This document shows positions 1-64,000 of a stretch of 64,000 nt of DNA, piece after piece. A program made the translations under genes and the position numbers. Within the stretch, counting starts at the first letter, position 1. Every line of letters begins with the position of its first letter. Origin of the DNA: Sphingobacteriales bacterium 44-15 (GTDB taxonomy: Bacteria; Bacteroidota; Bacteroidia; Chitinophagales; Chitinophagaceae); NCBI GenBank assembly GCA_001899685.1, contig MKWG01000045.1, positions 170,331 to 234,330 on the forward strand, read 5' to 3'. The notes under the pieces are model-generated. The model was not told the DNA's origin. It worked only from the letters and a program-made list of their open reading frames with translations, and made no database searches.

Positions 1-834
1 CAACTAACAACAAAGTTCGATTCTTATAATTTTGATTTATGTATTGTAGGGAGCGATCAGGTTTGGAGACCGGCCTATACACCACAAATAACCGATTACT
101 TTGGATGTTTTTTAAAGAAAAACACTAAAACACGGATTATAAGTTATGCGGCATCATTTGGGACTGACAAACCGGAGCTGTCTAAATCGCGGTTAAACAT
201 TTGTAAGTCAGGAATACAAAAATTTACTGCTGTCTCTGTTAGAGAAAGCAGTGGAGTTGTATTTTGTAAGAATGAACTAAGCGTAGACGCAACTCACGTA
301 TTAGATCCTACAATGCTTTTGAATAAATCAGATTATATAAAAATAATTGAAAGCTCAAAAGTAAAAAAACATAGCGGACAGTTAATGACTTATATTCTAG
401 ATTATTCGGAAGAAAAGAAGAAAGTGATTGATTTATTGTCCGATACATTGAAATATGAAGTTTTTTCAACTATTCCTAAATATGGCGACAAACATAATAT
501 CCAGCCATTGGACGAAGATCAGTTTAAGCTTGAATTTTGGTTAAGAGGCTTTTACGATGCTTCATTAATTGTCACAGATTCCTTTCATGCATGTGTGTTT
601 TCTATTATATTTAATAAGCCTTTTATTGTGTATGGTAATAAACAAAGAGGTGTTGCCAGGTTTCAATCTTTATTACAAATGTTTAACCTTGAAGACCAAT
701 ATATTGAATCGGGTAATGAGTTAATAAATGTTGATAAATTTTTTACTATTGATTGGGTAAGGGTCAATAACATTTGGGAAGAAAAGAAATTGTTGTCCGA
801 AAAGTTTCTTCATCACCAATTGAAACAATTATGA
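1..834 (+). CDS. Polysaccharide pyruvyl transferase family protein (5' end cut off by the window)
   Basis: The reading frame is open from base 1, so the start lies outside the window; 277 residues are visible. Near the left edge VGSDQVWRP is followed by YAASFG, VSVRESSG and HVLDPTMLL, and a late DSFHA motif is followed by NKPFIVYG. This order is typical of the polysaccharide pyruvyl transferase family, which transfers pyruvate from phosphoenolpyruvate to a sugar, or in some members modifies glycans in related ways. The stop codon overlaps the ATG of the next glycosyltransferase (ATGA), so the two are co-translated. Base composition is clearly more AT-rich than the rsh gene downstream. Family assignment is firm; the substrate is unknown. 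Confidence 0.88.
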   Translation, partial: QLTTKFDSYNFDLCIVGSDQVWRPAYTPQITDYFGCFLKKNTKTRIISYAASFGTDKPELSKSRLNICKSGIQKFTAVSVRESSGVVFCKNELSVDATHVLDPTMLLNKSDYIKIIESSKVKKHSGQLMTYILDYSEEKKKVIDLLSDTLKYEVFSTIPKYGDKHNIQPLDEDQFKLEFWLRGFYDASLIVTDSFHACVFSIIFNKPFIVYGNKQRGVARFQSLLQMFNLEDQYIESGNELINVDKFFTIDWVRVNNIWEEKKLLSEKFLHHQLKQL

Positions 835-1802
835 ATTTAGTTTCAGTCATTGTTCCGGTTTATAATGCAGAAAAATGGCTACCCCGATGTATTGAAAGTA
901 TACTTCATCAAACTTATGAGGATTTTGAAATTATTTTGGTAAATGATGGAAGTAAAGATAATTCCTTACAAGTATGCCAACAATATCAACAAAAAGACAA
1001 AAGAATAAAAGTTTTAAGTCAGCCTAATCAGGGAGTCACTGCAGCTCGCAAAGCAGGCTTATCATATTCACGGGGAAAGTGGATAGTTTTTGCAGATGCC
1101 GATGATTATTTAGAAAACAGTTCAATCACAATTCTAGTAGATGCCGCTGTTGCTAACCAATGCGATCTGGTTAAAGGCTCTTTTGTAGGTACCGGCAGCG
1201 GAAGGCTTTGGGTACATAAAAAATTGGGTGTAATGAACCATAGTGAATATTTACATTCTTATGCTGAGTTTAAAACATACGGGGTTGTATATGCATCCAT
1301 TTATTCTAAACATTTATTCCAGGATTCTACTTTTTCATTTGGCAGAGATATTAAAATCGGGGAAGATGTATTGATGAATATTGATATAGCCTTGCGAACA
1401 GAAAAAGCTGTGAATATTGATAATATCATCTATAATTATTTTGACAATGAAGAATCTGTAATGAGAACAAAACTCAAGCATCCATCCTACATACACAGAT
1501 TCTATGATTTATTCCTTGGATTGTTAGGCAGGTCGTTGCCTGTGGAATCTCTAATAACATCCATAAATCATATAGAAAACATTGAGCTGCTAAATGCTTT
1601 TTTTTCTCCATATATTGAATATACCGAAACAGACTTCAGATTTATTAAGAGCCGAATTTTAAAGGACAGGAACGCTTTTCATGGAAAGCCGTTTTTTTAT
1701 AGCATTCTAATTCAAAGTAACATACTAACAAGGCTCTTTAAGCTAAGCTCTAAAGCGGTGGCGGGTATTTTGTTTAATAAGAACGTTGATATTTTAAAAT
1801 AA
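831..1802 (+). CDS. Glycosyltransferase family 2 (GT-A fold)
   Basis: A 323-residue protein. I chose the ATG at 831 because it overlaps the upstream stop and opens directly into the family's first beta strand (VSVIVPVYNAEKW); an upstream in-frame ATG at 774 would add residues not expected in the fold. VNDGSKDNS and the metal-binding DADDY are the hallmark GT2 nucleotide-sugar motifs, at about residues 38 and 92. The C-terminal half is variable and gives no clue to acceptor. No membrane segment is obvious, so it probably acts on the cytoplasmic face. It is the last gene of the polysaccharide locus to the left and is AT-rich like its neighbour. Confidence 0.9.
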   Translation: MNLVSVIVPVYNAEKWLPRCIESILHQTYEDFEIILVNDGSKDNSLQVCQQYQQKDKRIKVLSQPNQGVTAARKAGLSYSRGKWIVFADADDYLENSSITILVDAAVANQCDLVKGSFVGTGSGRLWVHKKLGVMNHSEYLHSYAEFKTYGVVYASIYSKHLFQDSTFSFGRDIKIGEDVLMNIDIALRTEKAVNIDNIIYNYFDNEESVMRTKLKHPSYIHRFYDLFLGLLGRSLPVESLITSINHIENIELLNAFFSPYIEYTETDFRFIKSRILKDRNAFHGKPFFYSILIQSNILTRLFKLSSKAVAGILFNKNVDILK

Positions 1803-1838
1803 AAAACCAGCGAATTCCCGCTTCGGTACCTTGAAGCG
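1801..1838 (-). terminator. Possible terminator of the tRNA-Leu gene
   Basis: Read on the minus strand just after the tRNA there are short inverted repeats (CGCTTC/GAAGCG at 1819-1824 and 1833-1838, and AGCG/CGCT at 1809-1822). A run of T (A at 1797-1806 on the plus strand) follows. The stems are short, so this is a tentative call. Confidence 0.4.
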
Positions 1839-1853
1839 ATAAAGAATTGAAAG

Positions 1854-1935
1854 TGCGGGTGGAGGGACTCGAACCCCCATGCCTCGCGGCGCCAGATCCT
1901 AAGTCTGGTACGTCTGCCAATTTCGCCACACCCGC
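1854..1935 (-). tRNA. tRNA-Leu (anticodon UAG)
   Basis: On the minus strand the sequence folds as a class II tRNA of 82 nt: acceptor arms GCGGGTG and CACCCGC pair perfectly, the anticodon stem CCAGA/TCTGG encloses the loop CTTAGGA with TAG in the centre, a short variable arm follows, and the T arm carries GGTTCGAGTCC. The discriminator base is A; CCA is not encoded. The 3' end points to the AT-rich polysaccharide genes on the left, the 5' end to rsh. Confidence 0.95.
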
Positions 1936-2001
1936 TGTTGGTCTTTCCATTATAGTAAGACCCGCCCATTTTTGGGGAGGGCAAAGGTAATAGATTTTAC
2001 T

Positions 2002-2009
2002 TAAATTTG
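2002..2009 (+). promoter_or_regulatory. Candidate -7 promoter element for rsh
   Basis: TAAATTTG matches the Bacteroidota housekeeping -7 consensus TAnnTTTG exactly and lies 14 bases before the rsh start codon, which would give a very short leader. A TTTG at 1971-1974 is somewhat too far upstream for the usual -33 spacing, so the assignment is weak. Confidence 0.3.
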
Positions 2010-2022
2010 GTTTATATTTATT

Positions 2023-4266
2023 ATGGAGACAGCAGTAAAAACGCCCCACTACAACCTTAGTGAAGAAGAAGAAAAGAAGGAGATTGTAAGACAATACCGG
2101 GCGTTGTTGAGATGCCTTAAACCCAAATTAAAGCATGGCGACAGGGAATTATTAAGGCTTGCATTTGAGATGGCGGCAGACGCTCATAAAACCATGCGCC
2201 GCAAGAGCGGGGAGCCTTATATATTGCATCCTATAGCCGTTGCCAGGATCTGCGTGGAAGAAATAGGATTGGGTGTGCGATCTACCATTTGCGCCCTGCT
2301 GCACGATACCGTTGAAGATACTGATCTGACACTGGAAGATATTGAACGGGCTTTCGGCGCCGAAATAGCCCGCATCATTGACGGGCTTACCAAGATCGCC
2401 AATGTGGTGGATACCAATACCACGCAGCAGGCCGAGAATTTCAAGAAAATATTGCTGACGCTTACAGATGACCCCCGTGTTATTCTCATCAAGCTGGCAG
2501 ACAGGCTGCACAACATGCGAACGCTCGACAGCATGAAGCGGGAAAAGCAGCTCAAGATCTCCAGTGAAACGGTATATGTATATGCTCCTTTGGCCCACAG
2601 AATGGGCTTGTATACGATCAAAACGGAAATGGAAGACCTGGCCATGAAATACCTGGAACCTGATATTTACCGTGAAATAGCCAGGAAGCTTGCAGAAACC
2701 AAACGGGAAAGGACCAGGTACATCAATGAATTCATCAAGCCCATAAAGGAGGGATTGGAGAAAGCCGGGCTGAAGGTAGAAGTATTTGGCCGCCCCAAGT
2801 CTATACATTCCATCTGGAATAAGATGAAGAAAAAAGCAGTGGCATTTGAAGAAGTATATGATCTCTTTGCTATCCGGGTCATCCTGGATTCGGCTCCCGA
2901 GAGAGAGAAAGAAGATTGCTGGAAGGCGTATTCCATGATAACGGATATGTATATCCCTTCTCCTGAAAGATTGCGCGACTGGCTGAGCAATCCAAAATCG
3001 AACGGATATGAGGCCTTGCATACTACCGTAATGGGCGCCCAGGGAAAATGGGTAGAGGTGCAGATCAGGACCAAAAGGATGAACGAGATTGCAGAAAAAG
3101 GACTGGCCGCACACTGGAAGTATAAAGAAGGCGCTTCCGAAGAAAGCCGGTTTGACAAATGGTTTACCCAGATACGCGAAGCGCTGAGCCAGGATGTAAA
3201 TTCGATAGATTTCCTGCAGGATTTCAAGACCTCTTTTTTGACCGAAGATATCTATGTGTATACGCCTAAGGGTGATGTAAAAATGCTTCCTATAGGGGCA
3301 ACAGCGCTTGATTTTGCTTTTTCAGTACATAGTGCTGTGGGTTCAAAATGTATTGGCGCCAAGGTAAATCACAAACTGGTGCCTATAAGCCACAAGCTCA
3401 GAAGCGGCGACCAGATTGAAATTATTACCAGCAGCAAGCAAAAACCACACGAAGACTGGCTGAATTTTGTAGTGACCACCAAGGCAAAAACCAAAATAAA
3501 AGATGCCTTAAAAGAAGAAAAGCGCAAGATCGGGGAAGAGGGGAAGTATGCCCTGCAGAAAAAGCTGGAAGGCATGGGGGTGTCGGTGAGCCAGGCAAAT
3601 ATTGAAGAGGTCATGAACTTTTATAAACAGCCTTCGCCACTGGACCTTTATTATCAGATCGCTGTTAAAAACATTGATCTTAAAGACCTGAAAGAGGAAT
3701 TTCAGGTTTCAGGTGATAAGCTTATTGTACCTAAGCCGCAAAAAACAGAGCCGGAAGTTAAACCTCAGGAAGCTGACCATGTTCGCGCAAACCAGAAAAA
3801 AGACAATGAGCTGATCATTTTCGGTGAAAGCAGCGATAGAATTGTATATACGTTAGCCAACTGCTGCAAGCCCATTCCCGGAGACGATGTTTTTGGCTTT
3901 GTAAGCACAGGAAAGGGATTAATAATTCACCGTACCAATTGTCCCAACGCGGCCAGGCTGATGTCTAATTTCGGGCACCGGGTGGTCAAAACAAAGTGGG
4001 CGAAAAACAAAGAGATATCTTTCCTTACCGGGGTTAAAATATTAGGACTTGATGATGTAGGGGTCATCCATAAGATCACCAACCTTATTTCAGGTGAGAT
4101 GAAGATCAATATTGCCGCTTTAACAGTAGAGGCCAAAGAGGGGCTGTTTGAAGGCAATGTAAAGCTCTTCGTTCATGATAAGGAAGAGCTTGACGAACTG
4201 GTAACAAGATTAAAAAAATTACCTGGTATTGAAGGTGTAGAGAGGTATGATATGGAGCTGGTGTAA
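2023..4266 (+). CDS. rsh: Bifunctional (p)ppGpp synthetase/hydrolase, RelA/SpoT family
   Basis: The 747-residue protein has the full long-RSH layout. The HD hydrolase domain (LLHDTVEDT, about residues 92-100) comes first, followed by the synthetase domain (FGRPKSIHSIW, YDLFAIRVILDS, NPKSNGYEALHT, VEVQIRT; about 255-360), the TGS domain (IYVYTPKGDV, about 408), a helical/Cys region (NCCKPIPGDD, about 617) and a C-terminal ACT domain (GVIHKITNL). It makes and degrades the stringent-response alarmone. The HD motif is intact, so hydrolase activity is expected. The gene is monocistronic, facing away from the tRNA-Leu gene with 87 bp between them. Length and domain order are normal. Confidence 0.97.
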   Translation: METAVKTPHYNLSEEEEKKEIVRQYRALLRCLKPKLKHGDRELLRLAFEMAADAHKTMRRKSGEPYILHPIAVARICVEEIGLGVRSTICALLHDTVEDTDLTLEDIERAFGAEIARIIDGLTKIANVVDTNTTQQAENFKKILLTLTDDPRVILIKLADRLHNMRTLDSMKREKQLKISSETVYVYAPLAHRMGLYTIKTEMEDLAMKYLEPDIYREIARKLAETKRERTRYINEFIKPIKEGLEKAGLKVEVFGRPKSIHSIWNKMKKKAVAFEEVYDLFAIRVILDSAPEREKEDCWKAYSMITDMYIPSPERLRDWLSNPKSNGYEALHTTVMGAQGKWVEVQIRTKRMNEIAEKGLAAHWKYKEGASEESRFDKWFTQIREALSQDVNSIDFLQDFKTSFLTEDIYVYTPKGDVKMLPIGATALDFAFSVHSAVGSKCIGAKVNHKLVPISHKLRSGDQIEIITSSKQKPHEDWLNFVVTTKAKTKIKDALKEEKRKIGEEGKYALQKKLEGMGVSVSQANIEEVMNFYKQPSPLDLYYQIAVKNIDLKDLKEEFQVSGDKLIVPKPQKTEPEVKPQEADHVRANQKKDNELIIFGESSDRIVYTLANCCKPIPGDDVFGFVSTGKGLIIHRTNCPNAARLMSNFGHRVVKTKWAKNKEISFLTGVKILGLDDVGVIHKITNLISGEMKINIAALTVEAKEGLFEGNVKLFVHDKEELDELVTRLKKLPGIEGVERYDMELV

Positions 4267-4584
4267 GGGGCTAAGTCTTATTTATTTTTCGAACCAATTG
4301 ATCTTTAATATATTGAATAATTTTTAATGTATGCTAAATTCTCCCGGAAAATTCATTAGTTGCCGCTAAAAGATATATCTTCGCTGTCCTAACTACCCGG
4401 AAATGAGAATTTAAATATTAAATTTAATTCCTATTAAAATCCGCAATTATTCCAGTATTTCTTGCCAGGCATAATTAATTAAATATTAAGTTATAAGCTT
4501 TCAGCGTTTACATAATGGCTACTCAGGCAGAGATGAGCACAAGTATGGCATTATATTTTATTGAAACTGGTATAATTTTTTTAA
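4267..4584. other. Intergenic region before the exopolysaccharide operon
   Basis: This is a 318-bp AT-rich stretch without a credible reading frame. It must carry the promoter of the operon that starts at 4585, but I see no promoter element that fits the Bacteroidota consensus at correct spacing, nor a clear rsh terminator. Confidence 0.5.
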
Positions 4585-5391
4585 ATGATCAAACTGTTTA
4601 AACACACTTTTTACGGATGTATTGCTGTTTTTTTCTTTCTCGGCACAGTTTCCTGTGTAAATACTAAAAAAGCGGCTTATTTCTACGGTATAGGAGATAC
4701 CACTATCAGCGCTTCTTACAGTAAAATCCCGGAACCTGTTATTTACCGGAATGATATATTAACTATTTCGGTCAGCAGTCCTAACCCAGAGGCAGATATA
4801 ATTTTTAATGCCCCCAATATGCTGGGTACCCAGGGAGGAGGAATGGGAGGAGTTGGAGCGATTGCTTCCCAAACCACCGGTTATCTGGTTAGCCCGGAAG
4901 GTAATATCCAGTTCCCCGTGATAGGAAATATAAAAGTTGCAGGACTAACAAAAACAGAAATTAAAGACCTTATAACAAAGGAACTGGTAGATCGCAAGCT
5001 GCTTATAGATCCGGTAGTGAATATAAGGATCATCAATTTCAGGATAACTATTATGGGAGAAGTCAGAAATCCTACGGTGGTTTCCGTCCCCAGCGAAAAA
5101 ATATCAATACTCGAGGCGCTCGGGATGGCCGGGGATCTGACTGTATTCGCCAAACGGGATAATATCCTTCTTATACGTGAGATAAACGGTGAAAAGACGG
5201 TGAGGCGGTTGAATCTGAATTCAAAAAGCTTATTGGAGTCGCCCTACTATTATTTGAAATCGAATGATGTAATATATGTGGAGTCTAATGCTGCAAGGCT
5301 CAGTAGCGGTGAGCGTTCCATGCAGATATGGCCATTAGTGTTGAGCACAGTTTCGGTGCTTGCAGTAGTAACGGCATTGCTTGTGAGGTAA
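4585..5391 (+). CDS. Polysaccharide export outer-membrane lipoprotein (Wza/BexD-like)
   Basis: A 268-residue protein with a lipoprotein signal ending in TVSC (lipid-carrying Cys24). A poly_export domain follows (YRNDILTISVSSPNPE), then the GYLVSPEGNIQFPVIGNI segment and an SLBB-like domain (NFRITIMGEVRNP, SILEALGMAGDL). A hydrophobic C-terminal helix (about 247-267) fits the Bacteroidota form, in which the pore partner ends with a membrane segment. It is the probable outer-membrane or periplasmic export channel component, working with the Wzc-like kinase 29 bp downstream. It is the first gene of the long polysaccharide operon. Confidence 0.93.
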   Translation: MIKLFKHTFYGCIAVFFFLGTVSCVNTKKAAYFYGIGDTTISASYSKIPEPVIYRNDILTISVSSPNPEADIIFNAPNMLGTQGGGMGGVGAIASQTTGYLVSPEGNIQFPVIGNIKVAGLTKTEIKDLITKELVDRKLLIDPVVNIRIINFRITIMGEVRNPTVVSVPSEKISILEALGMAGDLTVFAKRDNILLIREINGEKTVRRLNLNSKSLLESPYYYLKSNDVIYVESNAARLSSGERSMQIWPLVLSTVSVLAVVTALLVR

Positions 5392-5420
5392 GACATTTTT
5401 TTGAATGTAATTCATAATAT

Positions 5421-7778
5421 ATGCAACAGCAGGTTGATTTAAACACTGACAGCTATGGCGCCAACAAAGAAGAGAACCTTCTGCAGGATATTTTAAACAG
5501 GTACCTGCCATGGTGGCCTTTGTTTGCTATCCTGGTTGTTATAAGCTTAACCTGCGCCTGGATTTACCTGAGATATGCCACACCCATTTATGAAGCTTCC
5601 GCCAGCTTACTGATCAAAGACGAGAAAAAGGGACTGGATGATTCAAATCTTATGGAATCCTTAAACCTTTTTGGGTCTAAAAAGATAGTGGAGAATGAAA
5701 TTGAAGTGCTTCGTTCCAGGTCAATTGCAAAAGAAGTCGTAAAAAATTTAAGACTATACGCACCGATAATTCAGGAAGGAAGAATTCATAATCTTTCTGC
5801 ATATGAGATATCTCCTGTGTGGGTGGAGGCGAATAATCTTGATTCTATTGTTCCGGTAAAGGATGCATCTTTTAAATACGATGTCAATACAGGTAAAATA
5901 CATTTTAATGATAGCACTTACTCGCTGAATGAGTGGATACGGTCGCCGTATGGAGTTATCCGCTTTTTGGCAAATCCCTATTTTAAAGGGGGGGAACTGA
6001 ATAACCCGTTTCATTTTTCTTTGATCAGCGTCAGAGGGTCGGTAGCACAATTATTAGGTAAGCTGCAGGTGTCTGCAAGCAGCAAGCAGTCTACCGTAAT
6101 TAACCTTACTTACAGGGATGATGTGCCTCAAAGAGCAGAAAATATACTCAATGAATTAGTTGCTGCTTATAACAGGGCTGCCGTAAATGACAAAAACCTT
6201 CTTGCCTCCAATACATTAGCTTTTGTGGATGAGCGTTTAAAAAACGTATTTGGTGAGCTGGATTCTGTTGAGCACAGCCTGGAACATTTCAGAACAAAAA
6301 ACCGCCTGGTAGATATCAGCGAGCAGGGAAAACAATTCCTTTCGAATGTAGGGACTAATGACCAAAAATTAGGAGAGCTGAATATGCAGCTGGCTGTTTT
6401 AAAGCAGGTTGAAACATACGTTACCAGTAAAGAAAAGAAAGGTGCAATTGTTCCTTCCACATTAGGAGTTACCGACCCGGTGCTTTCAAATCTCTTGGAG
6501 CAGTTGTATGCCCTGGAAATGCAGTATGAAAAGATGAAGCTTACTACGGCTGAAAGCAATCCCCTGATGCTGTCGATCTCCGACCAAATGGCTCATCTGC
6601 GCCCGCGCATTTTGGAGAGCATTCACAACCAGATCAAGAGTATTGAAGTGGGGCGTAAGGATGTAAGTAATACCAACAACCAGTACTCCGCCATGCTGCA
6701 AAGGCTGCCTAACAAGGAAAGAGAATTACTGGATATAAGCCGGCAACAGTCCATTAAAAACAGCATTTATACTTTCCTGTTGCAGAAAAAAGAAGAGACC
6801 GCACTATCTTATTTTTCTACAGTTGCTGACAGCAGGGTAATTGACGTTGCGGAGACGGATAGTCATCCGGTAAGCCCAAGGAAAACGATGATCCTGGCAA
6901 TCGCTTTCGGGGTAGCATTGCTTCTTGGGGCAGGATATGTTGAGATCAAAGAAATGCTGAACAGGAATGTGATGTACAGATCAGAGATTGAAAAGTATAC
7001 CAGAGTACCCATCCTCGGCGAAGTTGCTTTTGACCAATCTAATAAACCGCTTGTGATTGCTGAAGGGAAGAGAAGCTTTATCGCAGAACAATTCCGGCAG
7101 TTAAGAACATCCCTCGGTTACCTGGGCATTAATTCGAGGAAGAAAAAAATATTGCTTACATCCTCTGTTTCGGGAGAGGGTAAAAGCTTTATCACCGCTA
7201 ATCTCGGTGTGAGCCTTGCGCTGATCGGGAAAAAGGTCGTAATTGTTGAGCTTGACCTACGTAAGCCTAAACTGAGCGATGCCTTCAATATTTCCCGTAC
7301 AAAAGGCATCTCAAATTATTTTATTGGCGATATGGAAGCAGAGGAGATCATTAAAAGCACAGAAACCTCCAATTTGTTTTTGATCCCTTCCGGTCCGATC
7401 CCTCCAAACCCTTCTGAACTGATCCTTAACGGGCGGATGGCGGAACTGCTGACCTACCTTGAATCGCATTTTGATTATATTATTATTGATACAGCGCCTG
7501 TTAACCCGGTAACAGATGCCTATATTATTTCACCCATGTGCGATGCAACGCTTTTCGTTATGCGTCATGGATATACACCCCGTTTTTATTTACAGAAACT
7601 GGATGAGCAGAACAGGGTACGGGAATTGAAAAACATGGCAATTATTTTTAACGGTGTTAAAAATAAAGGATATGGCAATTACGGGTATGGATATGGATAC
7701 GGGTATGGGTACACAGAGGAACACGAGACAAAACAAAAAAGCTGGAAAAAGTATAGAAAAACAAATACACAGTCTTAG
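5421..7778 (+). CDS. Wzc-like polysaccharide co-polymerase and BY-type tyrosine kinase
   Basis: A 785-residue inner-membrane protein. An N-terminal Wzz domain between two membrane segments (about 30-50 and 490-510) surrounds a long coiled-coil/GNVR periplasmic region. The C-terminal cytoplasmic kinase has Walker A SSVSGEGKS (Lys588), Walker A' VVIVELDLRKP and Walker B YIIIDTAP (Asp690). The tail is a Tyr cluster of GY repeats (about 753-766), the autophosphorylation site in this family. It controls chain length and export together with the upstream lipoprotein. The Tyr cluster is encoded by a short tandem DNA repeat near 7685-7712. Confidence 0.95.
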   Translation: MQQQVDLNTDSYGANKEENLLQDILNRYLPWWPLFAILVVISLTCAWIYLRYATPIYEASASLLIKDEKKGLDDSNLMESLNLFGSKKIVENEIEVLRSRSIAKEVVKNLRLYAPIIQEGRIHNLSAYEISPVWVEANNLDSIVPVKDASFKYDVNTGKIHFNDSTYSLNEWIRSPYGVIRFLANPYFKGGELNNPFHFSLISVRGSVAQLLGKLQVSASSKQSTVINLTYRDDVPQRAENILNELVAAYNRAAVNDKNLLASNTLAFVDERLKNVFGELDSVEHSLEHFRTKNRLVDISEQGKQFLSNVGTNDQKLGELNMQLAVLKQVETYVTSKEKKGAIVPSTLGVTDPVLSNLLEQLYALEMQYEKMKLTTAESNPLMLSISDQMAHLRPRILESIHNQIKSIEVGRKDVSNTNNQYSAMLQRLPNKERELLDISRQQSIKNSIYTFLLQKKEETALSYFSTVADSRVIDVAETDSHPVSPRKTMILAIAFGVALLLGAGYVEIKEMLNRNVMYRSEIEKYTRVPILGEVAFDQSNKPLVIAEGKRSFIAEQFRQLRTSLGYLGINSRKKKILLTSSVSGEGKSFITANLGVSLALIGKKVVIVELDLRKPKLSDAFNISRTKGISNYFIGDMEAEEIIKSTETSNLFLIPSGPIPPNPSELILNGRMAELLTYLESHFDYIIIDTAPVNPVTDAYIISPMCDATLFVMRHGYTPRFYLQKLDEQNRVRELKNMAIIFNGVKNKGYGNYGYGYGYGYGYTEEHETKQKSWKKYRKTNTQS

Positions 7779-8030
7779 AGCCCAACTATTTGAACAATAG
7801 ATGCGTTCTCACTAATACAAAGGTTCCTGTAAGGATTCTGACTACAATGCACCAGACATATTGTCTTTGGGATAACCGGTAAGGCTGTTAAAGCCGGACT
7901 AAAAAGAATGGCAGAAGATTTAAAGCCAAGTCCAATGAAAAGCTTTTGAATCATCAATGGTACTGGGAAAAGCGAAGCTGTGTCCTACCATGAAATTTAG
8001 CATTGGATAACTATTAAATCCTGACCGTTA

Positions 8031-8597
8031 ATGAACAGCGAACAAAACACTTTTTGGTATGTTGTGTATACCAAACCAAATTGGGAAAAAAAGGTTGCAG
8101 ATCAGCTTGAAAAAAAAGGTATAAAGCAATATTGTCCCCTGAATAAGCTTTATAAACAGTGGCATGACAGGAAAAAGGCTGTGTGGGAACCTCTGTTTAA
8201 ATCGTACGTTTTTGTATGGACTGATGAGCAGTCTCATAGCCGTGTAAAGGCGGTATCCGGAGTTGTAAATTTTGTGTACTGGCTCGGAAAACCTGCCGTA
8301 GTGAAAAATGAGGAAATTGAAGCCATCCGGGATTTTTTACTGGAACATAAAACAGTTGAGCTGGAAAAAGTTGATGTAAACGTGAATGATATGGTTAAAG
8401 TGGTGAGCGGCCCGCTTATTCACAGGGAAGGGAAAATCGTACAGGTAAATAATAATGCAGTTAAAATAGCGTTGCCCTCAATAGGATATGCATTGATTGC
8501 ACAGGTAAACAGAAATAATATTGAAGTTGTTGCTCCTCATACAACGTTTGGTGGTTTCAACATCCAGCAGGAAAAAAAGGTTCGGGGTATAGTATAA
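8031..8597 (+). CDS. UpxY-family transcription antiterminator (NusG-like)
   Basis: A 188-residue protein with the NGN domain of specialised NusG paralogues at its start (WYVVYTKPNWEKKVADQL; PLFKSYVFVW) and a KOW domain near residues 124-160 (VKVVSGPLIHREGKIV). UpxY proteins in Bacteroides bind RNA polymerase on their own capsule operon and allow read-through of the long leader. Here the gene is third in its cluster instead of first, after a 252-bp gap (7779-8030) that could hold the leader sequence on which it acts. No terminator or target motif was recognised in that gap. Confidence 0.9.
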   Translation: MNSEQNTFWYVVYTKPNWEKKVADQLEKKGIKQYCPLNKLYKQWHDRKKAVWEPLFKSYVFVWTDEQSHSRVKAVSGVVNFVYWLGKPAVVKNEEIEAIRDFLLEHKTVELEKVDVNVNDMVKVVSGPLIHREGKIVQVNNNAVKIALPSIGYALIAQVNRNNIEVVAPHTTFGGFNIQQEKKVRGIV

Positions 8598-8613
8598 TAA
8601 GCTTGTAATTTTG
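8581..8613 (+). promoter_or_regulatory. Candidate internal promoter upstream of fcl
   Basis: TAATTTTG (8606-8613) matches the Bacteroidota -7 consensus TAnnTTTG. It lies 21 bases after TTCG (8581-8584), one mismatch from the -33 TTTG. The start codon of fcl is 27 bases further on. This would allow GDP-fucose genes to be transcribed independently of the antiterminated operon. Confidence 0.35.
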
Positions 8614-8640
8614 CCATTTTTCATTTTAGCCAAATAAGTA

Positions 8641-9579
8641 ATGCAGTTAAACGAAAAGATATATATAGCAGGTCACCGGGGTATGGTAGGCAGCGCTATT
8701 CTGAGAAGTTTAAAACAAAAGGGATTTAAAAATATTATTTACAGAAGCTCTTCTGCGCTTGACCTCAGGAATCAGCAGGCCGTGGAAGATTTTTTTGAAG
8801 AAGAGAAGCCTGCTTATGTTTTTGTAGCGGCGGCCAAGGTAGGGGGAATTATTGCTAATAATACTTACCGGGCGGATTTTTTGTATGATAACCTGATGAT
8901 GGAATCCAATATTATTCATTCCGCATATAAAAACAATGTCAGCAAGCTGATGTTTTTAGGCAGCAGTTGCATATATCCCAAACTTGCACCGCAGCCTTTA
9001 AAGGAAGAATACCTTTTGACAGGTTTGCTGGAATCAACCAACGAACCTTATGCCATTGCAAAAATTGCAGGCATTAAGCTTTGCGAGGCCTACCGCGACC
9101 AGTATGGATGCAACTTTATTAGCGTAATGCCCACTAATCTCTATGGAACAGGGGATAATTATCACCCGCAAAATTCTCATGTCTTGCCCGCCCTGATACG
9201 CAAAGTACATGAAGCAAAAGAAAATAATAGCTCCAAAGTTGTCGTTTGGGGAACAGGTAATCCACGCCGGGAATTTATGTTTGCCGATGACCTTGCAGAC
9301 GCATGTGTTTTCCTGATGGAAAATTACAGCGAAAAGGCATTTGTCAATATTGGGGTTGGCACGGATATTTCTATCCGGGAGCTGGCCGAACTGGTGAAAG
9401 AGGTAATAGGTTACAACGGAAGCTTTGTTTTTGATACTTCCAGGCCTGATGGAACGCCGCAAAAGCTTATGGATGTAAGCAGACTTCATGCACTGGGCTG
9501 GAAACATACTATCTCCCTGAGAGAGGGCATACAACTGGCGTATAAAGATTTTTTAAAAAGAGAAGTAGTCGAGGGATAA
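8641..9579 (+). CDS. fcl: GDP-L-fucose synthase
   Basis: A 312-residue short-chain dehydrogenase/reductase of the extended type. The Rossmann motif is [10 protein letters not shown] (11-20), the substrate-binding segment is GSSCIYP with Ser108, Ser109 and Cys110, and the catalytic pair is Tyr137-x3-Lys141 (YAIAK). It converts GDP-4-keto-6-deoxy-mannose to GDP-L-fucose by epimerisation and NADPH reduction in the cytoplasm. It is paired with gmd 68 bp downstream, which makes its substrate. Length is normal. The product implies that the exported polysaccharide contains L-fucose or a derivative. Confidence 0.95.
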
Positions 9580-9647
9580 TCTTTGACCGGGTTGATCCGG
9601 TTAAAAAATATTGCAAAGCACAGCACAAAAATTCAAACTACATATTT

Positions 9648-10745
9648 ATGAAAACAGCATTGATCACGGGAGTGAATGGACAGGACGGTGCATATTTGTC
9701 AGAGCTTTTATTGGAGAAGGGTTATATGGTACATGGAATAAAACGCCGCTCTTCATTAATAAATACCGACCGGATTGATCATTTATACCAGGATCCGCAT
9801 AATAGCAATGTGAAGTTCAGGCTGCATTATGGCGATATGACCGATAGTACTAACCTGATCAGGATCATACAGGAAACACAGCCTGACGAGATATACAATC
9901 TTGCTGCAATGAGCCACGTAAAAGTTAGTTTCGATACGCCGGAATATACTGCAAATGCCGACGGCATTGGCACACTGCGCATTCTTGAGGCGATACGCAT
10001 TCTTGGGCTGGAGAAGAAGACCCGCATTTACCAGGCATCTACTTCCGAGCTCTATGGATTGGTGCAGGAAGTGCCTCAAAAAGAAACGACGCCATTTTAT
10101 CCACGCAGCCCTTATGCGGTTGCAAAATTATATGCCTACTGGATCACTGTAAATTATCGGGAAGCGTACGATATCTATGCCTGTAATGGCATTTTGTTTA
10201 ACCACGAAAGCCCGTTACGCGGGGAAACATTTGTTACCCGGAAAATCACCAGAGCCGTAGCTGCCATAGCCTTAGGGCTACAGGACAAGCTGTACCTTGG
10301 AAATCTTGATGCCAGGCGCGACTGGGGACACGCTAAAGATTATGTAAAAGCAATGTGGCTGATCCTGCAACAGGAAAAGCCTGAAGATTACGTAATAGCG
10401 ACCGGGGTCACTACACCTGTAAGAGAATTTGTTAAGATGGCGTTTGCCGAGGTAGGAGTGGAAGTTGCATTTAAAGGAGAGGGCGTTAAAGAAAAGGGGT
10501 ATGTGGTATCCAGCAGTAATTCTGAATTCCAAATAGAGTCAGGCAAAGAAATAGTAGCCGTTGATCCTGCTTATTTTCGCCCGACTGAAGTTGAGCTGCT
10601 CATCGGCGATCCCACAAAATCCAAAACCAGACTGGGATGGGTGCCGGAATATGATCTGCCAGCATTAGTAAAAGAAATGGTGGCTGCCGACGTTGAAATA
10701 TTTAAAAAAGACAGCAAGACTCAATGGGAGCATTTGGCCGGATAG
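9648..10745 (+). CDS. gmd: GDP-mannose 4,6-dehydratase
   Basis: A 365-residue protein with the NADP-binding motif [10 protein letters not shown] (8-17), the STSELYG active-site segment near 132, the catalytic Tyr156-x3-Lys160 (YAVAK) and the GMD-typical [16 protein letters not shown] segment. It converts GDP-mannose to GDP-4-keto-6-deoxy-mannose, the first committed step to GDP-fucose or GDP-rhamnose. The order fcl-gmd, with fcl first, is the reverse of many enterobacterial clusters. Length is normal. Confidence 0.97.
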
Positions 10746-10800
10746 CCGATACAATATGCATTAGTCAACAGAAAATCTTTTAAGACTAAACAACAATATC

Positions 10801-11763
10801 GTGAATGCTGTAAGCAGGGTTATATTGAAAGGAATGCGCAAACTTTACCTGGCTTTCAATCCTGACGCTGTGGGCGGCGGTCGCAATTGGAAAATGTTCT
10901 CACAGAAGGAGTATGCCAATAATCTAATATGTGAGTTGTTGCAGAAGGATGAGCCTTGCATGATTGCCCGGTTTGGCTCTACAGAGATGTTATGCCTTAT
11001 AAATTATTTAGGGATAAAGCAAAACAACAGGAATTGGGGAGAGTATATAAAAGGCAAAACACCGGAATGGTGGTGGGAAACGAATGTCATTGATCAACTG
11101 CAAAAATGGAGTGGTTTTTTCCCGGGAGGTATTGATAAAGTAGAGCAATTTTGCGAATTAATAATAAAAGATATCCCTCAGGTAGATTTATTGGGGTCCT
11201 GGTTGTTGCACGAGAAATATTTCAAAAATGAATTGACAGGTTGTAAAAAAGTAGTTCTCGAAGATTTAGAACCTTTTTTTGCAACTAATCCCTGGACAAG
11301 GGCTTTAGCCGGGAAGAAAGTACTGGTTGTTCACCCTTTTGCAGAAACGATCAGGATGCAGTACAAAAAAAGAGAGCTTTTATTCGACAATGATCTTTTA
11401 CCTGCTTTTGACCTGAAAATTATCCAGGCAGTGCAGAGCATTGCGGGAGAAAAGACAGCGCATGCAGACTGGTTTGCTGCGCTGAAGTGGATGGAAGATG
11501 AAATTGATAAAGTTGATTACGACATCGCTATAGTTGGCTGTGGCGCCTATGGGTTCCCTTTGGCAGCACATATAAAGAGATCCGGTAAAAAGGCCATTCA
11601 TCTTGCCGGGGTTACACAATTATTATTTGGTATAAAGGGGAAGCGTTGGGAAGAGTTTATTGTTTGGCCATATACCAATTTATTTAACGAACACTGGGTA
11701 TATCCGGGAGAAAAGGAAAAGCCCAAAAATGCAGTCATTGTCGAGGGCGCCTGTTATTGGTAA
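10801..11763 (+). CDS. Putative GT-D-fold (DUF1792-like) glycosyltransferase
   Basis: A 320-residue protein starting with GTG; an in-frame ATG at 10834 is an alternative start. MIARFGSTEM near residue 58 resembles the RFG(D)(G)E motif of the DUF1792 / GT-D glycosyltransferases known from streptococcal serine-rich-repeat glycosylation. The C-terminal segments KVLVVHPFAETI and YDIAIVGCGAYGFPLAAHIK fit a Rossmann-like second half with a glycine-rich turn. There is no membrane helix. Its place between gmd and acyltransferase genes supports a sugar-transfer role, but the usual acidic residue after RFG is changed (STE), so the assignment is only moderate. Confidence 0.6.
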   Translation: MNAVSRVILKGMRKLYLAFNPDAVGGGRNWKMFSQKEYANNLICELLQKDEPCMIARFGSTEMLCLINYLGIKQNNRNWGEYIKGKTPEWWWETNVIDQLQKWSGFFPGGIDKVEQFCELIIKDIPQVDLLGSWLLHEKYFKNELTGCKKVVLEDLEPFFATNPWTRALAGKKVLVVHPFAETIRMQYKKRELLFDNDLLPAFDLKIIQAVQSIAGEKTAHADWFAALKWMEDEIDKVDYDIAIVGCGAYGFPLAAHIKRSGKKAIHLAGVTQLLFGIKGKRWEEFIVWPYTNLFNEHWVYPGEKEKPKNAVIVEGACYW

Positions 11764-11772
11764 AAATACTTT

Positions 11773-12465
11773 ATGAAAGGAATGGATACCATAATACGCA
11801 TATTTCGAATACCCATCGAAATAGTTGCTTATTTGATAAATGCCGGTAATAATTACGCACGGGATGCCGAAAACAAACACAGGTTCCCCCACGCGATTAT
11901 TGACAGAAGCTGCTCTTTCTCCCGGAATGTGACTATTGGTGGACATTCTCATATTCTCGAAAGTTGTATTGTTAATGACTCTCATATAGGTTCCTATTCT
12001 TATTTAGGAAGAAACAGCTTAGTGCAGCATACCACGATTGGAAATTATTGTTCAATTTCACACGATGTAATCATAGGTTTAGGAACTCACCCGCTGGATA
12101 TGTTTTCAACATCTCCTTTGTTTTATAAGGCTAATAATACTATGAAAATAAAGTTGGTGGACTCTGACAGAGATTTTCAGGAATATAAATCCATTACAAT
12201 AGGAAGTGACGTTTGGATCGGTGCACGCGTGATTGTTTTAGACGGGGTAACGGTTGGGCATGGAGCTGTTCTTGCTGCGGGAGCGGTTGTGACAAAAGAT
12301 GTCCCCCCGTATGCCATAGTAGGCGGCGTTCCTGCAAAGGTGATCAGTTATAGATACCAGGAAGATACCAGGAGTAAATTGCTTGAAACTAAATGGTGGG
12401 ACAATAATGCTGGGGAAGTGTTTAAACAATTCGATCAGCTAATGGCAATCTGCAGACAAGATTAA
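11773..12465 (+). CDS. Hexapeptide-repeat acyltransferase (LbetaH, XAT/CatB-like)
   Basis: A 230-residue protein made of hexapeptide repeats that build a left-handed beta helix. Diagnostic parts are [14 protein letters not shown] and [17 protein letters not shown], followed by [20 protein letters not shown]. This last block is the acetyl-CoA-binding end of xenobiotic/sugar O-acetyltransferases. It probably acetylates a sugar hydroxyl or amino group of the repeat unit in the cytoplasm. It starts 9 bp after the preceding gene. One of three such enzymes in this operon. Confidence 0.88.
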
Positions 12466-12485
12466 TATTTAAAGATTATAAATGA

Positions 12486-13136
12486 ATGCAATCCATTTGT
12501 AATTGGCTTTTTAGAGCGTTTAGAAGGCTTTTCAATATTCTGCACAATAAATTTGACTATTTGATATGCAGGATATTATTTTATATACAAAAGGTTCAGG
12601 TGGGTAAATTCAGCACACGTGGGCGCCCTTATATTTTAATTGCTGCAAAAGGCAAATGTATCATAGGGAATGGTTTTTCTATGAATAATACAATTTCCAG
12701 CAATCCTATCGGGCTTACCCAGCCCTGCATATTTTTTGTTGATAACGGCGCCACACTCGAAATCCGGGATAATGTTGGAATCAGCCAGGCGTCCATAATA
12801 TGCCATACCAGCATAACAATTGGGAATCATGTAAAGATAGGTGGAGGCGTTTGTATTTATGATACAGATTTTCATTCTTTAGATCCGGCATTAAGAAAAG
12901 ACAGGAAATTTGATTTTGCAAACAAAAAGAAAAAACCGGTAATCATTAAAGATAACGCCTTCATAGGAGCTCATTCTATAATTCTAAAAGGAGTTATTAT
13001 AGGCGAGAATTCAGTTGTAGGGGCTGGTTCAGTTGTTACTAAGAATATTCCTGATAATGAGATTTGGGCAGGTAATCCTGCGTGCAAAGTGAGAGAATTA
13101 ATAATAAGCACTGATAATGACCCTCAATACAGATAA
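12486..13136 (+). CDS. Hexapeptide-repeat acyltransferase (WcaF/NodL-like)
   Basis: A 216-residue protein with a basic, partly hydrophobic N-terminus of about 45 residues and a left-handed beta-helix domain. Repeats such as ISQASIICHTSITIG and VKIGGGVCIYDTDFH are followed by IKDNAFIGAHSIILKGVIIG and VVTKNIPDNEIWAGNPA. The latter is the typical C-terminal coenzyme-binding block of serine/sugar O-acetyltransferases. The 3' end overlaps the start of the polymerase-like gene by 20 bases, showing translational coupling. The acceptor sugar cannot be read from the sequence. Confidence 0.86.
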   Translation: MQSICNWLFRAFRRLFNILHNKFDYLICRILFYIQKVQVGKFSTRGRPYILIAAKGKCIIGNGFSMNNTISSNPIGLTQPCIFFVDNGATLEIRDNVGISQASIICHTSITIGNHVKIGGGVCIYDTDFHSLDPALRKDRKFDFANKKKKPVIIKDNAFIGAHSIILKGVIIGENSVVGAGSVVTKNIPDNEIWAGNPACKVRELIISTDNDPQYR

Positions 13137-14406
13137 GCTTCTCAACATATCAGTTTTAGCCATTACTATTTCTTCGGTAAATCAGTGGTCCGATTTGCCT
13201 TTGGGTAGTACTTCCTTTTGGTGGATTATCAATGGTATTATATTATATAGTTTTTTCAGATCACGAAAGCTATTTTATGATAAATCAAATGAAATCTATT
13301 TAAAAACACTAAGATGGTATTTGTATTGGAATGTTATCTGCATTATCAGGGGGTGTTTTGTTGCTGACAACTATTGGGAATGGAAAAGCCTTATAGGCAC
13401 ATCCTTGGTAATGCTGCTTCCTGTATCCATCAATATTTCCACCAATGCAGAAAGGGTGCAAAGAATTACCTCTTTTTGGCTTAAATACGCATTGCCCTTT
13501 TTTGTAATCATTTTTCCTTTTTTACAGGGAGAAGCGATTGGGCGTTATTTAATACCCATAAGCTTTTTATTATTATTCCTTCCCTGTTTCAGCAGGAGGT
13601 GGAAAATAGCGCTTCTCCTTATCACAGTATTTGTAATAGTAAGCTATCTCGGTGCAAGAAGCAATGTTATTAAGTTCGGGGTACCAATTGCAATAAGTAT
13701 TTTATATTATTTCAGACGCTTTTTTTCAGTAAAGGCTTTGAATATTATTCGTCTTGTCTTGTTGATTTTGCCATTTGTTACCCTCATACTTGCGGCTTTG
13801 GGTATTTTTAATATATTCAAAATAGGAGATTATTTGTCTAACGACTATAGTACAAATGTAATTGTCAACGGACAGAGGACTGAAGAGAGTTTGATGACAG
13901 ATACCCGAACTCCTTTATACATTGATGTTATAAATTCTGCATTAAAGTATGATTACGTATGGTTTGGCCGCACACCTGCCCGGGGAAATGAAACTACTTT
14001 ATTCGACTTTTTTCTGCCCGACGATAACACATATCCTACAACAGAAAGATTCAGCAATGAAGTATCCATACTTAATATATTTACCTGGACGGGACTAATA
14101 GGCGTGGTACTCTATTTTTTTGTTTTTTATCAATGCAGTTATCTCGCTATAAAAAGGTCAAAAAATAGCTTTATGCCATTCATTGGCTTGTATATTGCGT
14201 TTAGATGGTGTTATGCCTGGGTTGAAGATTTTAATAGAATTGATTTATCTAATTTGTACTTGTGGATTATAATTGGAATGTGTTATTCCAGATCTTTTCG
14301 CGAAATGTCGGATCAGGATATAACGCTATGGGCCAATGGAATTTTGAAACAAAGCGCAAGAAAATTATACATACACAGAAAAAAAATCGCTTCAGGGAAT
14401 GCATAA
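13117..14406 (+). CDS. Wzy-like O-antigen/exopolysaccharide polymerase
   Basis: A 429-residue integral membrane protein with about ten hydrophobic segments and a longer hydrophilic loop near residues 240-315 (GQRTEESLMTDTRTPLYID, TPARGNETTLFDFF). That pattern is typical of Wzy polymerases, which join lipid-linked repeat units in the periplasm. Sequence conservation in the family is low, so the call relies on topology and context. Its frame overlaps the acyltransferase before it by 20 bases and the glycosyltransferase after it by 8 bases. It is among the most AT-rich genes of the operon. Confidence 0.75.
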   Translation: MTLNTDKLLNISVLAITISSVNQWSDLPLGSTSFWWIINGIILYSFFRSRKLFYDKSNEIYLKTLRWYLYWNVICIIRGCFVADNYWEWKSLIGTSLVMLLPVSINISTNAERVQRITSFWLKYALPFFVIIFPFLQGEAIGRYLIPISFLLLFLPCFSRRWKIALLLITVFVIVSYLGARSNVIKFGVPIAISILYYFRRFFSVKALNIIRLVLLILPFVTLILAALGIFNIFKIGDYLSNDYSTNVIVNGQRTEESLMTDTRTPLYIDVINSALKYDYVWFGRTPARGNETTLFDFFLPDDNTYPTTERFSNEVSILNIFTWTGLIGVVLYFFVFYQCSYLAIKRSKNSFMPFIGLYIAFRWCYAWVEDFNRIDLSNLYLWIIIGMCYSRSFREMSDQDITLWANGILKQSARKLYIHRKKIASGNA

Positions 14407-15235
14407 AAATCCTACCCATATAGCAGTTCTATTAACTTGTTACAATAGAAAGAAGAAGACCTTATCGTGTCTTGATGATTTATTTAAATGTATTCTGCCG
14501 GAGGCCTATAAATTAAGCGTATTCCTGGTAGATGATAGTTCTACAGACGGTACTGCCGAAGCAGTTAAACAGCAATTTCCCCGGGTTCAGTTAATATATG
14601 GTAATGGTTCACTCTATTGGAACCGCGGAATGCACCTTGCATGGCAAAAAGCAAAAGAAAAGGCAGATTTTGATTATTATCTCTGGTTAAATGATGACAC
14701 AGATCTTATGCCGGACGCTTTGATCGAAATGTTGGAATGCGCTGCATTGCAGCAGAACTCTGCCATCATTTGTGGCGCTATTTGTTCCAGGATTACTCAT
14801 TCTTTTAGTTATGGAGGGCGGGACGCAGATGGCAAAGAAGTATTGCCGGACAATGATATGCCTGAGTGCAACGTTATTAACGGGAACTGTGTTTTGGTGA
14901 GCAGGGAGATATGTAACAGGGTTGGGATGCTTGACCCGGTATATCCTCATGCTATCGGGGATCATGAATATGGCTTAAGGGCGGCGAAGAACGGGTTTAC
15001 CAGCGTTACCACCAGAAAATTTATTGGCTACTGCGAGCGCAACGACGCTTTACCTGCCTGGTGCTATAGTAAAGTGCCCCTGAAAAAGAGGATCAGCGCG
15101 CTGTATTCACCTTTAGGCAATAGCCATCCCTATTATTTCTTTCTCTTTGAAAGGAAATATTACGGGTTGCCGAAAGCAGTAAAACACTATCTAACCATTC
15201 ATTTACGATTATTACTGCCTTCATTATGGAAGTAG
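14399..15235 (+). CDS. Glycosyltransferase family 2
   Basis: A 278-residue GT-A protein. HIAVLLTCYNRKKKTL begins the nucleotide-binding domain, VDDSSTDGT is the first acidic motif, and LWLNDDTDLMPDAL carries the DxD metal site. VINGNCVLVSREICNRVG and GDHEYGLRAAKNG resemble the acceptor-side region of rhamnosyltransferase-like GT2 enzymes. Start codon ATG at 14399 overlaps the end of the polymerase gene by 8 bases, and its own end overlaps the next gene by 10, so it sits inside a tightly coupled block. Donor unknown. Confidence 0.9.
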   Translation: MHKNPTHIAVLLTCYNRKKKTLSCLDDLFKCILPEAYKLSVFLVDDSSTDGTAEAVKQQFPRVQLIYGNGSLYWNRGMHLAWQKAKEKADFDYYLWLNDDTDLMPDALIEMLECAALQQNSAIICGAICSRITHSFSYGGRDADGKEVLPDNDMPECNVINGNCVLVSREICNRVGMLDPVYPHAIGDHEYGLRAAKNGFTSVTTRKFIGYCERNDALPAWCYSKVPLKKRISALYSPLGNSHPYYFFLFERKYYGLPKAVKHYLTIHLRLLLPSLWK

Positions 15236-16125
15236 CTGCACCCTTCGTCTTTCAGTCCGATGCCGGGATCGTGAATGACGTTTTTGCTAATCAATCCAAC
15301 TATCTGATTGAGTATGATGAAAGTGTGCCCAAGGAATATTGTATTGTGTATTTTAGCAGCAATGACCTTTACTATCCTAATAATGAAACCGCTTTTACAG
15401 AAAGTATACTAAGGCGGAACCGTTTTGAATGGTATCAGACAAGGATTACATACGGGCATAAACACATTTTTGTAAGAGACATTAAAAAGCAGTGGTACAT
15501 CGGTGGTATAAATGCGGAGATAAATACACCTCAGAAGATGCTGGAGTTTTTGAAAAGAGAGTGTTCCGGATATAAACCTGTTTTTTTAGGAAGCTCGGCA
15601 GGTGGTTTTATTGCTGTGATAATGGGGCAACTGATACATGCAGTCCGCATTTATACTTTTAATGGACAGTTTGAAATACTATCATTATTAAAAGAAGAAA
15701 ATGCAGTATTGATCGAGCCCATCCTGTATCGCAACCGTAACAATGCACAATTGCTGCCTTATTATAAAGCGGTGGATTTTATCATAAACCCCGACAGCAT
15801 CTTTTATTTTCACTCCAATAAAAGCCAATGGGATATAGAACAGTCTGCGTTGATCAATCATTTGCCTGTTCACAAATTGAGCTTCGACACAAGTAATCAT
15901 GGGGTTCCTTTTCTGAAATCTAATCTTCCTGCCGTGATCAATCTGCCGGAAACAGAGCTAAGGAAATTGTCTGGCCGAAAGATGCATCCCCTGACTTTTT
16001 CTTTAAAAATGGTCGGCTTGTTAAAAACAATAGAAGGGATGAAGGGAATATTCCGGTTCGTATTGAACAAAATCTATATCCATACCATCCAGCGTTGGAA
16101 AAATAAAGCCTCCGGTAAAATATGA
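15226..16125 (+). CDS. Unrecognised alpha/beta-hydrolase-like protein of the exopolysaccharide operon
   Basis: I do not recognise a named family for this 299-residue protein. FLGSSAGGFIAV (121-132) looks like a nucleophile elbow with Ser124, preceded by a hydrophobic strand (KPVFL). A possible catalytic His225 lies in SNHGVPFL, with acidic residues between. There is no signal peptide or membrane helix. It overlaps the genes on both sides by 10 and 4 bases, so it belongs to the polysaccharide pathway. A cytoplasmic esterase, acyl-transfer enzyme or a catalytically inactive relative are all possible. Confidence 0.6.
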   Translation: MEVAAPFVFQSDAGIVNDVFANQSNYLIEYDESVPKEYCIVYFSSNDLYYPNNETAFTESILRRNRFEWYQTRITYGHKHIFVRDIKKQWYIGGINAEINTPQKMLEFLKRECSGYKPVFLGSSAGGFIAVIMGQLIHAVRIYTFNGQFEILSLLKEENAVLIEPILYRNRNNAQLLPYYKAVDFIINPDSIFYFHSNKSQWDIEQSALINHLPVHKLSFDTSNHGVPFLKSNLPAVINLPETELRKLSGRKMHPLTFSLKMVGLLKTIEGMKGIFRFVLNKIYIHTIQRWKNKASGKI

Positions 16126-17333
16126 AAAGACTTTTACTTTCTGCTTTTGCCTGCGATCCCACAAAAGGATCAGAACCCGGCTACGGATGGAACTGGGCTG
16201 TTGGCCTGGCGGCAGAAGGATATGAAGTACATTGCGTAACAAGGGAAATAGGAAAAAACGCGATTGAAGCAACCGTAAAGCCTCCGAATGTTCACTTCCA
16301 TTATGTCAGGTTGCCTTTGGGTTTGGAAAGAATATACTTTGCTTCACAACCTACCATGTATTTATATTATATACTGTGGCAATGGAAGGCCTATAAAACA
16401 ATGCTACGGTTGCATAAACAAGCTCCTTTTGATCTTGCTCATCACGTTACCTGGGGCAGTTTGCAGTTGGGGTCCTTTCTTTACAAGCTGGGTATTCCCT
16501 TTATTTTTGGGCCGGCAGGAGGCGGGCAAAAAGCACCGGAGGCATTTAAGGATTATTTTGGCGGATACTGGCCTGCAGAACAAAAACGGGAAGCGGTATC
16601 AAAGTGGATGCTGAAGTTTAACCCCGCATGCCGGGAGGTGTTGAAAAAAGCAAATATGCTGCTTGTTGCTAATGATGAAACGCTTGCTATGGCCAAGGCA
16701 AACGGCGCCTTAAATGCCAGTATGGTATTAGATGTTGCCCTGCCTGAATCATTCTATCCTCAGTACCATGTCGTGAAAATGCCATCCGGGAACCAACTGC
16801 GGCTTTTGTGGACAGGGCGGTTCCTGCCCCGGAAAGGAATATTGCTTTTGCTGGATGTAATGAAGGAATTAAAGGCATACCCGGGAATTACACTGACGGT
16901 GGTAGGCGACGGAGAGATGAGGGATGCATTTTTAAATAAATTAAGTGAATATAAGCTGGACAAAACGGTTGACTGGAAAGGAAGGGTATCTTATGAAGCC
17001 ATCCGCGATCATTATGCCGGTCATGACGTATTTTTTTATACTTCTCTCAGAGATTCCGGTTCCCTGCAACTACTGGAGGCTATGGCTTTCGGATTACCTG
17101 TCGTTTGCCTCCACTTGCATGGGCAGGCGATCATTGTTGACAATACTACCGGGATCCGCTGTAACTGTGACACACCGGAAACGGCTATTGAAAACCTGAA
17201 ACAGGCAATCCTTTATTTATATAATCATCCCGGTCAGGTCAGAAATATGAGTGAGGCGGCATATAATTTTGCCGTTAAACTAAAATGGCAATATAAGATC
17301 GGGGCTATTGTTGACAAATATTATCCCAAATAA
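16122..17333 (+). CDS. Glycosyltransferase family 4 (GT-B fold)
   Basis: A 403-residue protein. The N-terminal domain begins LLLSAFACDPTKGSEPGYGW, containing the glycine-rich donor-side loop. The C-terminal domain starts near LRLLWTGRFLPRKGI (about 225) and contains VVGDGEMRD, WKGRVSYEAI and SGSLQLLEAMAFGLPVV. The last block is the E-x7-E motif of GT4 enzymes with the first Glu replaced by Asp (DSGSLQLLE), a conservative change. It starts in an ATGA overlap with the previous stop. It transfers one sugar of the repeat unit in the cytoplasm; donor not evident. Confidence 0.9.
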   Translation: MKRLLLSAFACDPTKGSEPGYGWNWAVGLAAEGYEVHCVTREIGKNAIEATVKPPNVHFHYVRLPLGLERIYFASQPTMYLYYILWQWKAYKTMLRLHKQAPFDLAHHVTWGSLQLGSFLYKLGIPFIFGPAGGGQKAPEAFKDYFGGYWPAEQKREAVSKWMLKFNPACREVLKKANMLLVANDETLAMAKANGALNASMVLDVALPESFYPQYHVVKMPSGNQLRLLWTGRFLPRKGILLLLDVMKELKAYPGITLTVVGDGEMRDAFLNKLSEYKLDKTVDWKGRVSYEAIRDHYAGHDVFFYTSLRDSGSLQLLEAMAFGLPVVCLHLHGQAIIVDNTTGIRCNCDTPETAIENLKQAILYLYNHPGQVRNMSEAAYNFAVKLKWQYKIGAIVDKYYPK

Positions 17334-18253
17334 TGAATACCGCGCCTATTCTTTTATTTACGTATAAAAGGCTTGATACATTAAAACAGGCGGTTGCTGC
17401 TTTGGAGAAAAACGATATGGCAGTATTGTCAGATCTGTTTATTTTTTCTGATGCGGCCAGGAAAGAGGAAGATAAAGGTATTGTAGACCAGGTACGGGCA
17501 TATCTTAAAACAATAGCAGGCTTCCGGTCAATACAGATTGTAGAAAGGGACAAAAATCTTGGGCTCGCCAGGTCTATTATTTCCGGAACGTCATGGGTGC
17601 TATCTATCCGCGACAGGGTTATTGTACTGGAGGACGATCTGATCACTACCCCCAACTTCCTCACTTTTATGAATGCGGCTCTTGAAAGATACAAAACGGA
17701 AACCAGTGTTTTTAGTATATCGGGATATTCATTTAATCTAAAATCATCCTTGCCAGAATACGACCAGGATGCCTATTTTTTAAACAGGGGCTGGTCATGG
17801 GGATGGGCTACCTGGAAAGACCGCTGGGATGAGGTTGACTGGGCGGTTCGCAGCTATGCTTCATTTGAAAAAAGCAAGGCGCTCCGCAATGCATTTTCGG
17901 CAGGAGGGTCAGATTTAAACAAAATGTTGCGTGAGCAGATGCAGGGAAGAATTGACTCCTGGGCAATCCGTTGGTTTTATCACCAGTTTTGCGTAGGAGG
18001 GCTCACACTTTATCCGGTATACTCCAAAGTGTATAATGCCGGCTTTGACGAATTTGCTACCCATACTACAGGATCACAGAAAAGATATATTCCGGATATT
18101 GATGTCAAAGGCAAAACCTCATTTTATTTTCCGGCAAAAGTTTCAATAACAGCGGAATTCCAGACGTTATTTAGAAAAAGAATGGGAGTGATGGCAAGAG
18201 TTCGTTCAAAATTACAAACCATTTTATTGAAAGTCTTTAAGGCAGGAGCGTGA
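17333..18253 (+). CDS. GT-A-fold glycosyltransferase (GT2/GNT-I-like)
   Basis: A 306-residue protein beginning PILLFTYKRLDTLKQAV, the first strand and helix of a GT-A domain. IVERDKNLGLARSIISG and VIVLEDDLITTPNFL follow; the latter supplies the acidic DxD-type site (EDD). NRGWSWGWATWKDRWDEVDW is an aromatic acceptor-side block seen in bacterial proteins annotated as sugar transferases of this group. The start codon shares one base with the previous stop and the stop overlaps the next GTG start (GTGA). Donor and linkage unknown. Confidence 0.82.
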   Translation: MNTAPILLFTYKRLDTLKQAVAALEKNDMAVLSDLFIFSDAARKEEDKGIVDQVRAYLKTIAGFRSIQIVERDKNLGLARSIISGTSWVLSIRDRVIVLEDDLITTPNFLTFMNAALERYKTETSVFSISGYSFNLKSSLPEYDQDAYFLNRGWSWGWATWKDRWDEVDWAVRSYASFEKSKALRNAFSAGGSDLNKMLREQMQGRIDSWAIRWFYHQFCVGGLTLYPVYSKVYNAGFDEFATHTTGSQKRYIPDIDVKGKTSFYFPAKVSITAEFQTLFRKRMGVMARVRSKLQTILLKVFKAGA

Positions 18254-18825
18254 TCAGCATAATTAAGAAACTCAGAGATATTTACCTTGTTGCGGTAAAG
18301 TGGCGTAAGTATGAGATTGGCCCGGGGTTCCATGCCGGAAGAAGGGTAAGGATCTGGGCAAAACACACTATTAAGATAGGCCGGGATTTTTATATAGGCC
18401 GGGATTCCCAAATTGAATCAGATTGTATTATTGGTGATTTTGTAATATTTGGCAACAAAGTAGCAGTAGTAGGCAGGTATGATCACCATTACCAGCAGGT
18501 AGGAGTGCCCATAAGGCATGCCATGGAGATCCGGGACCAGGATTATAACTGGAAAGGAGTTGAATCTGGGCCTACAATGATCGGGGATGATGTTTGGGTT
18601 GGATATGGATCCATCATTATGAGTGGCGTGCACATAGGTAATGGAGCAATAATTGCAGCAGGGTCGCTGGTTGTTAAAGATGTTGAACCCTATGCTATAT
18701 ATGGCGGTGTACCCGCAAAAAAGCTGAAAGACCGTTTTAGCACCCTGGAGGATCAGGTAGAGCACGCCCGGATATTATCTGAGCGTGATGGCAGAAAAAT
18801 TGTCAAGAAACAGAAGGAACATTAA
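18250..18825 (+). CDS. Hexapeptide-repeat acyltransferase (colanic-acid type)
   Basis: A 191-residue left-handed beta-helix protein that starts with GTG, overlapping the upstream stop by four bases. GRDFYIGRDSQIESDCIIGD and IGDDVWVGYGSIIMSGVHIG are hexapeptide runs. AAGSLVVKDVEPYAIYGG closes the coenzyme-binding end. A central His-rich loop (DHHYQQVGVPIRHAM) probably contributes the catalytic His of this O-acetyltransferase class. It is the third acyltransferase in the operon, implying a heavily decorated polysaccharide. Confidence 0.87.
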   Translation: MISIIKKLRDIYLVAVKWRKYEIGPGFHAGRRVRIWAKHTIKIGRDFYIGRDSQIESDCIIGDFVIFGNKVAVVGRYDHHYQQVGVPIRHAMEIRDQDYNWKGVESGPTMIGDDVWVGYGSIIMSGVHIGNGAIIAAGSLVVKDVEPYAIYGGVPAKKLKDRFSTLEDQVEHARILSERDGRKIVKKQKEH

Positions 18826-18840
18826 ATTTCTGAATTAAAA

Positions 18841-20109
18841 ATGCAGCAACCTGGTATAATTAAGGCTGGTGAAACGGGAAAATTTTCTCTTTTCCTTGCA
18901 GCAATAGCATTAGGTACTCCTTTTGTTATTGTATTCCTTTATACAAAAGGATTGTCCGGCGGACTGAATACTGCATTTTCATATGATGAATCGGAGTATC
19001 ATTATCCCGTAATCCTCCAGTTTGCAAGAGAGCTGCCTTTCCCTGATTTTACCAATTACAACTCTGCTACCACTCCGCTCTTTCATCTTTTATTTGCTGT
19101 GTTGAGCAGGATCGTGGGAACTGATATTCAGCATCTCAGGATGATCAATTTTTTTATCACGGTTTTTTCAACGATCCTGTTATTCAAATTATTAATAAAG
19201 CAGTTTAACCTGCCTTATTTCTCAGCACTTCTGTCTACTTCCCTTTTTGCGCTGTCACCCTATTTTTTCAGGGAAGCTTTTGTAGTGATGACGGATAATT
19301 TGCCTGTACTTTGGCTGCTACTTTTTTTTCAGTATTATCTCAGATTCAAGGAAGATGGAGTTTTCCGTAATTACCTGTACAGCATATTCTTTATTATGCT
19401 CTTATGTTTAACGCGGCAAACATATTTATATATCGTGCTCCCGATTGCCGCAGATATATACATGAGTAAAGGGTTGAAGCAATCGCGATCGGTGTATATG
19501 CTTCTTATCGTAGCGGCAGTCATTCCTACGCTTTTGCTTTTTTTTATCTGGAAAGGATTAACGCCTCCGCAGTTCCAGGAAAGACATACAGAATCTTCAT
19601 TGCTGAACATAAAGCCGGCGCTATATGGATTGGGTGTACTGGGTTTTTATTCCCTGTTTATTACCGGTGATAAGATATACCGCACTTTTTTAAGTATACG
19701 CAAACAGAAAGTGCTTGTAGCAGTACTAATCGGCTGGGCATTACTCTTCTTTTTCCCGTTGACAAAGGCAAATCATGATTTCGGGTACTTGTGGTATATT
19801 GCAGATGAGCTCCCTTCTGTACATGGCACACCTGTCCTTTTTTATATTTTAGTTGCCATAGGCATTTGTGTATGCAGTAGTATTTGGCGATTAGAAACAC
19901 CACCATTTTATCTTTTATTCATCATTGGGCTGTTTGTGTCGGAGATCCCCAATAAATATTTTTTTCAAAGGTATTATGACAGCAGTATTCTTATTTTCCT
20001 GCTTCTTCTGGATGCCAGGTATGATAAATCGGATAGATTTCAGGCGGCCCGTATTGGATTACTTACCTGTCTTTTTATCACATATTTTATTGTGTGTATA
20101 ATTCGTTGA
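18841..20109 (+). CDS. GT39/ArnT-like integral membrane glycosyltransferase
   Basis: A 422-residue protein with ten or more hydrophobic helices. The first periplasmic loop contains AFSYDESEYHYPVILQFA, an acidic DE pair in the position that binds metal or lipid-linked donor in the GT-C superfamily. SSLFALSPYFFREAFVVMTD resembles the corresponding helix of ArnT/PMT-like proteins. It would use a polyprenyl-phosphate sugar on the periplasmic side to modify the polymer. It starts 15 bp after the acyltransferase gene. The precise family is not certain from sequence reading alone. Confidence 0.68.
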   Translation: MQQPGIIKAGETGKFSLFLAAIALGTPFVIVFLYTKGLSGGLNTAFSYDESEYHYPVILQFARELPFPDFTNYNSATTPLFHLLFAVLSRIVGTDIQHLRMINFFITVFSTILLFKLLIKQFNLPYFSALLSTSLFALSPYFFREAFVVMTDNLPVLWLLLFFQYYLRFKEDGVFRNYLYSIFFIMLLCLTRQTYLYIVLPIAADIYMSKGLKQSRSVYMLLIVAAVIPTLLLFFIWKGLTPPQFQERHTESSLLNIKPALYGLGVLGFYSLFITGDKIYRTFLSIRKQKVLVAVLIGWALLFFFPLTKANHDFGYLWYIADELPSVHGTPVLFYILVAIGICVCSSIWRLETPPFYLLFIIGLFVSEIPNKYFFQRYYDSSILIFLLLLDARYDKSDRFQAARIGLLTCLFITYFIVCIIR

Positions 20110-20204
20110 ATAAAAAAAATCCTGATTATTGTGAAATTCGGCACGCATATATGCAACTCCCTTAACCCGGTCGCAGCTGTTTGGAAAGCCTTTATATATT
20201 AAGC

Positions 20205-20996
20205 ATGAAAATACAGGTTCTCTCTTTATTAGTTACTACAGGGAAGTATACAAAAGTTGTTGAAGATATTTCCACGCTGGCTCAGCAGGGCAGGGGCTCG
20301 TATGTATGCGTGGCAAATGTGCATATGCTTGCAGAAGCAAATAAAGACGCTGATTTTAAAGAAATTGTTTGTAACGCTGATATTGTAACTCCTGACGGCA
20401 TGCCTCTTGTGTGGGCTATCAGGCTGTTATATGGTATAAAGCAGGATCGTGTAGCAGGTATGGATATACTCCCGGCGCTTCTTACCAAAGCAGAAGCGCA
20501 TCAATTACCGGTTTACTTTTACGGAGGCACTCCCGGAATGCTGCAATTAACCAGGACATCCATACAATCGCAATTCCCCAACCTCATGCTTGCCGGATTG
20601 TACAGCCCGCCGTTTAGAGAATTGTCTTCGCAGGAAGAAAGCGACATTATAAAAGAAATAAATGCCAGCGGGGCGCGTATGGTTTTTGTAATATTAGGTT
20701 GCCCCAAGCAGGAGCGTTGGATGGCTTCGATGAAACCTCATATCAATGCCTGTATGATCGGAATCGGGGGAGCCCTTCCCGTAATGGTGGGGCTACAGAG
20801 AAGAGCACCCTTATGGATGCAAAGATCAGGGATGGAATGGCTGTACAGGCTTCTTCAGGAACCAAAGCGCCTTTTTAAAAGGTATCTTGTGACCAACAGC
20901 ATTTTTCTATGGCTCTTTTTAAAAAAATGGGCCAGCCAGGGGTTTGCTCCTACACGCGTTCCAAACCATAACCAAGAGGATTCCTGCATCAGCTGA
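20205..20996 (+). CDS. WecG/TagA/CpsF-family glycosyltransferase (GT26)
   Basis: A 263-residue protein from the ATG at 20205; an in-frame TTG at 20181 is less likely. Family hallmarks are CVANVHMLAEANKD, NADIVTPDGMPLVWA, the PVYFYGGTPGM strand and VILGCPKQERWM, ending with an amphipathic helix rich in Arg and Leu (GMEWLYRLLQEPKRLFKRY) that binds the membrane. Members transfer UDP-linked sugars (ManNAc, ManNAcA, Glc) to an undecaprenyl-diphosphate sugar as an early step of repeat-unit assembly. That fits its place directly before the initiating transferase. Confidence 0.93.
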   Translation: MKIQVLSLLVTTGKYTKVVEDISTLAQQGRGSYVCVANVHMLAEANKDADFKEIVCNADIVTPDGMPLVWAIRLLYGIKQDRVAGMDILPALLTKAEAHQLPVYFYGGTPGMLQLTRTSIQSQFPNLMLAGLYSPPFRELSSQEESDIIKEINASGARMVFVILGCPKQERWMASMKPHINACMIGIGGALPVMVGLQRRAPLWMQRSGMEWLYRLLQEPKRLFKRYLVTNSIFLWLFLKKWASQGFAPTRVPNHNQEDSCIS

Positions 20997-21083
20997 CCAG
21001 ATTTCGCTATTCAGGGAATAATATTTTAACTCAAACCGTTTTAATAACAAGTTTTTTATTTTCTTCAGGAAAATCATGATGTT

Positions 21084-22475
21084 ATGAACAAACATCTTTC
21101 AAATCTTATACGGATAGTCTTCCTCCTGCTGGATTTACTAGCGCTGAATACTGTTTATTTCAGCTGTAAATTCTTCTTCAGGGATTATATTTCCCCTGAT
21201 TTATTTATGCAATATACCTATTTGTGGATGGCTTGTAATATTGCCTGGCTCGTGATAAGCTGGGCAAATAATACTTACCGTAATTCCGATATGTTTTCTT
21301 TCGAGAAATTTTCCAGGAACAGCATGCATGCGTATGGATACTTTTTAGGACTGGTTACTTTATACCTGTTCATGTATAAGCAGGGGGATGTGTCACGCGT
21401 GTTCTTTTTGAGTGTTTTAATTTCATTCGGCTTAGGTTTGATAACCAACAGGATCATTCATCTCGGGCTGTATCACTACTTTAGAAATAAAGCATACATT
21501 TCCCGGAAAGTGGTGATCATCGGCTACAACCAGCGTGCTCAAAGGCTGGCAGATTATCTTGAGCAACAGCCTATCAATACTGAAATATTAGGTTTTTGTG
21601 AAGACGAAAGCAATGTTCATGAACTTACACACTACCCTATTATAACAGACAGGAAAAATATTATCGCGATATCTCTTAAAGAACAGGTTACAGAAATTTT
21701 TTCCACTATTTCTCCTGAGGAAGACAAATATATTTATACCCTCATGAACCAGGCAGACCAGGCTTGTATAAGGTTTAAGATATTACCTAATCTTGACCAT
21801 TTCATAAGGCGTCCGGTGCATATAGAGTATATAGACGATATGCCTGTGCTGTCGCCCAGAAATGAGCCGCTGGATGATGTTGGCAACAGGATCAAGAAAA
21901 GGTTTTTCGACCTGATAGTGAGCAGCATTGCCATTATCTTCATTTTGTCGTGGCTGGTACCTCTCATTGCTTTGTTAATTAAGCTGGAATCGCGGGGCCC
22001 CGTATTTTTTGTACAAAAACGCAACGGGAAAGACGGAAAACCATTTAACTGCCTGAAATTCAGGAGTATGCGCCAAAATGCCGATGCCGATGCAAAGCAA
22101 GCCACCAAAGGAGACAACAGGATAACCCGGCTGGGTCATTTTATGCGTAAGACAAGTATTGACGAGCTTCCCCAGTTTTTTAATGTGCTGATGAGCGATA
22201 TGAGTGTTGTGGGCCCGAGACCTCACATGCTCAAACATACCCAGGACTATTCAAGACTGATAAACCAGTTTATGATCCGCCATTTCTTAAAACCCGGTAT
22301 TACCGGCTGGGCACAGGTAAACGGGTTTAGGGGTGAAACCAAAACTACTGAAGATATGGCGAACAGGGTAACCTATGATATATGGTATCTTGAAAACTGG
22401 AGCCTCTGGCTGGATGCCCGTATCGTATTTATGACTGTATTCAATATTTTCAGAGGGGAGAAAAATGCTTATTAA
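21084..22475 (+). CDS. Undecaprenyl-phosphate sugar phosphotransferase (WcaJ/WbaP-like)
   Basis: A 463-residue protein with four N-terminal membrane helices, a Rossmann-like central domain (KVVIIGYNQRAQRLADYL, about 140) and a C-terminal bacterial sugar transferase domain. That domain begins RIKKRFFDLIVSS with a fifth hydrophobic segment and carries FRSMR, TSIDELPQFFNVL, MSVVGPRPH and PGITGWAQVNG. It transfers a sugar-1-phosphate, usually glucose or galactose, to undecaprenyl phosphate and so starts each repeat unit. It is the last gene of the operon; a short palindrome (22492-22509, CCAAAAT/ATTTTGG) follows. Confidence 0.95.
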   Translation: MNKHLSNLIRIVFLLLDLLALNTVYFSCKFFFRDYISPDLFMQYTYLWMACNIAWLVISWANNTYRNSDMFSFEKFSRNSMHAYGYFLGLVTLYLFMYKQGDVSRVFFLSVLISFGLGLITNRIIHLGLYHYFRNKAYISRKVVIIGYNQRAQRLADYLEQQPINTEILGFCEDESNVHELTHYPIITDRKNIIAISLKEQVTEIFSTISPEEDKYIYTLMNQADQACIRFKILPNLDHFIRRPVHIEYIDDMPVLSPRNEPLDDVGNRIKKRFFDLIVSSIAIIFILSWLVPLIALLIKLESRGPVFFVQKRNGKDGKPFNCLKFRSMRQNADADAKQATKGDNRITRLGHFMRKTSIDELPQFFNVLMSDMSVVGPRPHMLKHTQDYSRLINQFMIRHFLKPGITGWAQVNGFRGETKTTEDMANRVTYDIWYLENWSLWLDARIVFMTVFNIFRGEKNAY

Positions 22476-22630
22476 GCCTCTGATACAGTGTCCAAAATAA
22501 ATATTTTGGCTCTTGCCGGCAAAAAAATATGCCCACCTGCAATATTTTTTTTCACATTAAGATTTCTGGTTTATTTTTTGTTATTTTTAAAGACCAATTG
22601 CCCATTGATTAAGCCAAAAAAGGGTATTTC

Positions 22631-23158
22631 ATGACCACGCCGCAGCAAAGCATTGATAATACATTGGAGGTATACTTTACTGATATCTTCAAAAAACATG
22701 AATACAGGTTGTATACCCTTGTATCACATCTCACCAAGTCTGATCAATATGCCAAAGATGTAGTGCAGGAGGTCTTCTTAAAGTTGTGGATACAAAGATC
22801 AAACCTTCATACTATTGATAATATAGAAGCCTGGCTTTATAAACTTACCGAAAACAGAGTTATTGATTTTCTCAAAAAAACCGCTTCGGAACGCAAACTG
22901 CGGGATGCTTTATGGATAAATATACACCATATGGCAGGCGATGCTGAGGAAACAATTTCCTCGAAAGAGTATAACAAAATCATTGACAAAGCCATTGATC
23001 AATTGCCGCCGCAACGCAAACGGATTTACCGGCTATCCAAAGAGGATGGTCTTAATTATAATGAAATGGCCAGGCATCTCAACTTTTCAAGAAAGACCAT
23101 CAACAATTACTTCCTGAAGGCTTCCGTATATCTGAAAAACCTGATTATTAAAGATTAA
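22631..23158 (+). CDS. ECF RNA polymerase sigma factor (FecI-like)
   Basis: A 175-residue sigma-70 factor of the Bacteroidota ECF group. Region 2 contains SDQYAKDVVQEVFLKLW and IEAWLYKLTENRVIDFL (about 36-80). Region 4 contains LPPQRKRIYRLSKEDGLNYNEMARHL with the helix-turn-helix FSRKTINNYFLKA (about 118-165). It probably directs transcription of the SusC/SusD/glucanase genes downstream when released by an anti-sigma factor. FecR-type anti-sigma genes follow 64 bp later. Length is normal for the family. Confidence 0.93.
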   Translation: MTTPQQSIDNTLEVYFTDIFKKHEYRLYTLVSHLTKSDQYAKDVVQEVFLKLWIQRSNLHTIDNIEAWLYKLTENRVIDFLKKTASERKLRDALWINIHHMAGDAEETISSKEYNKIIDKAIDQLPPQRKRIYRLSKEDGLNYNEMARHLNFSRKTINNYFLKASVYLKNLIIKD

Positions 23159-23222
23159 TCTTCTTATTCCGGCGTTTCCCCGGTGTTTCTATATTTGCCA
23201 ATAACGGGTAATTTAAATTAGT

Positions 23223-24248
23223 GTGGAAGACAGAATAGAATATCTGCTTCGTCAATATGAAAAGAACAACTGTTCCCGTGAAGAGCTGGAAGAGTTATTT
23301 TCTTACATAAACAAGCTTCGTAATAATGACCAGCCTTTAAAGAAGATGGTCAAGCATATTTATGAAGACATCAAAAAAAACCACCCTTCTTTTACCTATG
23401 TTGATGAGGAAGGAAAGCTGATCCTTACAGAGCCGGAAGATACTCATTTCTTTTCCGAAAGGATATCTCTGTCTAAAGGAGCGCGGGGCAAACTCCTCGC
23501 AGTAGTTATTATTTCCTGCATTGTCGGGCTGGTCTCCCTGGGATGGCTGATCAAAACCAACCTTTCTGCCGACAGCTTTTTAAAAAAACACATTAACGGA
23601 GCGCTGATCAAAAAATTCAGCAACCGTGCCGAGCAGACTTTTATCCCATTGCCCGACAGCAGCATGGTATGGCTGAACGCAGCCAGCGCCCTCCAGTATT
23701 CAGATCACTTTTCAGATGATGAAAAGGAAGAAGTGATATTAAGCGGGGAAGGGTTGTTTAAAGTAAGTGATGCCCGATCAGGGCCATTTTTAATCAGATC
23801 AGATAAAGCGGTCATTACTGTTTTACCAGGCACAAAGCTGGATGTAAAAAATTATCCTGATGAAAGAAGCATAGTACTGTATGTGGCAGAAGGGATGGTA
23901 AAGGTGAGCTGGGACAAAAAGCTTTTACCTACAGTTGCTGCGGGTCAAATGCTTGCTATAAACAAAGCAGACGGGCAACTGACCCAGGAAAAAGCAGATA
24001 TACAAATGATTGCTGCCTGGCAGCAGGGGAATATGTATTATAAAGATATGCGCCTTATTGATATAATAAGAGATATGCAAAGGGTTTACAATATTGATAT
24101 CACACTGGCGAGACATGAGCTTGAGCAAAAGAAAATTACTACCTTCTTCCGGAGAGATATCGGCCCGCGCGCAGCCCTGGATACTATTTGCACCATAACT
24201 AACTCCCAGTTAGATGCAGATAGCAGCAGGCGGTTTATTATTTTGTGA
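23223..24248 (+). CDS. FecR-family anti-sigma factor, first copy
   Basis: A 341-residue protein starting with GTG. The cytoplasmic N-terminal part (about 1-85) is followed by one membrane helix (LLAVVIISCIVGLVSLGWLI) and a periplasmic FecR domain (FIPLPDSSMVWLNAASALQY; EVILSGEGLFKV; VLPGTKLDVKNY). A C-terminal DUF4974-like segment follows (DMRLIDIIRDMQRVYNID). Such proteins hold the ECF sigma factor and receive a signal from an STN-bearing TonB receptor. It lies directly after the sigma gene and is closed by a terminator at 24359-24390. Confidence 0.9.
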   Translation: MEDRIEYLLRQYEKNNCSREELEELFSYINKLRNNDQPLKKMVKHIYEDIKKNHPSFTYVDEEGKLILTEPEDTHFFSERISLSKGARGKLLAVVIISCIVGLVSLGWLIKTNLSADSFLKKHINGALIKKFSNRAEQTFIPLPDSSMVWLNAASALQYSDHFSDDEKEEVILSGEGLFKVSDARSGPFLIRSDKAVITVLPGTKLDVKNYPDERSIVLYVAEGMVKVSWDKKLLPTVAAGQMLAINKADGQLTQEKADIQMIAAWQQGNMYYKDMRLIDIIRDMQRVYNIDITLARHELEQKKITTFFRRDIGPRAALDTICTITNSQLDADSSRRFIIL

Positions 24249-24358
24249 AAAGCGGGACGCCAAACGTGAGCTCCTCATCATTCACCTTTCACGCCTCTCT
24301 TCTCACTTCTGCCGACAGTACAATATATTCCAATTAATCGAGCATCAGCATTGATCGC

Positions 24359-24390
24359 AAAAGGAATCCTGCACCGGGGTTCCTTTTTTT
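24359..24390 (+). terminator. Intrinsic terminator after sigma-fecR
   Basis: AAAAGGAATCC pairs with GGGTTCCTTTT (one G-U pair) around a six- to seven-base loop and runs into seven T. It separates the sigma/fecR pair from the second fecR gene. Confidence 0.75.
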
Positions 24391-24477
24391 ATTGAAAAAA
24401 TTTTCAATCCTTTAGGGGTAACCTGCCCCCGGAGTTGTTATACTTAAAGCTGCTCCATATTAAATAACTGCTTGTCC

Positions 24478-25617
24478 ATGACCGTTGACCGCATCTGGTA
24501 TATTTTAGGAAAGAAGCTTACGGGAGAGGCCTCCGAAGAAGAGCTGAACGACCTGGAGGATTTGCTTTGTCATCACCCCGAATTACATTACCCTATTCAG
24601 CATATTATTGAACTTTGGCGGCTGGACAAAAAAAATGATCACCAGGAGGCGATCCAGGCGCTGCAACGGCACCTGCTCAGAATTGCCGATCAGGATGGAA
24701 AAATAGCGTATGAAGATGAAAAAGACCAGGAAGATCCCGCATTGACGGATGAAGACGACCGGCAGACCGGAACAATACCATCACGCAAAGCAGCAAAAAT
24801 AATCGTATATATTGCCGCAGCCTCTCTTATCACCATTGCGTTTCTATTTTTCAGGCAAAGCTCATCGTCTCCAAAAGCAACTATATCTGCCCATATACCC
24901 GGCAAAAACGATACCCCCAACGAAATTTCTACAAGACCCGGCTCTCACTCTCATATTACACTGCCAGATGGCTCACAGGTTGTGCTGAATGGCAATAGCA
25001 CGCTAACCTATGATAAATACTTTGACAAAGAGATCAGAGAAGTACAGCTTAACGGAGAAGCTTTTTTTGATGTTACCAAAAACCCTGACAGGCCTTTTAT
25101 CATTCATACACGCCAGATGGATATAAAAGTGCTGGGCACTTCCTTTAATGTTAAGTCGTACGACAATGATAAACGCTCGGAAACAAGCCTGATCCGCGGT
25201 TCCATTGAAGTTACCATGAAGAACGATCCGGCAAAAAAAATAATCCTGAAGCCGGCCGATAAGCTGGTGATCGTAAATAATGCTGCTGCAGTGTCCGCCC
25301 CGCGACATGCGCTTACAACAGACGACCTGGACATCAGTATGAAAAAGATAAATTACCTGCCCGCAGACAGCACGGTAATAGAAACTTCCTGGGTTGATGA
25401 CAGGCTGATCTTCCGCGATCTGCCTTTTTCAGATATGGCAATTGAGATAGAAAGAAAGTATGGCGTTGCTTTCCGGTTTAAAAATGAAAAAGTAAAACAA
25501 CTGAGATTCAGCGGCAATTTCAAAAACGAGACCATTGACCAGGTGCTGAATGCCCTGCAGATGGCAAATCATTTTTCTTATCAAAAAATCAACGGCATGA
25601 TCATAATAACCAACTAA
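24478..25617 (+). CDS. FecR-family anti-sigma factor, second copy
   Basis: A 379-residue protein from the ATG at 24478; an in-frame TTG six bases earlier is possible. The acidic cytoplasmic N-terminus (about 1-100) is followed by a membrane helix (IIVYIAAASLITIAFLFF). The FecR domain contains TRPGSHSHITLPDGSQVVLN, VQLNGEAFFDVTKNP and VLGTSFNVKSY, and a DUF4974 C-terminus follows (FRDLPFSDMAIEIERKYGV; SGNFKNETIDQVLNAL). It is the more canonical of the two FecR proteins here and lies directly before susC, but no second sigma gene accompanies it. Confidence 0.93.
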   Translation: MTVDRIWYILGKKLTGEASEEELNDLEDLLCHHPELHYPIQHIIELWRLDKKNDHQEAIQALQRHLLRIADQDGKIAYEDEKDQEDPALTDEDDRQTGTIPSRKAAKIIVYIAAASLITIAFLFFRQSSSSPKATISAHIPGKNDTPNEISTRPGSHSHITLPDGSQVVLNGNSTLTYDKYFDKEIREVQLNGEAFFDVTKNPDRPFIIHTRQMDIKVLGTSFNVKSYDNDKRSETSLIRGSIEVTMKNDPAKKIILKPADKLVIVNNAAAVSAPRHALTTDDLDISMKKINYLPADSTVIETSWVDDRLIFRDLPFSDMAIEIERKYGVAFRFKNEKVKQLRFSGNFKNETIDQVLNALQMANHFSYQKINGMIIITN

Positions 25618-25662
25618 AATAAAATACATGGAGAAACGCAATACCTCGTAAAAAAAATAAAA

Positions 25663-25688
25663 ACGGGAAATGTTGGCGCATTCCCCGT
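25663..25688 (+). promoter_or_regulatory. Hairpin between fecR and susC
   Basis: ACGGGAAATG (25663-25672) and CATTCCCCGT (25679-25688) form a ten-base stem with one mismatch and a six-base loop. No T run follows, so it may be an RNA-processing or attenuation structure, or chance. Confidence 0.35.
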
Positions 25689-25764
25689 CCAGGCTAAAAA
25701 ACTTGTCTTGTGGCTTAAACAAAGATTCAAGTTTTCTTTTTATTTAACCTTTAACGATAAATAT

Positions 25765-28700
25765 ATGAAAAAAAGACGGCTCTATTATAATGGCCATTTC
25801 CCGAGCGGTTTTATAAAAGTATTGATGGTTATGAAACTAACGGTTTTATTGATATTGGTCAATGTTTACCAGGTGGCCGCAAAAGTCAATGCGCAAACCA
25901 CCGTTACGCTTAAATTAAGTAAAGCCTCCATCTCTGCTGCGCTGGACAAGATTGAAAAGCAAGGCACATACCGGTTCGTATACAACAGCAACCTTAAAGT
26001 GCTGCGTCAAAAGATATCTATCGGAGTTGAAAATGCTGCTATCGGGGATGTGTTGAACTATATTCTTGCGGGAACGCAGCTTACCTATAATATGCTTGCC
26101 GATAATCTGATTGTGGTAAGAGAGCAGCCCGCTGATGGCAATGTGCAGCAAATGGATAAAATCATAACGGGACATGTGCTGGATGAAAATGGCAAACCGG
26201 TTCCCGGCGCTTCCGTAGTGGTAAAAGGCACCAACAATGGCACCACCACCAAAGAAGACGGAAGTTTCTCTCTCAGCATACCGGACAATGCACCTGATGT
26301 TGTATTGGTAGTTACTTCCGTAGGATATGAGAAAAATGAAGTTCCGCTCGAAGGTAAAGACGATATTACCATAGCCATTGTTGCCCAGGCGAAGGAAATG
26401 AATGAAGTAGTGGTGATAGGCTATGGCACTTCTACCAAAAAAGACCTCACTGCCCCGGTCTCCACAGTAAACATAGACGATCTGAATAAAAGAACTACCT
26501 CAAGCCCGATGGCCGGGCTGCAGGGCAGCATAGCCGGTGTGCAGGTTACTAATTCCGGCGCTCCGGGCTCAACGCCCAGTGTGCGTATAAGAGGCGTAGG
26601 ATCATTAAACAATGAAAATCCACTGTACGTAGTAGACGGGATGTTTGTGGATAATATTGACTTCCTGAACCCTTCCGATATTGAAGACATGTCTATCCTC
26701 AAAGATGCGTCCGGCGCTGCTATTTATGGTGTACGTGCTGCAAACGGGGTAGTGCTGATCACCACCAAAAAAGGCCGTATGAACATGAAACCCCGGGTGA
26801 CCTACAATGGTTATGTAGGCTTTCAAACCCCGGTAAACATGCTGAAGATGGCAAACGGACAGCAATACGCTGCCATGGAGCTGGGAAAGGGCTTCGCTTC
26901 GGATTCTGCAAAAGTAACCCTGTCAGTCGCAAAATTCGGGGGTTCCGGTCTCAATCCTTCTACCAGCACAGACTGGTATGGCGAACTGCTGAGAAAGAAC
27001 GCGTTTATGCAAAACCACGGCATAGATATTGCCGGCGGTACCGAAAAAGTGAATTATGCTTTTGGTGTAAATTATTTATACCAAAATGGTATAATGGATG
27101 CAGAGAACAGCTACAATCGTTATAATATCAAGCTGCAAACAGAAGCAAAGCCCTTTAGCTGGCTGAAAGCAGGATATACGGTTCATCTCAGTAATTCAAC
27201 ATTATTTTCTCCCGATAACGGGGCATTTACGCTGGCATATTACGCATCGCCGTTATACCCGGTATACGATCCTGCAAATGCTTTAGCCAGACCCGTAGAT
27301 TTTGCTTCGTCTACCAGCATAGGGTTTAACAACGGCGTATTCAATAATCCTGTAGCGGATGCGTATTATCACTATGACCGCACAAAATCTTTCCAGGTGC
27401 TGCCTTCCGTATACGCAGAGTTGAATTTCTGGAAAAATAAATTAACCTTCAGGTCGCAGCTTAGCCAGCGACTGGCTTCTAATCAGAATTATAATTATCA
27501 GCCTGAGTATTATGTTGATAATAACCAGCATTCTGTATATGAGCAGACAACACTCCTCTCCCGTCTCACTTCTAAACAGGACAGATATACCAATTACGTG
27601 CTGGATAATTTGCTTACGTATAAAGATGCGGCAGGTGATCATCACTGGACCGTGCTCCTGGGGCATTCTGTAAGAGAAGAGCGATGGAGAAATACATCGG
27701 TTTCGGCAAATGACATTCCTGCAAACCAGGAATCATGGTATGTAGGTCTCGGCACTCGTAATGCAACAGATTATACGGAAGACGGATCACGCTTTGGCGG
27801 TATCTCCTATTTTGCCAGGGGCACTTATGATTATAAGGGCACATACCTGCTTACCGCCACTATCAGGGCAGACGGCAGTTCAAAATATCAAACCAAGTGG
27901 GGATATTTTCCTTCTGTGGGTTTAGGATGGGTATTGAGCAATGAGTCTTTCTTAAGTGATCAGAACCTCTTCGATTTTCTTAAAGTCCGTGCCAGTTGGG
28001 GAAGGCTGGGTAATGACGGGATAGCAGGTAATGCCGGCTATGCCAAGGTATACAGCGGGAACGATTATTCCGGCGTATTCGGAAGCACTGCATTTACTAA
28101 TGGCGCCTTAATACCAGGCTACAGGGTAGATGCACGTTTTTCATCTTTAGGCTGGGAAGTTGTTGAAGAAACCGATGCCGGTATTGATTTCACTATGGCA
28201 GATCAGAAACTGAAAGGTACTATTGATTATTATCACCGTATTACCAATAACCTGGTATTTAACAGAGACAATGCTTCAGTGGGAGGAACTACCTATGGTA
28301 ATTTCGGAAAGGTTGTAAATAGCGGGCTGGAATTCACCCTTAACTGGAATGATAAAATAGGGAATGTTGGATATAATATTGGTGCAAATCTAACAACGCT
28401 TAAAAACAAGGTATCTGACTTAAATTCTCTGGCATACCAAATGACAGGTATTTCAGAATATCCAACCAGAATGGAGATAGGTAAGCCGCTGAACTTTTTC
28501 TATGGCTACCAGGTAGCAGGCATTTATCAAACACAGGCAGAGGTGGATGCAGACCCAATAGCTGTGGCCAATGGTGCGGTGCCAGGATACTTTAAATTCA
28601 AAGATCAGAATGGAGACAAAGTACTGGATGCATCCGACAGGGTGGATTTAGGAAGCTACCTGCCAAAAGTAATCTATGGGTTAAATCTGGGACTGGAGTA

Positions 28701-29154
28701 TAAAAGCTTTGATATAAGCGTAGTGTTACAAGGTCAGGGCGGTAATAAGATCCTGAACCTGAACAGGGCGCTCAGGTCAAAATATACAGATATGAACGGC
28801 GATGCAGAATTTGTGAGCAACCTGTGGAATGGCAAAGGCTCAACCAATAAATATCCTTCTGCATATGCCACCACGCAAAACTATAACAGCACGGCAAGCG
28901 CTTTTTATGTGGAAAACGGATCTTACCTGCGTATCCAGAATGTACAATTGGGATACACTTTTAAAGCGGGTAAAGATGATACCCGCATACGGCTTTATGT
29001 AACTGCTGACCGCCCTGCCATATTCACACGCTACAGCGGGTTCACACCAGAGGTAGGCAACAGCGATGTAACACAACAGTCAAATATTGGCTATGATACC
29101 AATATCTATCCTGTTTCTGCAACCTACAGTTTCGGTGTCAGGATTATTTATTAA
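25765..29154 (+). CDS. SusC/RagA-type TonB-dependent receptor with STN signalling domain
   Basis: A 1129-residue outer-membrane protein; ATG at 25765 is preferred over an in-frame TTG at 25708 because it opens the signal peptide region (MKKRRLYYNG). Order of domains: signal sequence to about 50, STN domain (TLKLSKASISAALDKIEKQG to ADNLIVV), carboxypeptidase-regulatory-like domain (GHVLDENGKPVPGASVVVKG), TonB-box-like VVVIGYGT, plug (PLYVVDGMFVDN; SILKDASGAAIYG) and a 22-strand barrel to the C-terminus. It imports oligosaccharides with SusD, and the STN domain reports to FecR. Downstream context suggests beta-1,2-glucan fragments. Confidence 0.96.
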   Translation: MKKRRLYYNGHFPSGFIKVLMVMKLTVLLILVNVYQVAAKVNAQTTVTLKLSKASISAALDKIEKQGTYRFVYNSNLKVLRQKISIGVENAAIGDVLNYILAGTQLTYNMLADNLIVVREQPADGNVQQMDKIITGHVLDENGKPVPGASVVVKGTNNGTTTKEDGSFSLSIPDNAPDVVLVVTSVGYEKNEVPLEGKDDITIAIVAQAKEMNEVVVIGYGTSTKKDLTAPVSTVNIDDLNKRTTSSPMAGLQGSIAGVQVTNSGAPGSTPSVRIRGVGSLNNENPLYVVDGMFVDNIDFLNPSDIEDMSILKDASGAAIYGVRAANGVVLITTKKGRMNMKPRVTYNGYVGFQTPVNMLKMANGQQYAAMELGKGFASDSAKVTLSVAKFGGSGLNPSTSTDWYGELLRKNAFMQNHGIDIAGGTEKVNYAFGVNYLYQNGIMDAENSYNRYNIKLQTEAKPFSWLKAGYTVHLSNSTLFSPDNGAFTLAYYASPLYPVYDPANALARPVDFASSTSIGFNNGVFNNPVADAYYHYDRTKSFQVLPSVYAELNFWKNKLTFRSQLSQRLASNQNYNYQPEYYVDNNQHSVYEQTTLLSRLTSKQDRYTNYVLDNLLTYKDAAGDHHWTVLLGHSVREERWRNTSVSANDIPANQESWYVGLGTRNATDYTEDGSRFGGISYFARGTYDYKGTYLLTATIRADGSSKYQTKWGYFPSVGLGWVLSNESFLSDQNLFDFLKVRASWGRLGNDGIAGNAGYAKVYSGNDYSGVFGSTAFTNGALIPGYRVDARFSSLGWEVVEETDAGIDFTMADQKLKGTIDYYHRITNNLVFNRDNASVGGTTYGNFGKVVNSGLEFTLNWNDKIGNVGYNIGANLTTLKNKVSDLNSLAYQMTGISEYPTRMEIGKPLNFFYGYQVAGIYQTQAEVDADPIAVANGAVPGYFKFKDQNGDKVLDASDRVDLGSYLPKVIYGLNLGLEYKSFDISVVLQGQGGNKILNLNRALRSKYTDMNGDAEFVSNLWNGKGSTNKYPSAYATTQNYNSTASAFYVENGSYLRIQNVQLGYTFKAGKDDTRIRLYVTADRPAIFTRYSGFTPEVGNSDVTQQSNIGYDTNIYPVSATYSFGVRIIY

Positions 29155-29173
29155 AAAGCAAAAGCAAGCAATT

Positions 29174-30697
29174 ATGAAACAGCTTAAAAATATAATATTT
29201 ATTGCTTCACTTTCTGTGCTCACGGGTTGTTCTTCGTTTTTGGACAAGCCGCTGGAGAATACAGCCCAGACAGAAAGTATTAGCTATACAGATCTATCTA
29301 TAATGTATCAACCTGTTTCCGGGGTATACCGTACGGCTGCCGGAGCTGCTCCGGGTTTTGTTCACTGGATGGACTACGGCATAAGGGGAGTAAGAGGAGA
29401 TGACCTGGAAAAAGGCTCAACACCGGGAGACCAGGCCACCTTAACAGATATTAAAGAGTTCAAGAACAATTATGTTTCCGTTCAGACTTTTTGGGGCACC
29501 AATAACTGCTGGACTGATTATTACGGACTGATCTACTATTGCAACCAGGCTTTATCGGAGTTAGATAAGTTTGCCGCAAATATCGAAGCTTCAGATGCCA
29601 ATAACCTGGCTTTGAACAAAAGATATAAGGCAGAAGTAAAAGTAATAAGGGCTTTTGCTCATTTGGTAGTATCCAGAGTATTTGGCGATATACCTATAAT
29701 GGGAGACAGTGCTGATTACAATACCATGCACAAAAGTACTGTGGCTGATGTAAGAAAATATATCATAGACCAAATGGACGCCTCCGTTAATGACCTGGAG
29801 GACGCCAGGCCTAATGAATCTGCACACATAGGAGCAGTAACCAAATACACTGCCCTTTTGCTGAAAGCCAAAGCGGCTGCTGATCTGGCAGGCGCCGATA
29901 ACTCAAGCCCTTACTGGGATGTAGTATTGGATTGCACTAACCAGATCGTCAATAGCGGGAGGTTCAGCCTCTATCCTGATTATTATCAATTATTCAAAAG
30001 GCCGGGAAAGCTCTGCAACGAATCATTGTACGAGATCCAGTACACTGATTTTGGCACCAGTTCCGGAACCGCTGTAGGACCCGACGCATTTTTTGCTTTC
30101 CAGGGGCCCAGAGGCGATCAAAGAGGCAGTCCCATCAGCGGTTGGGGGTTCTTAACGCCATCACAAAAAATTGTTGATTTTCTAACCAACCGGAATGATG
30201 ATATAAGATTAAAAACTACCATACTGTTTTGCGGGGACACGGAAAATGATTTTGCAACTACTCCCAGCGGAGATAAGATCTACGGCAATGCCGACGGATT
30301 GAAATATTTTAACGGGAAAGTATACCTTCCTGTCAGCCAGATGACCGCCGGAAGAACGGATTATGGCTCTGACAACAATGTGAGAGTGATGCGATATGCC
30401 GAAGTGCTGTTGCTGAATGCTGAAGCTAAAGTTCGTAAAGGGCAGAATGGTGATGCTGAGCTTAACCTTGTGCGGGAAAGAGTGGGATTGCCGGATATTA
30501 CGGGGGCTACTATTGAGAATATAATGGATGAACGCCGGGCAGAGTTTGCCTGTGAATGGTGGGGAGAAAGATATAATGACCTGTTGCGTACCGGTACTGC
30601 CGCATCTGTATTGAGTGATTACGGATTTGTAGCCGGGCAGAGCGATTATATTCCTATACCGCAAACACAGGTTGACCTGAATACAAATCTGCAGTAA
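29174..30697 (+). CDS. SusD/RagB-family outer-membrane glycan-binding lipoprotein
   Basis: A 507-residue protein from the ATG at 29174, 19 bp after susC. The signal peptide ends in VLTGCSSF with the lipid-carrying Cys19. FLDKPLENTAQTESISYTD is the typical SusD N-terminus. The helical TPR region includes KRYKAEVKVIRAFAHLVVSR. The C-terminal VMRYAEVLLLNAEAKVRKG, ERVGLPDI and DERRAEFACEWWGERYNDLLR are hallmark RagB/SusD blocks. It forms the lid of the SusC transporter and captures glycan at the cell surface. Length is normal. Confidence 0.96.
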   Translation: MKQLKNIIFIASLSVLTGCSSFLDKPLENTAQTESISYTDLSIMYQPVSGVYRTAAGAAPGFVHWMDYGIRGVRGDDLEKGSTPGDQATLTDIKEFKNNYVSVQTFWGTNNCWTDYYGLIYYCNQALSELDKFAANIEASDANNLALNKRYKAEVKVIRAFAHLVVSRVFGDIPIMGDSADYNTMHKSTVADVRKYIIDQMDASVNDLEDARPNESAHIGAVTKYTALLLKAKAAADLAGADNSSPYWDVVLDCTNQIVNSGRFSLYPDYYQLFKRPGKLCNESLYEIQYTDFGTSSGTAVGPDAFFAFQGPRGDQRGSPISGWGFLTPSQKIVDFLTNRNDDIRLKTTILFCGDTENDFATTPSGDKIYGNADGLKYFNGKVYLPVSQMTAGRTDYGSDNNVRVMRYAEVLLLNAEAKVRKGQNGDAELNLVRERVGLPDITGATIENIMDERRAEFACEWWGERYNDLLRTGTAASVLSDYGFVAGQSDYIPIPQTQVDLNTNLQ

Positions 30698-30738
30698 GGG
30701 TGGTTTTCTTTTGATAAAATATTTAACCGGGATATGGG

Positions 30739-30760
30739 GGGCTGTTTATAGCAGCCCTTT
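30739..30760 (+). terminator. Possible weak terminator after susD
   Basis: GGGCTG (30739-30744) and CAGCCC (30752-30757) form a GC-rich stem followed by only three T. It may reduce read-through into the glucanase gene. Confidence 0.5.
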
Positions 30761-30801
30761 CATATTATACCGGGAGATCCATTCAGCTAATAAGCCCGTA
30801 T

Positions 30802-32139
30802 ATGAAATACAACAAAATTCTCCTGTTTGTTTTTCTTTTCTTCAGCCTTTCTGTTGATGCCCAGAAAAAGAAAGACACACAGCCCGTTTTTAATGCTGCC
30901 GCACGTCCTAAAAACCTGTCTGATTCCGCATTGCTGGATATTGTGCAGAAGCAGACTTTCCGCTATTTCTGGGACTTTGCCCATCCTGTCAGCGGGATGG
31001 CGAGAGAAAGAAGCAATGAAGCCTATGATTATGGAAATGAAGTAGTAACAACCGGCGGTACCGGCTTTGGTATAATGGCTGTTATTGCAGCTACGGAGCG
31101 GAAATGGATTGCCCGGGATACGGCTGCAAGGTTTTTATTAAAGATGATAAAATTCCTGTCCAAAGCCGATTCATATCATGGCGTATTCCCGCACTGGCTG
31201 AATGGCGCAACAGGTAAGACCATTCCTTTCAGCCGGAAAGACGACGGGGCCGACCTGGTAGAAACTTCGTTCCTCTTTGAAGGGCTTTTATGTGCGCGGC
31301 AGTATTTTAATGGTGAAGATAGAACAGAAGCTGAGCTGCGCAACCGCATCAACTGGCTGTGGAATGATATCGAGTGGAACTGGTTTACCCGCGACGGACA
31401 GGAAGTGCTGTACTGGCACTGGAGCCCTAATAATGGCTGGGCAATGAATTTTCCACTGAGAGGGTTCAACGAATGCCTGATCACGTATGTGCTTGCCGCA
31501 AGCGCTGAACGATACCCGGTACCTGCAGCGGTATACCACAGGGGCTGGGTCCAAAGCAGTTTTTTTAAGAATGGCAAAACTTTTTATGGGTATTTACTCC
31601 CCCTTGGATTTGATTATGGCGGACCATTGTTCTTTTCCCACTATTCGTTCCTGGGGCTTAACCCAAAAGGATTGAAAGACCAATATGCAGATTACTGGCA
31701 GCAGAATGTAAACCACACGCTCATCAACCATGACTACTGTGTGGATAATCCTAAAAAATTTAAAGGATACGGCGAAGACTGCTGGGGGCTCACCGCAAGC
31801 GATACCTATGACGGCTACAATGCATTTTCCCCCGCAAATGATTTTGGTACGATAACACCGACAGCAGCATTGTCTGCATTTCCATACACTCCCGGATATT
31901 CAATGAAAGCGCTCAGGCATTTTTATTACGACCTGGGCGATAAAATATGGAGTGAATACGGATTTACAGATGCATTTAATGAAACAAAGGGCTGGTATGC
32001 AACGTCGCATCTTGCGATAGACCAGGGACCGATCATTGTGATGATCGAGAACTACCGCAGCGGCTTATTGTGGAAATTATTTATGAGCTGCCCGGAGGTA
32101 CAGAGGGGCTTGAAAAAGCTGGGCTTTGAGAGGGATTAG
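30802..32139 (+). CDS. GH144-like endo-beta-1,2-glucanase (glucoamylase-like domain)
   Basis: A 445-residue protein with a signal peptide (KILLFVFLFFSLSVDAQ) and one (alpha/alpha)6 barrel domain. LLDIVQKQTFRYFWDFAHP and GTGFGIMAVIAATER begin it. The acidic patch DDGADLVET contains Asp147, Asp151 and Glu154, spaced like the active-site cluster I recall for the Chitinophaga beta-1,2-glucanase that founded GH144. PLRGFNECLITYVLA, GYGEDCWGLTASD and AIDQGPIIVMIENYRSG follow. It should cut beta-1,2-glucans in the periplasm or outside. It follows susD by 104 bp, which makes it the single enzyme of this utilisation locus. Confidence 0.85.
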   Translation: MKYNKILLFVFLFFSLSVDAQKKKDTQPVFNAAARPKNLSDSALLDIVQKQTFRYFWDFAHPVSGMARERSNEAYDYGNEVVTTGGTGFGIMAVIAATERKWIARDTAARFLLKMIKFLSKADSYHGVFPHWLNGATGKTIPFSRKDDGADLVETSFLFEGLLCARQYFNGEDRTEAELRNRINWLWNDIEWNWFTRDGQEVLYWHWSPNNGWAMNFPLRGFNECLITYVLAASAERYPVPAAVYHRGWVQSSFFKNGKTFYGYLLPLGFDYGGPLFFSHYSFLGLNPKGLKDQYADYWQQNVNHTLINHDYCVDNPKKFKGYGEDCWGLTASDTYDGYNAFSPANDFGTITPTAALSAFPYTPGYSMKALRHFYYDLGDKIWSEYGFTDAFNETKGWYATSHLAIDQGPIIVMIENYRSGLLWKLFMSCPEVQRGLKKLGFERD

Positions 32140-32147
32140 GAAGAGAA

Positions 32148-32194
32148 TCGCCAAAGGCGATAAGACAGAAGTACGCGGCGAAGACGCCATGTAC
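32148..32194 (-). repeat. REP-like palindrome, copy 1 (minus orientation)
   Basis: On the minus strand it reads GTACATGGCGTCTTCGCC..., ending in TTTGGCGA. It is near-identical to copy 4. GTAC/GTAC and GGCG/CGCC pair around AAGA, and a second small stem (TCGCC/GGCGA) follows. It lies nine bases after the glucanase stop codon. Confidence 0.75.
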
Positions 32195-32258
32195 GGCAGA
32201 GAATTATTTGGAAAAGCCCGCAGCTGTCAGACACAAAAAACAATAACACGAATTTGGT

Positions 32259-32287
32259 ACACGAATACGCCGCAGGCGCATTCGTGT
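32259..32287. repeat. Palindrome between REP copies
   Basis: ACACGAAT (32259-32266) and ATTCGTGT (32280-32287) pair perfectly, with an inner CGCC/GGCG stem around GCA. The ACGAAT core recurs in the next palindromic block. Confidence 0.65.
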
Positions 32288-32331
32288 ATTCTGTACAACA
32301 AACCATTTCTGTTTTAGCATTTTTAAGAGAT

Positions 32332-32459
32332 AGCCACTAATCCACGAATTTACACTAATGCCTTCGTGCCCATTTGTGCATTAGTGGCTTGCATGGCTCT
32401 GCAAGACAAATTGTTGTCTTTAAAAATCATCCTGCCGCGCAGGGCGCGGGAATTCGTGG
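32332..32459. repeat. Nested palindrome cluster
   Basis: Several perfect inverted repeats occur in 128 bases. AGCCACTAAT (32332-32341) pairs with ATTAGTGGCT (32380-32389), ACTAATGC (32354) with GCATTAGT (32378), CCACGAATT (32342-32350) with AATTCGTGG (32451-32459), AAGACAA (32403) with TTGTCTT (32414-32420) and CCTGC (32431) with GCAGG (32439-32443). There is no credible coding frame. Together with the REP copies it fills the region between the glucanase and the RAYT gene. Confidence 0.65.
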
Positions 32460-32574
32460 CATAGAAAAAATATGCGAGGTCGTTAAACAGCAAACCCCAC
32501 ATAGACTTAAAGAGAAAATTGTTAATATTAATTGTAAATTAAACAGCGAAAACTTGTTGTGCGGAGGGTGGCTG

Positions 32575-32621
32575 TGTGAGGCGTCTTCGCCTCATACCAT
32601 CCTCTTGCTGTCTCTGGCGAT
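32575..32621 (+). repeat. REP-like palindrome, copy 2 (plus orientation)
   Basis: TGTGAGGCGTCTTCGCCTCA forms the main hairpin (GAGGCG/CGCCTC), followed by a pyrimidine-rich stretch and CTCTGGCGAT. It shares this architecture with copies 1, 3 and 4 and ends 38 bp before the RAYT start codon. Confidence 0.75.
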
Positions 32622-32659
32622 ATAACAACAATTATCAAACCTGTAAATACACTATTGTT

Positions 32660-33217
32660 ATGAACTATGAATTCACCGGCGGGTATAAGATCCGCGATCA
32701 GTTTGGTTTGTTCTTTATGACCTTTACTGTGGTAGAATGGATTGACCTCTTCAGCAGAAAGCTATGCAAGGATATCCTGGTAAAAAACATGCAGCATTGC
32801 AGAATGCGAAAAGAACTTTTAGTGGGAGCATATGTAATAATGACAAATCATATGCATGTAATATGGCAATCAAAGTCAGGGCGATTGAGTGATACATTAA
32901 GAGATTATAAATCTTTTTGTACAAAAGAATTGATTAACGCAATAGAGAATAACCCCGAGAGCAGAAAGGATTGGTTGCTGAGGGCTTTTGAATTTCATGC
33001 AAAAGGTACAAATCAAAATAAGGATTATAAAATATGGACAGGCAATAATCACCCGGAACAGATATATACAGAAGAATTTTTGAGAACAAAACTGGATTAT
33101 ATCCATAACAACCCGGTTCGGGCAGGCTGGGTAGCAAAGCCGGAAGATTATTTGTATTCGTACGCATCTAACTATATTCTCGGAAAAGGAATAATGGAGA
33201 TAGATTATTTGTTTTAA
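32660..33217 (+). CDS. REP-associated tyrosine transposase (RAYT, Y1/HUH family)
   Basis: A 185-residue protein from the ATG at 32660. GLFFMTFTVVEWIDLF begins the Y1 transposase fold, and MTNHMHVIW carries the His-hydrophobe-His metal site (His64, His66). KLDYIHNNPVRAGWV contains the conserved tyrosine helix, and PEDYLYSYASNY is the usual end. RAYTs are single-copy, domesticated relatives of IS200/IS605 transposases that recognise and process REP palindromes. Two inverted pairs of such palindromes flank this gene. Both His and the Tyr helix are present, so it is probably active. Confidence 0.92.
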   Translation: MNYEFTGGYKIRDQFGLFFMTFTVVEWIDLFSRKLCKDILVKNMQHCRMRKELLVGAYVIMTNHMHVIWQSKSGRLSDTLRDYKSFCTKELINAIENNPESRKDWLLRAFEFHAKGTNQNKDYKIWTGNNHPEQIYTEEFLRTKLDYIHNNPVRAGWVAKPEDYLYSYASNYILGKGIMEIDYLF

Positions 33218-33230
33218 AAGTACGACACGG

Positions 33231-33277
33231 TCGCCAGGGGTAACAGGAAGTTTGTATGAGACGTATGCGTCTTATGC
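33231..33277 (-). repeat. REP-like palindrome, copy 3 (minus orientation)
   Basis: On the minus strand it reads TAAGACGCATACGTCTCATA and ends in CCCCTGGCGA. It has the same hairpin-spacer-TGGCGA layout as copy 2, with an altered stem (AGACG/CGTCT). It begins 13 bp after the RAYT stop. Confidence 0.68.
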
Positions 33278-33293
33278 AGTGCCGGGAGGCGCT

Positions 33294-33341
33294 GTGCGTG
33301 GCGTCTTCGCCGCGCACTTTTGTCTTGTCGCCTCTGGCGAC
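33294..33341 (+). repeat. REP-like palindrome, copy 4 (plus orientation)
   Basis: GTGCGTGGCGTCTTCGCC then GCGCAC forms the main hairpin, followed by TTGTCTTGTCGCCTCTGGCGAC. It matches copy 1 closely in inverted orientation. Copies 3 and 4 together make an inverted pair with a 16-base gap. The rest of the gap to 33576 has no credible gene. Confidence 0.75.
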
Positions 33342-33576
33342 ATATAATAAGAAAATAGCTTTCACAAGGGCTTTGGAACTTTCCCTCCGGGATTCCTGTC
33401 TTACGAAACACTCTCCCGCCATTTAGCTTTGCCGCCCTCCGGCAGCGGTATTAGCATAACTTTCACAGTATTCGTTAAATTATTAACAAAGTACCTGCTA
33501 CAAAAGGAAGTTCTATTCGTTATTTTTAAACTGGCGCGATAATTAACCGTCCTAGTTATCATAAAAACTTCCTGAT

Positions 33577-35937
33577 ATGAAAGCTTTTTACACAATATTA
33601 TCTTTAATGATAGCAGGGTTTATGTTACCTGCGGCGGCCATCTCCCAAAACGAATGGCCTAAGTCTTTTACTAATGCTAACGGAGACCTGGTAAAAGTAT
33701 ACCAGTTGCAGCCGGAAGCCTTTTCAAACGGAACGCTGGAAGCCAACGCGGCAATATCCGTACTTAAACAAGGACAAAGCGATCCGGTATTCGGGATGAT
33801 CTGGTTAAATGCGGGTACGGTTACCCGCGGGCAACAGGTAGATCTGAATACAGTACAGGTGACCGCAATAAAATTGCCAAACGAAAATGACCAGGATGCC
33901 TTAACGGCGCTTCAGAATAATATCGCCGGGAGCATGAATAACTGGAATATCTCCATCCCCCAGAATGATATCAATACTGCCTTGCAGCTCAGCCGGCAGG
34001 AAACAAGCTTATCATCAGACCTGAATAACAATCCGCCTAAAATTTTATATGCCAACAAGCCATCTATACTGGTGGTAATTGACGGCGCGCCAAGGTTGCA
34101 GAACAACAGCAAGTGGAATGTGCAGACCGTGGTCAATACTCCCTTCATTATCCTGAAAGATGACAACCGGTTCTTTTTATATGGAGGCAGGCATTGGTAT
34201 ACTGCTCCCGCGGCCACCGGCCCTTATAGCCTGACCACTAATATATCCGGTAACCTGAGCAGGATACAGGAAGAAGTAGCCCAGGCAAATAAAGACAACA
34301 ATGTGCAGCAGGAGCAAAAGGACTACGAAATATCCAATATCATAGTCACTACGGAGCCTGCAGAATTACTGCAATCTGACGGAGAGCCTAATTTTACACC
34401 CGTGCAGGGAACCAACCTGCTGTATGTCAGGAACTCCGACAATGATATCTTTATGGATGTATCCGGTCAGCAGTATTATGTATTGCTTTCCGGGCGCTGG
34501 TACAGGTCATCTTCTTTGGATGGCAACTGGCAATTTATCGGTGCTGACAGGCTTCCTGCTGATTTTGCCAAAATCCCGGCAGGCTCACCTAAAGACAATG
34601 TGCTCGCCAGCGTGGCCGGAACTCCCGCCGCCCGTGACGCGGTAATGGACGCCCAGGTGCCGCAAACGGCCAAGGTGGATCGTAAAACTGCTACTGCCGA
34701 TATTGAATATGACGGCGATCCTCAATTTGATAATATCGCCGGGACCGACATGGATTATGCTATAAATACATCATCTTATGTTTTGCGTTGGAGAGGATCT
34801 TACTATGCCGTGGATAACGGAGTGTGGTTTGAATCGTATAGTCCTGCCGGACCGTGGAGAATAGCTACAGAGCGTCCTTATGCAGTGTCGCTTATTCCTC
34901 CCCGCTACCCGGTATATGCAATGAAATACGTATATATCTACGATGTAACTCCTGACTATATATATATGGGATATACCCCGGGCTATCTTAATACATTTGT
35001 GTATGGGCCGACTGTTGTATATGGTACAGGATATTACTATCGTCCCTGGTATGGCAGGTATTATTACCCACGTCCTTATACATGGGGGTTCAATATGCAC
35101 TATAGCCCATGGACCGGCTGGGGATTCGGCTTCAATTTCAACTTTGGCTGGTTTAATTTCGGCATCGGCAATTACAGCCCGTGGTCCTACTATGGCGGCT
35201 GGTGGGGACCGGCTATCTATCGTCCCTCTTACAGTTGGGCGCCTTACCGCGGAGGGTATCATGGCGGCTATTATGGTGGGTACTATGGGCGCCGCAACAC
35301 TGTAGTAATTAATAATAATATTAATATTTACCGCAATAATAATATTTACAACCGTCGTACAGGGGTAATTGGTACCCGCGACAACAGAAGAGTCGCTGCT
35401 GCATATCCCCGCAATGCTTCCCCATTGCCTTCAGGAAGATACGGGAATGCAAGGCCTGTTGAGAGAGGGGTAAGCCGTAACCCGGGTAATTATAATAACA
35501 ACAGACCAACTGTTGGAAGAAATGCCCAGCCGGGGAATGCTTCTCCGCGAATTACACCGTCGGAAGGACGCAATCCGGCATCTTCCGGAAGCACAAGGCC
35601 AACAAGAACATTTGACCGCTTACCTCAAAATAACCAGACATCCCCTTCGCAGGCAGCATCTCCTTCCCGCAGAATAAACAACGAAAACACTCCCCAGGCA
35701 AGGCCACAGCCTTCCGGGCAAAACAGGAATTCCGGGCAGCAACCTGCACGCTCTTTTTCCAATATTGACAGGCAGCCCCGCACTATAGAGAGGACTGCTC
35801 CTGTACAGAGAAACGTTCAGGCAGCCCGCCAGCCTGTGCAAAGAGTGGAAAGATCAAGTGCTCCCACCCGGAGCTCTGGCGGGGCGGAAAGAGCTCCCCG
35901 GCAGGCCGGTGGAGAAAGAAGAGCCGGCAGGGGTTGA
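33577..35937 (+). CDS. Secreted Tyr/Gly/Trp-rich protein with three internal repeats and a basic tail
   Basis: I do not recognise a named family for this 786-residue protein. A signal peptide (MKAFYTILSLMIAGFMLPAA) is followed by a domain to about 165. Three related units of about 52 residues then occur (about 168-219, 268-321, 379-430), each with a short beta-rich stretch and a closing pattern like GRWYRSSSLDGNW, GGRHWYTAPAATGPY or GVWFESYSPAGPW. Residues 465-570 are dominated by Tyr, Gly and Trp, and 600-786 by Arg, Asn, Pro and Ser with many glutamines. A surface- or wall-associated protein seems likely. It is monocistronic, with a terminator at 35961. Confidence 0.75.
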   Translation: MKAFYTILSLMIAGFMLPAAAISQNEWPKSFTNANGDLVKVYQLQPEAFSNGTLEANAAISVLKQGQSDPVFGMIWLNAGTVTRGQQVDLNTVQVTAIKLPNENDQDALTALQNNIAGSMNNWNISIPQNDINTALQLSRQETSLSSDLNNNPPKILYANKPSILVVIDGAPRLQNNSKWNVQTVVNTPFIILKDDNRFFLYGGRHWYTAPAATGPYSLTTNISGNLSRIQEEVAQANKDNNVQQEQKDYEISNIIVTTEPAELLQSDGEPNFTPVQGTNLLYVRNSDNDIFMDVSGQQYYVLLSGRWYRSSSLDGNWQFIGADRLPADFAKIPAGSPKDNVLASVAGTPAARDAVMDAQVPQTAKVDRKTATADIEYDGDPQFDNIAGTDMDYAINTSSYVLRWRGSYYAVDNGVWFESYSPAGPWRIATERPYAVSLIPPRYPVYAMKYVYIYDVTPDYIYMGYTPGYLNTFVYGPTVVYGTGYYYRPWYGRYYYPRPYTWGFNMHYSPWTGWGFGFNFNFGWFNFGIGNYSPWSYYGGWWGPAIYRPSYSWAPYRGGYHGGYYGGYYGRRNTVVINNNINIYRNNNIYNRRTGVIGTRDNRRVAAAYPRNASPLPSGRYGNARPVERGVSRNPGNYNNNRPTVGRNAQPGNASPRITPSEGRNPASSGSTRPTRTFDRLPQNNQTSPSQAASPSRRINNENTPQARPQPSGQNRNSGQQPARSFSNIDRQPRTIERTAPVQRNVQAARQPVQRVERSSAPTRSSGGAERAPRQAGGERRAGRG

Positions 35938-35960
35938 TAAAAAACAGAAATTATAATCCC

Positions 35961-35998
35961 AAAAGAGAAATATACGCACATATATTTCTCTTTTTTTT
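35961..35998 (+). terminator. Intrinsic terminator
   Basis: AAAAGAGAAATATA (35961-35974) pairs perfectly with TATATTTCTCTTTT (35981-35994) around CGCACA, and more T follow. It ends the Tyr/Gly-rich gene. Confidence 0.88.
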
Positions 35999-36096
35999 AT
36001 TAAAAATATAGCTTTGCCCCAAATTTTTAATAATCAACAACGCTGTAATTCAGCCCGATACTATATCTTTACCAACACATCTCAAAAACAACAGAA

Positions 36097-36960
36097 ATGA
36101 AATTGAAGCATTTTTTACTATTGGCCATTGCTCCAGCTTTTCTTTTTTCCTGCGTAAGCAGCAAAAAATTTAAGGCCGCCCAGGCTCAGTTAGACTCCCT
36201 AAACCAGGCTCAGACAAAACTTCAGGGTGATTTAAAACTTTGCGAAGACAATAAATCTGAATTAGAGCGTCAGAAAGCATCTTACGAAGCTCAGCTTGCT
36301 GATTTGAACAAGCAGCTTGGTCTCGCCAAAGAAAATAATACTACGGCGCTGAAGCAACTGGAAGATCTGTCTGTGATCTCTGCTGCCCAGGCGGAAAGCA
36401 TAAAAAAATCTCTTGATAATATCGGCGCAAAAGATGCTTATATACAGGATCTGCAGGCTGCAATGGCCCGCAAGGACTCATTAAATATGGCTCTTGTTAT
36501 GAATCTTAAAGGAGCTATAGGAAATCTTGATGACCAGGATATCAATGTGAAAGTCGACAAAGGTGTTGTATTTATTGATATCTCCGACAAACTGTTATTC
36601 AGAAGCGGTAGCTATGATATCACTGATAAAGCAAAAGCAGTTCTTGGAAAAGTTGCAACAGTTTTAAAAGCGCAACCGGATATTGAATTTATGGTTGAAG
36701 GACATACCGATGATGTTTCTTACAGCAAAGGTGTGCTGCTTGATAACTGGGACCTGAGTGTGAAAAGAGCTACTGCTGTGGTAAGAGTATTACAAAAGCA
36801 ATACGGCATTCCACCTGCTAAAATGGCTGCTGCAGGTCGTGGTGAATATATACCTGTTGCAGACAATAATACAGCCGAAGGAAGAGCTGCAAACCGCAGA
36901 ACAAGGATCGTTATCCTGCCTCAGCTCGATCAGTTCTTCAAACTGCTTGAAAGGAAATAA
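36097..36960 (+). CDS. OmpA-family peptidoglycan-binding lipoprotein
   Basis: A 287-residue protein with a lipoprotein signal ending in FLFSC (Cys19). A coiled-coil region follows (about 25-110, with AQLDSLNQAQTKLQGDLKLC and repeated Leu/Gln). The C-terminal OmpA domain contains VEGHTDDVSY, NWDLSVKRATAVVRVLQ and the diaminopimelate-binding NRRTRIVI segment. It anchors the outer membrane to peptidoglycan. It is flanked by terminators on both sides, so it is transcribed alone. Confidence 0.94.
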   Translation: MKLKHFLLLAIAPAFLFSCVSSKKFKAAQAQLDSLNQAQTKLQGDLKLCEDNKSELERQKASYEAQLADLNKQLGLAKENNTTALKQLEDLSVISAAQAESIKKSLDNIGAKDAYIQDLQAAMARKDSLNMALVMNLKGAIGNLDDQDINVKVDKGVVFIDISDKLLFRSGSYDITDKAKAVLGKVATVLKAQPDIEFMVEGHTDDVSYSKGVLLDNWDLSVKRATAVVRVLQKQYGIPPAKMAAAGRGEYIPVADNNTAEGRAANRRTRIVILPQLDQFFKLLERK

Positions 36961-36978
36961 ACCTTACATAATTACAAT

Positions 36979-37012
36979 AAAAAAGCCATTCAAATATTTG
37001 AATGGCTTTTTT
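36979..37012. terminator. Bidirectional terminator between ompA-like gene and ald
   Basis: AAAAGCCATTCAAAT and ATTTGAATGGCTTTT form a perfect 15-base inverted repeat with no loop spacer, with A on one side and T on the other. It serves the two convergent genes. Confidence 0.92.
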
Positions 37013-37018
37013 ATTGTC

Positions 37019-38242
37019 CTATCTCCTGCTTGCTATAAGCAGGTTCAGGTCTGTATACTTTAAATTAAACCGCTGGCTCAGGTAAATATTGGTAAGCGCT
37101 CCTTTAAATAAATATATACCGCTGCGGATATTAAACTTGTGCCAAACCAGCTTTTCCAGCCCGCCTTCGTCTCCTATTTCAAGGAGCAGGGGCATCAGCA
37201 CATTGCTGATCGCCTGCGATGCTGTTCGTGCAAAACCTGAAGGGATATTAGGCACGCAATAATGTATTACCCCATGCTTAATAAATACAGGGCTCTCATG
37301 CGAAGTGATTTCAGAGGTTTCAAAACATCCGCCCCTGTCTATACATACATCAAGTATTACGCTTCCCGGGCGCATGATAGAAACCATCTCTTCAGTAGCT
37401 ACAATGGGCGTTCGCCCACCGGAAGAAGACAAAGCCCCTACTGCCACATCGCAGGTTTTTAGCTGCTTGGCAAGTATCTTGGGCTCAATTACCGAGGTCC
37501 ATATCCTCGCCCCGATATTGCCCTGCATTCTTTTTAACTTATAAATATTGTTGTCAAATACTTTCACGCTGCTGCCCATCGCCATAGCGGTGCGGGCTGC
37601 ATATTCCCCCACAATACCTGCTCCTATGATCACAACTTTGGTAGGAGGAATGCCTGAAATACCGCCAAGCAGCATCCCCTTGCCGTTGTTGGCATTGCTC
37701 AGGTAATTGCCGGCCAGCAGCATCACCGCGCTGCCTGCAATTTCGCTCATGCTCCTCACAATAGGATTATGCCCGGAATCGTCCTTAAAGTTCTCAAACG
37801 ATAATGCCGTAATGCGTTTCTCCATCATGCATTGCAGTATGGAGGTTTTCATTACGGGAAGATGTATAGGAGAAATAATGGTCTGATCCGTTTTCAGCAA
37901 CGGCAGCTCTTCATCGTTTACAGGAGCCGATTTCATGATCATATCACACTGGAACACCTCCTTTTTATCATAAGTTATTTTTGCTCCCGCTTCACTGTAG
38001 TCCCTTTCCGAAAAATGGGCGCCTTCGCCGGCGCGGTGTTCCACAACTACCCTGTGGCCGTTATTTACCAGCACACTTATGGCATCCGGGGTCAGGGCTA
38101 TCCTGTTCTCCTGGAAAGTATTTTCACGGGGAATACCTATAAACAATTGCGCCTCGCGCGGCTTCACGTCTAAAGTCTCTTCCAGGGTCTCATAATTGAA
38201 AGAAGTGGCTACAAAAGGCTTTTCTGCCGGCATATACTGCAA
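37019..38242 (-). CDS. ald: Alanine dehydrogenase
   Basis: A 407-residue protein of the alanine dehydrogenase/PNT family. The N-terminal domain contains GIPRENTFQENRIALTPDAI (pyruvate-binding Arg) and VVVEHRAGEGAHF. The NAD domain contains KVVIIGAGIVGEYAARTAM and SSVKVFDNN, and the C-terminal part has VPNIPSGFARTASQAISN. It interconverts L-alanine and pyruvate plus ammonia with NAD. It has about 30 extra N-terminal residues compared with the Bacillus enzyme, as is common in Bacteroidota. It starts 20 bp after tsaE and is probably co-transcribed with it. Confidence 0.92.
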   Translation of the reverse strand: MQYMPAEKPFVATSFNYETLEETLDVKPREAQLFIGIPRENTFQENRIALTPDAISVLVNNGHRVVVEHRAGEGAHFSERDYSEAGAKITYDKKEVFQCDMIMKSAPVNDEELPLLKTDQTIISPIHLPVMKTSILQCMMEKRITALSFENFKDDSGHNPIVRSMSEIAGSAVMLLAGNYLSNANNGKGMLLGGISGIPPTKVVIIGAGIVGEYAARTAMAMGSSVKVFDNNIYKLKRMQGNIGARIWTSVIEPKILAKQLKTCDVAVGALSSSGGRTPIVATEEMVSIMRPGSVILDVCIDRGGCFETSEITSHESPVFIKHGVIHYCVPNIPSGFARTASQAISNVLMPLLLEIGDEGGLEKLVWHKFNIRSGIYLFKGALTNIYLSQRFNLKYTDLNLLIASRR

Positions 38243-38262
38243 AGGTTTGAGCGGACAATTTA

Positions 38263-38697
38263 CTAAAATTTTACCGCGCTGTCAGCAATTTTTAGCAGAC
38301 GGCTGGTTTCATTTATTACTGCAATAGAAACATGCACAGTATCCTCAGGCAAAAGCCCGGAGATCTTTTCGGGCCATTCTACAAAACATATATTACCGGA
38401 ATATAAGCAGTCTTCTATGCCCGCGTTGACCGCTTCTGCCTCGTCTTTTATGCGATACAGATCAAGGTGGAAGATAGCATGGCTTTCACCGCCTTCAACA
38501 AATACATACTCATTTATAAGGGAAAAGGTAGGGCTGCCCATAGCAGAGCGAACACCTTTTGCTAAACATAACGCTGTAATAAATGTAGTTTTCCCTGCGC
38601 CCATTTCGCCATAAAATGCAAAGACCTTACCACCCGCTTTTTGCCAGAATATCCGGGCTGCTTCATGTATCTGGTCCAACGGTACAATTAATTCCAT
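38263..38697 (-). CDS. tsaE: tRNA threonylcarbamoyladenosine synthesis ATPase TsaE
   Basis: A 144-residue protein with the P-loop GEMGAGKTTFI (about 31-41), then GSPTFSLINEY, IFHLDLYRIKDEAEA and FVEWPEKI, the ordered motifs of TsaE. It powers the TsaB-TsaD complex that adds threonylcarbamoyl to A37 of tRNAs reading ANN codons. It is first in a two-gene minus-strand operon with ald. Length is normal. Confidence 0.95.
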   Translation of the reverse strand: MELIVPLDQIHEAARIFWQKAGGKVFAFYGEMGAGKTTFITALCLAKGVRSAMGSPTFSLINEYVFVEGGESHAIFHLDLYRIKDEAEAVNAGIEDCLYSGNICFVEWPEKISGLLPEDTVHVSIAVINETSRLLKIADSAVKF

Positions 38698-38839
38698 ATT
38701 ATATAAAAAGAGGGGTTAAACCGCTAATGACACTGTGTTGCAAAGATAATTGTCATTCGGGGCTTTTACTGATACACCGTTGCAAAGATATGCCTGTAGA
38801 CTCCCGGTACTTTTGAAGAGCTGTATATAATTTTGCGGC

Positions 38840-40969
38840 ATGGAAAATATACGGTGGAAAGTAGAAGGTATGGATTGCGCCAATTGCGCGCTTACGGTAC
38901 GGAAATTCCTTGAAAAGGAAGGTGCAGGCGATATTAAAGTAAACTTTGTGGATGGCGATGTAGTCTTTCAGCTCAATGGGAACAGCTCTACAACAGAAGA
39001 AGTCCGGAAAGGCATTGAAGGACTGGGATATAAGGTCGCAGGTAAGCTTGAGCCGGGAGCGCTTCCCACAGCTGAAAAAAAATGGAATATCCATTTGAAA
39101 TATATGCTCTTCTGCCTGCCATTCACCCTTGTACTTATGCTCCATATGTTTCACGGGCTGATAGGATGGCACTGGCTGGCAAATCCCTGGCTGCAACTGG
39201 CGCTCTGCCTTCCTGTATATATAGCCGGGATGAATTATTTTGGAAGGAGCGCTGTTAAAAGCCTCCGCAACGGGATGCCTAATATGAATGTGCTGATCGC
39301 TCTCGGCGCCACGGCTGCTTTTGCATACAGCCTTGCCGGCACCCTGATGAACCTGGGCGGGGATTACCTGTTTTATGAAACAACTGCTACTATCATCACG
39401 CTGGTATTCTTTGGCAACTACCTGGAAAGCGCTTCCATCCAGTCAACTCAAAAGGCGCTCAATGGTCTTGCAAAGTCCCGGAAAGCAGTAGCCAATATGA
39501 TCGCTTTTGACGGAGACCACCAGGAAGTGATCATGCCCGTGGATAATGCTGATCTCAGACCCGGTGATCTTATATTGATCAGGAACGGTGAGCAGGTGCC
39601 GGCGGACTGTAAGATACTATGGGGGGATGCAAGTGTAAGTGAAGCGATCATCACCGGAGAAAGCCTTCCTGTTGAAAAAAAAGCAAAAGACATGCTCATA
39701 GGAGGCAGCCTGCTTATTGAGGGAATGGTGAAAGCACAGGTAACCACAGCAGCAAGTGATTCAGCATTGGCCAACATTGTAAACCTGGTAAAACAGGCGC
39801 AGGGAGAAAAGCCGCCGGTTCAGCAAATGGCGGATAAGATCAGTGCCATATTTGTTCCTGTTGTTATCAGCATTGCAGCGCTCACCTTTGTGATCAACTA
39901 TATTGTTCTCCACGAATTTACTCCATCATTAATGCGCAGCATTGCAGTGCTGGTCATCGCCTGTCCCTGTGCGTTAGGACTGGCAACGCCTGCCGCTGTT
40001 GCAGTAGGGCTTGGTCGTGCAGCGCGCAACGGGGTGCTCTTCCGCAATGCCACTTCCCTGGAATTATTTAAAGATATACAGCAGGTGGTTTTTGATAAAA
40101 CCGGCACCCTTACCACAGGAATGCTCTCTATAGATAAATGGCAGATCCTGGATAATAGTATGGATGAAAACCTCTTTAAAAGAATAGTGTTTTCCGTTGA
40201 AAAATATTCTAATCATCCTGTTGCCAAAAGCATCTCTTCAGAATGGAGATCTAAACCGGAGATCAGGTGGGAGAAGATTGAGGAGCTCAAAGGGCTGGGC
40301 ATGAAGGCTACTGATAAAGAAGGCAATTCTTATATGGCAGGATCATACAAATTTGCCGCAGATTTTACACAGAACGACACACATAACATATACGTTATTA
40401 AAAACAGTGTGCTCATCGGATGGATAGATATGAAGGATGAAATACGCCCTGAAGCAAAACAGGTTGTACAATATCTTCACAGCCGTGGCATCAGTACTTT
40501 TTTGCTCAGTGGCGATAACGCAGCCAAATGCGAAAAGCTTGCCGCACTAATCGGCATTGACAGCATAATGGCCGAGCAGACCCCCGAACAAAAGCTCGCA
40601 ACCATAGAGCAGCTATCCCGGCAAAAGCCTACTGCCATGATAGGCGATGGCATCAACGATGCTCCCGCCCTTGCAAAAGCTACCATTGGCATTTCTTTGA
40701 GCGACGCTTCGCAGATCGCAATGCAAACCGCAGATGTGGTATTGATGAATCATGGACTGAAGAACCTTCCCCTGTCGCTGGGGCTTGGAAAACATACTTT
40801 TCTCACTATTAAACAAAATCTTTTCTGGGCTTTCGCCTACAATGTAGTAGCGATCCCGCTCGCTGCGCTGGGCTTTCTTAATCCCATGTTCGGAGCATTG
40901 GTAATGGGCCTTAGCGATGTGGTGCTTGCCATAAATTCAGGAAGATTGTTCGTAAAGAAAGTAGTGTAA
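38840..40969 (+). CDS. copA: Heavy-metal P1B-type ATPase, probably copper exporter
   Basis: A 709-residue protein with one N-terminal HMA domain (GMDCANC, Cys13 and Cys16) and eight membrane helices. The intramembrane CPC is at 375-377, the phosphorylated Asp419 is in DKTGTLT, and the hinge motif GDGINDAPA starts near 602. These mark a Cu(I)/Ag(I) exporter of the inner membrane. The last helix reads MGLSDVVLAINS where classic CopA has MxxSS, so one predicted metal ligand is changed to Asp. That makes the metal less certain. It is divergent from tsaE and followed by a long hairpin at 41001. Confidence 0.88.
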   Translation: MENIRWKVEGMDCANCALTVRKFLEKEGAGDIKVNFVDGDVVFQLNGNSSTTEEVRKGIEGLGYKVAGKLEPGALPTAEKKWNIHLKYMLFCLPFTLVLMLHMFHGLIGWHWLANPWLQLALCLPVYIAGMNYFGRSAVKSLRNGMPNMNVLIALGATAAFAYSLAGTLMNLGGDYLFYETTATIITLVFFGNYLESASIQSTQKALNGLAKSRKAVANMIAFDGDHQEVIMPVDNADLRPGDLILIRNGEQVPADCKILWGDASVSEAIITGESLPVEKKAKDMLIGGSLLIEGMVKAQVTTAASDSALANIVNLVKQAQGEKPPVQQMADKISAIFVPVVISIAALTFVINYIVLHEFTPSLMRSIAVLVIACPCALGLATPAAVAVGLGRAARNGVLFRNATSLELFKDIQQVVFDKTGTLTTGMLSIDKWQILDNSMDENLFKRIVFSVEKYSNHPVAKSISSEWRSKPEIRWEKIEELKGLGMKATDKEGNSYMAGSYKFAADFTQNDTHNIYVIKNSVLIGWIDMKDEIRPEAKQVVQYLHSRGISTFLLSGDNAAKCEKLAALIGIDSIMAEQTPEQKLATIEQLSRQKPTAMIGDGINDAPALAKATIGISLSDASQIAMQTADVVLMNHGLKNLPLSLGLGKHTFLTIKQNLFWAFAYNVVAIPLAALGFLNPMFGALVMGLSDVVLAINSGRLFVKKVV

Positions 40970-41000
40970 TGTTAATAATGATTTGTCATATTTCTTTGTG

Positions 41001-41048
41001 GGAAGTGAGACGATAAATGTGAGCCTTTCACGTTTATCGTCTCACTTC
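41001..41048. repeat. Word-type intergenic hairpin (GTGAGA family), between copA and recQ
   Basis: GAAGTGAGACGATAAA (41002-41017) and TTTATCGTCTCACTTC (41033-41048) are a perfect 16-base inverted repeat. The flanks (TGTGAG, TCACG) extend the pairing imperfectly. There is no T run directly after it. The same words recur near 57.2 and 59.1 kb. Confidence 0.85.
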
Positions 41049-41130
41049 TCACGTAACAGTGTACTACCTTCTATTCGCAATTTCTTCAAACAGGCGCTTT
41101 AGCTGATATTTGCTTTTCCTTTGTTCCATT

Positions 41131-43077
41131 GTGACAGCTATTGATTCCATATTACAGACCCACTGGGGATATACCTCCTTCCGGCCACAGCAGGAAGATA
41201 TTATCTTATCCGTGCTCAGCGGGAATGACACGCTTGCCATTATGCCCACCGGCGGAGGAAAATCCATTTGTTTCCAGGTGCCTGCAATGGCATCGAAAGG
41301 TATTTGCCTCGTCATCACCCCACTGATCGCCCTGATGAAAGACCAGGTGGGAAACCTGAAGATTAAAGGTATTCCCGCGCTCGCTATCCACTCCGGAATG
41401 CCTTTTAACGAAGTGAAAAAAACACTGGACAATGCCCTTTACGGCAATTTCAAATTCCTGTATGTTTCTCCGGAAAGGCTTACTACCCGCCTTTTCAAAG
41501 AATATTTACCGGCGATGCCCATTAACCTGATAGCAGTTGATGAGGCGCACTGTATTTCGCAATGGGGCTATGATTTTCGTCCACCCTATTTAACCATTGC
41601 AGCTATCCGGGAAGAAAAGCCCGGTATACCGGTACTGGCATTGACAGCCTCCGCAACAAAAAAAGTACAGGAAGATATCTGTGATAAGCTTCATTTCAGC
41701 AACGCAAAAATTTTCAGGCAATCCTATGAGCGGCCAAATCTTTCCTATAGTGTGCAGGAGGTGGAAGTAAAGATCAATAAGCTGCTGGAGATCATCCAAA
41801 AAGTGCCGGGATGCGGTATTGTTTATTGTCGAAGCAGGAAAAGGACCAAAGAAATTGCGGACTTGTTGCAATTGCACCATATCAGCGCCGATTATTATCA
41901 TGCAGGGCTTTCCCATGAAGACCGCAACGATAAGCAGGCCAAATGGCTGAATAACGAAACCCGGATAATGGTATGTACCAATGCGTTTGGCATGGGCATA
42001 GATAAGCCTGACGTAAGAACCGTAGTGCATGTGGATATACCTGATTGCCTCGAAAGCTATTACCAGGAAGCGGGAAGAGCCGGGCGCGACGGGAAAAGAT
42101 CTTATGCTGTATTGCTCTTTAAAGAAACGGATATTGCCGACCTTCAGCAAATTCCCGAAACCCGCTTTCCTTCTATGGAGGAAATCAGGAAAATATACCA
42201 GGCACTGGTGAATTACCTGCAGTTGCCTGCCGGCGCAGGAGAAGATACCTGTTTTGATCTTGATCTTTCTGCATTTACAAAACAATTCGGACTCGATGTG
42301 CTTACCGCTACTTATGCTATTAAAGCCATGGAACAGGAGGGTATACTGGCTTATAGCGAGCAACTGTTTACTCCATCTACCATTATGTTTTGCTGCAGCA
42401 AATCCACGCTGGAAGAATTTGAAAAAGCGTATCCCGAAGCAGAACCTTACATTAAGCTTTTGTTGAGATCTTACGGAGGTATCATGGATGTACCCACTCC
42501 CATAAGCGAGAAACAAATTGCAAAGACGTTAAAAAAAGATACAGCGGTTATAAAAAAAGTGCTGACCCGCCTTTCCCAAAGAAGAATTATTGATTATCAG
42601 CCACAGAAAGATGTTCCGCAAATACAGTTTCTTTATAACCGGGTAGTTACCGAAAACCTTTATATAGATAATATCCGCTATGCAGAAAGAAAAAAAGTGC
42701 TGACAGACCAGATAACTGCCATAACCCATTATGTAAAAGATACAGGCAATTGCCGCTCAGGGATCATTGCGGAATATTTTAATGATTTTTCTACAAAGCC
42801 CTGTGGTATCTGTGATAACTGTGTTTCAAAGAAAAAAGCCGCTATTGCCGCAGAGGAGTTTAATATACTGCATAAAACCATTATTGCTTTGCTGGAACAG
42901 CAACCAATGACACTGCGGGAATTGACAGACAGGCTAAAAGAAGCAGACGGGCAAAAAACCTGGAGCATAGTTAAGCACCTTATGGAAGAGCGCTTGCTGG
43001 AAATGTCGGAAACCATGGAAGGAGGGAAAATAAGGATAAAAAAAAAGGGCCAGGATAAAAATCCAGCCCGTTTTTAA
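41131..43077 (+). CDS. recQ: RecQ-family ATP-dependent DNA helicase
   Basis: A 648-residue protein from a GTG at 41131; a TTG at 41110 is an alternative. TSFRPQQEDIILSVLSG is motif 0, MPTGGGKSICFQVPA the P-loop, and VDEAHCISQWGYDFRPPY motif II with the RecQ aromatic loop. TNAFGMGIDKPDVRTVVH and YYQEAGRAGRDG are motifs V and VI. The zinc-binding CGICDNC follows near 560. The C-terminus after the winged-helix region is short, so an HRDC domain seems absent, as in the shorter Bacteroidota RecQ paralogues. It unwinds DNA in repair. A terminator hairpin lies inside its last codons. Confidence 0.94.
   Translation: MTAIDSILQTHWGYTSFRPQQEDIILSVLSGNDTLAIMPTGGGKSICFQVPAMASKGICLVITPLIALMKDQVGNLKIKGIPALAIHSGMPFNEVKKTLDNALYGNFKFLYVSPERLTTRLFKEYLPAMPINLIAVDEAHCISQWGYDFRPPYLTIAAIREEKPGIPVLALTASATKKVQEDICDKLHFSNAKIFRQSYERPNLSYSVQEVEVKINKLLEIIQKVPGCGIVYCRSRKRTKEIADLLQLHHISADYYHAGLSHEDRNDKQAKWLNNETRIMVCTNAFGMGIDKPDVRTVVHVDIPDCLESYYQEAGRAGRDGKRSYAVLLFKETDIADLQQIPETRFPSMEEIRKIYQALVNYLQLPAGAGEDTCFDLDLSAFTKQFGLDVLTATYAIKAMEQEGILAYSEQLFTPSTIMFCCSKSTLEEFEKAYPEAEPYIKLLLRSYGGIMDVPTPISEKQIAKTLKKDTAVIKKVLTRLSQRRIIDYQPQKDVPQIQFLYNRVVTENLYIDNIRYAERKKVLTDQITAITHYVKDTGNCRSGIIAEYFNDFSTKPCGICDNCVSKKKAAIAAEEFNILHKTIIALLEQQPMTLRELTDRLKEADGQKTWSIVKHLMEERLLEMSETMEGGKIRIKKKGQDKNPARF
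43047..43075 (+). terminator. Terminator overlapping the 3' end of recQ
   Basis: GGGCCAGGAT and ATCCAGCCC pair imperfectly around AAAA and are followed by GTTTTT. The hairpin is part of the coding sequence, ending at the stop codon. The remaining gap to 43241 is AT-rich with nothing recognisable. Confidence 0.65.
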
Positions 43078-43241
43078 AATCCAATATCCTATGAAAAACC
43101 ATGTCAAAGATAGTGACGATATTCATTCGGCCAATACCCTTTTAGTGGTATCTACTTAATTTTTTATACTATTTATGTTTTATTCTTTTGTTTTTAATTG
43201 AATATGTTTGGGGTTTTTGGAAGAATTTTATCCTAATTGCT

Positions 43242-44792
43242 TCAAAACCAGCCACTTTTCTTTTTTGAGCTGCTTCGCCCTCCCAATCCCAATGCTCCCA
43301 GCAGGCTTCTGGTGATGATGGAGGCGGCAGTACGTTCTACCTGCCGGGCAACAGGATTATTCAAAACCTTCTCCACTACAGAGGGCTCTTCTTTTTTGGT
43401 GGACGATTTATTATCCGTATCAGCAGATTTTCTCCCTGCTTCTTCCAGTTTAGCGGTTATAATTTCATAAGCGCTTTGGTTATCTATGGTTTCCTCATAT
43501 TTTTTTACAAGCCTGGATTGCTTCACGAGCCCATCTATTTCAGCATCCGTTAATACGTCCATTCTTGATCTTGGTGAAGTGAGTATTGTATGCACCAGTG
43601 GTGTGGGAATGCCCTTTTCATTGAGCATGGTTATAAAAGCTTCACCAATGCCCAATTGTGTGAGCAGGTCGTCTACATCATAATAAGCCGTCTCAGGGTA
43701 GTTTTCCGCCGCCTGCTTAATGGTTTTCCGGTCGGCAGCGGTAAAAGCCCTCAAAGCATGCTGCACCTTTAAGCCAAGCTGGCTCAATACAGATGCAGGA
43801 ACGTCCTGCGGGTTTTGGGTACAAAAGAAAATGCCTACTCCTTTTGAGCGTATCAGCTTTATCACTGTTTCTATCTGCTGCAGCAGCGCGGCAGTGGCTT
43901 CCTGGAATACCAGATGCGCCTCATCAATGAACATTACCAGCTTGGGCTTATCAAGATCGCCGGCCTCCGGCAGCACAGCATACAGCTCTGCCAGCAACTG
44001 CAATACAAAAGTGGAAAACAGCTTCGGGCGATTCTGCATGTCTGTTACACGCAGTATGTTGATCATTCCTCCTCCGTCGTCGCTTATCCTCATAAGATCT
44101 TCCACTTCAAATGAAGGTTCTCCAAAAAAAACATCCGCGCCCTGCTGCTGCAGCTCAATTACTTTTCTCAGTATCGTACCGGTGCTTGTGGTGGCTATTT
44201 TACCATACTCTTTTTCTATCTCTGCTTTGCCTTCATTGCTTATATACTGTAATGTTTTTGTAAAATCCTTAAGGTCAAGCAGCGGGATTTTATTGTCGTC
44301 GCAATATTTGAATATCATTGCCACAAGCCCCTGTTGCGTATCATTTAATCCAAGGATCTTGGATATCAATATCGGTCCGAATTCCGTAACGGTTGCCCTC
44401 AGGCGTACTCCTTTTTCATTGCTAAGGCTCAGCAGTTCGGCAGCATATGCTTTGGGGTCATAGGTAAGCCCTATTTTGGCATACCTTTCTTTGATCTTAT
44501 CATTCATTACGCCGGGGGCTGCAATACCGCTCAGGTCACCTTTTATGTCCATCAGCAAAACAGGCACGCTTGCATCACTTAATCCTTCTGCGATCACCTG
44601 CAGCGTTTTCGTTTTGCCGGTACCGGTAGCCCCGGCAATAAGCCCGTGGCGGTTCATTGTTTTCAATGGCAGGTTTACTATAGTTCCGGTAAGCACCTCT
44701 CCGCCAAGCATGGCGCCACCTACGGGGATGCTTTCTCCTTTGAAGGTATAACCACTCTTGACCAGTTCAATAAAAGTGTCTTTATCAGGCAT
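43242..44792 (-). CDS. HerA-like/DUF853 ATPase (YjgR family)
   Basis: A 516-residue protein. IPVGGAMLGGEVLTGTIVNL is followed by the P-loop GLIAGATGTGKTKTLQ (about 48-63) and LLMDIKGDLSGIA. VMFIDEAHLVFQEATAALLQ is Walker B, GVGIFFCTQNPQDVPASVL is the sensor region, and a basic C-terminal tail rich in Ser and Lys ends it. These are marks of the HerA/FtsK-type hexameric ATPases annotated as DUF853. The cellular role of YjgR proteins is not settled. It is convergent with recQ and alone on its strand apart from the GroES-like gene upstream. Confidence 0.9.
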   Translation of the reverse strand: MPDKDTFIELVKSGYTFKGESIPVGGAMLGGEVLTGTIVNLPLKTMNRHGLIAGATGTGKTKTLQVIAEGLSDASVPVLLMDIKGDLSGIAAPGVMNDKIKERYAKIGLTYDPKAYAAELLSLSNEKGVRLRATVTEFGPILISKILGLNDTQQGLVAMIFKYCDDNKIPLLDLKDFTKTLQYISNEGKAEIEKEYGKIATTSTGTILRKVIELQQQGADVFFGEPSFEVEDLMRISDDGGGMINILRVTDMQNRPKLFSTFVLQLLAELYAVLPEAGDLDKPKLVMFIDEAHLVFQEATAALLQQIETVIKLIRSKGVGIFFCTQNPQDVPASVLSQLGLKVQHALRAFTAADRKTIKQAAENYPETAYYDVDDLLTQLGIGEAFITMLNEKGIPTPLVHTILTSPRSRMDVLTDAEIDGLVKQSRLVKKYEETIDNQSAYEIITAKLEEAGRKSADTDNKSSTKKEEPSVVEKVLNNPVARQVERTAASIITRSLLGALGLGGRSSSKKKSGWF

Positions 44793-44939
44793 GGTAGTTT
44801 AATTTATAAGGAAAGATAACGGATTTTTTGCAGGCGAGCGGGGACACCTGCCTGCAGAAGTCACTACCTGTCGGTGAGATACCGGCCGGAAAGTTGCGTA
44901 TGGAGCGATAACTAAAATATGCACCCGGGAAATCCAGTC

Positions 44940-45311
44940 TCATAATTCTTCCTCCCGCTCCAGCATAAGTATAGCGCTTTGCGGAACAATAAAATACTTT
45001 TCATTTTCATACATCACTTCGGTAGCGCCGCTCAGGAGAAAGATCGCAAGATCGCCTTCTTTGGCCTGCAGGGGAATATATTTTACCTGCTCCTCTTCTG
45101 CTTTCCAGCTCTCGTTCTCAACAGGCATGGGAATGGCATACCCCGGGCCATGCTTAATAACATATCCCTGTTGCACTTTTTCCTTTTCCTGTACACCGGG
45201 AGGAAGATATAAGCCGCTGGCTGTCCGCTCATTACCCTGCACCGGCTTGATCAATAGCCTGTCGCCGATCACAATTAATTTCTTGAACCTGTTGTCTGGT
45301 GTCAGATGCAT
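44940..45311 (-). CDS. GroES-like (Cpn10-family) protein, not linked to groEL
   Basis: A 123-residue protein from the ATG at 45311; longer upstream frames lack further family sequence. VIGDRLLIKPVQGNERTASG is the first Cpn10 strand and the start of the mobile loop, YLPPGVQEKEKVQQGYVIKH continues it, and KEGDLAIFLLSGATEVMYE matches the central Cpn10 barrel. It is about 25 residues longer than GroES, with an insertion around PMPVENESWKAEEEQVKYIP. No groL gene is next to it, so this is a paralogue whose partner is unknown. Confidence 0.82.
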   Translation of the reverse strand: MHLTPDNRFKKLIVIGDRLLIKPVQGNERTASGLYLPPGVQEKEKVQQGYVIKHGPGYAIPMPVENESWKAEEEQVKYIPLQAKEGDLAIFLLSGATEVMYENEKYFIVPQSAILMLEREEEL

Positions 45312-45460
45312 GTTTTTTTGTGCAAAAATAATGATTCCCTGCACCTGAGATTTTGTATGGCAGGAGTGCCCTCCAAAAAGATGGTTTAACAAAAAATTAT
45401 TAGCATTATCTTACAAAGCGGAAATGAATTATATTTATTTGTCAACTAAATGTTTGAATT

Positions 45461-46168
45461 ATGGAAGCACAAAAGCACAAAATATTGTTATGTGAAGATG
45501 ATCAGAACCTGGGGCTGGTGTTGAAGAATTATCTTGAGCTGAATGATTATGATGTTACCCTTGAGAGGGATGGCCGCCTTGGCCTGGCAGCATTTCAGCG
45601 GGAAAAGTTTGAGCTGTGCCTGCTGGATGTGATGATGCCTAATATGGACGGGTTCAAGCTTGCTGAAGAGATCAGGGACATCAATCCCGAGATACCGCTG
45701 TTTTTTCTCTCTGCAAAAACAATGAAGGAAGATATCATCCAGGGATATAAGCTTGGCGCCGATGATTATATTACCAAGCCGTTTGACAGTGAAGTATTGT
45801 TGCTAAAGATAAAAGCCATCCTTAAGCGCAATGACGACCTGAGCAAAGATGCTTCAAATATTGAATTTGATCTCGGCAATTACCACTTCAATCCCAAGCT
45901 CAGGGAATTAAGCGTTGGCGGAAAGACACAAACGCTTTCACCCAAAGAAAATGAGCTGCTGCGCATGCTTGCAGAATACAAAAATGATCTGCTTCCCCGC
46001 GAGATCGCCCTGAAAAGAATATGGGGCAGCGATACCTATTTCAATGGCAGGAGCATGGATGTATATATAGCCAAGCTGAGAAAATATCTTAAGGAAGATT
46101 CAAATATTGAGATAGTGAATATTCACGGCAATGGCTTCAGGCTGGTAGTGAATGGGGAGAAGGCGTAA
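45461..46168 (+). CDS. OmpR-type response regulator, no adjacent kinase
   Basis: A 235-residue protein. The receiver domain contains LLCEDDQNLGLVLKNYLE, the phospho-acceptor Asp in CLLDVMMPNMDGF, and LSAKTMKEDIIQGYKLGADDYITKPF with the conserved Lys. The C-terminal winged helix contains LSPKENELLRMLAEYKN and RSMDVYIAKLRKYL. It activates or represses transcription when phosphorylated. It resembles the RprY group of Bacteroidota. No histidine kinase gene lies on either side. It ends in a word-type hairpin shared with the convergent mqnC gene. Confidence 0.93.
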   Translation: MEAQKHKILLCEDDQNLGLVLKNYLELNDYDVTLERDGRLGLAAFQREKFELCLLDVMMPNMDGFKLAEEIRDINPEIPLFFLSAKTMKEDIIQGYKLGADDYITKPFDSEVLLLKIKAILKRNDDLSKDASNIEFDLGNYHFNPKLRELSVGGKTQTLSPKENELLRMLAEYKNDLLPREIALKRIWGSDTYFNGRSMDVYIAKLRKYLKEDSNIEIVNIHGNGFRLVVNGEKA

Positions 46169-46227
46169 GGAAAAAGGTATAGGGCATAGGGCTCGTACCT
46201 TATACCCTACACCATATACCTTCCCCC
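46168..46227. repeat. Word-type intergenic hairpin (GGTATAGGG family)
   Basis: AGGTATAGGGCATAGGG on the left is answered by TTATACCCTACACCATATAC with CTTCC on the right, giving an imperfect inverted repeat that fills the gap between two convergent genes. Similar words without a right arm occur at 61873-61905. Confidence 0.75.
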
Positions 46228-46230
46228 TCA

Positions 46231-47355
46231 TCAATAATCAACTACCTGTTCTTCTATCGCCAGCGGAACCTCTCTCCATTCGTATTGCTGATTGCGGAGC
46301 TGCGGTTCAAACCCTGCTTCTTGTATAGCGTCCTGCATAGACCTGTAGGTAAACCTGTGGGGCGCTCCTGCGGCGCTCACCACATTTTCTTCGATCATAA
46401 TGCTGCCAAAATCGTTTGCGCCTGCCCGTAAGCATATCTGCGCTGTCTTTTTGCCCACCGTAAGCCAGGAAGCCTGGATATTTTTTACATTGGGCAGCAT
46501 GATGCGCGACAGTGCGATCATCCTGATATATTCTTCGGCAGTAGTGAGGTTATGAACCCCCCTGATGCGGGTAAGCAAGGTATCTACATCCTGGAAGGTC
46601 CAGGGAATGAATGCCAGGAAGCCTTTTGCATCTGCCGGTTTTCTGCTTTGTACCTCCCTTATTTTTATAAGATGCTCAAAACGTTCCTGTATAGTTTCCA
46701 CATGGCCGAACATCATGGTGGCGCTGGTGGTCAGGTACAGTTTATGCGCTTCGTGCATGATATCAAGCCACTCCTGCGCGCCGCATTTTCCTTTGCTGAT
46801 CAGGCGCCGCACCCTGTCTACCAGTATTTCCGCACCTGCGCCCGGCAGGGAGTCCATGCCTGCTTCTTTTAAGGCTTTCAGCACATCGTGATGGCTCATT
46901 TTTTCCAGCTTGCAGATATGAGCCACCTCGGGGGGGCCAAGCGCATGCAGCTTTATATCGGGAAATTCGTTTTTGATCTGCCTGAAGGTAGCAGTATAAA
47001 AATCCAGCCCTAATTGCGGGTGATGGCCGCCCTGGAGCAGCAACTGGTCTCCTCCGTATTTGATCGTTTCCCTTATCTTCCTGCGGTAGGTATCCATATC
47101 CGTTATATATGCTTCCGCATGTCCCGGGATACGGTAAAAGTTGCAAAACTTACAATTGGCTATACACACGTTGGTGGTATTAACATTGCGGTCTATCTGC
47201 CAGGTGACCTTTCCGTGCGGCACCCGTATTTTACGCATTTCATCCGCTACATACATAAGTTCCGCCAACGAAGCCCGGTGATACAAATGCTGCCCTTCTT
47301 CTGCTGTAAGAAATTCAAAGCTGAGCGCTTTCTGAAAGAGATCTGCCAAATTCAT
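46231..47355 (-). CDS. mqnC: Cyclic dehypoxanthinyl futalosine synthase (radical SAM)
   Basis: A 374-residue protein from the ATG at 47355. NTTNVCIANCKFCNFYRIPG has the CxxxCxxC cluster-binding motif (Cys64, 68, 71). LLQGGHHPQLGLDFY, SLPGAGAEILVDRVR, TSATMMFGHVET and DFGSIMIEENVVSAAG match MqnC in order. It closes the futalosine ring in the alternative menaquinone pathway. Its presence shows that the organism makes menaquinone by the futalosine route instead of the classical Men route. No other mqn gene is in the window. Length is normal. Confidence 0.94.
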   Translation of the reverse strand: MNLADLFQKALSFEFLTAEEGQHLYHRASLAELMYVADEMRKIRVPHGKVTWQIDRNVNTTNVCIANCKFCNFYRIPGHAEAYITDMDTYRRKIRETIKYGGDQLLLQGGHHPQLGLDFYTATFRQIKNEFPDIKLHALGPPEVAHICKLEKMSHHDVLKALKEAGMDSLPGAGAEILVDRVRRLISKGKCGAQEWLDIMHEAHKLYLTTSATMMFGHVETIQERFEHLIKIREVQSRKPADAKGFLAFIPWTFQDVDTLLTRIRGVHNLTTAEEYIRMIALSRIMLPNVKNIQASWLTVGKKTAQICLRAGANDFGSIMIEENVVSAAGAPHRFTYRSMQDAIQEAGFEPQLRNQQYEWREVPLAIEEQVVDY

Positions 47356-47436
47356 AATGGGCAAAATTACTAACAATATGAATGATGAGTGGTCTGTATT
47401 TTAAATCTTAAATGATTTAAATTTATACAGCCATAT

Positions 47437-48636
47437 ATGAAAAAAAAATCTACCTCTGTTTTATTCATAATCCCTTTACTGTTATCAGTTCTGGCGCTTG
47501 CGGGGCAGGAGATGTTCTCTGCCGAGCCTGCCAGGCTGATCACTACCTTCCGGTTTCAGCAGTTCAGCGGCGGAGTAATGGTATTAAAAGCCAGGGTGAA
47601 CGAATATAAGGATACACTCAACTTTATCCTTGATACAGGGAGCGGTGGCATATCGCTCGACTCCACTACTGTAGTTGAGCTGAACATTCCCACTGAGCCC
47701 AGCACACGCACCATAAGAGGTATTGCCGGGGTAAGGCAGGTAAATTTTCTGTACAATGCTACATTACGTCTTCCCGGGCTTACTGTTGACAGTCTTAATT
47801 TTCATGTGAATGACTATGAGATCCTCAGCAGCGTATACGGTGTTAAGATTGATGGTATAATAGGGTTTAGCTTTCTGAGCCGTTATATTGTTCACCTTGA
47901 TTATGACAGCCTTGTGGTTTCAGTATATTCAAAAGGAGACTTTAAATATAAAAAAGGAGGATATACCCTGAAGCCTCTGCTTACTTCCATTCCAATAATC
48001 TCCTCTAATTTCCGCGATGATGACAGGTTTTCTGCAAGGTTTTATTTTGACTCCGGCGCCGGCCTTTGCTTTTTATTATCTGAGGACTACGCTTCCGATA
48101 GCATGGTGATCAGCCCCAAAAAGAAACTTTATCTGACACAGGCCGAAGGGCTCGGCGGCAAAACCCAGATGCAGCTCACTACGGTAAAGGAAGTGCGGAT
48201 AGGTCCTTACCGTTTCCGGAAAGTGCCTACCTATATTTTTGACGACACCTATAATATTACCGCATACCCTTACCTGGCCGGTCTGATTGGCAATGACCTG
48301 CTCCGGCGGTTTAATGTTACATTTAATTATCCCAAAAAAGAGATCCACCTTATACCCAACTCCCATTATTACAGCCCCTTTGATTATGCTTATACCGGCC
48401 TGGGTATTTATGACACCAACGGGAAAGTAATTGTAGAAGACGTTATCAAAGATTCGCCTGCAGAAAAAGCCGGCTTTAAAACAGGCGATATCTTAGTGGG
48501 AGTTGACAATAATTTTTCAGGCAATATACAGGCATACAAAAATATACTGCAATCAACAAACAGGAAGATGAAGGTTATTGTTAACCGTGACAATACGCTT
48601 ATTATGCTTACGCTTAAGCCTGCGAGCATCCTGTAG
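47437..48636 (+). CDS. Retropepsin-like aspartyl protease with C-terminal PDZ domain
   Basis: A 399-residue protein with an N-terminal hydrophobic signal (SVLFIIPLLLSVLALAG). Two aspartic-protease-like halves carry FILDTGSGGISLD (Asp66) and FYFDSGAGLCFLL (Asp205). A PDZ domain ends it (VIVEDVIKDSPAEKAGFKTG to the C-terminus). Such single-chain clan AA proteins are common in Bacteroidota envelopes, acting in the periplasm. Both Asp-Thr/Ser-Gly motifs are present, so activity is plausible. It is transcribed alone, 70 bp before the M16 pair; co-transcription is possible. Confidence 0.88.
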   Translation: MKKKSTSVLFIIPLLLSVLALAGQEMFSAEPARLITTFRFQQFSGGVMVLKARVNEYKDTLNFILDTGSGGISLDSTTVVELNIPTEPSTRTIRGIAGVRQVNFLYNATLRLPGLTVDSLNFHVNDYEILSSVYGVKIDGIIGFSFLSRYIVHLDYDSLVVSVYSKGDFKYKKGGYTLKPLLTSIPIISSNFRDDDRFSARFYFDSGAGLCFLLSEDYASDSMVISPKKKLYLTQAEGLGGKTQMQLTTVKEVRIGPYRFRKVPTYIFDDTYNITAYPYLAGLIGNDLLRRFNVTFNYPKKEIHLIPNSHYYSPFDYAYTGLGIYDTNGKVIVEDVIKDSPAEKAGFKTGDILVGVDNNFSGNIQAYKNILQSTNRKMKVIVNRDNTLIMLTLKPASIL

Positions 48637-48705
48637 CCTGCACTTTCCAATTTATTTCCCATATTTGTGGATTGATCCAGGGGATCACGCGGAATACCAT
48701 TAAAT

Positions 48706-49944
48706 ATGATACATTTTGAACAGTTTGTCCTGCAGAACGGATTAAAAGTTATAGTGCATGAAGATCATTCCACACCCATGGCCGTTGTAGACGTGATGTA
48801 CGATGTAGGCGCCAGGGATGAAGACCCTGAAAAAACAGGATTTGCCCATTTGTTTGAGCATCTGATGTTTGGTGGTTCGGTTAATATTCCCTCTTATGAT
48901 GAACCACTCCAGGCGGCGGGGGGGGAGAACAATGCCTATACTACCAATGATCTTACCAATTATTATTGCCAGTTGCCGGCAGAAAATATTGAAACAGCGT
49001 TCTGGCTCGAAAGCGACAGGATGCTCAGTCTTGCCTTTGGAGAAAAAAGCCTTGAAGTACAGCGCAAAGTGGTCAGCGAGGAATTTAAAGAGCATTACCT
49101 GAACAAGCCCTATGGCGATGTTTGGCATAAAATGCGAACCCTCGCGTTTAAGGTACATCCTTATAAATGGATGACCATCGGAGCTGAGCTAAGTCATATT
49201 GAGCATGCCACATTGCATGATGTACAGCAATTCTTTTTTAAACATTATACTCCCGTAAATGCTATATTGGTAGTGGCAGGCCATGTAACGGTGGAACAGG
49301 TAAAGCAACTTGCTGAAAAATGGTTTGGGGATATTCCCTCCGGCGAAAAATATATCCGCACCCTCCCTCCGGAACCCCTGCAACGCACTGCGCGCCAACT
49401 GGAGGTGCATGCCAAAGTGCCTATAGATGCCATTTACAAGTCCTGGCATATCTACCCGCGGCTTGACCAGCGATATTATATTACAGACCTGCTTTCCGAA
49501 ATTCTCGGGGGTGGCGCTTCTTCAAGACTGTTCCAGTCGCTGGTAAAAGAAAAGCAGTTGTTCAGCAATATTGAATGCTATCATTTTGGCACCATAGACG
49601 CCGGCCTGCTCACCATTGACGGCAAGCTGGTAAAAGGAGTAAGCATGCAGGATGCAGAAGCAGCAATAGAAGCGGAGCTTGAAAAATTAAAAGTATCAAC
49701 TATAGAAGAAAAAGAATTGCAGAAGGTAAAAAACAAAACTGAAAGCCTGATCGCATTTGAAGACATGAGCCTGATGAACAGGGCTAACAGCCTTGCTTTT
49801 TATACCCTGCTCGGTGACACTTCAATGATCAATAATGAGCTGCAGAGATACAACAATGTTACTCCTGCTGATATTAAAGAAGATGCCGTCACCATTTTTG
49901 ACCCCGGCAACAGTAATACCCTGTATTATTACGCCGGCAATTAA
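48706..49944 (+). CDS. M16-family zinc metallopeptidase, catalytic member
   Basis: A 412-residue protein with the inverted zinc motif HLFEH (His48, Glu51, His52) inside FAHLFEHLMFGGS. A downstream Glu in the VSEEFKEHY helix serves as third ligand. The second half has SSRLFQSLVKEKQLFSNIEC, the usual M16 C-terminal block. It degrades peptides in a clam-like two-domain chamber. The next gene encodes a partner without the zinc motif, so the two probably form a heterodimer as in PqqL/mitochondrial-processing-like pairs. No signal peptide is evident. Confidence 0.93.
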   Translation: MIHFEQFVLQNGLKVIVHEDHSTPMAVVDVMYDVGARDEDPEKTGFAHLFEHLMFGGSVNIPSYDEPLQAAGGENNAYTTNDLTNYYCQLPAENIETAFWLESDRMLSLAFGEKSLEVQRKVVSEEFKEHYLNKPYGDVWHKMRTLAFKVHPYKWMTIGAELSHIEHATLHDVQQFFFKHYTPVNAILVVAGHVTVEQVKQLAEKWFGDIPSGEKYIRTLPPEPLQRTARQLEVHAKVPIDAIYKSWHIYPRLDQRYYITDLLSEILGGGASSRLFQSLVKEKQLFSNIECYHFGTIDAGLLTIDGKLVKGVSMQDAEAAIEAELEKLKVSTIEEKELQKVKNKTESLIAFEDMSLMNRANSLAFYTLLGDTSMINNELQRYNNVTPADIKEDAVTIFDPGNSNTLYYYAGN

Positions 49945-49989
49945 GACTTCTCATTTCCTAACCGTACAAACAGTTTTATACTTCGGAAA

Positions 49990-51270
49990 ATGGTAAACAG
50001 AAAAATTGCCCCGGTAATAAAAGATGCGATTGATTATACGCTTGAGCTTAAGCCCTGTCAAAAGTTTCTATTGGATAATAATATACCTGTATACACTATA
50101 GATGCCGGCGCGGAAGATGTGATCCAGGTGGAGCTGGTATTTCATGCAGGAAGCTGGTATGAGACCGGCAATCTCTTAGCCGCGATGACTAATCACCTCC
50201 TGAAGAACGGCACTACCGCCCATTCCGCGTTTGCCATTAATGAGCATTTCGAATATTATGGCGCTTACCTGAACAGGAACTGCTACAGCGAAACTGCAAC
50301 TATTAATCTTCACAGCCTTACCCGGCATTTGAAAGAGCTGCTTCCTATGATCAGGGAGATCATTACCACTGCCACATTCCCGCAGGAAGAGCTGGACATA
50401 TACCGGCAGAACATGAAGCAGCGACTTGAAGTAAATCTTAAGAAATGCGATTTCGTTGCCAACCGCCTCATTGACGAATATCTCTACGGATTTGATCATC
50501 CCTATGGGCGGTATAGTTCTGCTGAAGCTTATGATGCGCTTCACAGGGATCAACTGGCAGGCTTCTTCAGGGACCATTATGTCAACGGGCAATGCCTGAT
50601 CTTCGTTGCCGGCCGGCTTCCTGTAGATATAGCGGAATTACTTAATAAAAATTTTGGAGATCTTCCCCTGAATCAAAGCGCCATAGCAGAAATTGAGCAT
50701 GCGATCGTTCCCGCTGTCAATCATAAATACCGTATTGCCAACGACAGCAAAGCCGTGCAGGGCGCCATACGCATTGCTTCTGATTTTCCCAACCGTCATC
50801 ATCCCGACTTCACCGGGGCACAGGTGCTGAATACCATTTTTGGAGGTTATTTTGGTTCAAGGCTCATGAGCAATATCAGGGAAGACAAAGGCTATACTTA
50901 TGGTATTCACAGCTATTTACAGAATCACGTGCAGCGCAGCGCATGGATGATCAGCACGGAAGCCGGAGCCGAAGTATGCGAAGCCACCATCACAGAAGTA
51001 TACAGGGAAATGGAAAGGCTGAGAAACGAACCTGTTAGTGAAGAAGAATTGCTGTTGGTGAAAAACTACCTGATCGGCACGCTGCTCGGAGATCTTGACG
51101 GCCCATTTCATATTATCGGAAGATGGAAGAGCATGATCCTTAACGAACTGGGTGACGATTATTTTGATGAGTCGGTAGCCACCATAAAAAGCATTACCCC
51201 CGGCGATATTCAGTCGCTTGCCAATAAATACCTGCAGCCCGAAAAATTTTATGAACTGGTAGTGGTGTAA
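49990..51270 (+). CDS. M16-family peptidase-like subunit lacking the zinc site
   Basis: A 426-residue protein with the same fold as its upstream neighbour: VELVFHAGSWYETGNLLAAM, then TNHLLKNGT in place of HxxEH. The C-terminal half contains GSRLMSNIREDKGYTYGIHS with the conserved Arg and Tyr that bind substrate backbone. Loss of both His and Glu in the inverted motif means no catalysis. It should complete the chamber of the active subunit encoded 45 bp upstream. The arrangement is standard. Confidence 0.92.
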   Translation: MVNRKIAPVIKDAIDYTLELKPCQKFLLDNNIPVYTIDAGAEDVIQVELVFHAGSWYETGNLLAAMTNHLLKNGTTAHSAFAINEHFEYYGAYLNRNCYSETATINLHSLTRHLKELLPMIREIITTATFPQEELDIYRQNMKQRLEVNLKKCDFVANRLIDEYLYGFDHPYGRYSSAEAYDALHRDQLAGFFRDHYVNGQCLIFVAGRLPVDIAELLNKNFGDLPLNQSAIAEIEHAIVPAVNHKYRIANDSKAVQGAIRIASDFPNRHHPDFTGAQVLNTIFGGYFGSRLMSNIREDKGYTYGIHSYLQNHVQRSAWMISTEAGAEVCEATITEVYREMERLRNEPVSEEELLLVKNYLIGTLLGDLDGPFHIIGRWKSMILNELGDDYFDESVATIKSITPGDIQSLANKYLQPEKFYELVVV

Positions 51271-51360
51271 GAATGACTTTAAATGTTGCGGGGAAAATAT
51301 GCTGATAGCGGTATGTCAAACATAAGAGGTGAAATGTGAGATAATTCTCCTCAATATGCT

Positions 51361-51435
51361 GAAGAAAGTGAATATCCTGTCAGCTTCAAATGACAAATCT
51401 GTGAGTCTGTAAAAAGCTTCATCCAGCCGGGAAAG
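51361..51435 (+). pseudogene. Relic of an AbiEii-like toxin C-terminus
   Basis: In frame this reads EESEYPVSFK, stop, then QICESVKSFIQ. It matches the end of the intact frame at 52108-52182 (EETEDPVSLKGQTWESVKNF). The DNA is also similar over about 75 bases. It is the debris of a second toxin gene copy. Confidence 0.75.
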
Positions 51436-51473
51436 GGTTTCCACCTTTCAGAACAGTGAAAACCTTTATATCC
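51433..51473 (+). repeat. AAGGGTTTCC hairpin repeat, copy A
   Basis: An imperfect hairpin (GGGTTTCCACC then GTGAAAACC) resembling the element at 52661-52700 in sequence and layout. It directly follows the toxin-tail relic. Confidence 0.55.
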
Positions 51474-51526
51474 TTGACTTAGCACTATTTTACCTTTTTG
51501 TGGGTGCGTTTTGGTAACTTTATACC

Positions 51527-51829
51527 ATGTCTTCAAAGCAAAAACCTGTTTTTCAGCGCCGGATCTTCTGGGATGTGGATTTCGACAAGCTGGATTATGA
51601 TCGCAGGGTCAACTTTATCATAGAGCGGGTGTTTGAGCGGGGTGATGTAGAGGACATCCGTAACTGCCGGCGCTACTATGGAGATGAAAAAGTGGCCGAT
51701 GCTTTGCTCAATGCAAAATTTTTACCACTTCATACTACTTATCTCGCGGCCGCTGTTATTGATCGTCCATTAACTGATTTCAGATGCTACAAACCCAGAC
51801 AGTCGAACCCCGGACACTGGATATATTAA
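51527..51829 (+). CDS. DUF6922-like small protein, probable antitoxin of an AbiEii-type pair
   Basis: A 100-residue protein. RIFWDVDFDKLDYDRRVNFI begins it and VFERGDVEDIRNCRRYYGD is the central part. It ends FRCYKPRQSNPGHWIY, as I recall for DUF6922 proteins encoded before AbiEii/AbiGii-type nucleotidyltransferase toxins in Bacteroidota. It overlaps the toxin gene by 46 bases. The frame is intact, so only the toxin partner is damaged. No DNA-binding motif is obvious. The antitoxin role is inferred from pairing and gene order. Confidence 0.75.
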   Translation: MSSKQKPVFQRRIFWDVDFDKLDYDRRVNFIIERVFERGDVEDIRNCRRYYGDEKVADALLNAKFLPLHTTYLAAAVIDRPLTDFRCYKPRQSNPGHWIY

Positions 51830-52200
51830 GAAGACTAATGAAGGTGGATTTTGTAAAATATCACCACTACCCAGCTATACAGGAACCTAAAGAAATACAA
51901 GGCATTCGATTTATGAGCGCCCCCGATATTATTGCCATGAAAGTAAATGCCGTCTTAAAACGTGGTGTAAAAAAGGACTTGTGGGATATAGCCGAGTTAT
52001 TGCAACATTATTCCATTAAAGACTTTATAATATTTTACCAGCAAAAGTTTCGCTCACAACAGTTGCTTATTTCAATACCCCAGGCATTGACTTACTTTGA
52101 CGATGCCGAAGAAACCGAAGATCCTGTCAGCCTCAAAGGGCAAACCTGGGAGTCTGTAAAAAACTTCATCCGGCAAAAAGTAAGGGACTATCTGCGCTAG
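51784..52200 (+). CDS. AbiEii/AbiGii-type toxin with the catalytic core deleted
   Basis: A 138-residue protein that keeps the family's N-terminus (TVEPRTLDILRRLMK) and C-terminal half. The latter has VDFVKYHHYP, IRFMSAPDIIAMKVNAVL, RGVKKDLWDIAELLQHYSI and ALTYFDDAEE. Family members are normally above 200 residues with a GG-T/S...DLD nucleotidyltransferase signature in between. Here LMK joins VDF directly and no such motif exists. The frame is kept, so the gene may still make an inert protein that could bind its antitoxin. It sits among other toxin-antitoxin debris. Confidence 0.8.
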   Translation: MLQTQTVEPRTLDILRRLMKVDFVKYHHYPAIQEPKEIQGIRFMSAPDIIAMKVNAVLKRGVKKDLWDIAELLQHYSIKDFIIFYQQKFRSQQLLISIPQALTYFDDAEETEDPVSLKGQTWESVKNFIRQKVRDYLR

Positions 52201-52281
52201 GAGAAAGAAAGACAGCAAAAAAGGCAAAATAATTATAGATTTATTGTAATTATTGTTATTTGCGTTATGAAGACCTGATAT

Positions 52282-52564
52282 ATGCCTAACATTATTGATC
52301 AATACAAAATACACCTCCCTGCAATCCCCGGGCTTATCGAAATTTCGGGATATAAGAATGAGTATATAGCCCAGAAATTAGACATGACGCCTACTCATTT
52401 TTCAGCAAAAAAATCTAACGGCGACTGGACATGATGAAGTAGAAAAAATATTAAAAACTATTTTAAATGAAGAGGTTGAAGATTTTTTAGACGACATGGT
52501 TTTTGAAAAATGCTTCCCCGGAAAACTTATAAATTCAAAGCGGCTTGAAAAACGGATGGGGTAG
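52282..52564 (+). pseudogene. Frameshifted small HTH protein, antitoxin-like
   Basis: The ATG at 52282 opens a 50-residue frame (ISGYKNEYIAQKLDM, then FSAKKSNGDWT) that ends at TGA 52432. The frame one base later continues without a break as DEVEKILKTILNEEVEDF to TAG at 52562. Together they make a plausible helix-turn-helix protein of about 93 residues, so a one-base insertion or two-base loss at about 52432 has split it. It lies 81 bp after the truncated toxin. Confidence 0.7.
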
Positions 52565-52956
52565 GAATAATACCGGAACTATCTTACAATCGCTATTGCT
52601 GAAGCCGGAGCACATTTTACTCTCTCCACATAAACGGATTTATTTTTTTACCGTCTGACAAAGGGCTTCCAACCTTCAAAAGATTGGAGACCCTTATTCC
52701 TATCTCGCGGTTGAGATCATAGGAGGTATACACAGAACAGATACACAAAAAACGGTATCGGTTACACATTTCTCACTTTGAATAATAAGGTAGTTCCTGA
52801 ATTTCGGCTGACTCGAAACCCAGCGCGGCAAAGCCCTTCTGGCGGGGGTGACTTAAATATAAAATGGATTTGCCCTGAATACGAATTCAGGTAAGCTACC
52901 AGTATTTCTTTACCATATCTCCCTCGAATTCCTTATCTTGTTTCCCTGTCTTTTTA
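52565..52956. other. Non-coding region after toxin-antitoxin debris
   Basis: 392 bases with no credible gene. It holds the hairpin repeat at 52661-52700 and then mixed sequence up to the outer-membrane protein gene. I see nothing else that I can name. Confidence 0.5.
52661..52700 (+). repeat. AAGGGTTTCC hairpin repeat, copy B
   Basis: GGGCTTCCAACCTT and AAGATTGGAGACCC pair across a two-base turn, then TTATTCC. It is alignable with copy A at 51433-51473. Together the two bracket the decaying toxin-antitoxin locus. Confidence 0.6.
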
Positions 52957-52983
52957 TTGTTGTTAACCTCAAAAACATCTACC

Positions 52984-53904
52984 GTGAACACCAAAGCTGC
53001 TATCCTTGCGGGCCTCTGCTGCTGCATGCTGCAATACGCTACCTCCCAGTATTATTATTACGATGATTCCTACTACGACAAAGACTTCCTTTTTGAAATA
53101 AATGCTTCCGGGGGCGCTATGAACGCCCTTACCGATATTGGCGGGCATAGCGGGCGGGGAAGGGGTTTTGTGAAAGACCTTAACCTGTCGGCTACCAGGC
53201 CATGCGGATCATTGGGCGCCGGTTTGTTGTACTGTTATATGCTCGGACTTAAGATCACCGGCACTTATGGCACCGTAACCGCTACTGACGCCGTTCTCCG
53301 GGGTGACCAGACAAATGCGAAATACCGGTACGAGAGAAATCTTAATTTCCAAAGTCCGGTGGCTGAGGTGGCTGTTTTGGGAGAGCTGTTCTTCCTGCAG
53401 GCGCTGGCAAATGTCTCAGGCGAAAAAAGGCTGCTTTGCTCGCCGTATATCCTTGGCGGTATAGGTATGTTTCATTTTAACCCGCAGGCAGAGCTCAATG
53501 GGGGCCTGGTTGCGCTTAAACCATTGCATACCGAAGGACAGGGCTTTGCTGAATATCCTGACCGTCCCGGGTACAGCTTAACTGCACTGGCTTTTCCCGT
53601 AGGCATCGGTCTCAGGTATGACCTGTCGGCAGCTTTCCATATCAGGTTTGAAGTGCTGCATAGAATTACAACTACGGATTATCTTGATGATGTAAGCACC
53701 GGATATATTGACCCCGCATTATTCAACAAATATCTTACTGCTGATAATGCGCAGCTGGCTATAGCATTGAGCGACAGGCAGGCTGCACTGAACGGACTTC
53801 ATACTAACCAACCCGGATCAATAAGAGGACGAAGCAACAAAAGAGACAGCTATTTTACAGTGGAGCTGAAAATAGGCCTTACCCTGGGTAGGGAAAGGCG
53901 ATAA
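52984..53904 (+). CDS. Outer-membrane beta-barrel protein (DUF6089-like)
   Basis: A 306-residue protein from a GTG at 52984; a TTG at 52957 is an alternative. A signal peptide (TKAAILAGLCCCMLQYATSQ) is followed by alternating strands. FLFEINASGGAMNALTDIGG, LGAGLLYCYMLGLKITGTYG, SPYILGGIGMFHFNPQAEL and FPVGIGLRYDLSAAFHIRFE match the layout of the small porin-like proteins of Bacteroidota. LDDVSTGYIDP is a loop typical of that group. It ends with VELKIGLTLG, a proper barrel-closing strand. The function is unknown. Ends in a bidirectional terminator. Confidence 0.8.
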   Translation: MNTKAAILAGLCCCMLQYATSQYYYYDDSYYDKDFLFEINASGGAMNALTDIGGHSGRGRGFVKDLNLSATRPCGSLGAGLLYCYMLGLKITGTYGTVTATDAVLRGDQTNAKYRYERNLNFQSPVAEVAVLGELFFLQALANVSGEKRLLCSPYILGGIGMFHFNPQAELNGGLVALKPLHTEGQGFAEYPDRPGYSLTALAFPVGIGLRYDLSAAFHIRFEVLHRITTTDYLDDVSTGYIDPALFNKYLTADNAQLAIALSDRQAALNGLHTNQPGSIRGRSNKRDSYFTVELKIGLTLGRERR

Positions 53905-53905
53905 A

Positions 53906-53936
53906 AAAAGGCAGCGGTATGATGCCGCTGCCTTTT
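53906..53936. terminator. Bidirectional terminator
   Basis: AAAAGGCAGCGG (53906-53917) pairs perfectly with CCGCTGCCTTTT (53925-53936) around TATGATG. It lies between the barrel gene and the convergent small gene at 53956. Confidence 0.9.
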
Positions 53937-53955
53937 AAAAACATCACAAAAGAAT

Positions 53956-54153
53956 TCAGCTGCTATGAAATGCAGACAGCTCAAATTCATCAAGCATTAT
54001 CTCATCTTGTTGTTGGACCCGCTTATGATCTTCGTAACGACTCTTTATCTTGGCTATATATCTCTGTTTCACAACCTCTCCGCGAAAAGCGCCGATAATA
54101 GTTCCTGCCATGATGGCTAAAGCCAATGCAATTTTTCTTTTCATCCCTTTCAT
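53956..54153 (-). CDS. Small single-pass membrane protein of unknown function
   Basis: A 65-residue frame: a basic start (MKGMKRK), one hydrophobic helix (IALALAIMAGTIIGAF) and a charged tail with a coiled-coil look (RYEDHKRVQQQDEIML). No family is recognised. A bidirectional terminator lies directly downstream and an AT-rich promoter-sized gap upstream, which supports a real gene. The topology is like many short stress or envelope proteins, but that is only a resemblance. Confidence 0.5.
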   Translation of the reverse strand: MKGMKRKIALALAIMAGTIIGAFRGEVVKQRYIAKIKSRYEDHKRVQQQDEIMLDEFELSAFHSS

Positions 54154-54627
54154 AACATTACAATTTATAGGTTCAACAATACATATTAGTAGACAATATA
54201 TAGACGAAAAACGCTGTATAATAGTTTGAAAATATTATGTTCTTTATCCTTTCAAATACAGCATTTCAAAGATTCTTATCATATATCAAACAAAACAAAT
54301 AACAACAATACCACTAAGCGGGTATAGCTTTAAGCATCTTTCTATGGATCTCAAAGATTATTGGAGTTACACTTTCCAAAAACATTCAAAAAAAATGTGA
54401 AAGCAATATTCAGGGAGCAAGTTAACCGGTGATGATATTCTTTAAGGATAGCGTCATTTTGTATTTCTCAAAGAGAGTGCCAGAGTTTTCAAAAAGATGC
54501 TAATTATTGGTATTTTCAGAAAAAGCTTCCCTTTTTGATTTGCTCCTGCTCAAAACCGAAAATCATTTTATTGTTAAATCAATCGTGGGTAGATTTGTTA
54601 CCTCACAAATATGAATTTGATTTATTA
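54154..54627. other. AT-rich divergent intergenic region
   Basis: 474 bases between the small minus-strand gene and the M23 peptidase gene. It is AT-rich, with no frame having codon structure that persuades me, and probably contains both promoters. No consensus element with proper spacing was found. An upstream in-frame extension of the M23 gene to 54535 lacks signal-peptide character. Confidence 0.5.
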
Positions 54628-56337
54628 ATGAGAGGTATTTTTTTTCTTCTTTTGACTACAGCAGCATCACAGGCTTTTTCTCAGAACTTTCCCGGTGAAA
54701 AATTTCCCAAAGGTTATTTCCGCAAGCCCCTTGATATCCCGGCCAGCCTTGCGGGTAATTTTGGTGAGCTCCGTCCCAACCATTATCACATGGGGCTCGA
54801 TTTTAAAACAAACCGGGTAGAAAACCTGCCGGTACACGCTGCTGCAGACGGACATGTTGCCAGGATAAAAATAGAACCTTTCGGTTTTGGCAGGGCTATT
54901 TATATTGATCATCCCAATGGCTATACTACGGTGTATGCTCACCTCAACAGCTTTTTCCCGGCACTTGAAACTTATGTAAAGGAACAGCAGTATAAGCAGG
55001 AATCCTGGAGTGTATATCTCGAGATCCCGGCATGGCTTTTTCCCGTAAAAAAAGGAGATATTATTGCCCATAGCGGCAATACAGGCGGCTCCCAGGGGCC
55101 GCATCTCCATTTTGAGATCAGGGAGAGCGCTACCGATATAAATCTTAATCCCATGCTGTTTGGGTTGGATATCCCCGACAAAACAGCGCCTGCTATCTTA
55201 CGGTTAGCCATATACGACCGCAACAAAAGCACGTATGAGCAGTCTCCGGTAATGATGCCGGTTAAAAAAGCAGCAAATGGCTACGTGGTTTCGGCCTCCC
55301 CGGTGATGGTACATACCGATAAAGTCAGCTTTGCCATGACCAGCTATGACACACAGTCAGGGTCTGCCAACCAGAATGGTATTTACGGAGGCATACTGTA
55401 TGATAATGATGTTGAAATGACGAGGTTCGAAATGAAGGCGATCAGCTATGAATATACCAGGTATATCAATGCCCATATTGATTACAAAACCAAAGCAGGC
55501 AATGGACCTTACCTGCAGCATCTTTCTGAGCTTCCCGGGTATATCAACAGTATATATACAAAAGACAAAAGCAGTGGTGTGGTGGATCTTTCCGACAGGC
55601 AGGTGCATCATATCCGCATTGCATCAAAGGATGCTTACGGAAATGTATCTGAGGTAAAGTTTGCCGTAAAATATGTTCCCGGGGTCAGCCAGCCTGCAAC
55701 CGGGAAAGGGAAAATGTTTTATCCGCTTATGGTAAATGTGGGCGAGGGTAGCGAAGACTGTGATTACTATATCGGCGAGAAGGGACTGTATGACTCTGTG
55801 CATATCCTGTACAGCAGGCAGCCGTCAAATAACCCGGCAGTAGTGTCTGCGGTACATACTATCGGCGCAGCATATATACCGGTACAGGAAGGGCTGGTGG
55901 TGAGAATAAAGCCGGTGCAGCCGCTTACGCCTGAAGCAAAAAACCGTGTGGTAATGCAACGCTTTACCGGCAGCAAAAAAGAAGTGGTAAAAGTAGAATG
56001 GCAGGGGGAATACGCGATGGCAAAATTCAGGGAGCTTGGTAATTTCCAGCTGGCACTCGACGAAACGCCGCCGGAGATCATTCCCGTAGGGTTTAAAGAT
56101 TCCTCTGATGTAAGTAAGGCGGCAAAGCTTGTATTTACGGTAAAGGACAACTTTGACCAGTTCAGGCGCTTCAGGGCGGAGCTGGACGGCAAGTGGCTGT
56201 GCTTTTCCAATGATAAAGGCAGGAATTTCGTTTATGTTTTTGATGAGCAATGCCTTCCCGGCGCTCACCGGTTGAAAATAAGCGTATCAGATGAAGCAGG
56301 CAATATAGCCACCAGAGTATTTACCTTTACGCGATAA
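54628..56337 (+). CDS. M23-family metallopeptidase (LytM-like)
   Basis: A 569-residue protein from the ATG at 54628, which opens a clean signal peptide (MRGIFFLLLTTAASQAFSQ). The peptidase domain has HMGLDF (His54, Asp58), an inserted stretch (about 105-135), then GNTGGSQGPHLHFEIR with His159 and His161. All zinc ligands are present, so it can cut peptidoglycan cross-bridges in the periplasm. The remaining 400 residues are beta-rich (VVDLSDRQVHHIRIASKDA; FTVKDNFDQFRRFRAELDG; LKISVSDEAGNIATRVFTF), resembling Ig-like or cadherin-like modules. Such long M23 proteins are common in this phylum. Confidence 0.93.
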   Translation: MRGIFFLLLTTAASQAFSQNFPGEKFPKGYFRKPLDIPASLAGNFGELRPNHYHMGLDFKTNRVENLPVHAAADGHVARIKIEPFGFGRAIYIDHPNGYTTVYAHLNSFFPALETYVKEQQYKQESWSVYLEIPAWLFPVKKGDIIAHSGNTGGSQGPHLHFEIRESATDINLNPMLFGLDIPDKTAPAILRLAIYDRNKSTYEQSPVMMPVKKAANGYVVSASPVMVHTDKVSFAMTSYDTQSGSANQNGIYGGILYDNDVEMTRFEMKAISYEYTRYINAHIDYKTKAGNGPYLQHLSELPGYINSIYTKDKSSGVVDLSDRQVHHIRIASKDAYGNVSEVKFAVKYVPGVSQPATGKGKMFYPLMVNVGEGSEDCDYYIGEKGLYDSVHILYSRQPSNNPAVVSAVHTIGAAYIPVQEGLVVRIKPVQPLTPEAKNRVVMQRFTGSKKEVVKVEWQGEYAMAKFRELGNFQLALDETPPEIIPVGFKDSSDVSKAAKLVFTVKDNFDQFRRFRAELDGKWLCFSNDKGRNFVYVFDEQCLPGAHRLKISVSDEAGNIATRVFTFTR

Positions 56338-56390
56338 TTAAAAACCCGGGTATCCGGTCTGTTAAGCAGTTTACCATATTTCACGCAGTT

Positions 56391-56858
56391 ATGATTACAT
56401 TAAAAGAAGGAGATAAGGCTCCATTGTTCACAGGCAAAGATCAGAATGGCAATAAGGTCTCACTTGGGAGCTATAAAGGGAAAAAAGTTGTATTGTATTT
56501 CTACCCGGCAGATGATACCCCTACCTGTACAATACAGGCCTGTAATCTCCGCGACAATTTTGCATTGTTGAAAAAACAGGAGTTCGAAGTAATAGGCGTC
56601 AGTCCCGACGAGACAGCCAAACATAAAAAATTCGAAACAAAATACAAGTTACCTTTTACCCTTATAGCCGACCCGGATCATACCATCATTGATAAATACG
56701 GCGTATGGGGCGAGAAGCAGCTTTACGGGAGAAAATATATGGGGCTGCACCGTACCACTTTCGTCATTGACGAAAAAGGGATCATCAGAAAAATATTCCT
56801 TCGTCCCAGAAGCAAACAGCATGCTGAAGAGATTGTAAAAGCATGGGAAACGATGTAA
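56391..56858 (+). CDS. bcp: Thioredoxin-dependent thiol peroxidase (BCP/PrxQ)
   Basis: A 155-residue peroxiredoxin: KEGDKAPLFTGKDQNG begins the fold and YFYPADDTPTCTIQAC carries the peroxidatic Cys46 and resolving Cys51, five residues apart as in E. coli BCP. VIGVSPDETAKHKKF and YGVWGEKQLYGRKYMGLHRT follow. It reduces hydroperoxides in the cytoplasm with thioredoxin. TPT before the catalytic Cys replaces the more common TPG, which is conservative. It precedes the small HExxH gene by 7 bp. Confidence 0.95.
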   Translation: MITLKEGDKAPLFTGKDQNGNKVSLGSYKGKKVVLYFYPADDTPTCTIQACNLRDNFALLKKQEFEVIGVSPDETAKHKKFETKYKLPFTLIADPDHTIIDKYGVWGEKQLYGRKYMGLHRTTFVIDEKGIIRKIFLRPRSKQHAEEIVKAWETM

Positions 56859-56865
56859 TTGTGCT

Positions 56866-57162
56866 ATGGATATACATGATATCAGGATAAAAGAAAGATC
56901 ATGGAAGGCGCGTGTTGCCGCCCGTTGCCTTGGAGTAGACAATGTAGCTTTTACGCTGGGAAAGACCATTCACTTGCACAATGCCACCAAAACCGAATTC
57001 CTTCATGATGAAAGATGGGTGAAGCATGAACTGAAACATGTAGAGCAATTCAGGAGATACGGCTACATTAACTTCATAGTAAAATATACCATCGAAACCA
57101 TTCGGAAAGGATATTACAATAATAAATATGAAGTGGAAGCGAGGCAGGCGGAACGCTGCTGA
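56866..57162 (+). CDS. Small HExxH protein (putative zinc metallopeptidase-like)
   Basis: A 98-residue protein with HELKHVEQFRRYG (His54, Glu55, His58) and a downstream YEVEARQAE segment that could give a third, acidic ligand. The pattern resembles the metal-binding core of DUF4157-like proteins, but the chain is too short for a full peptidase domain. No signal peptide. Its start is 7 bp after bcp, so it is co-transcribed with it. A protease, a metal-binding regulator or an inactive fold are all open. Confidence 0.65.
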   Translation: MDIHDIRIKERSWKARVAARCLGVDNVAFTLGKTIHLHNATKTEFLHDERWVKHELKHVEQFRRYGYINFIVKYTIETIRKGYYNNKYEVEARQAERC

Positions 57163-57190
57163 GAGGGCAATTGATACCTACTAATGTTTC

Positions 57191-57279
57191 GTGAAAGGTG
57201 AAACGTCAGTCGTGAAATGAGCCGCTCACGTTTCACATCTCACGTTTCACCTTTCACGTCTCACTTCTCATTTCTCACG
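57191..57279. repeat. Word-type intergenic hairpin (GTGAAACGTGAGA family), convergent gap
   Basis: The left arm 57191-57221 (GTGAAAGGTGAAACGTCAG..., ending AAATGAG) pairs imperfectly with 57225-57257 (CTCACGTTTCACATCTCAC..., ending CCTTTCAC) over about 31 bases. A further run of the same words (GTCTCACTTCTCATTTCTC) reaches 57279. It fills the gap between two convergent genes. Confidence 0.85.
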
Positions 57280-57280
57280 T

Positions 57281-58996
57281 TCATCTCAGCCGCTTTGCCA
57301 GCACCACCGCTTTTTTGAACTGCTTTGTTTTCCCTTGCAGGTTGAATACCTCCGCGAACATAACGTATATGCCCATGCGAAGCGGCTGACCGTTCTCATC
57401 AAGCCCGTCCCATTTATAAAATCCCTGTGTACCGCAAATGCCGTTTCTTACAAGATGGCGGACAGCTCTCCCTGCGGCATCATATATAGTAATGTTGCAC
57501 ACATTACCGGTTTCGGGAAAGCGGTAACGGATCAGCAGGTAATCATCATGCCCGTCATTATCCGGAGAAAAAATATCCGGGTCGGGAGTTATTTCTCCCT
57601 GTATCTGCAGATCTGCCCTGTATTGCGAATTTTGATATCCTGGAGTACCATACCCGGTGCTGGCCGCAGCAGACTGCCAGTTGTGCTGATCCTGGGTAGC
57701 GGCATCAGCATTGATCCTTTCAAGTGCCACTCCTTTTTTATTGCTAATCAAAGGCAAATGCCAGCTTTCATGGTAGGTAAGCTCGTCAACTGTTTCGCCC
57801 TGCAGGTTCAGGAGTACGATGGTGCCGCCGGCATTTGCCAATACCGGCATTCCAGCAACTTCAATATACCCGCTGTAACCGGGGCTGGCATAGTGTCTTT
57901 TTACCGCCGCGGTATCGGTGGACAGTGCTTTGTATTCCCCGGGAAAGAGTAACAGGTTTTCAGGGGTAAGGGATTTCATTGTACCCAGCCCTCCTGAAGT
58001 ATTTCGCGTGGCGATGAGAAGGTCTTTGCCATTTACGGTATGACTGCTCCTGTTATACAGCTCTATATATTCCGCTCCGTCATCAGGTGCATTAAACAAT
58101 ACTTCGTTAATAACAATGTCGTTTTTTGGGGGTGATGCTGCGAGCGCTGTCCTGGCAGAGGATCGTTCTGTCCTGTTCCCGCTGCAGTCTGTAATATTTT
58201 TTACGGAAACAGTATATACCTTTTCTTTCTGTTGCTCCCTGTTCAATGTGAGGGTCACTTTACTAAAAAGAGGCGCTTCTGCGATTGCCGTTACCGGCAT
58301 TCCGATGTTTTCATTAATGTTATAATTGTAAGTATTTGCTGCCCCGGCGCTATCCAGCGGTTCGCTGAAGGAAAGGGTGATATGCCGATCATCCGGAGAA
58401 AAGGCAGAGAGCAGCTCCGGCGGGTGTTGGTCTGTATTTGTTGCGGCAACAGCGTTTTTTGTTCCCGGTGTTCCTCCCTTACTGCTGGTGCTTGCGCTCC
58501 AGTTGTCTGCGCCGGTACATGGATTTTTTGGATCAATCATCTCGAGCGACCAGCCTCCTGCCGCTTTCACCTCGTTGCCGTACCAGCTTCTGTCATACTG
58601 CACTGCATGGATAAGTATATGGTCTGCAGAATGCAGCATGATAAGATCTCCGTTCACCCGCAGTGTGGGAAAGTTGGTAACAGCAACCGTTCTGCCGGAA
58701 TTGCTCAGGGCTGTCATTGCAGATGATGACCCGATAATAACAATGCTGTCGGGCTCCAGCAAAATATCTTCCTTAATGGTGGCGGTGCTTTTGTCATCGC
58801 TGATGGTCCACCCTTTCAGCATGCAGGCATACGCAGATGTGTTGTACAATTCAATATACTTTACTTCCGGTAGTCCCGGCGAAGGAGAAGGATTTGCCAT
58901 GATCTCATTGATCACTATATCGTAGCGTTGTGGCGGCTGTGCATGTACAGACGACAGGGTCAAAAGCAGGCTGATGACCGGCATGGTGTTTTTCAT
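57281..58996 (-). CDS. Secreted lamin-tail-domain protein with FlgD-like C-terminus
   Basis: A 571-residue protein from an ATG at 58996 with a signal peptide (MKNTMPVISLLLTLSSVHAQ). A farther in-frame ATG at 59023 is possible. Two lamin-tail domains (DIVINEIMANPSPSPGLPEV, about 25-155; DIVINEVLFNAPDDGAEYIE, about 290-435) flank an Ig-like segment (HITLSFSEPLDSAGAANTY). The C-terminus (NITIYDAAGRAVRHLVRNG, YKWDGLDENGQPLRMGIYV) is a FlgD-Ig-like module. Such surface proteins are typical of Bacteroidota, but no classic type IX sorting tail is clear. Function unknown. Confidence 0.88.
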   Translation of the reverse strand: MKNTMPVISLLLTLSSVHAQPPQRYDIVINEIMANPSPSPGLPEVKYIELYNTSAYACMLKGWTISDDKSTATIKEDILLEPDSIVIIGSSSAMTALSNSGRTVAVTNFPTLRVNGDLIMLHSADHILIHAVQYDRSWYGNEVKAAGGWSLEMIDPKNPCTGADNWSASTSSKGGTPGTKNAVAATNTDQHPPELLSAFSPDDRHITLSFSEPLDSAGAANTYNYNINENIGMPVTAIAEAPLFSKVTLTLNREQQKEKVYTVSVKNITDCSGNRTERSSARTALAASPPKNDIVINEVLFNAPDDGAEYIELYNRSSHTVNGKDLLIATRNTSGGLGTMKSLTPENLLLFPGEYKALSTDTAAVKRHYASPGYSGYIEVAGMPVLANAGGTIVLLNLQGETVDELTYHESWHLPLISNKKGVALERINADAATQDQHNWQSAAASTGYGTPGYQNSQYRADLQIQGEITPDPDIFSPDNDGHDDYLLIRYRFPETGNVCNITIYDAAGRAVRHLVRNGICGTQGFYKWDGLDENGQPLRMGIYVMFAEVFNLQGKTKQFKKAVVLAKRLR

Positions 58997-59065
58997 AAAC
59001 AACAAGATAGCCAAAATCCCCATATTTTCCTACCTTCAACCGATAGCACTTTACTGCTATATTAA

Positions 59066-59131
59066 TCGTGAAACGACAGACCTCAGAGGTGAAACGTGAG
59101 ACAAGCTTTCACCTCTCCCATTTCACGTTTG
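59066..59131. repeat. Word-type intergenic hairpin (GTGAAACGTGAGA family)
   Basis: CGTGAAACG with GAGGTGAAACGTGAG on the left is answered by CTTTCACCTCTCCCATTTCA and CG on the right. Stem pairs are interrupted by a ten-base insert (ACAGACCTCA). It lies in the divergent gap between the lamin-tail gene and the permease gene. Confidence 0.72.
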
Positions 59132-59172
59132 ACATAGCAATAGTATATATAATATAGTCAACACAACACTAC

Positions 59173-60501
59173 ATGAGTTCAACCGGTCAGCAATCCCAAA
59201 ACAACACACATCTTTCCCGAAATTTAGGACCACTGATGCTATGGGGGCTGGGAGTAGGTTATGTAATATCCGGCATGTATTTCGGCTGGAACCTCGGGCT
59301 CGCTGAAGGCGGTACTTACGGGCTGGCCTTAGCCACCCTGCTGATCATTATTTTATATATCACGTTTACTTTTTCCTATACGGAATTAGCCTGTGCCATT
59401 CCCAAAGCCGGCGGTGTTTTTGACTATGCGAGCAGGGCGCTCGGGAAAGAAGCGGGATTCATTGCCGGGCTGTCGCAGATCATTGAGTTTATTTTTGCAC
59501 CCCCTGCCATAGCGGCGGCCATCGGGGCCTATTTCCATATCTTTTTTCCGCAGCTATCTGTTACCGGTATCGCCATAGCCGCTTATATAATATTTACGGC
59601 GCTGAATATTTATGGCGTAAAAGCGGCGGCACGCTTTGAGCTGATCATCACCATACTCGCCGTCGCAGAGCTGTTGATCTTTGCAGGCGCTACGCTGCCG
59701 CATTTCGATATCAAAAATATTCAGCACAATGCTTTTCCCAACGGGTGGAAAGGAGTGTGGGCTCCCATCCCTTTTGCTATCTGGTTCTTCCTTGCTATAG
59801 AAGGCGTAGCCAATGTTGCTGAAGAAACAGTCAACCCCCAGCGTAATGTATTGATCGGTTTTGGCTCAGCACTGCTTACCCTGATCATATTATGTATCCT
59901 CACCTTCCTGTCTTCCGTTGGTGTTGCAGGATGGGAAGCAATAGTATATCCCGCTCCCGGTGCGCCGCCTTCCGATTCGCCGCTCCCGCTGGCGCTGGCC
60001 AAAATAACGGGAAACAGCGCCTGGCTCTACCACCTGCTGATCACTATCGGGCTGATGGGATTGATAGCGTCCTTTCACGGGATCATTCTTGCTTCGGGCA
60101 GGGCAACCCTGGAGTTTGGCAGGGTAGGTTATATTCCCCCGGTATTCGGGAAGATCCATACCAAATTCAAAACTCCGGCCAATGCCCTGCTTATAAATAT
60201 GGTGCTTGGCATCATTGCCCTGCTCACCGGTAAAACATCAGAGATCATAACTATCGCCTGTTTTGGTGCGCTCACCCTATACATTTTTTCAATGATCACC
60301 GTGCTGGCGCTGCGAAAAAAGGAGCCGGATATGCCACGCCCTTTCCGGGTACCTTTTTTTCCTGCTTTTCCTATCGTTGCTTTGGTAATTGCCATAATTT
60401 CGCTGATCGCAATGACGACCCTTAACCTTAGCCTTGCACTCATTTATTTTATGATCCTGCTGGCAGGATATGCCTGGTTTCATTTTTTTGTAAAAAAATA
60501 A
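59173..60501 (+). CDS. APC-superfamily permease, ethanolamine-permease type
   Basis: A 442-residue protein with twelve hydrophobic helices. WGLGVGYVISGMYFGWNLGL is the first helix and is characteristic of the ethanolamine permease group. AIPKAGGVFDYASRALG matches the family's second conserved block, and PFAIWFFLAIEGVANVAEET the sixth-helix region. It should carry a small amine such as ethanolamine across the inner membrane. It begins the operon whose next gene starts 3 bp after its stop. Substrate identity comes from resemblance and context. Confidence 0.85.
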   Translation: MSSTGQQSQNNTHLSRNLGPLMLWGLGVGYVISGMYFGWNLGLAEGGTYGLALATLLIIILYITFTFSYTELACAIPKAGGVFDYASRALGKEAGFIAGLSQIIEFIFAPPAIAAAIGAYFHIFFPQLSVTGIAIAAYIIFTALNIYGVKAAARFELIITILAVAELLIFAGATLPHFDIKNIQHNAFPNGWKGVWAPIPFAIWFFLAIEGVANVAEETVNPQRNVLIGFGSALLTLIILCILTFLSSVGVAGWEAIVYPAPGAPPSDSPLPLALAKITGNSAWLYHLLITIGLMGLIASFHGIILASGRATLEFGRVGYIPPVFGKIHTKFKTPANALLINMVLGIIALLTGKTSEIITIACFGALTLYIFSMITVLALRKKEPDMPRPFRVPFFPAFPIVALVIAIISLIAMTTLNLSLALIYFMILLAGYAWFHFFVKK

Positions 60502-60504
60502 AAT

Positions 60505-61872
60505 ATGCCTTCGGTTACATCAACTTCAGCCTTACTCAAACAGCTCGCTGACCAAAAAACGCAGAAAGTAAAACTGGCGATAACGGATATTGACGGCGTT
60601 TTGCGCGGTAAAGTGATCAGCTTTGAAAAATTTAAATCTATTGCCGAAAGTGGCTTTGGCTTTTGTGATGTGGTTTTTGGCTGGGATGCAGGCGATGTGG
60701 CCTATGATAATGCTGCCATTACCGGCTGGCATACCGGCTATCCCGATGCTACGGCTGTGGTGGATGTGAAAACCTACCGGCACATTCCCTGGGATAATGA
60801 TATCGCTTTTTTCCTGGCCGATTTTGATACGGAGGAAGAGTCCTCTAAAATATGCCCGAGAAATTTATTGAAAAAGGTGAATGAGCAGGTGAAAAAGGCA
60901 GGATATCATGCGTACTGCTCGCAGGAGTTTGAATGGTTTAACCTGATAGATAATTCAACTGAGTTGTACGAAGGAAAATTCCGAGATATCAAACCGATGA
61001 CCAATGGCATGTTTGGTTATTCCGTATTAAGGGCCTCTCAGCGCAATGCCTTCTTCAATGACCTGTTTGACCTGCTGAAAAAATTTGAAGTGCCGCTGGA
61101 AGGTATACATACGGAAACCGGGCCGGGCGTATATGAAGCTGCCATCACTTATTCCGGCTCGCTGGAAGCGGCTGACAGGGCTGTATTGTTCAAGAGCAGT
61201 GTAAAGGAGATTGGTTACCGCCACGGTGTGCTGCCGACTTTCATGGCAAAATTCAATGAGAACCTGCCGGGTTGCAGCGGCCACGTACACCAGAGCTTAT
61301 GGTCTGCCGATTCAAAACAAAACCTGTTTTACGATAAAAAGAAAAAACATAATATCAGCGCATTGATGGAAAGCTATATAGCAGGACAACTGTATTGTCT
61401 TCCTTATATTCTGCCCATGTTCGCGCCTACGGTCAACAGCTATAAAAGGCTGGTGGAAGGCGCCTGGGCGCCGACAACCCTTACCTGGGCAGTAGATAAC
61501 AGGACAACCGCTTTGCGCGCCTTACCCGGCGGTGAAAAATCAGCAAGGCTGGAAACACGTGTGGTAGGCTCTGATTCAAACCCGTACCTCGCTATAGCGG
61601 CATGCCTCGCATCAGGACTATATGGTGTGCGCAAAAAGCTGAAATTAGATACGCCTGTCACTATCGGCAATGGCTATGCGAATAAGACTAATGGTATATT
61701 ACCATCAAACCTGTGGCAGGCAACACAGTCCATGAAAAATTCAGATCTCGCCAAAGAGCTTTTTGGCGAGGCTTTTGTAGCTCATTTTACGGCAACAAGA
61801 GAATGGGAATGGCGGCAGTTCTCAAAGGTGGTTACGGATTGGGAACTGAAGAGATACCTGGAGATCATTTAA
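60505..61872 (+). CDS. Glutamine-synthetase-family gamma-glutamyl-amine ligase (PuuA-like)
   Basis: A 455-residue protein of the GS superfamily. VKLAITDIDGVLRGKVISFE is the beta-grasp start and ETGPGVYEAAITY carries metal-binding Glu. GCSGHVHQSLW is the ATP/metal His loop, APTTLTWAVDNRTTALRALP contains the glutamate-binding Arg, and ARLETRVVGSDSNPYLAIAA is typical of non-canonical GSs that ligate glutamate to amines. Neighbouring permease and gamma-glutamyl hydrolase genes support gamma-glutamylation of an amine instead of ammonia assimilation. It starts 3 bp after the permease gene. Confidence 0.88.
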   Translation: MPSVTSTSALLKQLADQKTQKVKLAITDIDGVLRGKVISFEKFKSIAESGFGFCDVVFGWDAGDVAYDNAAITGWHTGYPDATAVVDVKTYRHIPWDNDIAFFLADFDTEEESSKICPRNLLKKVNEQVKKAGYHAYCSQEFEWFNLIDNSTELYEGKFRDIKPMTNGMFGYSVLRASQRNAFFNDLFDLLKKFEVPLEGIHTETGPGVYEAAITYSGSLEAADRAVLFKSSVKEIGYRHGVLPTFMAKFNENLPGCSGHVHQSLWSADSKQNLFYDKKKKHNISALMESYIAGQLYCLPYILPMFAPTVNSYKRLVEGAWAPTTLTWAVDNRTTALRALPGGEKSARLETRVVGSDSNPYLAIAACLASGLYGVRKKLKLDTPVTIGNGYANKTNGILPSNLWQATQSMKNSDLAKELFGEAFVAHFTATREWEWRQFSKVVTDWELKRYLEII

Positions 61873-62002
61873 AGGGGAAGGTGTAGGGTATAAGGAGTAA
61901 AGCATAAAGAGGGGAAGCCAATCCAAAAACAATGCTTACTAATTCAGATGAAAGACTAAACTCGCAGCATTTCAAATCTCAGATTTTAAATTTCAAATAC
62001 AC
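61873..62002. repeat. Word-repeat fragments in the gap before the alcohol dehydrogenase
   Basis: The left part (GGGGAAGGTGTAGGGTATAA) has the words of the 46.2-kb hairpin but no right arm. The right part has TTTCAAATCTCAGATTT and AAATTTCAAATAC, with a small perfect palindrome AAATCTCAGATTT. It separates the ligase gene from the next gene by 130 bp. Confidence 0.55.
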
Positions 62003-63151
62003 ATGCTTTTCGAAAAAATCCATCAGTTTAATTTTCCTACCACTATACGTTTCGGTGCGAATGTAGTAAAGGAGTTGCCGGCGTATTTAAAAGCGAATAA
62101 TTTAAAAGCGCCGTTGATTGTTACTGACCCTAATGTGGCGCAACTGCCTTTTTTTAAAGAGATAATGGATGATCTCCGCAAGAATAATATTGAAGCTGAA
62201 GTATTTTCAGATATTCATAAAAACCCGGTGAAGTCTGACGTATACAAAGGTGTGGATGTGTGGGATAAGACCGGCCGCGATAGTGTTGTAGGCATTGGCG
62301 GAGGCGCCGGGCTTGATGTGGCGCGTGCCATCCTGCTCCGTATCAATCACAGGGAAGACCTGTTTAAATATGATGATCTTATCGGAGGGGATATTTATGT
62401 CACCAACGATGTACCTCATTTCATCACCGTACCTACCACTTCAGGTACCGGCAGCGAAGTGGGCCGGAGTGCTATTATCGCCGATGATGAAACCCATCAG
62501 AAAAAGATCCTGTTCTCTCCAAAACTGATGGCGAAGATCGTTTTTGCCGACCCGGTGCTTACAATGGATATTCCCGCTCCTATCACTGCCGCTACCGGCA
62601 TGGATGCATTAACGCATAATATGGAGGCTTTCCTGGCCAAGAACTACCACCCTATGTGCGATGGTATCGCCTTACAGGGGATGAAGCTGATACATGAATC
62701 CCTGGAAAAAGCGACTAACAAGCCCGACCTAGAATCAAGAAGCAAGATGCTGTTGGGCTCTATGATGGGAGCCATTGCTTTCCAGAAGGGACTGGGTGTA
62801 GTGCATTCCCTGGCACACCCACTTTCTTCCTTGCTTGATACACATCACGGATTAGCAAATGCCGTTAATATTCCTTACGGTATGGAATTTAATATCACGG
62901 GTTTTGAAGATAAGTTCAGAACGATCGCCAGGACATTGGAGCTGGAAAAAGAAAACGGGGAAGCAGTGGTGCAATATTTATTTGATCTTAACAGCAAGAT
63001 CAGGATACCACATCACCTGAGAGATATCGGCGTGAAAATGGAACATGTGGAAACGCTGGCGGACCTCGCTTTTGCTGATTTTGCACATCCCAATAATCCC
63101 AAGCCGGTGTCGAGAGAAGATTTTAAGCAGTTGTATTTAAAAGCGTTATAG
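62003..63151 (+). CDS. Iron-containing alcohol dehydrogenase
   Basis: A 382-residue protein of the group III alcohol dehydrogenases. GIGGGAGLDVARAI (about 98-110) is the NAD-binding turn. TVPTTSGTGSEVGRSAII follows, and the metal site Asp201, His205 (MDALTHNMEAF), His268 (HSLAHPLSS) and His282 (HHGLANAV) is complete. It would oxidise a primary alcohol to an aldehyde with NAD. Its place between the ligase and the hydrolase suggests a gamma-glutamyl amino alcohol as substrate. It is followed without a gap by the hydrolase gene. Confidence 0.92.
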   Translation: MLFEKIHQFNFPTTIRFGANVVKELPAYLKANNLKAPLIVTDPNVAQLPFFKEIMDDLRKNNIEAEVFSDIHKNPVKSDVYKGVDVWDKTGRDSVVGIGGGAGLDVARAILLRINHREDLFKYDDLIGGDIYVTNDVPHFITVPTTSGTGSEVGRSAIIADDETHQKKILFSPKLMAKIVFADPVLTMDIPAPITAATGMDALTHNMEAFLAKNYHPMCDGIALQGMKLIHESLEKATNKPDLESRSKMLLGSMMGAIAFQKGLGVVHSLAHPLSSLLDTHHGLANAVNIPYGMEFNITGFEDKFRTIARTLELEKENGEAVVQYLFDLNSKIRIPHHLRDIGVKMEHVETLADLAFADFAHPNNPKPVSREDFKQLYLKAL

Positions 63152-63859
63152 ATGCAGAAGAAAAAGATCATTGGAGTTACCGATTGCAGTAAGTATGCCA
63201 ATTACAGCAACTGGATACTGGAGCATGGCGATACGGTAGAGGTAGTCAAACTGAGTTATAAAACCCAAAACTTCACTGATATCCGGCAATGCGATGGCGT
63301 GCTGCTGACAGGTGGTGAAGATGTTCACCCTCGTTTTTACAACCAGCCGGAATTATACAAATACTGCTATGCAGATGATGTGAGTGAAGAAAGGGATGCA
63401 TTTGAATGGAAAATACTGGAATACACTGAAAAGAACGCCCTGCCGGTACTTGGTATTTGCAGGGGGTTGCAGATAGCCAATGTATTTTTCGGGGGCACCC
63501 TGATCCCTGATATACCCCGCTGGGGAAAATTCAATCATTCCAAAATGCCGGATGATACAGACCGCTACCACGAGGTAGCCGTAGATCCAAACAGTTGGCT
63601 GTATGGGTTGATCAAATCGGAAAAGGGAGTGATAAACAGCAATCATCATCAGAGTGCAGACCGGATTGGGGAAGGGCTCATAGTATCGGCTTTCTCCCCT
63701 GACGGCGTTGTGGAAGCGCTTGACAGAAAAGACCCTGCTGGTAAATCATTTTTATGCCTTATTCAGTGGCATCCTGAACGAATGAACGATCCCGGAAGTA
63801 ACTTTGTAAAAAATATTAAAACAGCTTTTGTGGAAGCAGCGGTAAGTAGTAAGACGTAA
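63152..63859 (+). CDS. Gamma-glutamyl hydrolase of the class I amidotransferase fold (PuuD-like)
   Basis: A 235-residue peptidase C26-type protein. GVLLTGGEDVHPRFY is the N-terminal block, PVLGICRGLQIAN carries the nucleophile Cys103, and LIQWHPER gives His207 and Glu209 of the triad. PuuD splits gamma-glutamyl-aminobutyrate in putrescine breakdown; here the ligase upstream would supply a similar gamma-glutamyl amide. The start codon directly follows the stop of the alcohol dehydrogenase gene. The expected aldehyde dehydrogenase is not in the window and may lie to the right. Confidence 0.9.
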   Translation: MQKKKIIGVTDCSKYANYSNWILEHGDTVEVVKLSYKTQNFTDIRQCDGVLLTGGEDVHPRFYNQPELYKYCYADDVSEERDAFEWKILEYTEKNALPVLGICRGLQIANVFFGGTLIPDIPRWGKFNHSKMPDDTDRYHEVAVDPNSWLYGLIKSEKGVINSNHHQSADRIGEGLIVSAFSPDGVVEALDRKDPAGKSFLCLIQWHPERMNDPGSNFVKNIKTAFVEAAVSSKT

Positions 63860-63990
63860 GTGATCAGTTCCAGGGCAGGTTTCAAGTTGCAGGTTACAGG
63901 TACTTAAACTAAAAACATCCTGCAAATTTGCAGCCAGTAACTTGTAACCTGTGCCGCTCTTACCACTTATCACCTACTACTTATCACTTA
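63841..63990. repeat. Nested word-type hairpin (AGGTTACAAGTT and GTAAGTAGTAAG words)
   Basis: GGCAGGTTTCAAGTT (from 63874) pairs with AACTTGTAACCTGTGCC (from 63939). Outside it, GGTAAGTAGTAAG with GTAAGTGAT pairs with ACTACTTATCACTTA near 63976-63990. Inside, CTGCAAATTTGCAG is a perfect palindrome. The left outer arm covers the last codons of the gamma-glutamyl hydrolase gene. Confidence 0.75.
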
Positions 63991-64000
63991 AATTTACCCA

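Follow-up and report, generated by a model that had tools for sequence, protein, structure and literature searches.

Among the lipids of bacterial membranes, phosphatidylethanolamine is a major one (PMC10132767), and the breakdown of ethanolamine therefore joins the recycling of nitrogen, carbon, and phosphorus. A gamma-glutamylation route for this breakdown has been published from Pseudomonadota and Actinomycetota (PMC10132767, PMC6529630). The Eto-type cluster was described in Phaeobacter sp. MED193, in a paper that cites earlier cases from Chromohalobacter salexigens and Agrobacterium (PMC10132767); its ligase, dehydrogenase, and aldehyde dehydrogenase (ALDH) form the same chain as in the operon analyzed here, but it has a TRAP transporter and an N-formylglutamate-amidohydrolase-type hydrolase (PF05013), in place of an APC permease and a Peptidase C26 hydrolase. 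In Ruegeria sp. B32, whose cluster follows the Phaeobacter layout and serves here as a stand-in for the Phaeobacter genes, the dehydrogenase position is occupied by a PF00465 protein. The ligase and alcohol dehydrogenase (ADH) of Ruegeria are 33% and 37% identical, respectively, to those of our operon.

The Streptomyces GlnA4 cluster (SCO1610-1615) encodes a ligase, a dehydrogenase, an ALDH, and a glutamine amidotransferase—accompanied in several species by a putative ethanolamine permease—and the first step of its route has been experimentally tested (PMC6529630). Compared by its published description, this cluster shares the ligase, dehydrogenase, ALDH, amidotransferase, and sometimes the permease with our operon, but has an SDR where ours has an iron-containing ADH (Fe-ADH), as well as its own regulator and membrane protein (PMC6529630). 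The Puu pathway of Escherichia coli follows the same gamma-glutamyl logic, with a ligase, an ALDH, and a C26-type hydrolase, but uses the PuuB oxidase at the second step and acts on a diamine. IpuC, annotated as gamma-glutamylisopropylamide synthetase, is likewise a glutamine-synthetase (GS)-fold amine ligase with Trp at the position of Glu327 of GlnA; it is, however, only 38% identical to our ligase, and its cluster contains cytochrome P450 and ferredoxin genes.

The window, that is, the whole 64,000-nucleotide stretch analyzed, carries four consecutive plus-strand genes, encoding a permease (59173-60501, 442 aa), a GS-fold ligase (60505-61872, 455 aa), an Fe-ADH (62003-63151, 382 aa), and a C26 hydrolase (63152-63859, 235 aa), separated by 3, 130, and 0 bp; the open reading frame coordinates confirm the positions and gaps given in the initial annotation. 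The ALDH gene that had been predicted to the right of position 64000 is indeed present as a fifth gene immediately outside the window (454 aa; extended coordinates 64002-65366, L002:5333-6697), following a gap (63860-64000, plus strand) that reaches the end of the window. An in-frame GTG at 63951 offers an alternative start, but the ATG is preferred because matches in relatives begin there. The gene set is not a product of chance, since each of the four window genes matches its family with an E-value of at most 4e-43 and the arrangement recurs in relatives. Together, the five genes look like a complete and presumably co-transcribed operon that would import ethanolamine, tag it with glutamate, and oxidize it to glycine.

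A genome scan kept 80 loci, 60 of them with full flanks, and all five genes occur in order in 31 of the 60; the genes are conserved together. The complete set is present, for example, in Terrimonas sp. NS-102 (L048), Agriterribacter humi YJ03 (L054), and Pedobacter frigidisoli RP-3-11 (L120). The remaining full-flank loci include nine with the enzymes but no adjacent permease, 11 with permease and ligase but no adjacent ADH, and eight with neither. An adjacent permease was found at 51 of 71 testable loci, and ADH, C26 hydrolase, and ALDH are consecutive at 45 of 66. Where named loci have no adjacent ADH, a copy 68-82% identical lies elsewhere in all 11 genomes searched. Among 58 relatives, the Fe-ADH (E ≤ 1e-60) occurs in 17, which are exactly the genomes whose ligase shares 64% or more of its residues with that of the window (group A, a cut-off chosen after seeing which ligases accompany the ADH), and which include two (G041 and G054) where ligase and ADH are unlinked. 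A phylum sample of 296 genomes, which shares the source genome (G000) and G015 with the relatives, holds the ADH (E ≤ 1e-100) in six genomes, each time immediately after a ligase. The ligase family as a whole was rejected as a marker, with the ADH missing in 28 of the 34 ligase genomes of the phylum sample; a second ligase group is accompanied by a different gene trio at 11 examined loci, representing nine of those 28 genomes plus G018 and G024.

The permease is an APC-family protein (PF13520, E = 3.8e-43) that passes the ethanolamine permease equivalog model TIGR00908 (442.9 bits, with 381.75 required), a family match that would account for ethanolamine uptake. Its homologues adjoin EutB, of the EutBC ethanolamine ammonia-lyase route, in eight other Bacteroidota genomes. 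Of 19 permeases in relatives, 13 adjoin a group-A ligase, one lies near an Eto-like ligase, four adjoin EutB—accounting for all four EutB genomes—and one stands alone. Among the 14 permeases of the phylum sample, the corresponding numbers are six adjoining a group-A ligase and four adjoining EutB, with two in a GlnA4-like operon and two without any tested partner; no such permease was detected in four of the eight EutB genomes of this sample, at most five candidates per genome having been scored, so that some may have been missed. This context points to ethanolamine as the substrate. EutB (PF06751) was not found in the source genome, although the E. coli positive control was detected, and a role for the operon in EutBC metabolism was rejected on this ground. 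EutB and the operon overlap in no genome of either sample, these genomes being too few for mutual exclusion to be claimed.

The ligase (PF00120, E = 2.8e-92) is predicted to be a glutamate-ethanolamine ligase. Alignment with GlnA showed that the metal residues and most of the checked glutamate and ATP residues are kept, whereas the flap residue Glu327 is replaced by Trp, Tyr179 by Phe, and the glutamate-binding residue Asn264 by Pro; that is, a GS-fold ligase with its catalytic residues but without Glu327. The Glu327 position is reported to be occupied by Phe in the ethanolamine ligase GlnA4 and by Trp in PauA7 (PMC6529630). In a tree built without GlnA4, the window ligase sits in a Bacteroidota group (support 97/97) outside the Eto group, and the Eto-type ligase pairs with the ligase of locus L047 (93/85, below the starred level). 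Since the window ligase shares only 33% identity with the Eto-type ligase and 38% with IpuC, and since it lies outside the Eto group, ethanolamine specificity is not transferable by homology.

The Fe-ADH (PF25137, E = 1.4e-49; PF00465, E = 2.2e-42) is the sole PF00465 match in the genome and is predicted to be a gamma-glutamylethanolamide dehydrogenase. Placed by motif against FucO, Asp201, His205, His268, and His282, which we take to be the metal ligands, are all present. Its best NCBIfam hit, 4-hydroxybutyrate dehydrogenase, was rejected with a score of 321.9 against a cut-off of 500. The C26 hydrolase (PF07722, E = 2e-44), a class-I amidotransferase-like protein, is a predicted gamma-glutamylglycine hydrolase with Cys103, His207, and Glu209, presumably its catalytic residues, in the expected motifs. 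The ALDH (PF00171, E = 8.1e-130) retains Cys261 and Glu226 and is predicted to oxidize a gamma-glutamyl aldehyde. By family, one cluster thus contains ADH, ALDH, and gamma-glutamyl hydrolase genes.

We propose, with a probability of about 0.8, that the operon serves the catabolism of ethanolamine by gamma-glutamylation, ending in glycine and glutamate. Ethanolamine would be taken up by the permease, and its amino group joined by the ligase, with ATP, to the gamma-carboxyl group of glutamate, giving gamma-glutamylethanolamide. The hydroxyl group of this intermediate would be oxidized to an aldehyde by the Fe-ADH, the aldehyde to gamma-glutamylglycine by the ALDH, and the latter hydrolyzed by the C26 enzyme to glycine and glutamate, which would be recycled. 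Such a route would require neither free acetaldehyde, nor vitamin B12, nor microcompartments. The pathway proposed in the initial annotation is well supported by the presence of the ALDH, the preserved gene order, and the permease context. As far as sequence goes, the outcomes named there as contrary to it are not borne out, the genes staying together in relatives and the ligase having lost Glu327 of GlnA, although Asp50 is retained. The idea that an ADH replacing PuuB makes it a distinct variant is not supported, as the published Phaeobacter and Streptomyces routes already use a dehydrogenase at this step and the Ruegeria sp. B32 cluster already has an Fe-ADH. What sets the operon apart is the clade of its ligase, the class of its permease, the family of its hydrolase, and the phylum in which it occurs.

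The same pathway logic could be applied to another primary amino alcohol, such as 3-aminopropanol, alaninol, or serinol, with ethanolamine a minor substrate. We know of no characterized member of the window's ligase clade, which counts in favor of this reading, as does the diversity of the clusters around the nearest compared non-Bacteroidota ligases (42-44% identical): two contain a polyamine-type transporter and an aminotransferase, and one a gene annotated as 2-aminoethylphosphonate transaminase together with a GMC oxidoreductase. However, the permease passes the curated ethanolamine model, and its family directly adjoins EutB in four of the 58 relatives and in four genomes of the 296 sampled, besides occurring in a GlnA4-like operon in two more; ethanolamine is the likelier substrate, and we regard another amino alcohol as unlikely.

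A Puu-type polyamine pathway (putrescine via gamma-glutamyl-GABA), or another amine pathway with the ADH in a side role, appears highly improbable. The ligase, ALDH, and C26 hydrolase share superfamilies with PuuA, PuuC, and PuuD, and the earlier labels "PuuA-like" and "PuuD-like" hold in this loose sense, but all three proteins fall far below the cut-offs of the respective models (192.2 of 650 bits for the gamma-glutamylputrescine synthetase model, with 29% identity to E. coli PuuA; 236.6 of 850; and 49.6 of 266). Nor do the five genes include an aminotransferase or any match to an oxidase family, of the PuuB type or other, an Fe-ADH being found instead, and this ADH accompanies the group-A ligase in 17 of 17 relatives; the permease match to the ethanolamine model also argues against a polyamine. 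Least probable of all, to the point of being hardly credible, is the reading in which the ligase would be an ordinary glutamine synthetase with unrelated genes as neighbors: despite the PF00120 domain and the conserved Asp50 of GlnA, the ligase has lost Glu327, scores about half the cut-offs on the GlnA and GSIII-type models (219.6 against 429.15 bits for the curated GlnA, or type I, model), and is conserved with the permease, ADH, C26 hydrolase, and ALDH; the genome, moreover, encodes another GS-domain protein (a 731-aa frame).

Ethanolamine catabolism by gamma-glutamylation, known in other bacteria, thus looks to be present in Bacteroidota with partly different enzymes. A candidate second version in this phylum is the GlnA4-like operon (L181 and L182, with a partial set at L047), which resembles the published description of the Streptomyces GlnA4 cluster and has a ligase and an ALDH in the same roles as the window's. 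At L181 the ligase is 35% identical to the window's, an SDR takes the place of the Fe-ADH, and the amidotransferase is like that of a Legionella cluster; at both L181 and L182, a permease 68-69% identical to the window's terminates the ligase-SDR-ALDH-amidotransferase operon. Because these operons have a permease in common but ligases and dehydrogenases of different kinds, we lean toward the view that a single ethanolamine permease family serves EutBC, the GlnA4-like operon, and the window operon with its separate ligase clade and Fe-ADH, and that Bacteroidota gained the gamma-glutamyl route, by assembly or acquisition, on at least two occasions. The steps of the pathway can, on this evidence, be filled by exchangeable enzyme families. 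A complete Bacteroidota version would also provide this ligase clade with a function open to testing, its relatives carrying no annotation beyond glutamine synthetase. A literature search aimed at Bacteroidota returned no paper apart from one rumen metagenome study (PMC5114307); a review names Flavobacterium among genera reported to use ethanolamine, in a passage where the route is not given (PMC9397018).

Upstream of the operon, a promoter-like site on the plus strand (59129-59158; TTGACA, 18 nt, TATAGT) matches the consensus at 11 of 12 positions and lies 14 bp before the first gene; this consensus match is weak, as 16 such sites occur in the region and shuffled sequences yield 11.4 on average. 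A Bacteroidota-type promoter pattern was found neither before the first gene nor in the two long gaps. A terminator-like stem lies within the ligase gene, such sites occurring at about the chance rate (8 against 7.2).

On contig C45 (170331-234330; genome size 6.0 Mb), four ORFs lie at the positions claimed in the initial annotation, on a single strand and with gaps of 3, 130, and 0 bp: a permease scoring above the curated ethanolamine permease cut-off, a GS-fold ligase (PF00120), an iron-containing alcohol dehydrogenase (Fe-ADH; PF00465), and a Peptidase C26 hydrolase (PF07722). The aldehyde dehydrogenase (ALDH; PF00171, E = 8.1e-130) that this annotation suggested looking for is present in the right flank—its start, at 64002, falls 2 bp beyond the window's last base and 142 bp 3′ of the hydrolase—and the unit therefore comprises five genes. 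In the 2 kb beyond the ALDH, the listed ORFs of at least 120 aa are all on the opposite strand. No terminator-like site was found on the + strand between the operon genes; one lies within the ligase gene, with the total of 8 against 7.2 expected being at chance level. The predicted reactions would lead from ethanolamine through γ-glutamylethanolamide, the aldehyde, and γ-glutamylglycine to glycine and glutamate, a route proposed for Chromohalobacter, Streptomyces, and Phaeobacter in excerpts of three papers (PMC6529630, PMC9397018, PMC10132767). We call the operon a new version of this already known pathway.

Judged from the ligase, the genome stands closest, among named relatives, to Terrimonas, Chitinophagaceae bins, and Agriterribacter. 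In a scan of genome contigs for ligase relatives, with the best 80 of 212 retained (all Bacteroidota, going by record titles), permease, ligase, ADH, C26 hydrolase, and ALDH occur in this order in 31 of the 60 loci flanked sufficiently on both sides; permease and ligase lack an adjoining ADH in 11, the enzymes lack an adjoining permease in 9, neither adjoins in 8, and 1 is partial. Within the same best 80, a permease adjoins in 51 of 71 loci testable upstream, and ADH, C26, and ALDH are consecutive in 45 of 66 testable downstream. An ADH 68–82% identical was found elsewhere in all 11 searched genomes of named loci without an adjoining one; at eight such detached sites inspected, C26 and ALDH adjoin in four and the ADH is alone in four. 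In six loci (L089, L090, L091, L093, L095, and L097), an ADH follows the ligase on the opposite strand, with other neighbors partly in common and no C26, ALDH, or permease match within the locus.

Among 58 relatives, the ligase query matches 21 and the ADH 17. Ligases without ADH belong to another group in three genomes (G018, G024, and G032; 57–59% identical to that of the window) and lie near the Eto type of Phaeobacter and Ruegeria in a fourth (G035; 34%), with the remaining 17 (group A, ≥64% identical, a cut drawn after the fact) pairing one to one with an ADH, albeit unlinked in G041 and G054. These 17 genomes, spread over 6 of 46 genera, share ancestry, and the counts are therefore not independent trials. 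In the 296-genome phylum sample, the ligase (E ≤ 1e-100) occurs in 34 genomes and the ADH in 6, with all six ADHs directly 3′ of ligases 63–100% identical to that of the window, and ligases without ADH being at most 60% identical.

The operon enzymes appear competent, judging from their active-site residues. Ligase residues are given in GlnA numbering, with the numbers and roles partly those of an excerpt of PMC6529630. Aligned with GlnA and PuuA of E. coli, the ligase retains E129, E131, E212, E220, G265, H269, R321, R339, R344, R355, E357, and R359, as well as D50, with A at S53, P at N264, W at the flap residue E327, and, where the alignment is gapped, F opposite Y179. According to that excerpt, glutamine synthesis by GlnA requires E327, and the flap position is F in the ethanolamine ligase GlnA4 and W in PauA7 (PMC6529630). 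Because the genome encodes a second GS-domain protein, within a 731-aa frame, glutamine supply probably does not need the window ligase. All four metal positions of the Fe-ADH, Cys103, His207, and Glu209 of the hydrolase, and Cys261 and Glu226 of the ALDH are present. Neither a further PF00465 match nor an EutB match was found in the genome.

The best substrate clue is the permease, present in 19 of the 58 relatives. It adjoins a group-A ligase in 13, lies ~0.7 kb before the near-Eto ligase in G035, is alone in G041, and is directly 5′ of EutB in G017, G024, G026, and G034 (43–46% identical to that of the window), the only EutB genomes among these relatives. All four EutB-linked permeases exceed the ethanolamine permease cut-off and lead apparent permease–EutB–EutC runs, with EutC family-confirmed only in locus L179. 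In the phylum sample, with at most five candidates scored per genome, the permease occurs in at least 14 genomes, adjoining a group-A ligase in 6 and EutB in 4 and lying in another operon in 2; with the same scoring, no such permease was found in 4 of 8 EutB genomes. The remaining two of the 14, permease homologues in L183 (G255) and L184 (G280), 56% and 39% identical, have no tested ethanolamine partner in the fetched stretch. The other operon, at loci L181 and L182, has the order ligase–SDR–ALDH–amidotransferase–permease; its permeases are 68% identical to that of the window, and its ligases share 69% and 65% identity with the G035 ligase (L181 versus the Ruegeria Eto-type ligase, 43%). Genes of these kinds are also listed for the GlnA4 cluster of Streptomyces, together with a membrane protein and a regulator, and growth of Streptomyces on ethanolamine needs GlnA4, as excerpted (PMC6529630). 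So one permease family goes with three different ethanolamine routes, which is the main reason for preferring ethanolamine over another amino alcohol as the inferred substrate. In the GlnA4-like cluster of G035, two small ORFs between ligase and SDR (150 and 133 aa; L047:4877-5729) resemble by eye an Xre/DUF2384–RES toxin–antitoxin pair.

The Phaeobacter cluster is described, in an excerpt, as regulator, hydrolase, TRAP transporter, ligase, aldehyde dehydrogenase, and dehydrogenase (PMC10132767). Ruegeria sp. B32 has the same order, with a PF05013 hydrolase and PF00465 as the last gene. Its ligase matches PDB 5dm3, which we take to be the Chromohalobacter ligase, with 801 bits. The earlier suggestion that the Fe-ADH makes a distinct variant is thus not borne out, and the use of an Fe-ADH in this pathway is most likely not new. 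In Legionella lytica, too, a plasmid carries consecutive ligase (44% identical to that of the window), ALDH, Fe-ADH, and amidotransferase genes, and a Photobacterium plasmid carries ligase, ALDH, and Fe-ADH with a 251-aa ORF, amidotransferase-like by eye, coming next. What differs in the window is the ligase, placed by the ligase tree within a Bacteroidota group (support 97/97) that is separate from the Eto type (33% identity), together with an APC permease importer and C26 hydrolase, whereas Phaeobacter has a TRAP transporter and Ruegeria PF05013. No report of the pathway in Bacteroidota was found in the open-licence PubMed Central literature; an excerpted review places Flavobacterium among ethanolamine users, with the route not named there (PMC9397018).

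A second ligase group (L044–L046 and L155–L162; 49–60% identical to that of the window) is followed at each of the 11 loci inspected, on the same strand, by a ~347-aa protein and then a HAD-family protein, with other ORFs separating the latter two in L044 and L160. The ~347-aa protein matched nothing in PDB and nothing significantly in Pfam, where the best hit was to APH (E = 0.0091; 2 of 11 members), and the trio reads as ligase plus putative kinase-like and phosphatase-like proteins. No window-type permease, ADH, C26, or ALDH was found in the eight loci L155–L162; in the phylum sample, 28 of 34 ligases are without ADH. Plasmids of Rhizobium leguminosarum (L128) and Paraburkholderia phymatum (L189) carry a GS-type ligase together with a LysE exporter and a hydrolase annotated as C26. 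Neighboring genes there bear the annotations 2-aminoethylphosphonate transaminase, PLP-dependent transferase, and fatty acid desaturase; the set presumably resembles rhizobitoxine biosynthesis, and either an amino alcohol or the product may be γ-glutamylated. Allomeiothermus silvanus plasmid pMESIL01 (L186) has consecutive genes for an amino acid permease, a PLP-dependent aminotransferase family protein, a GS-type ligase sharing 62% identity with the L181 ligase, a "glucose 1-dehydrogenase" (by guess an SDR), and an ALDH, possibly a GlnA4-like cluster in Deinococcota.
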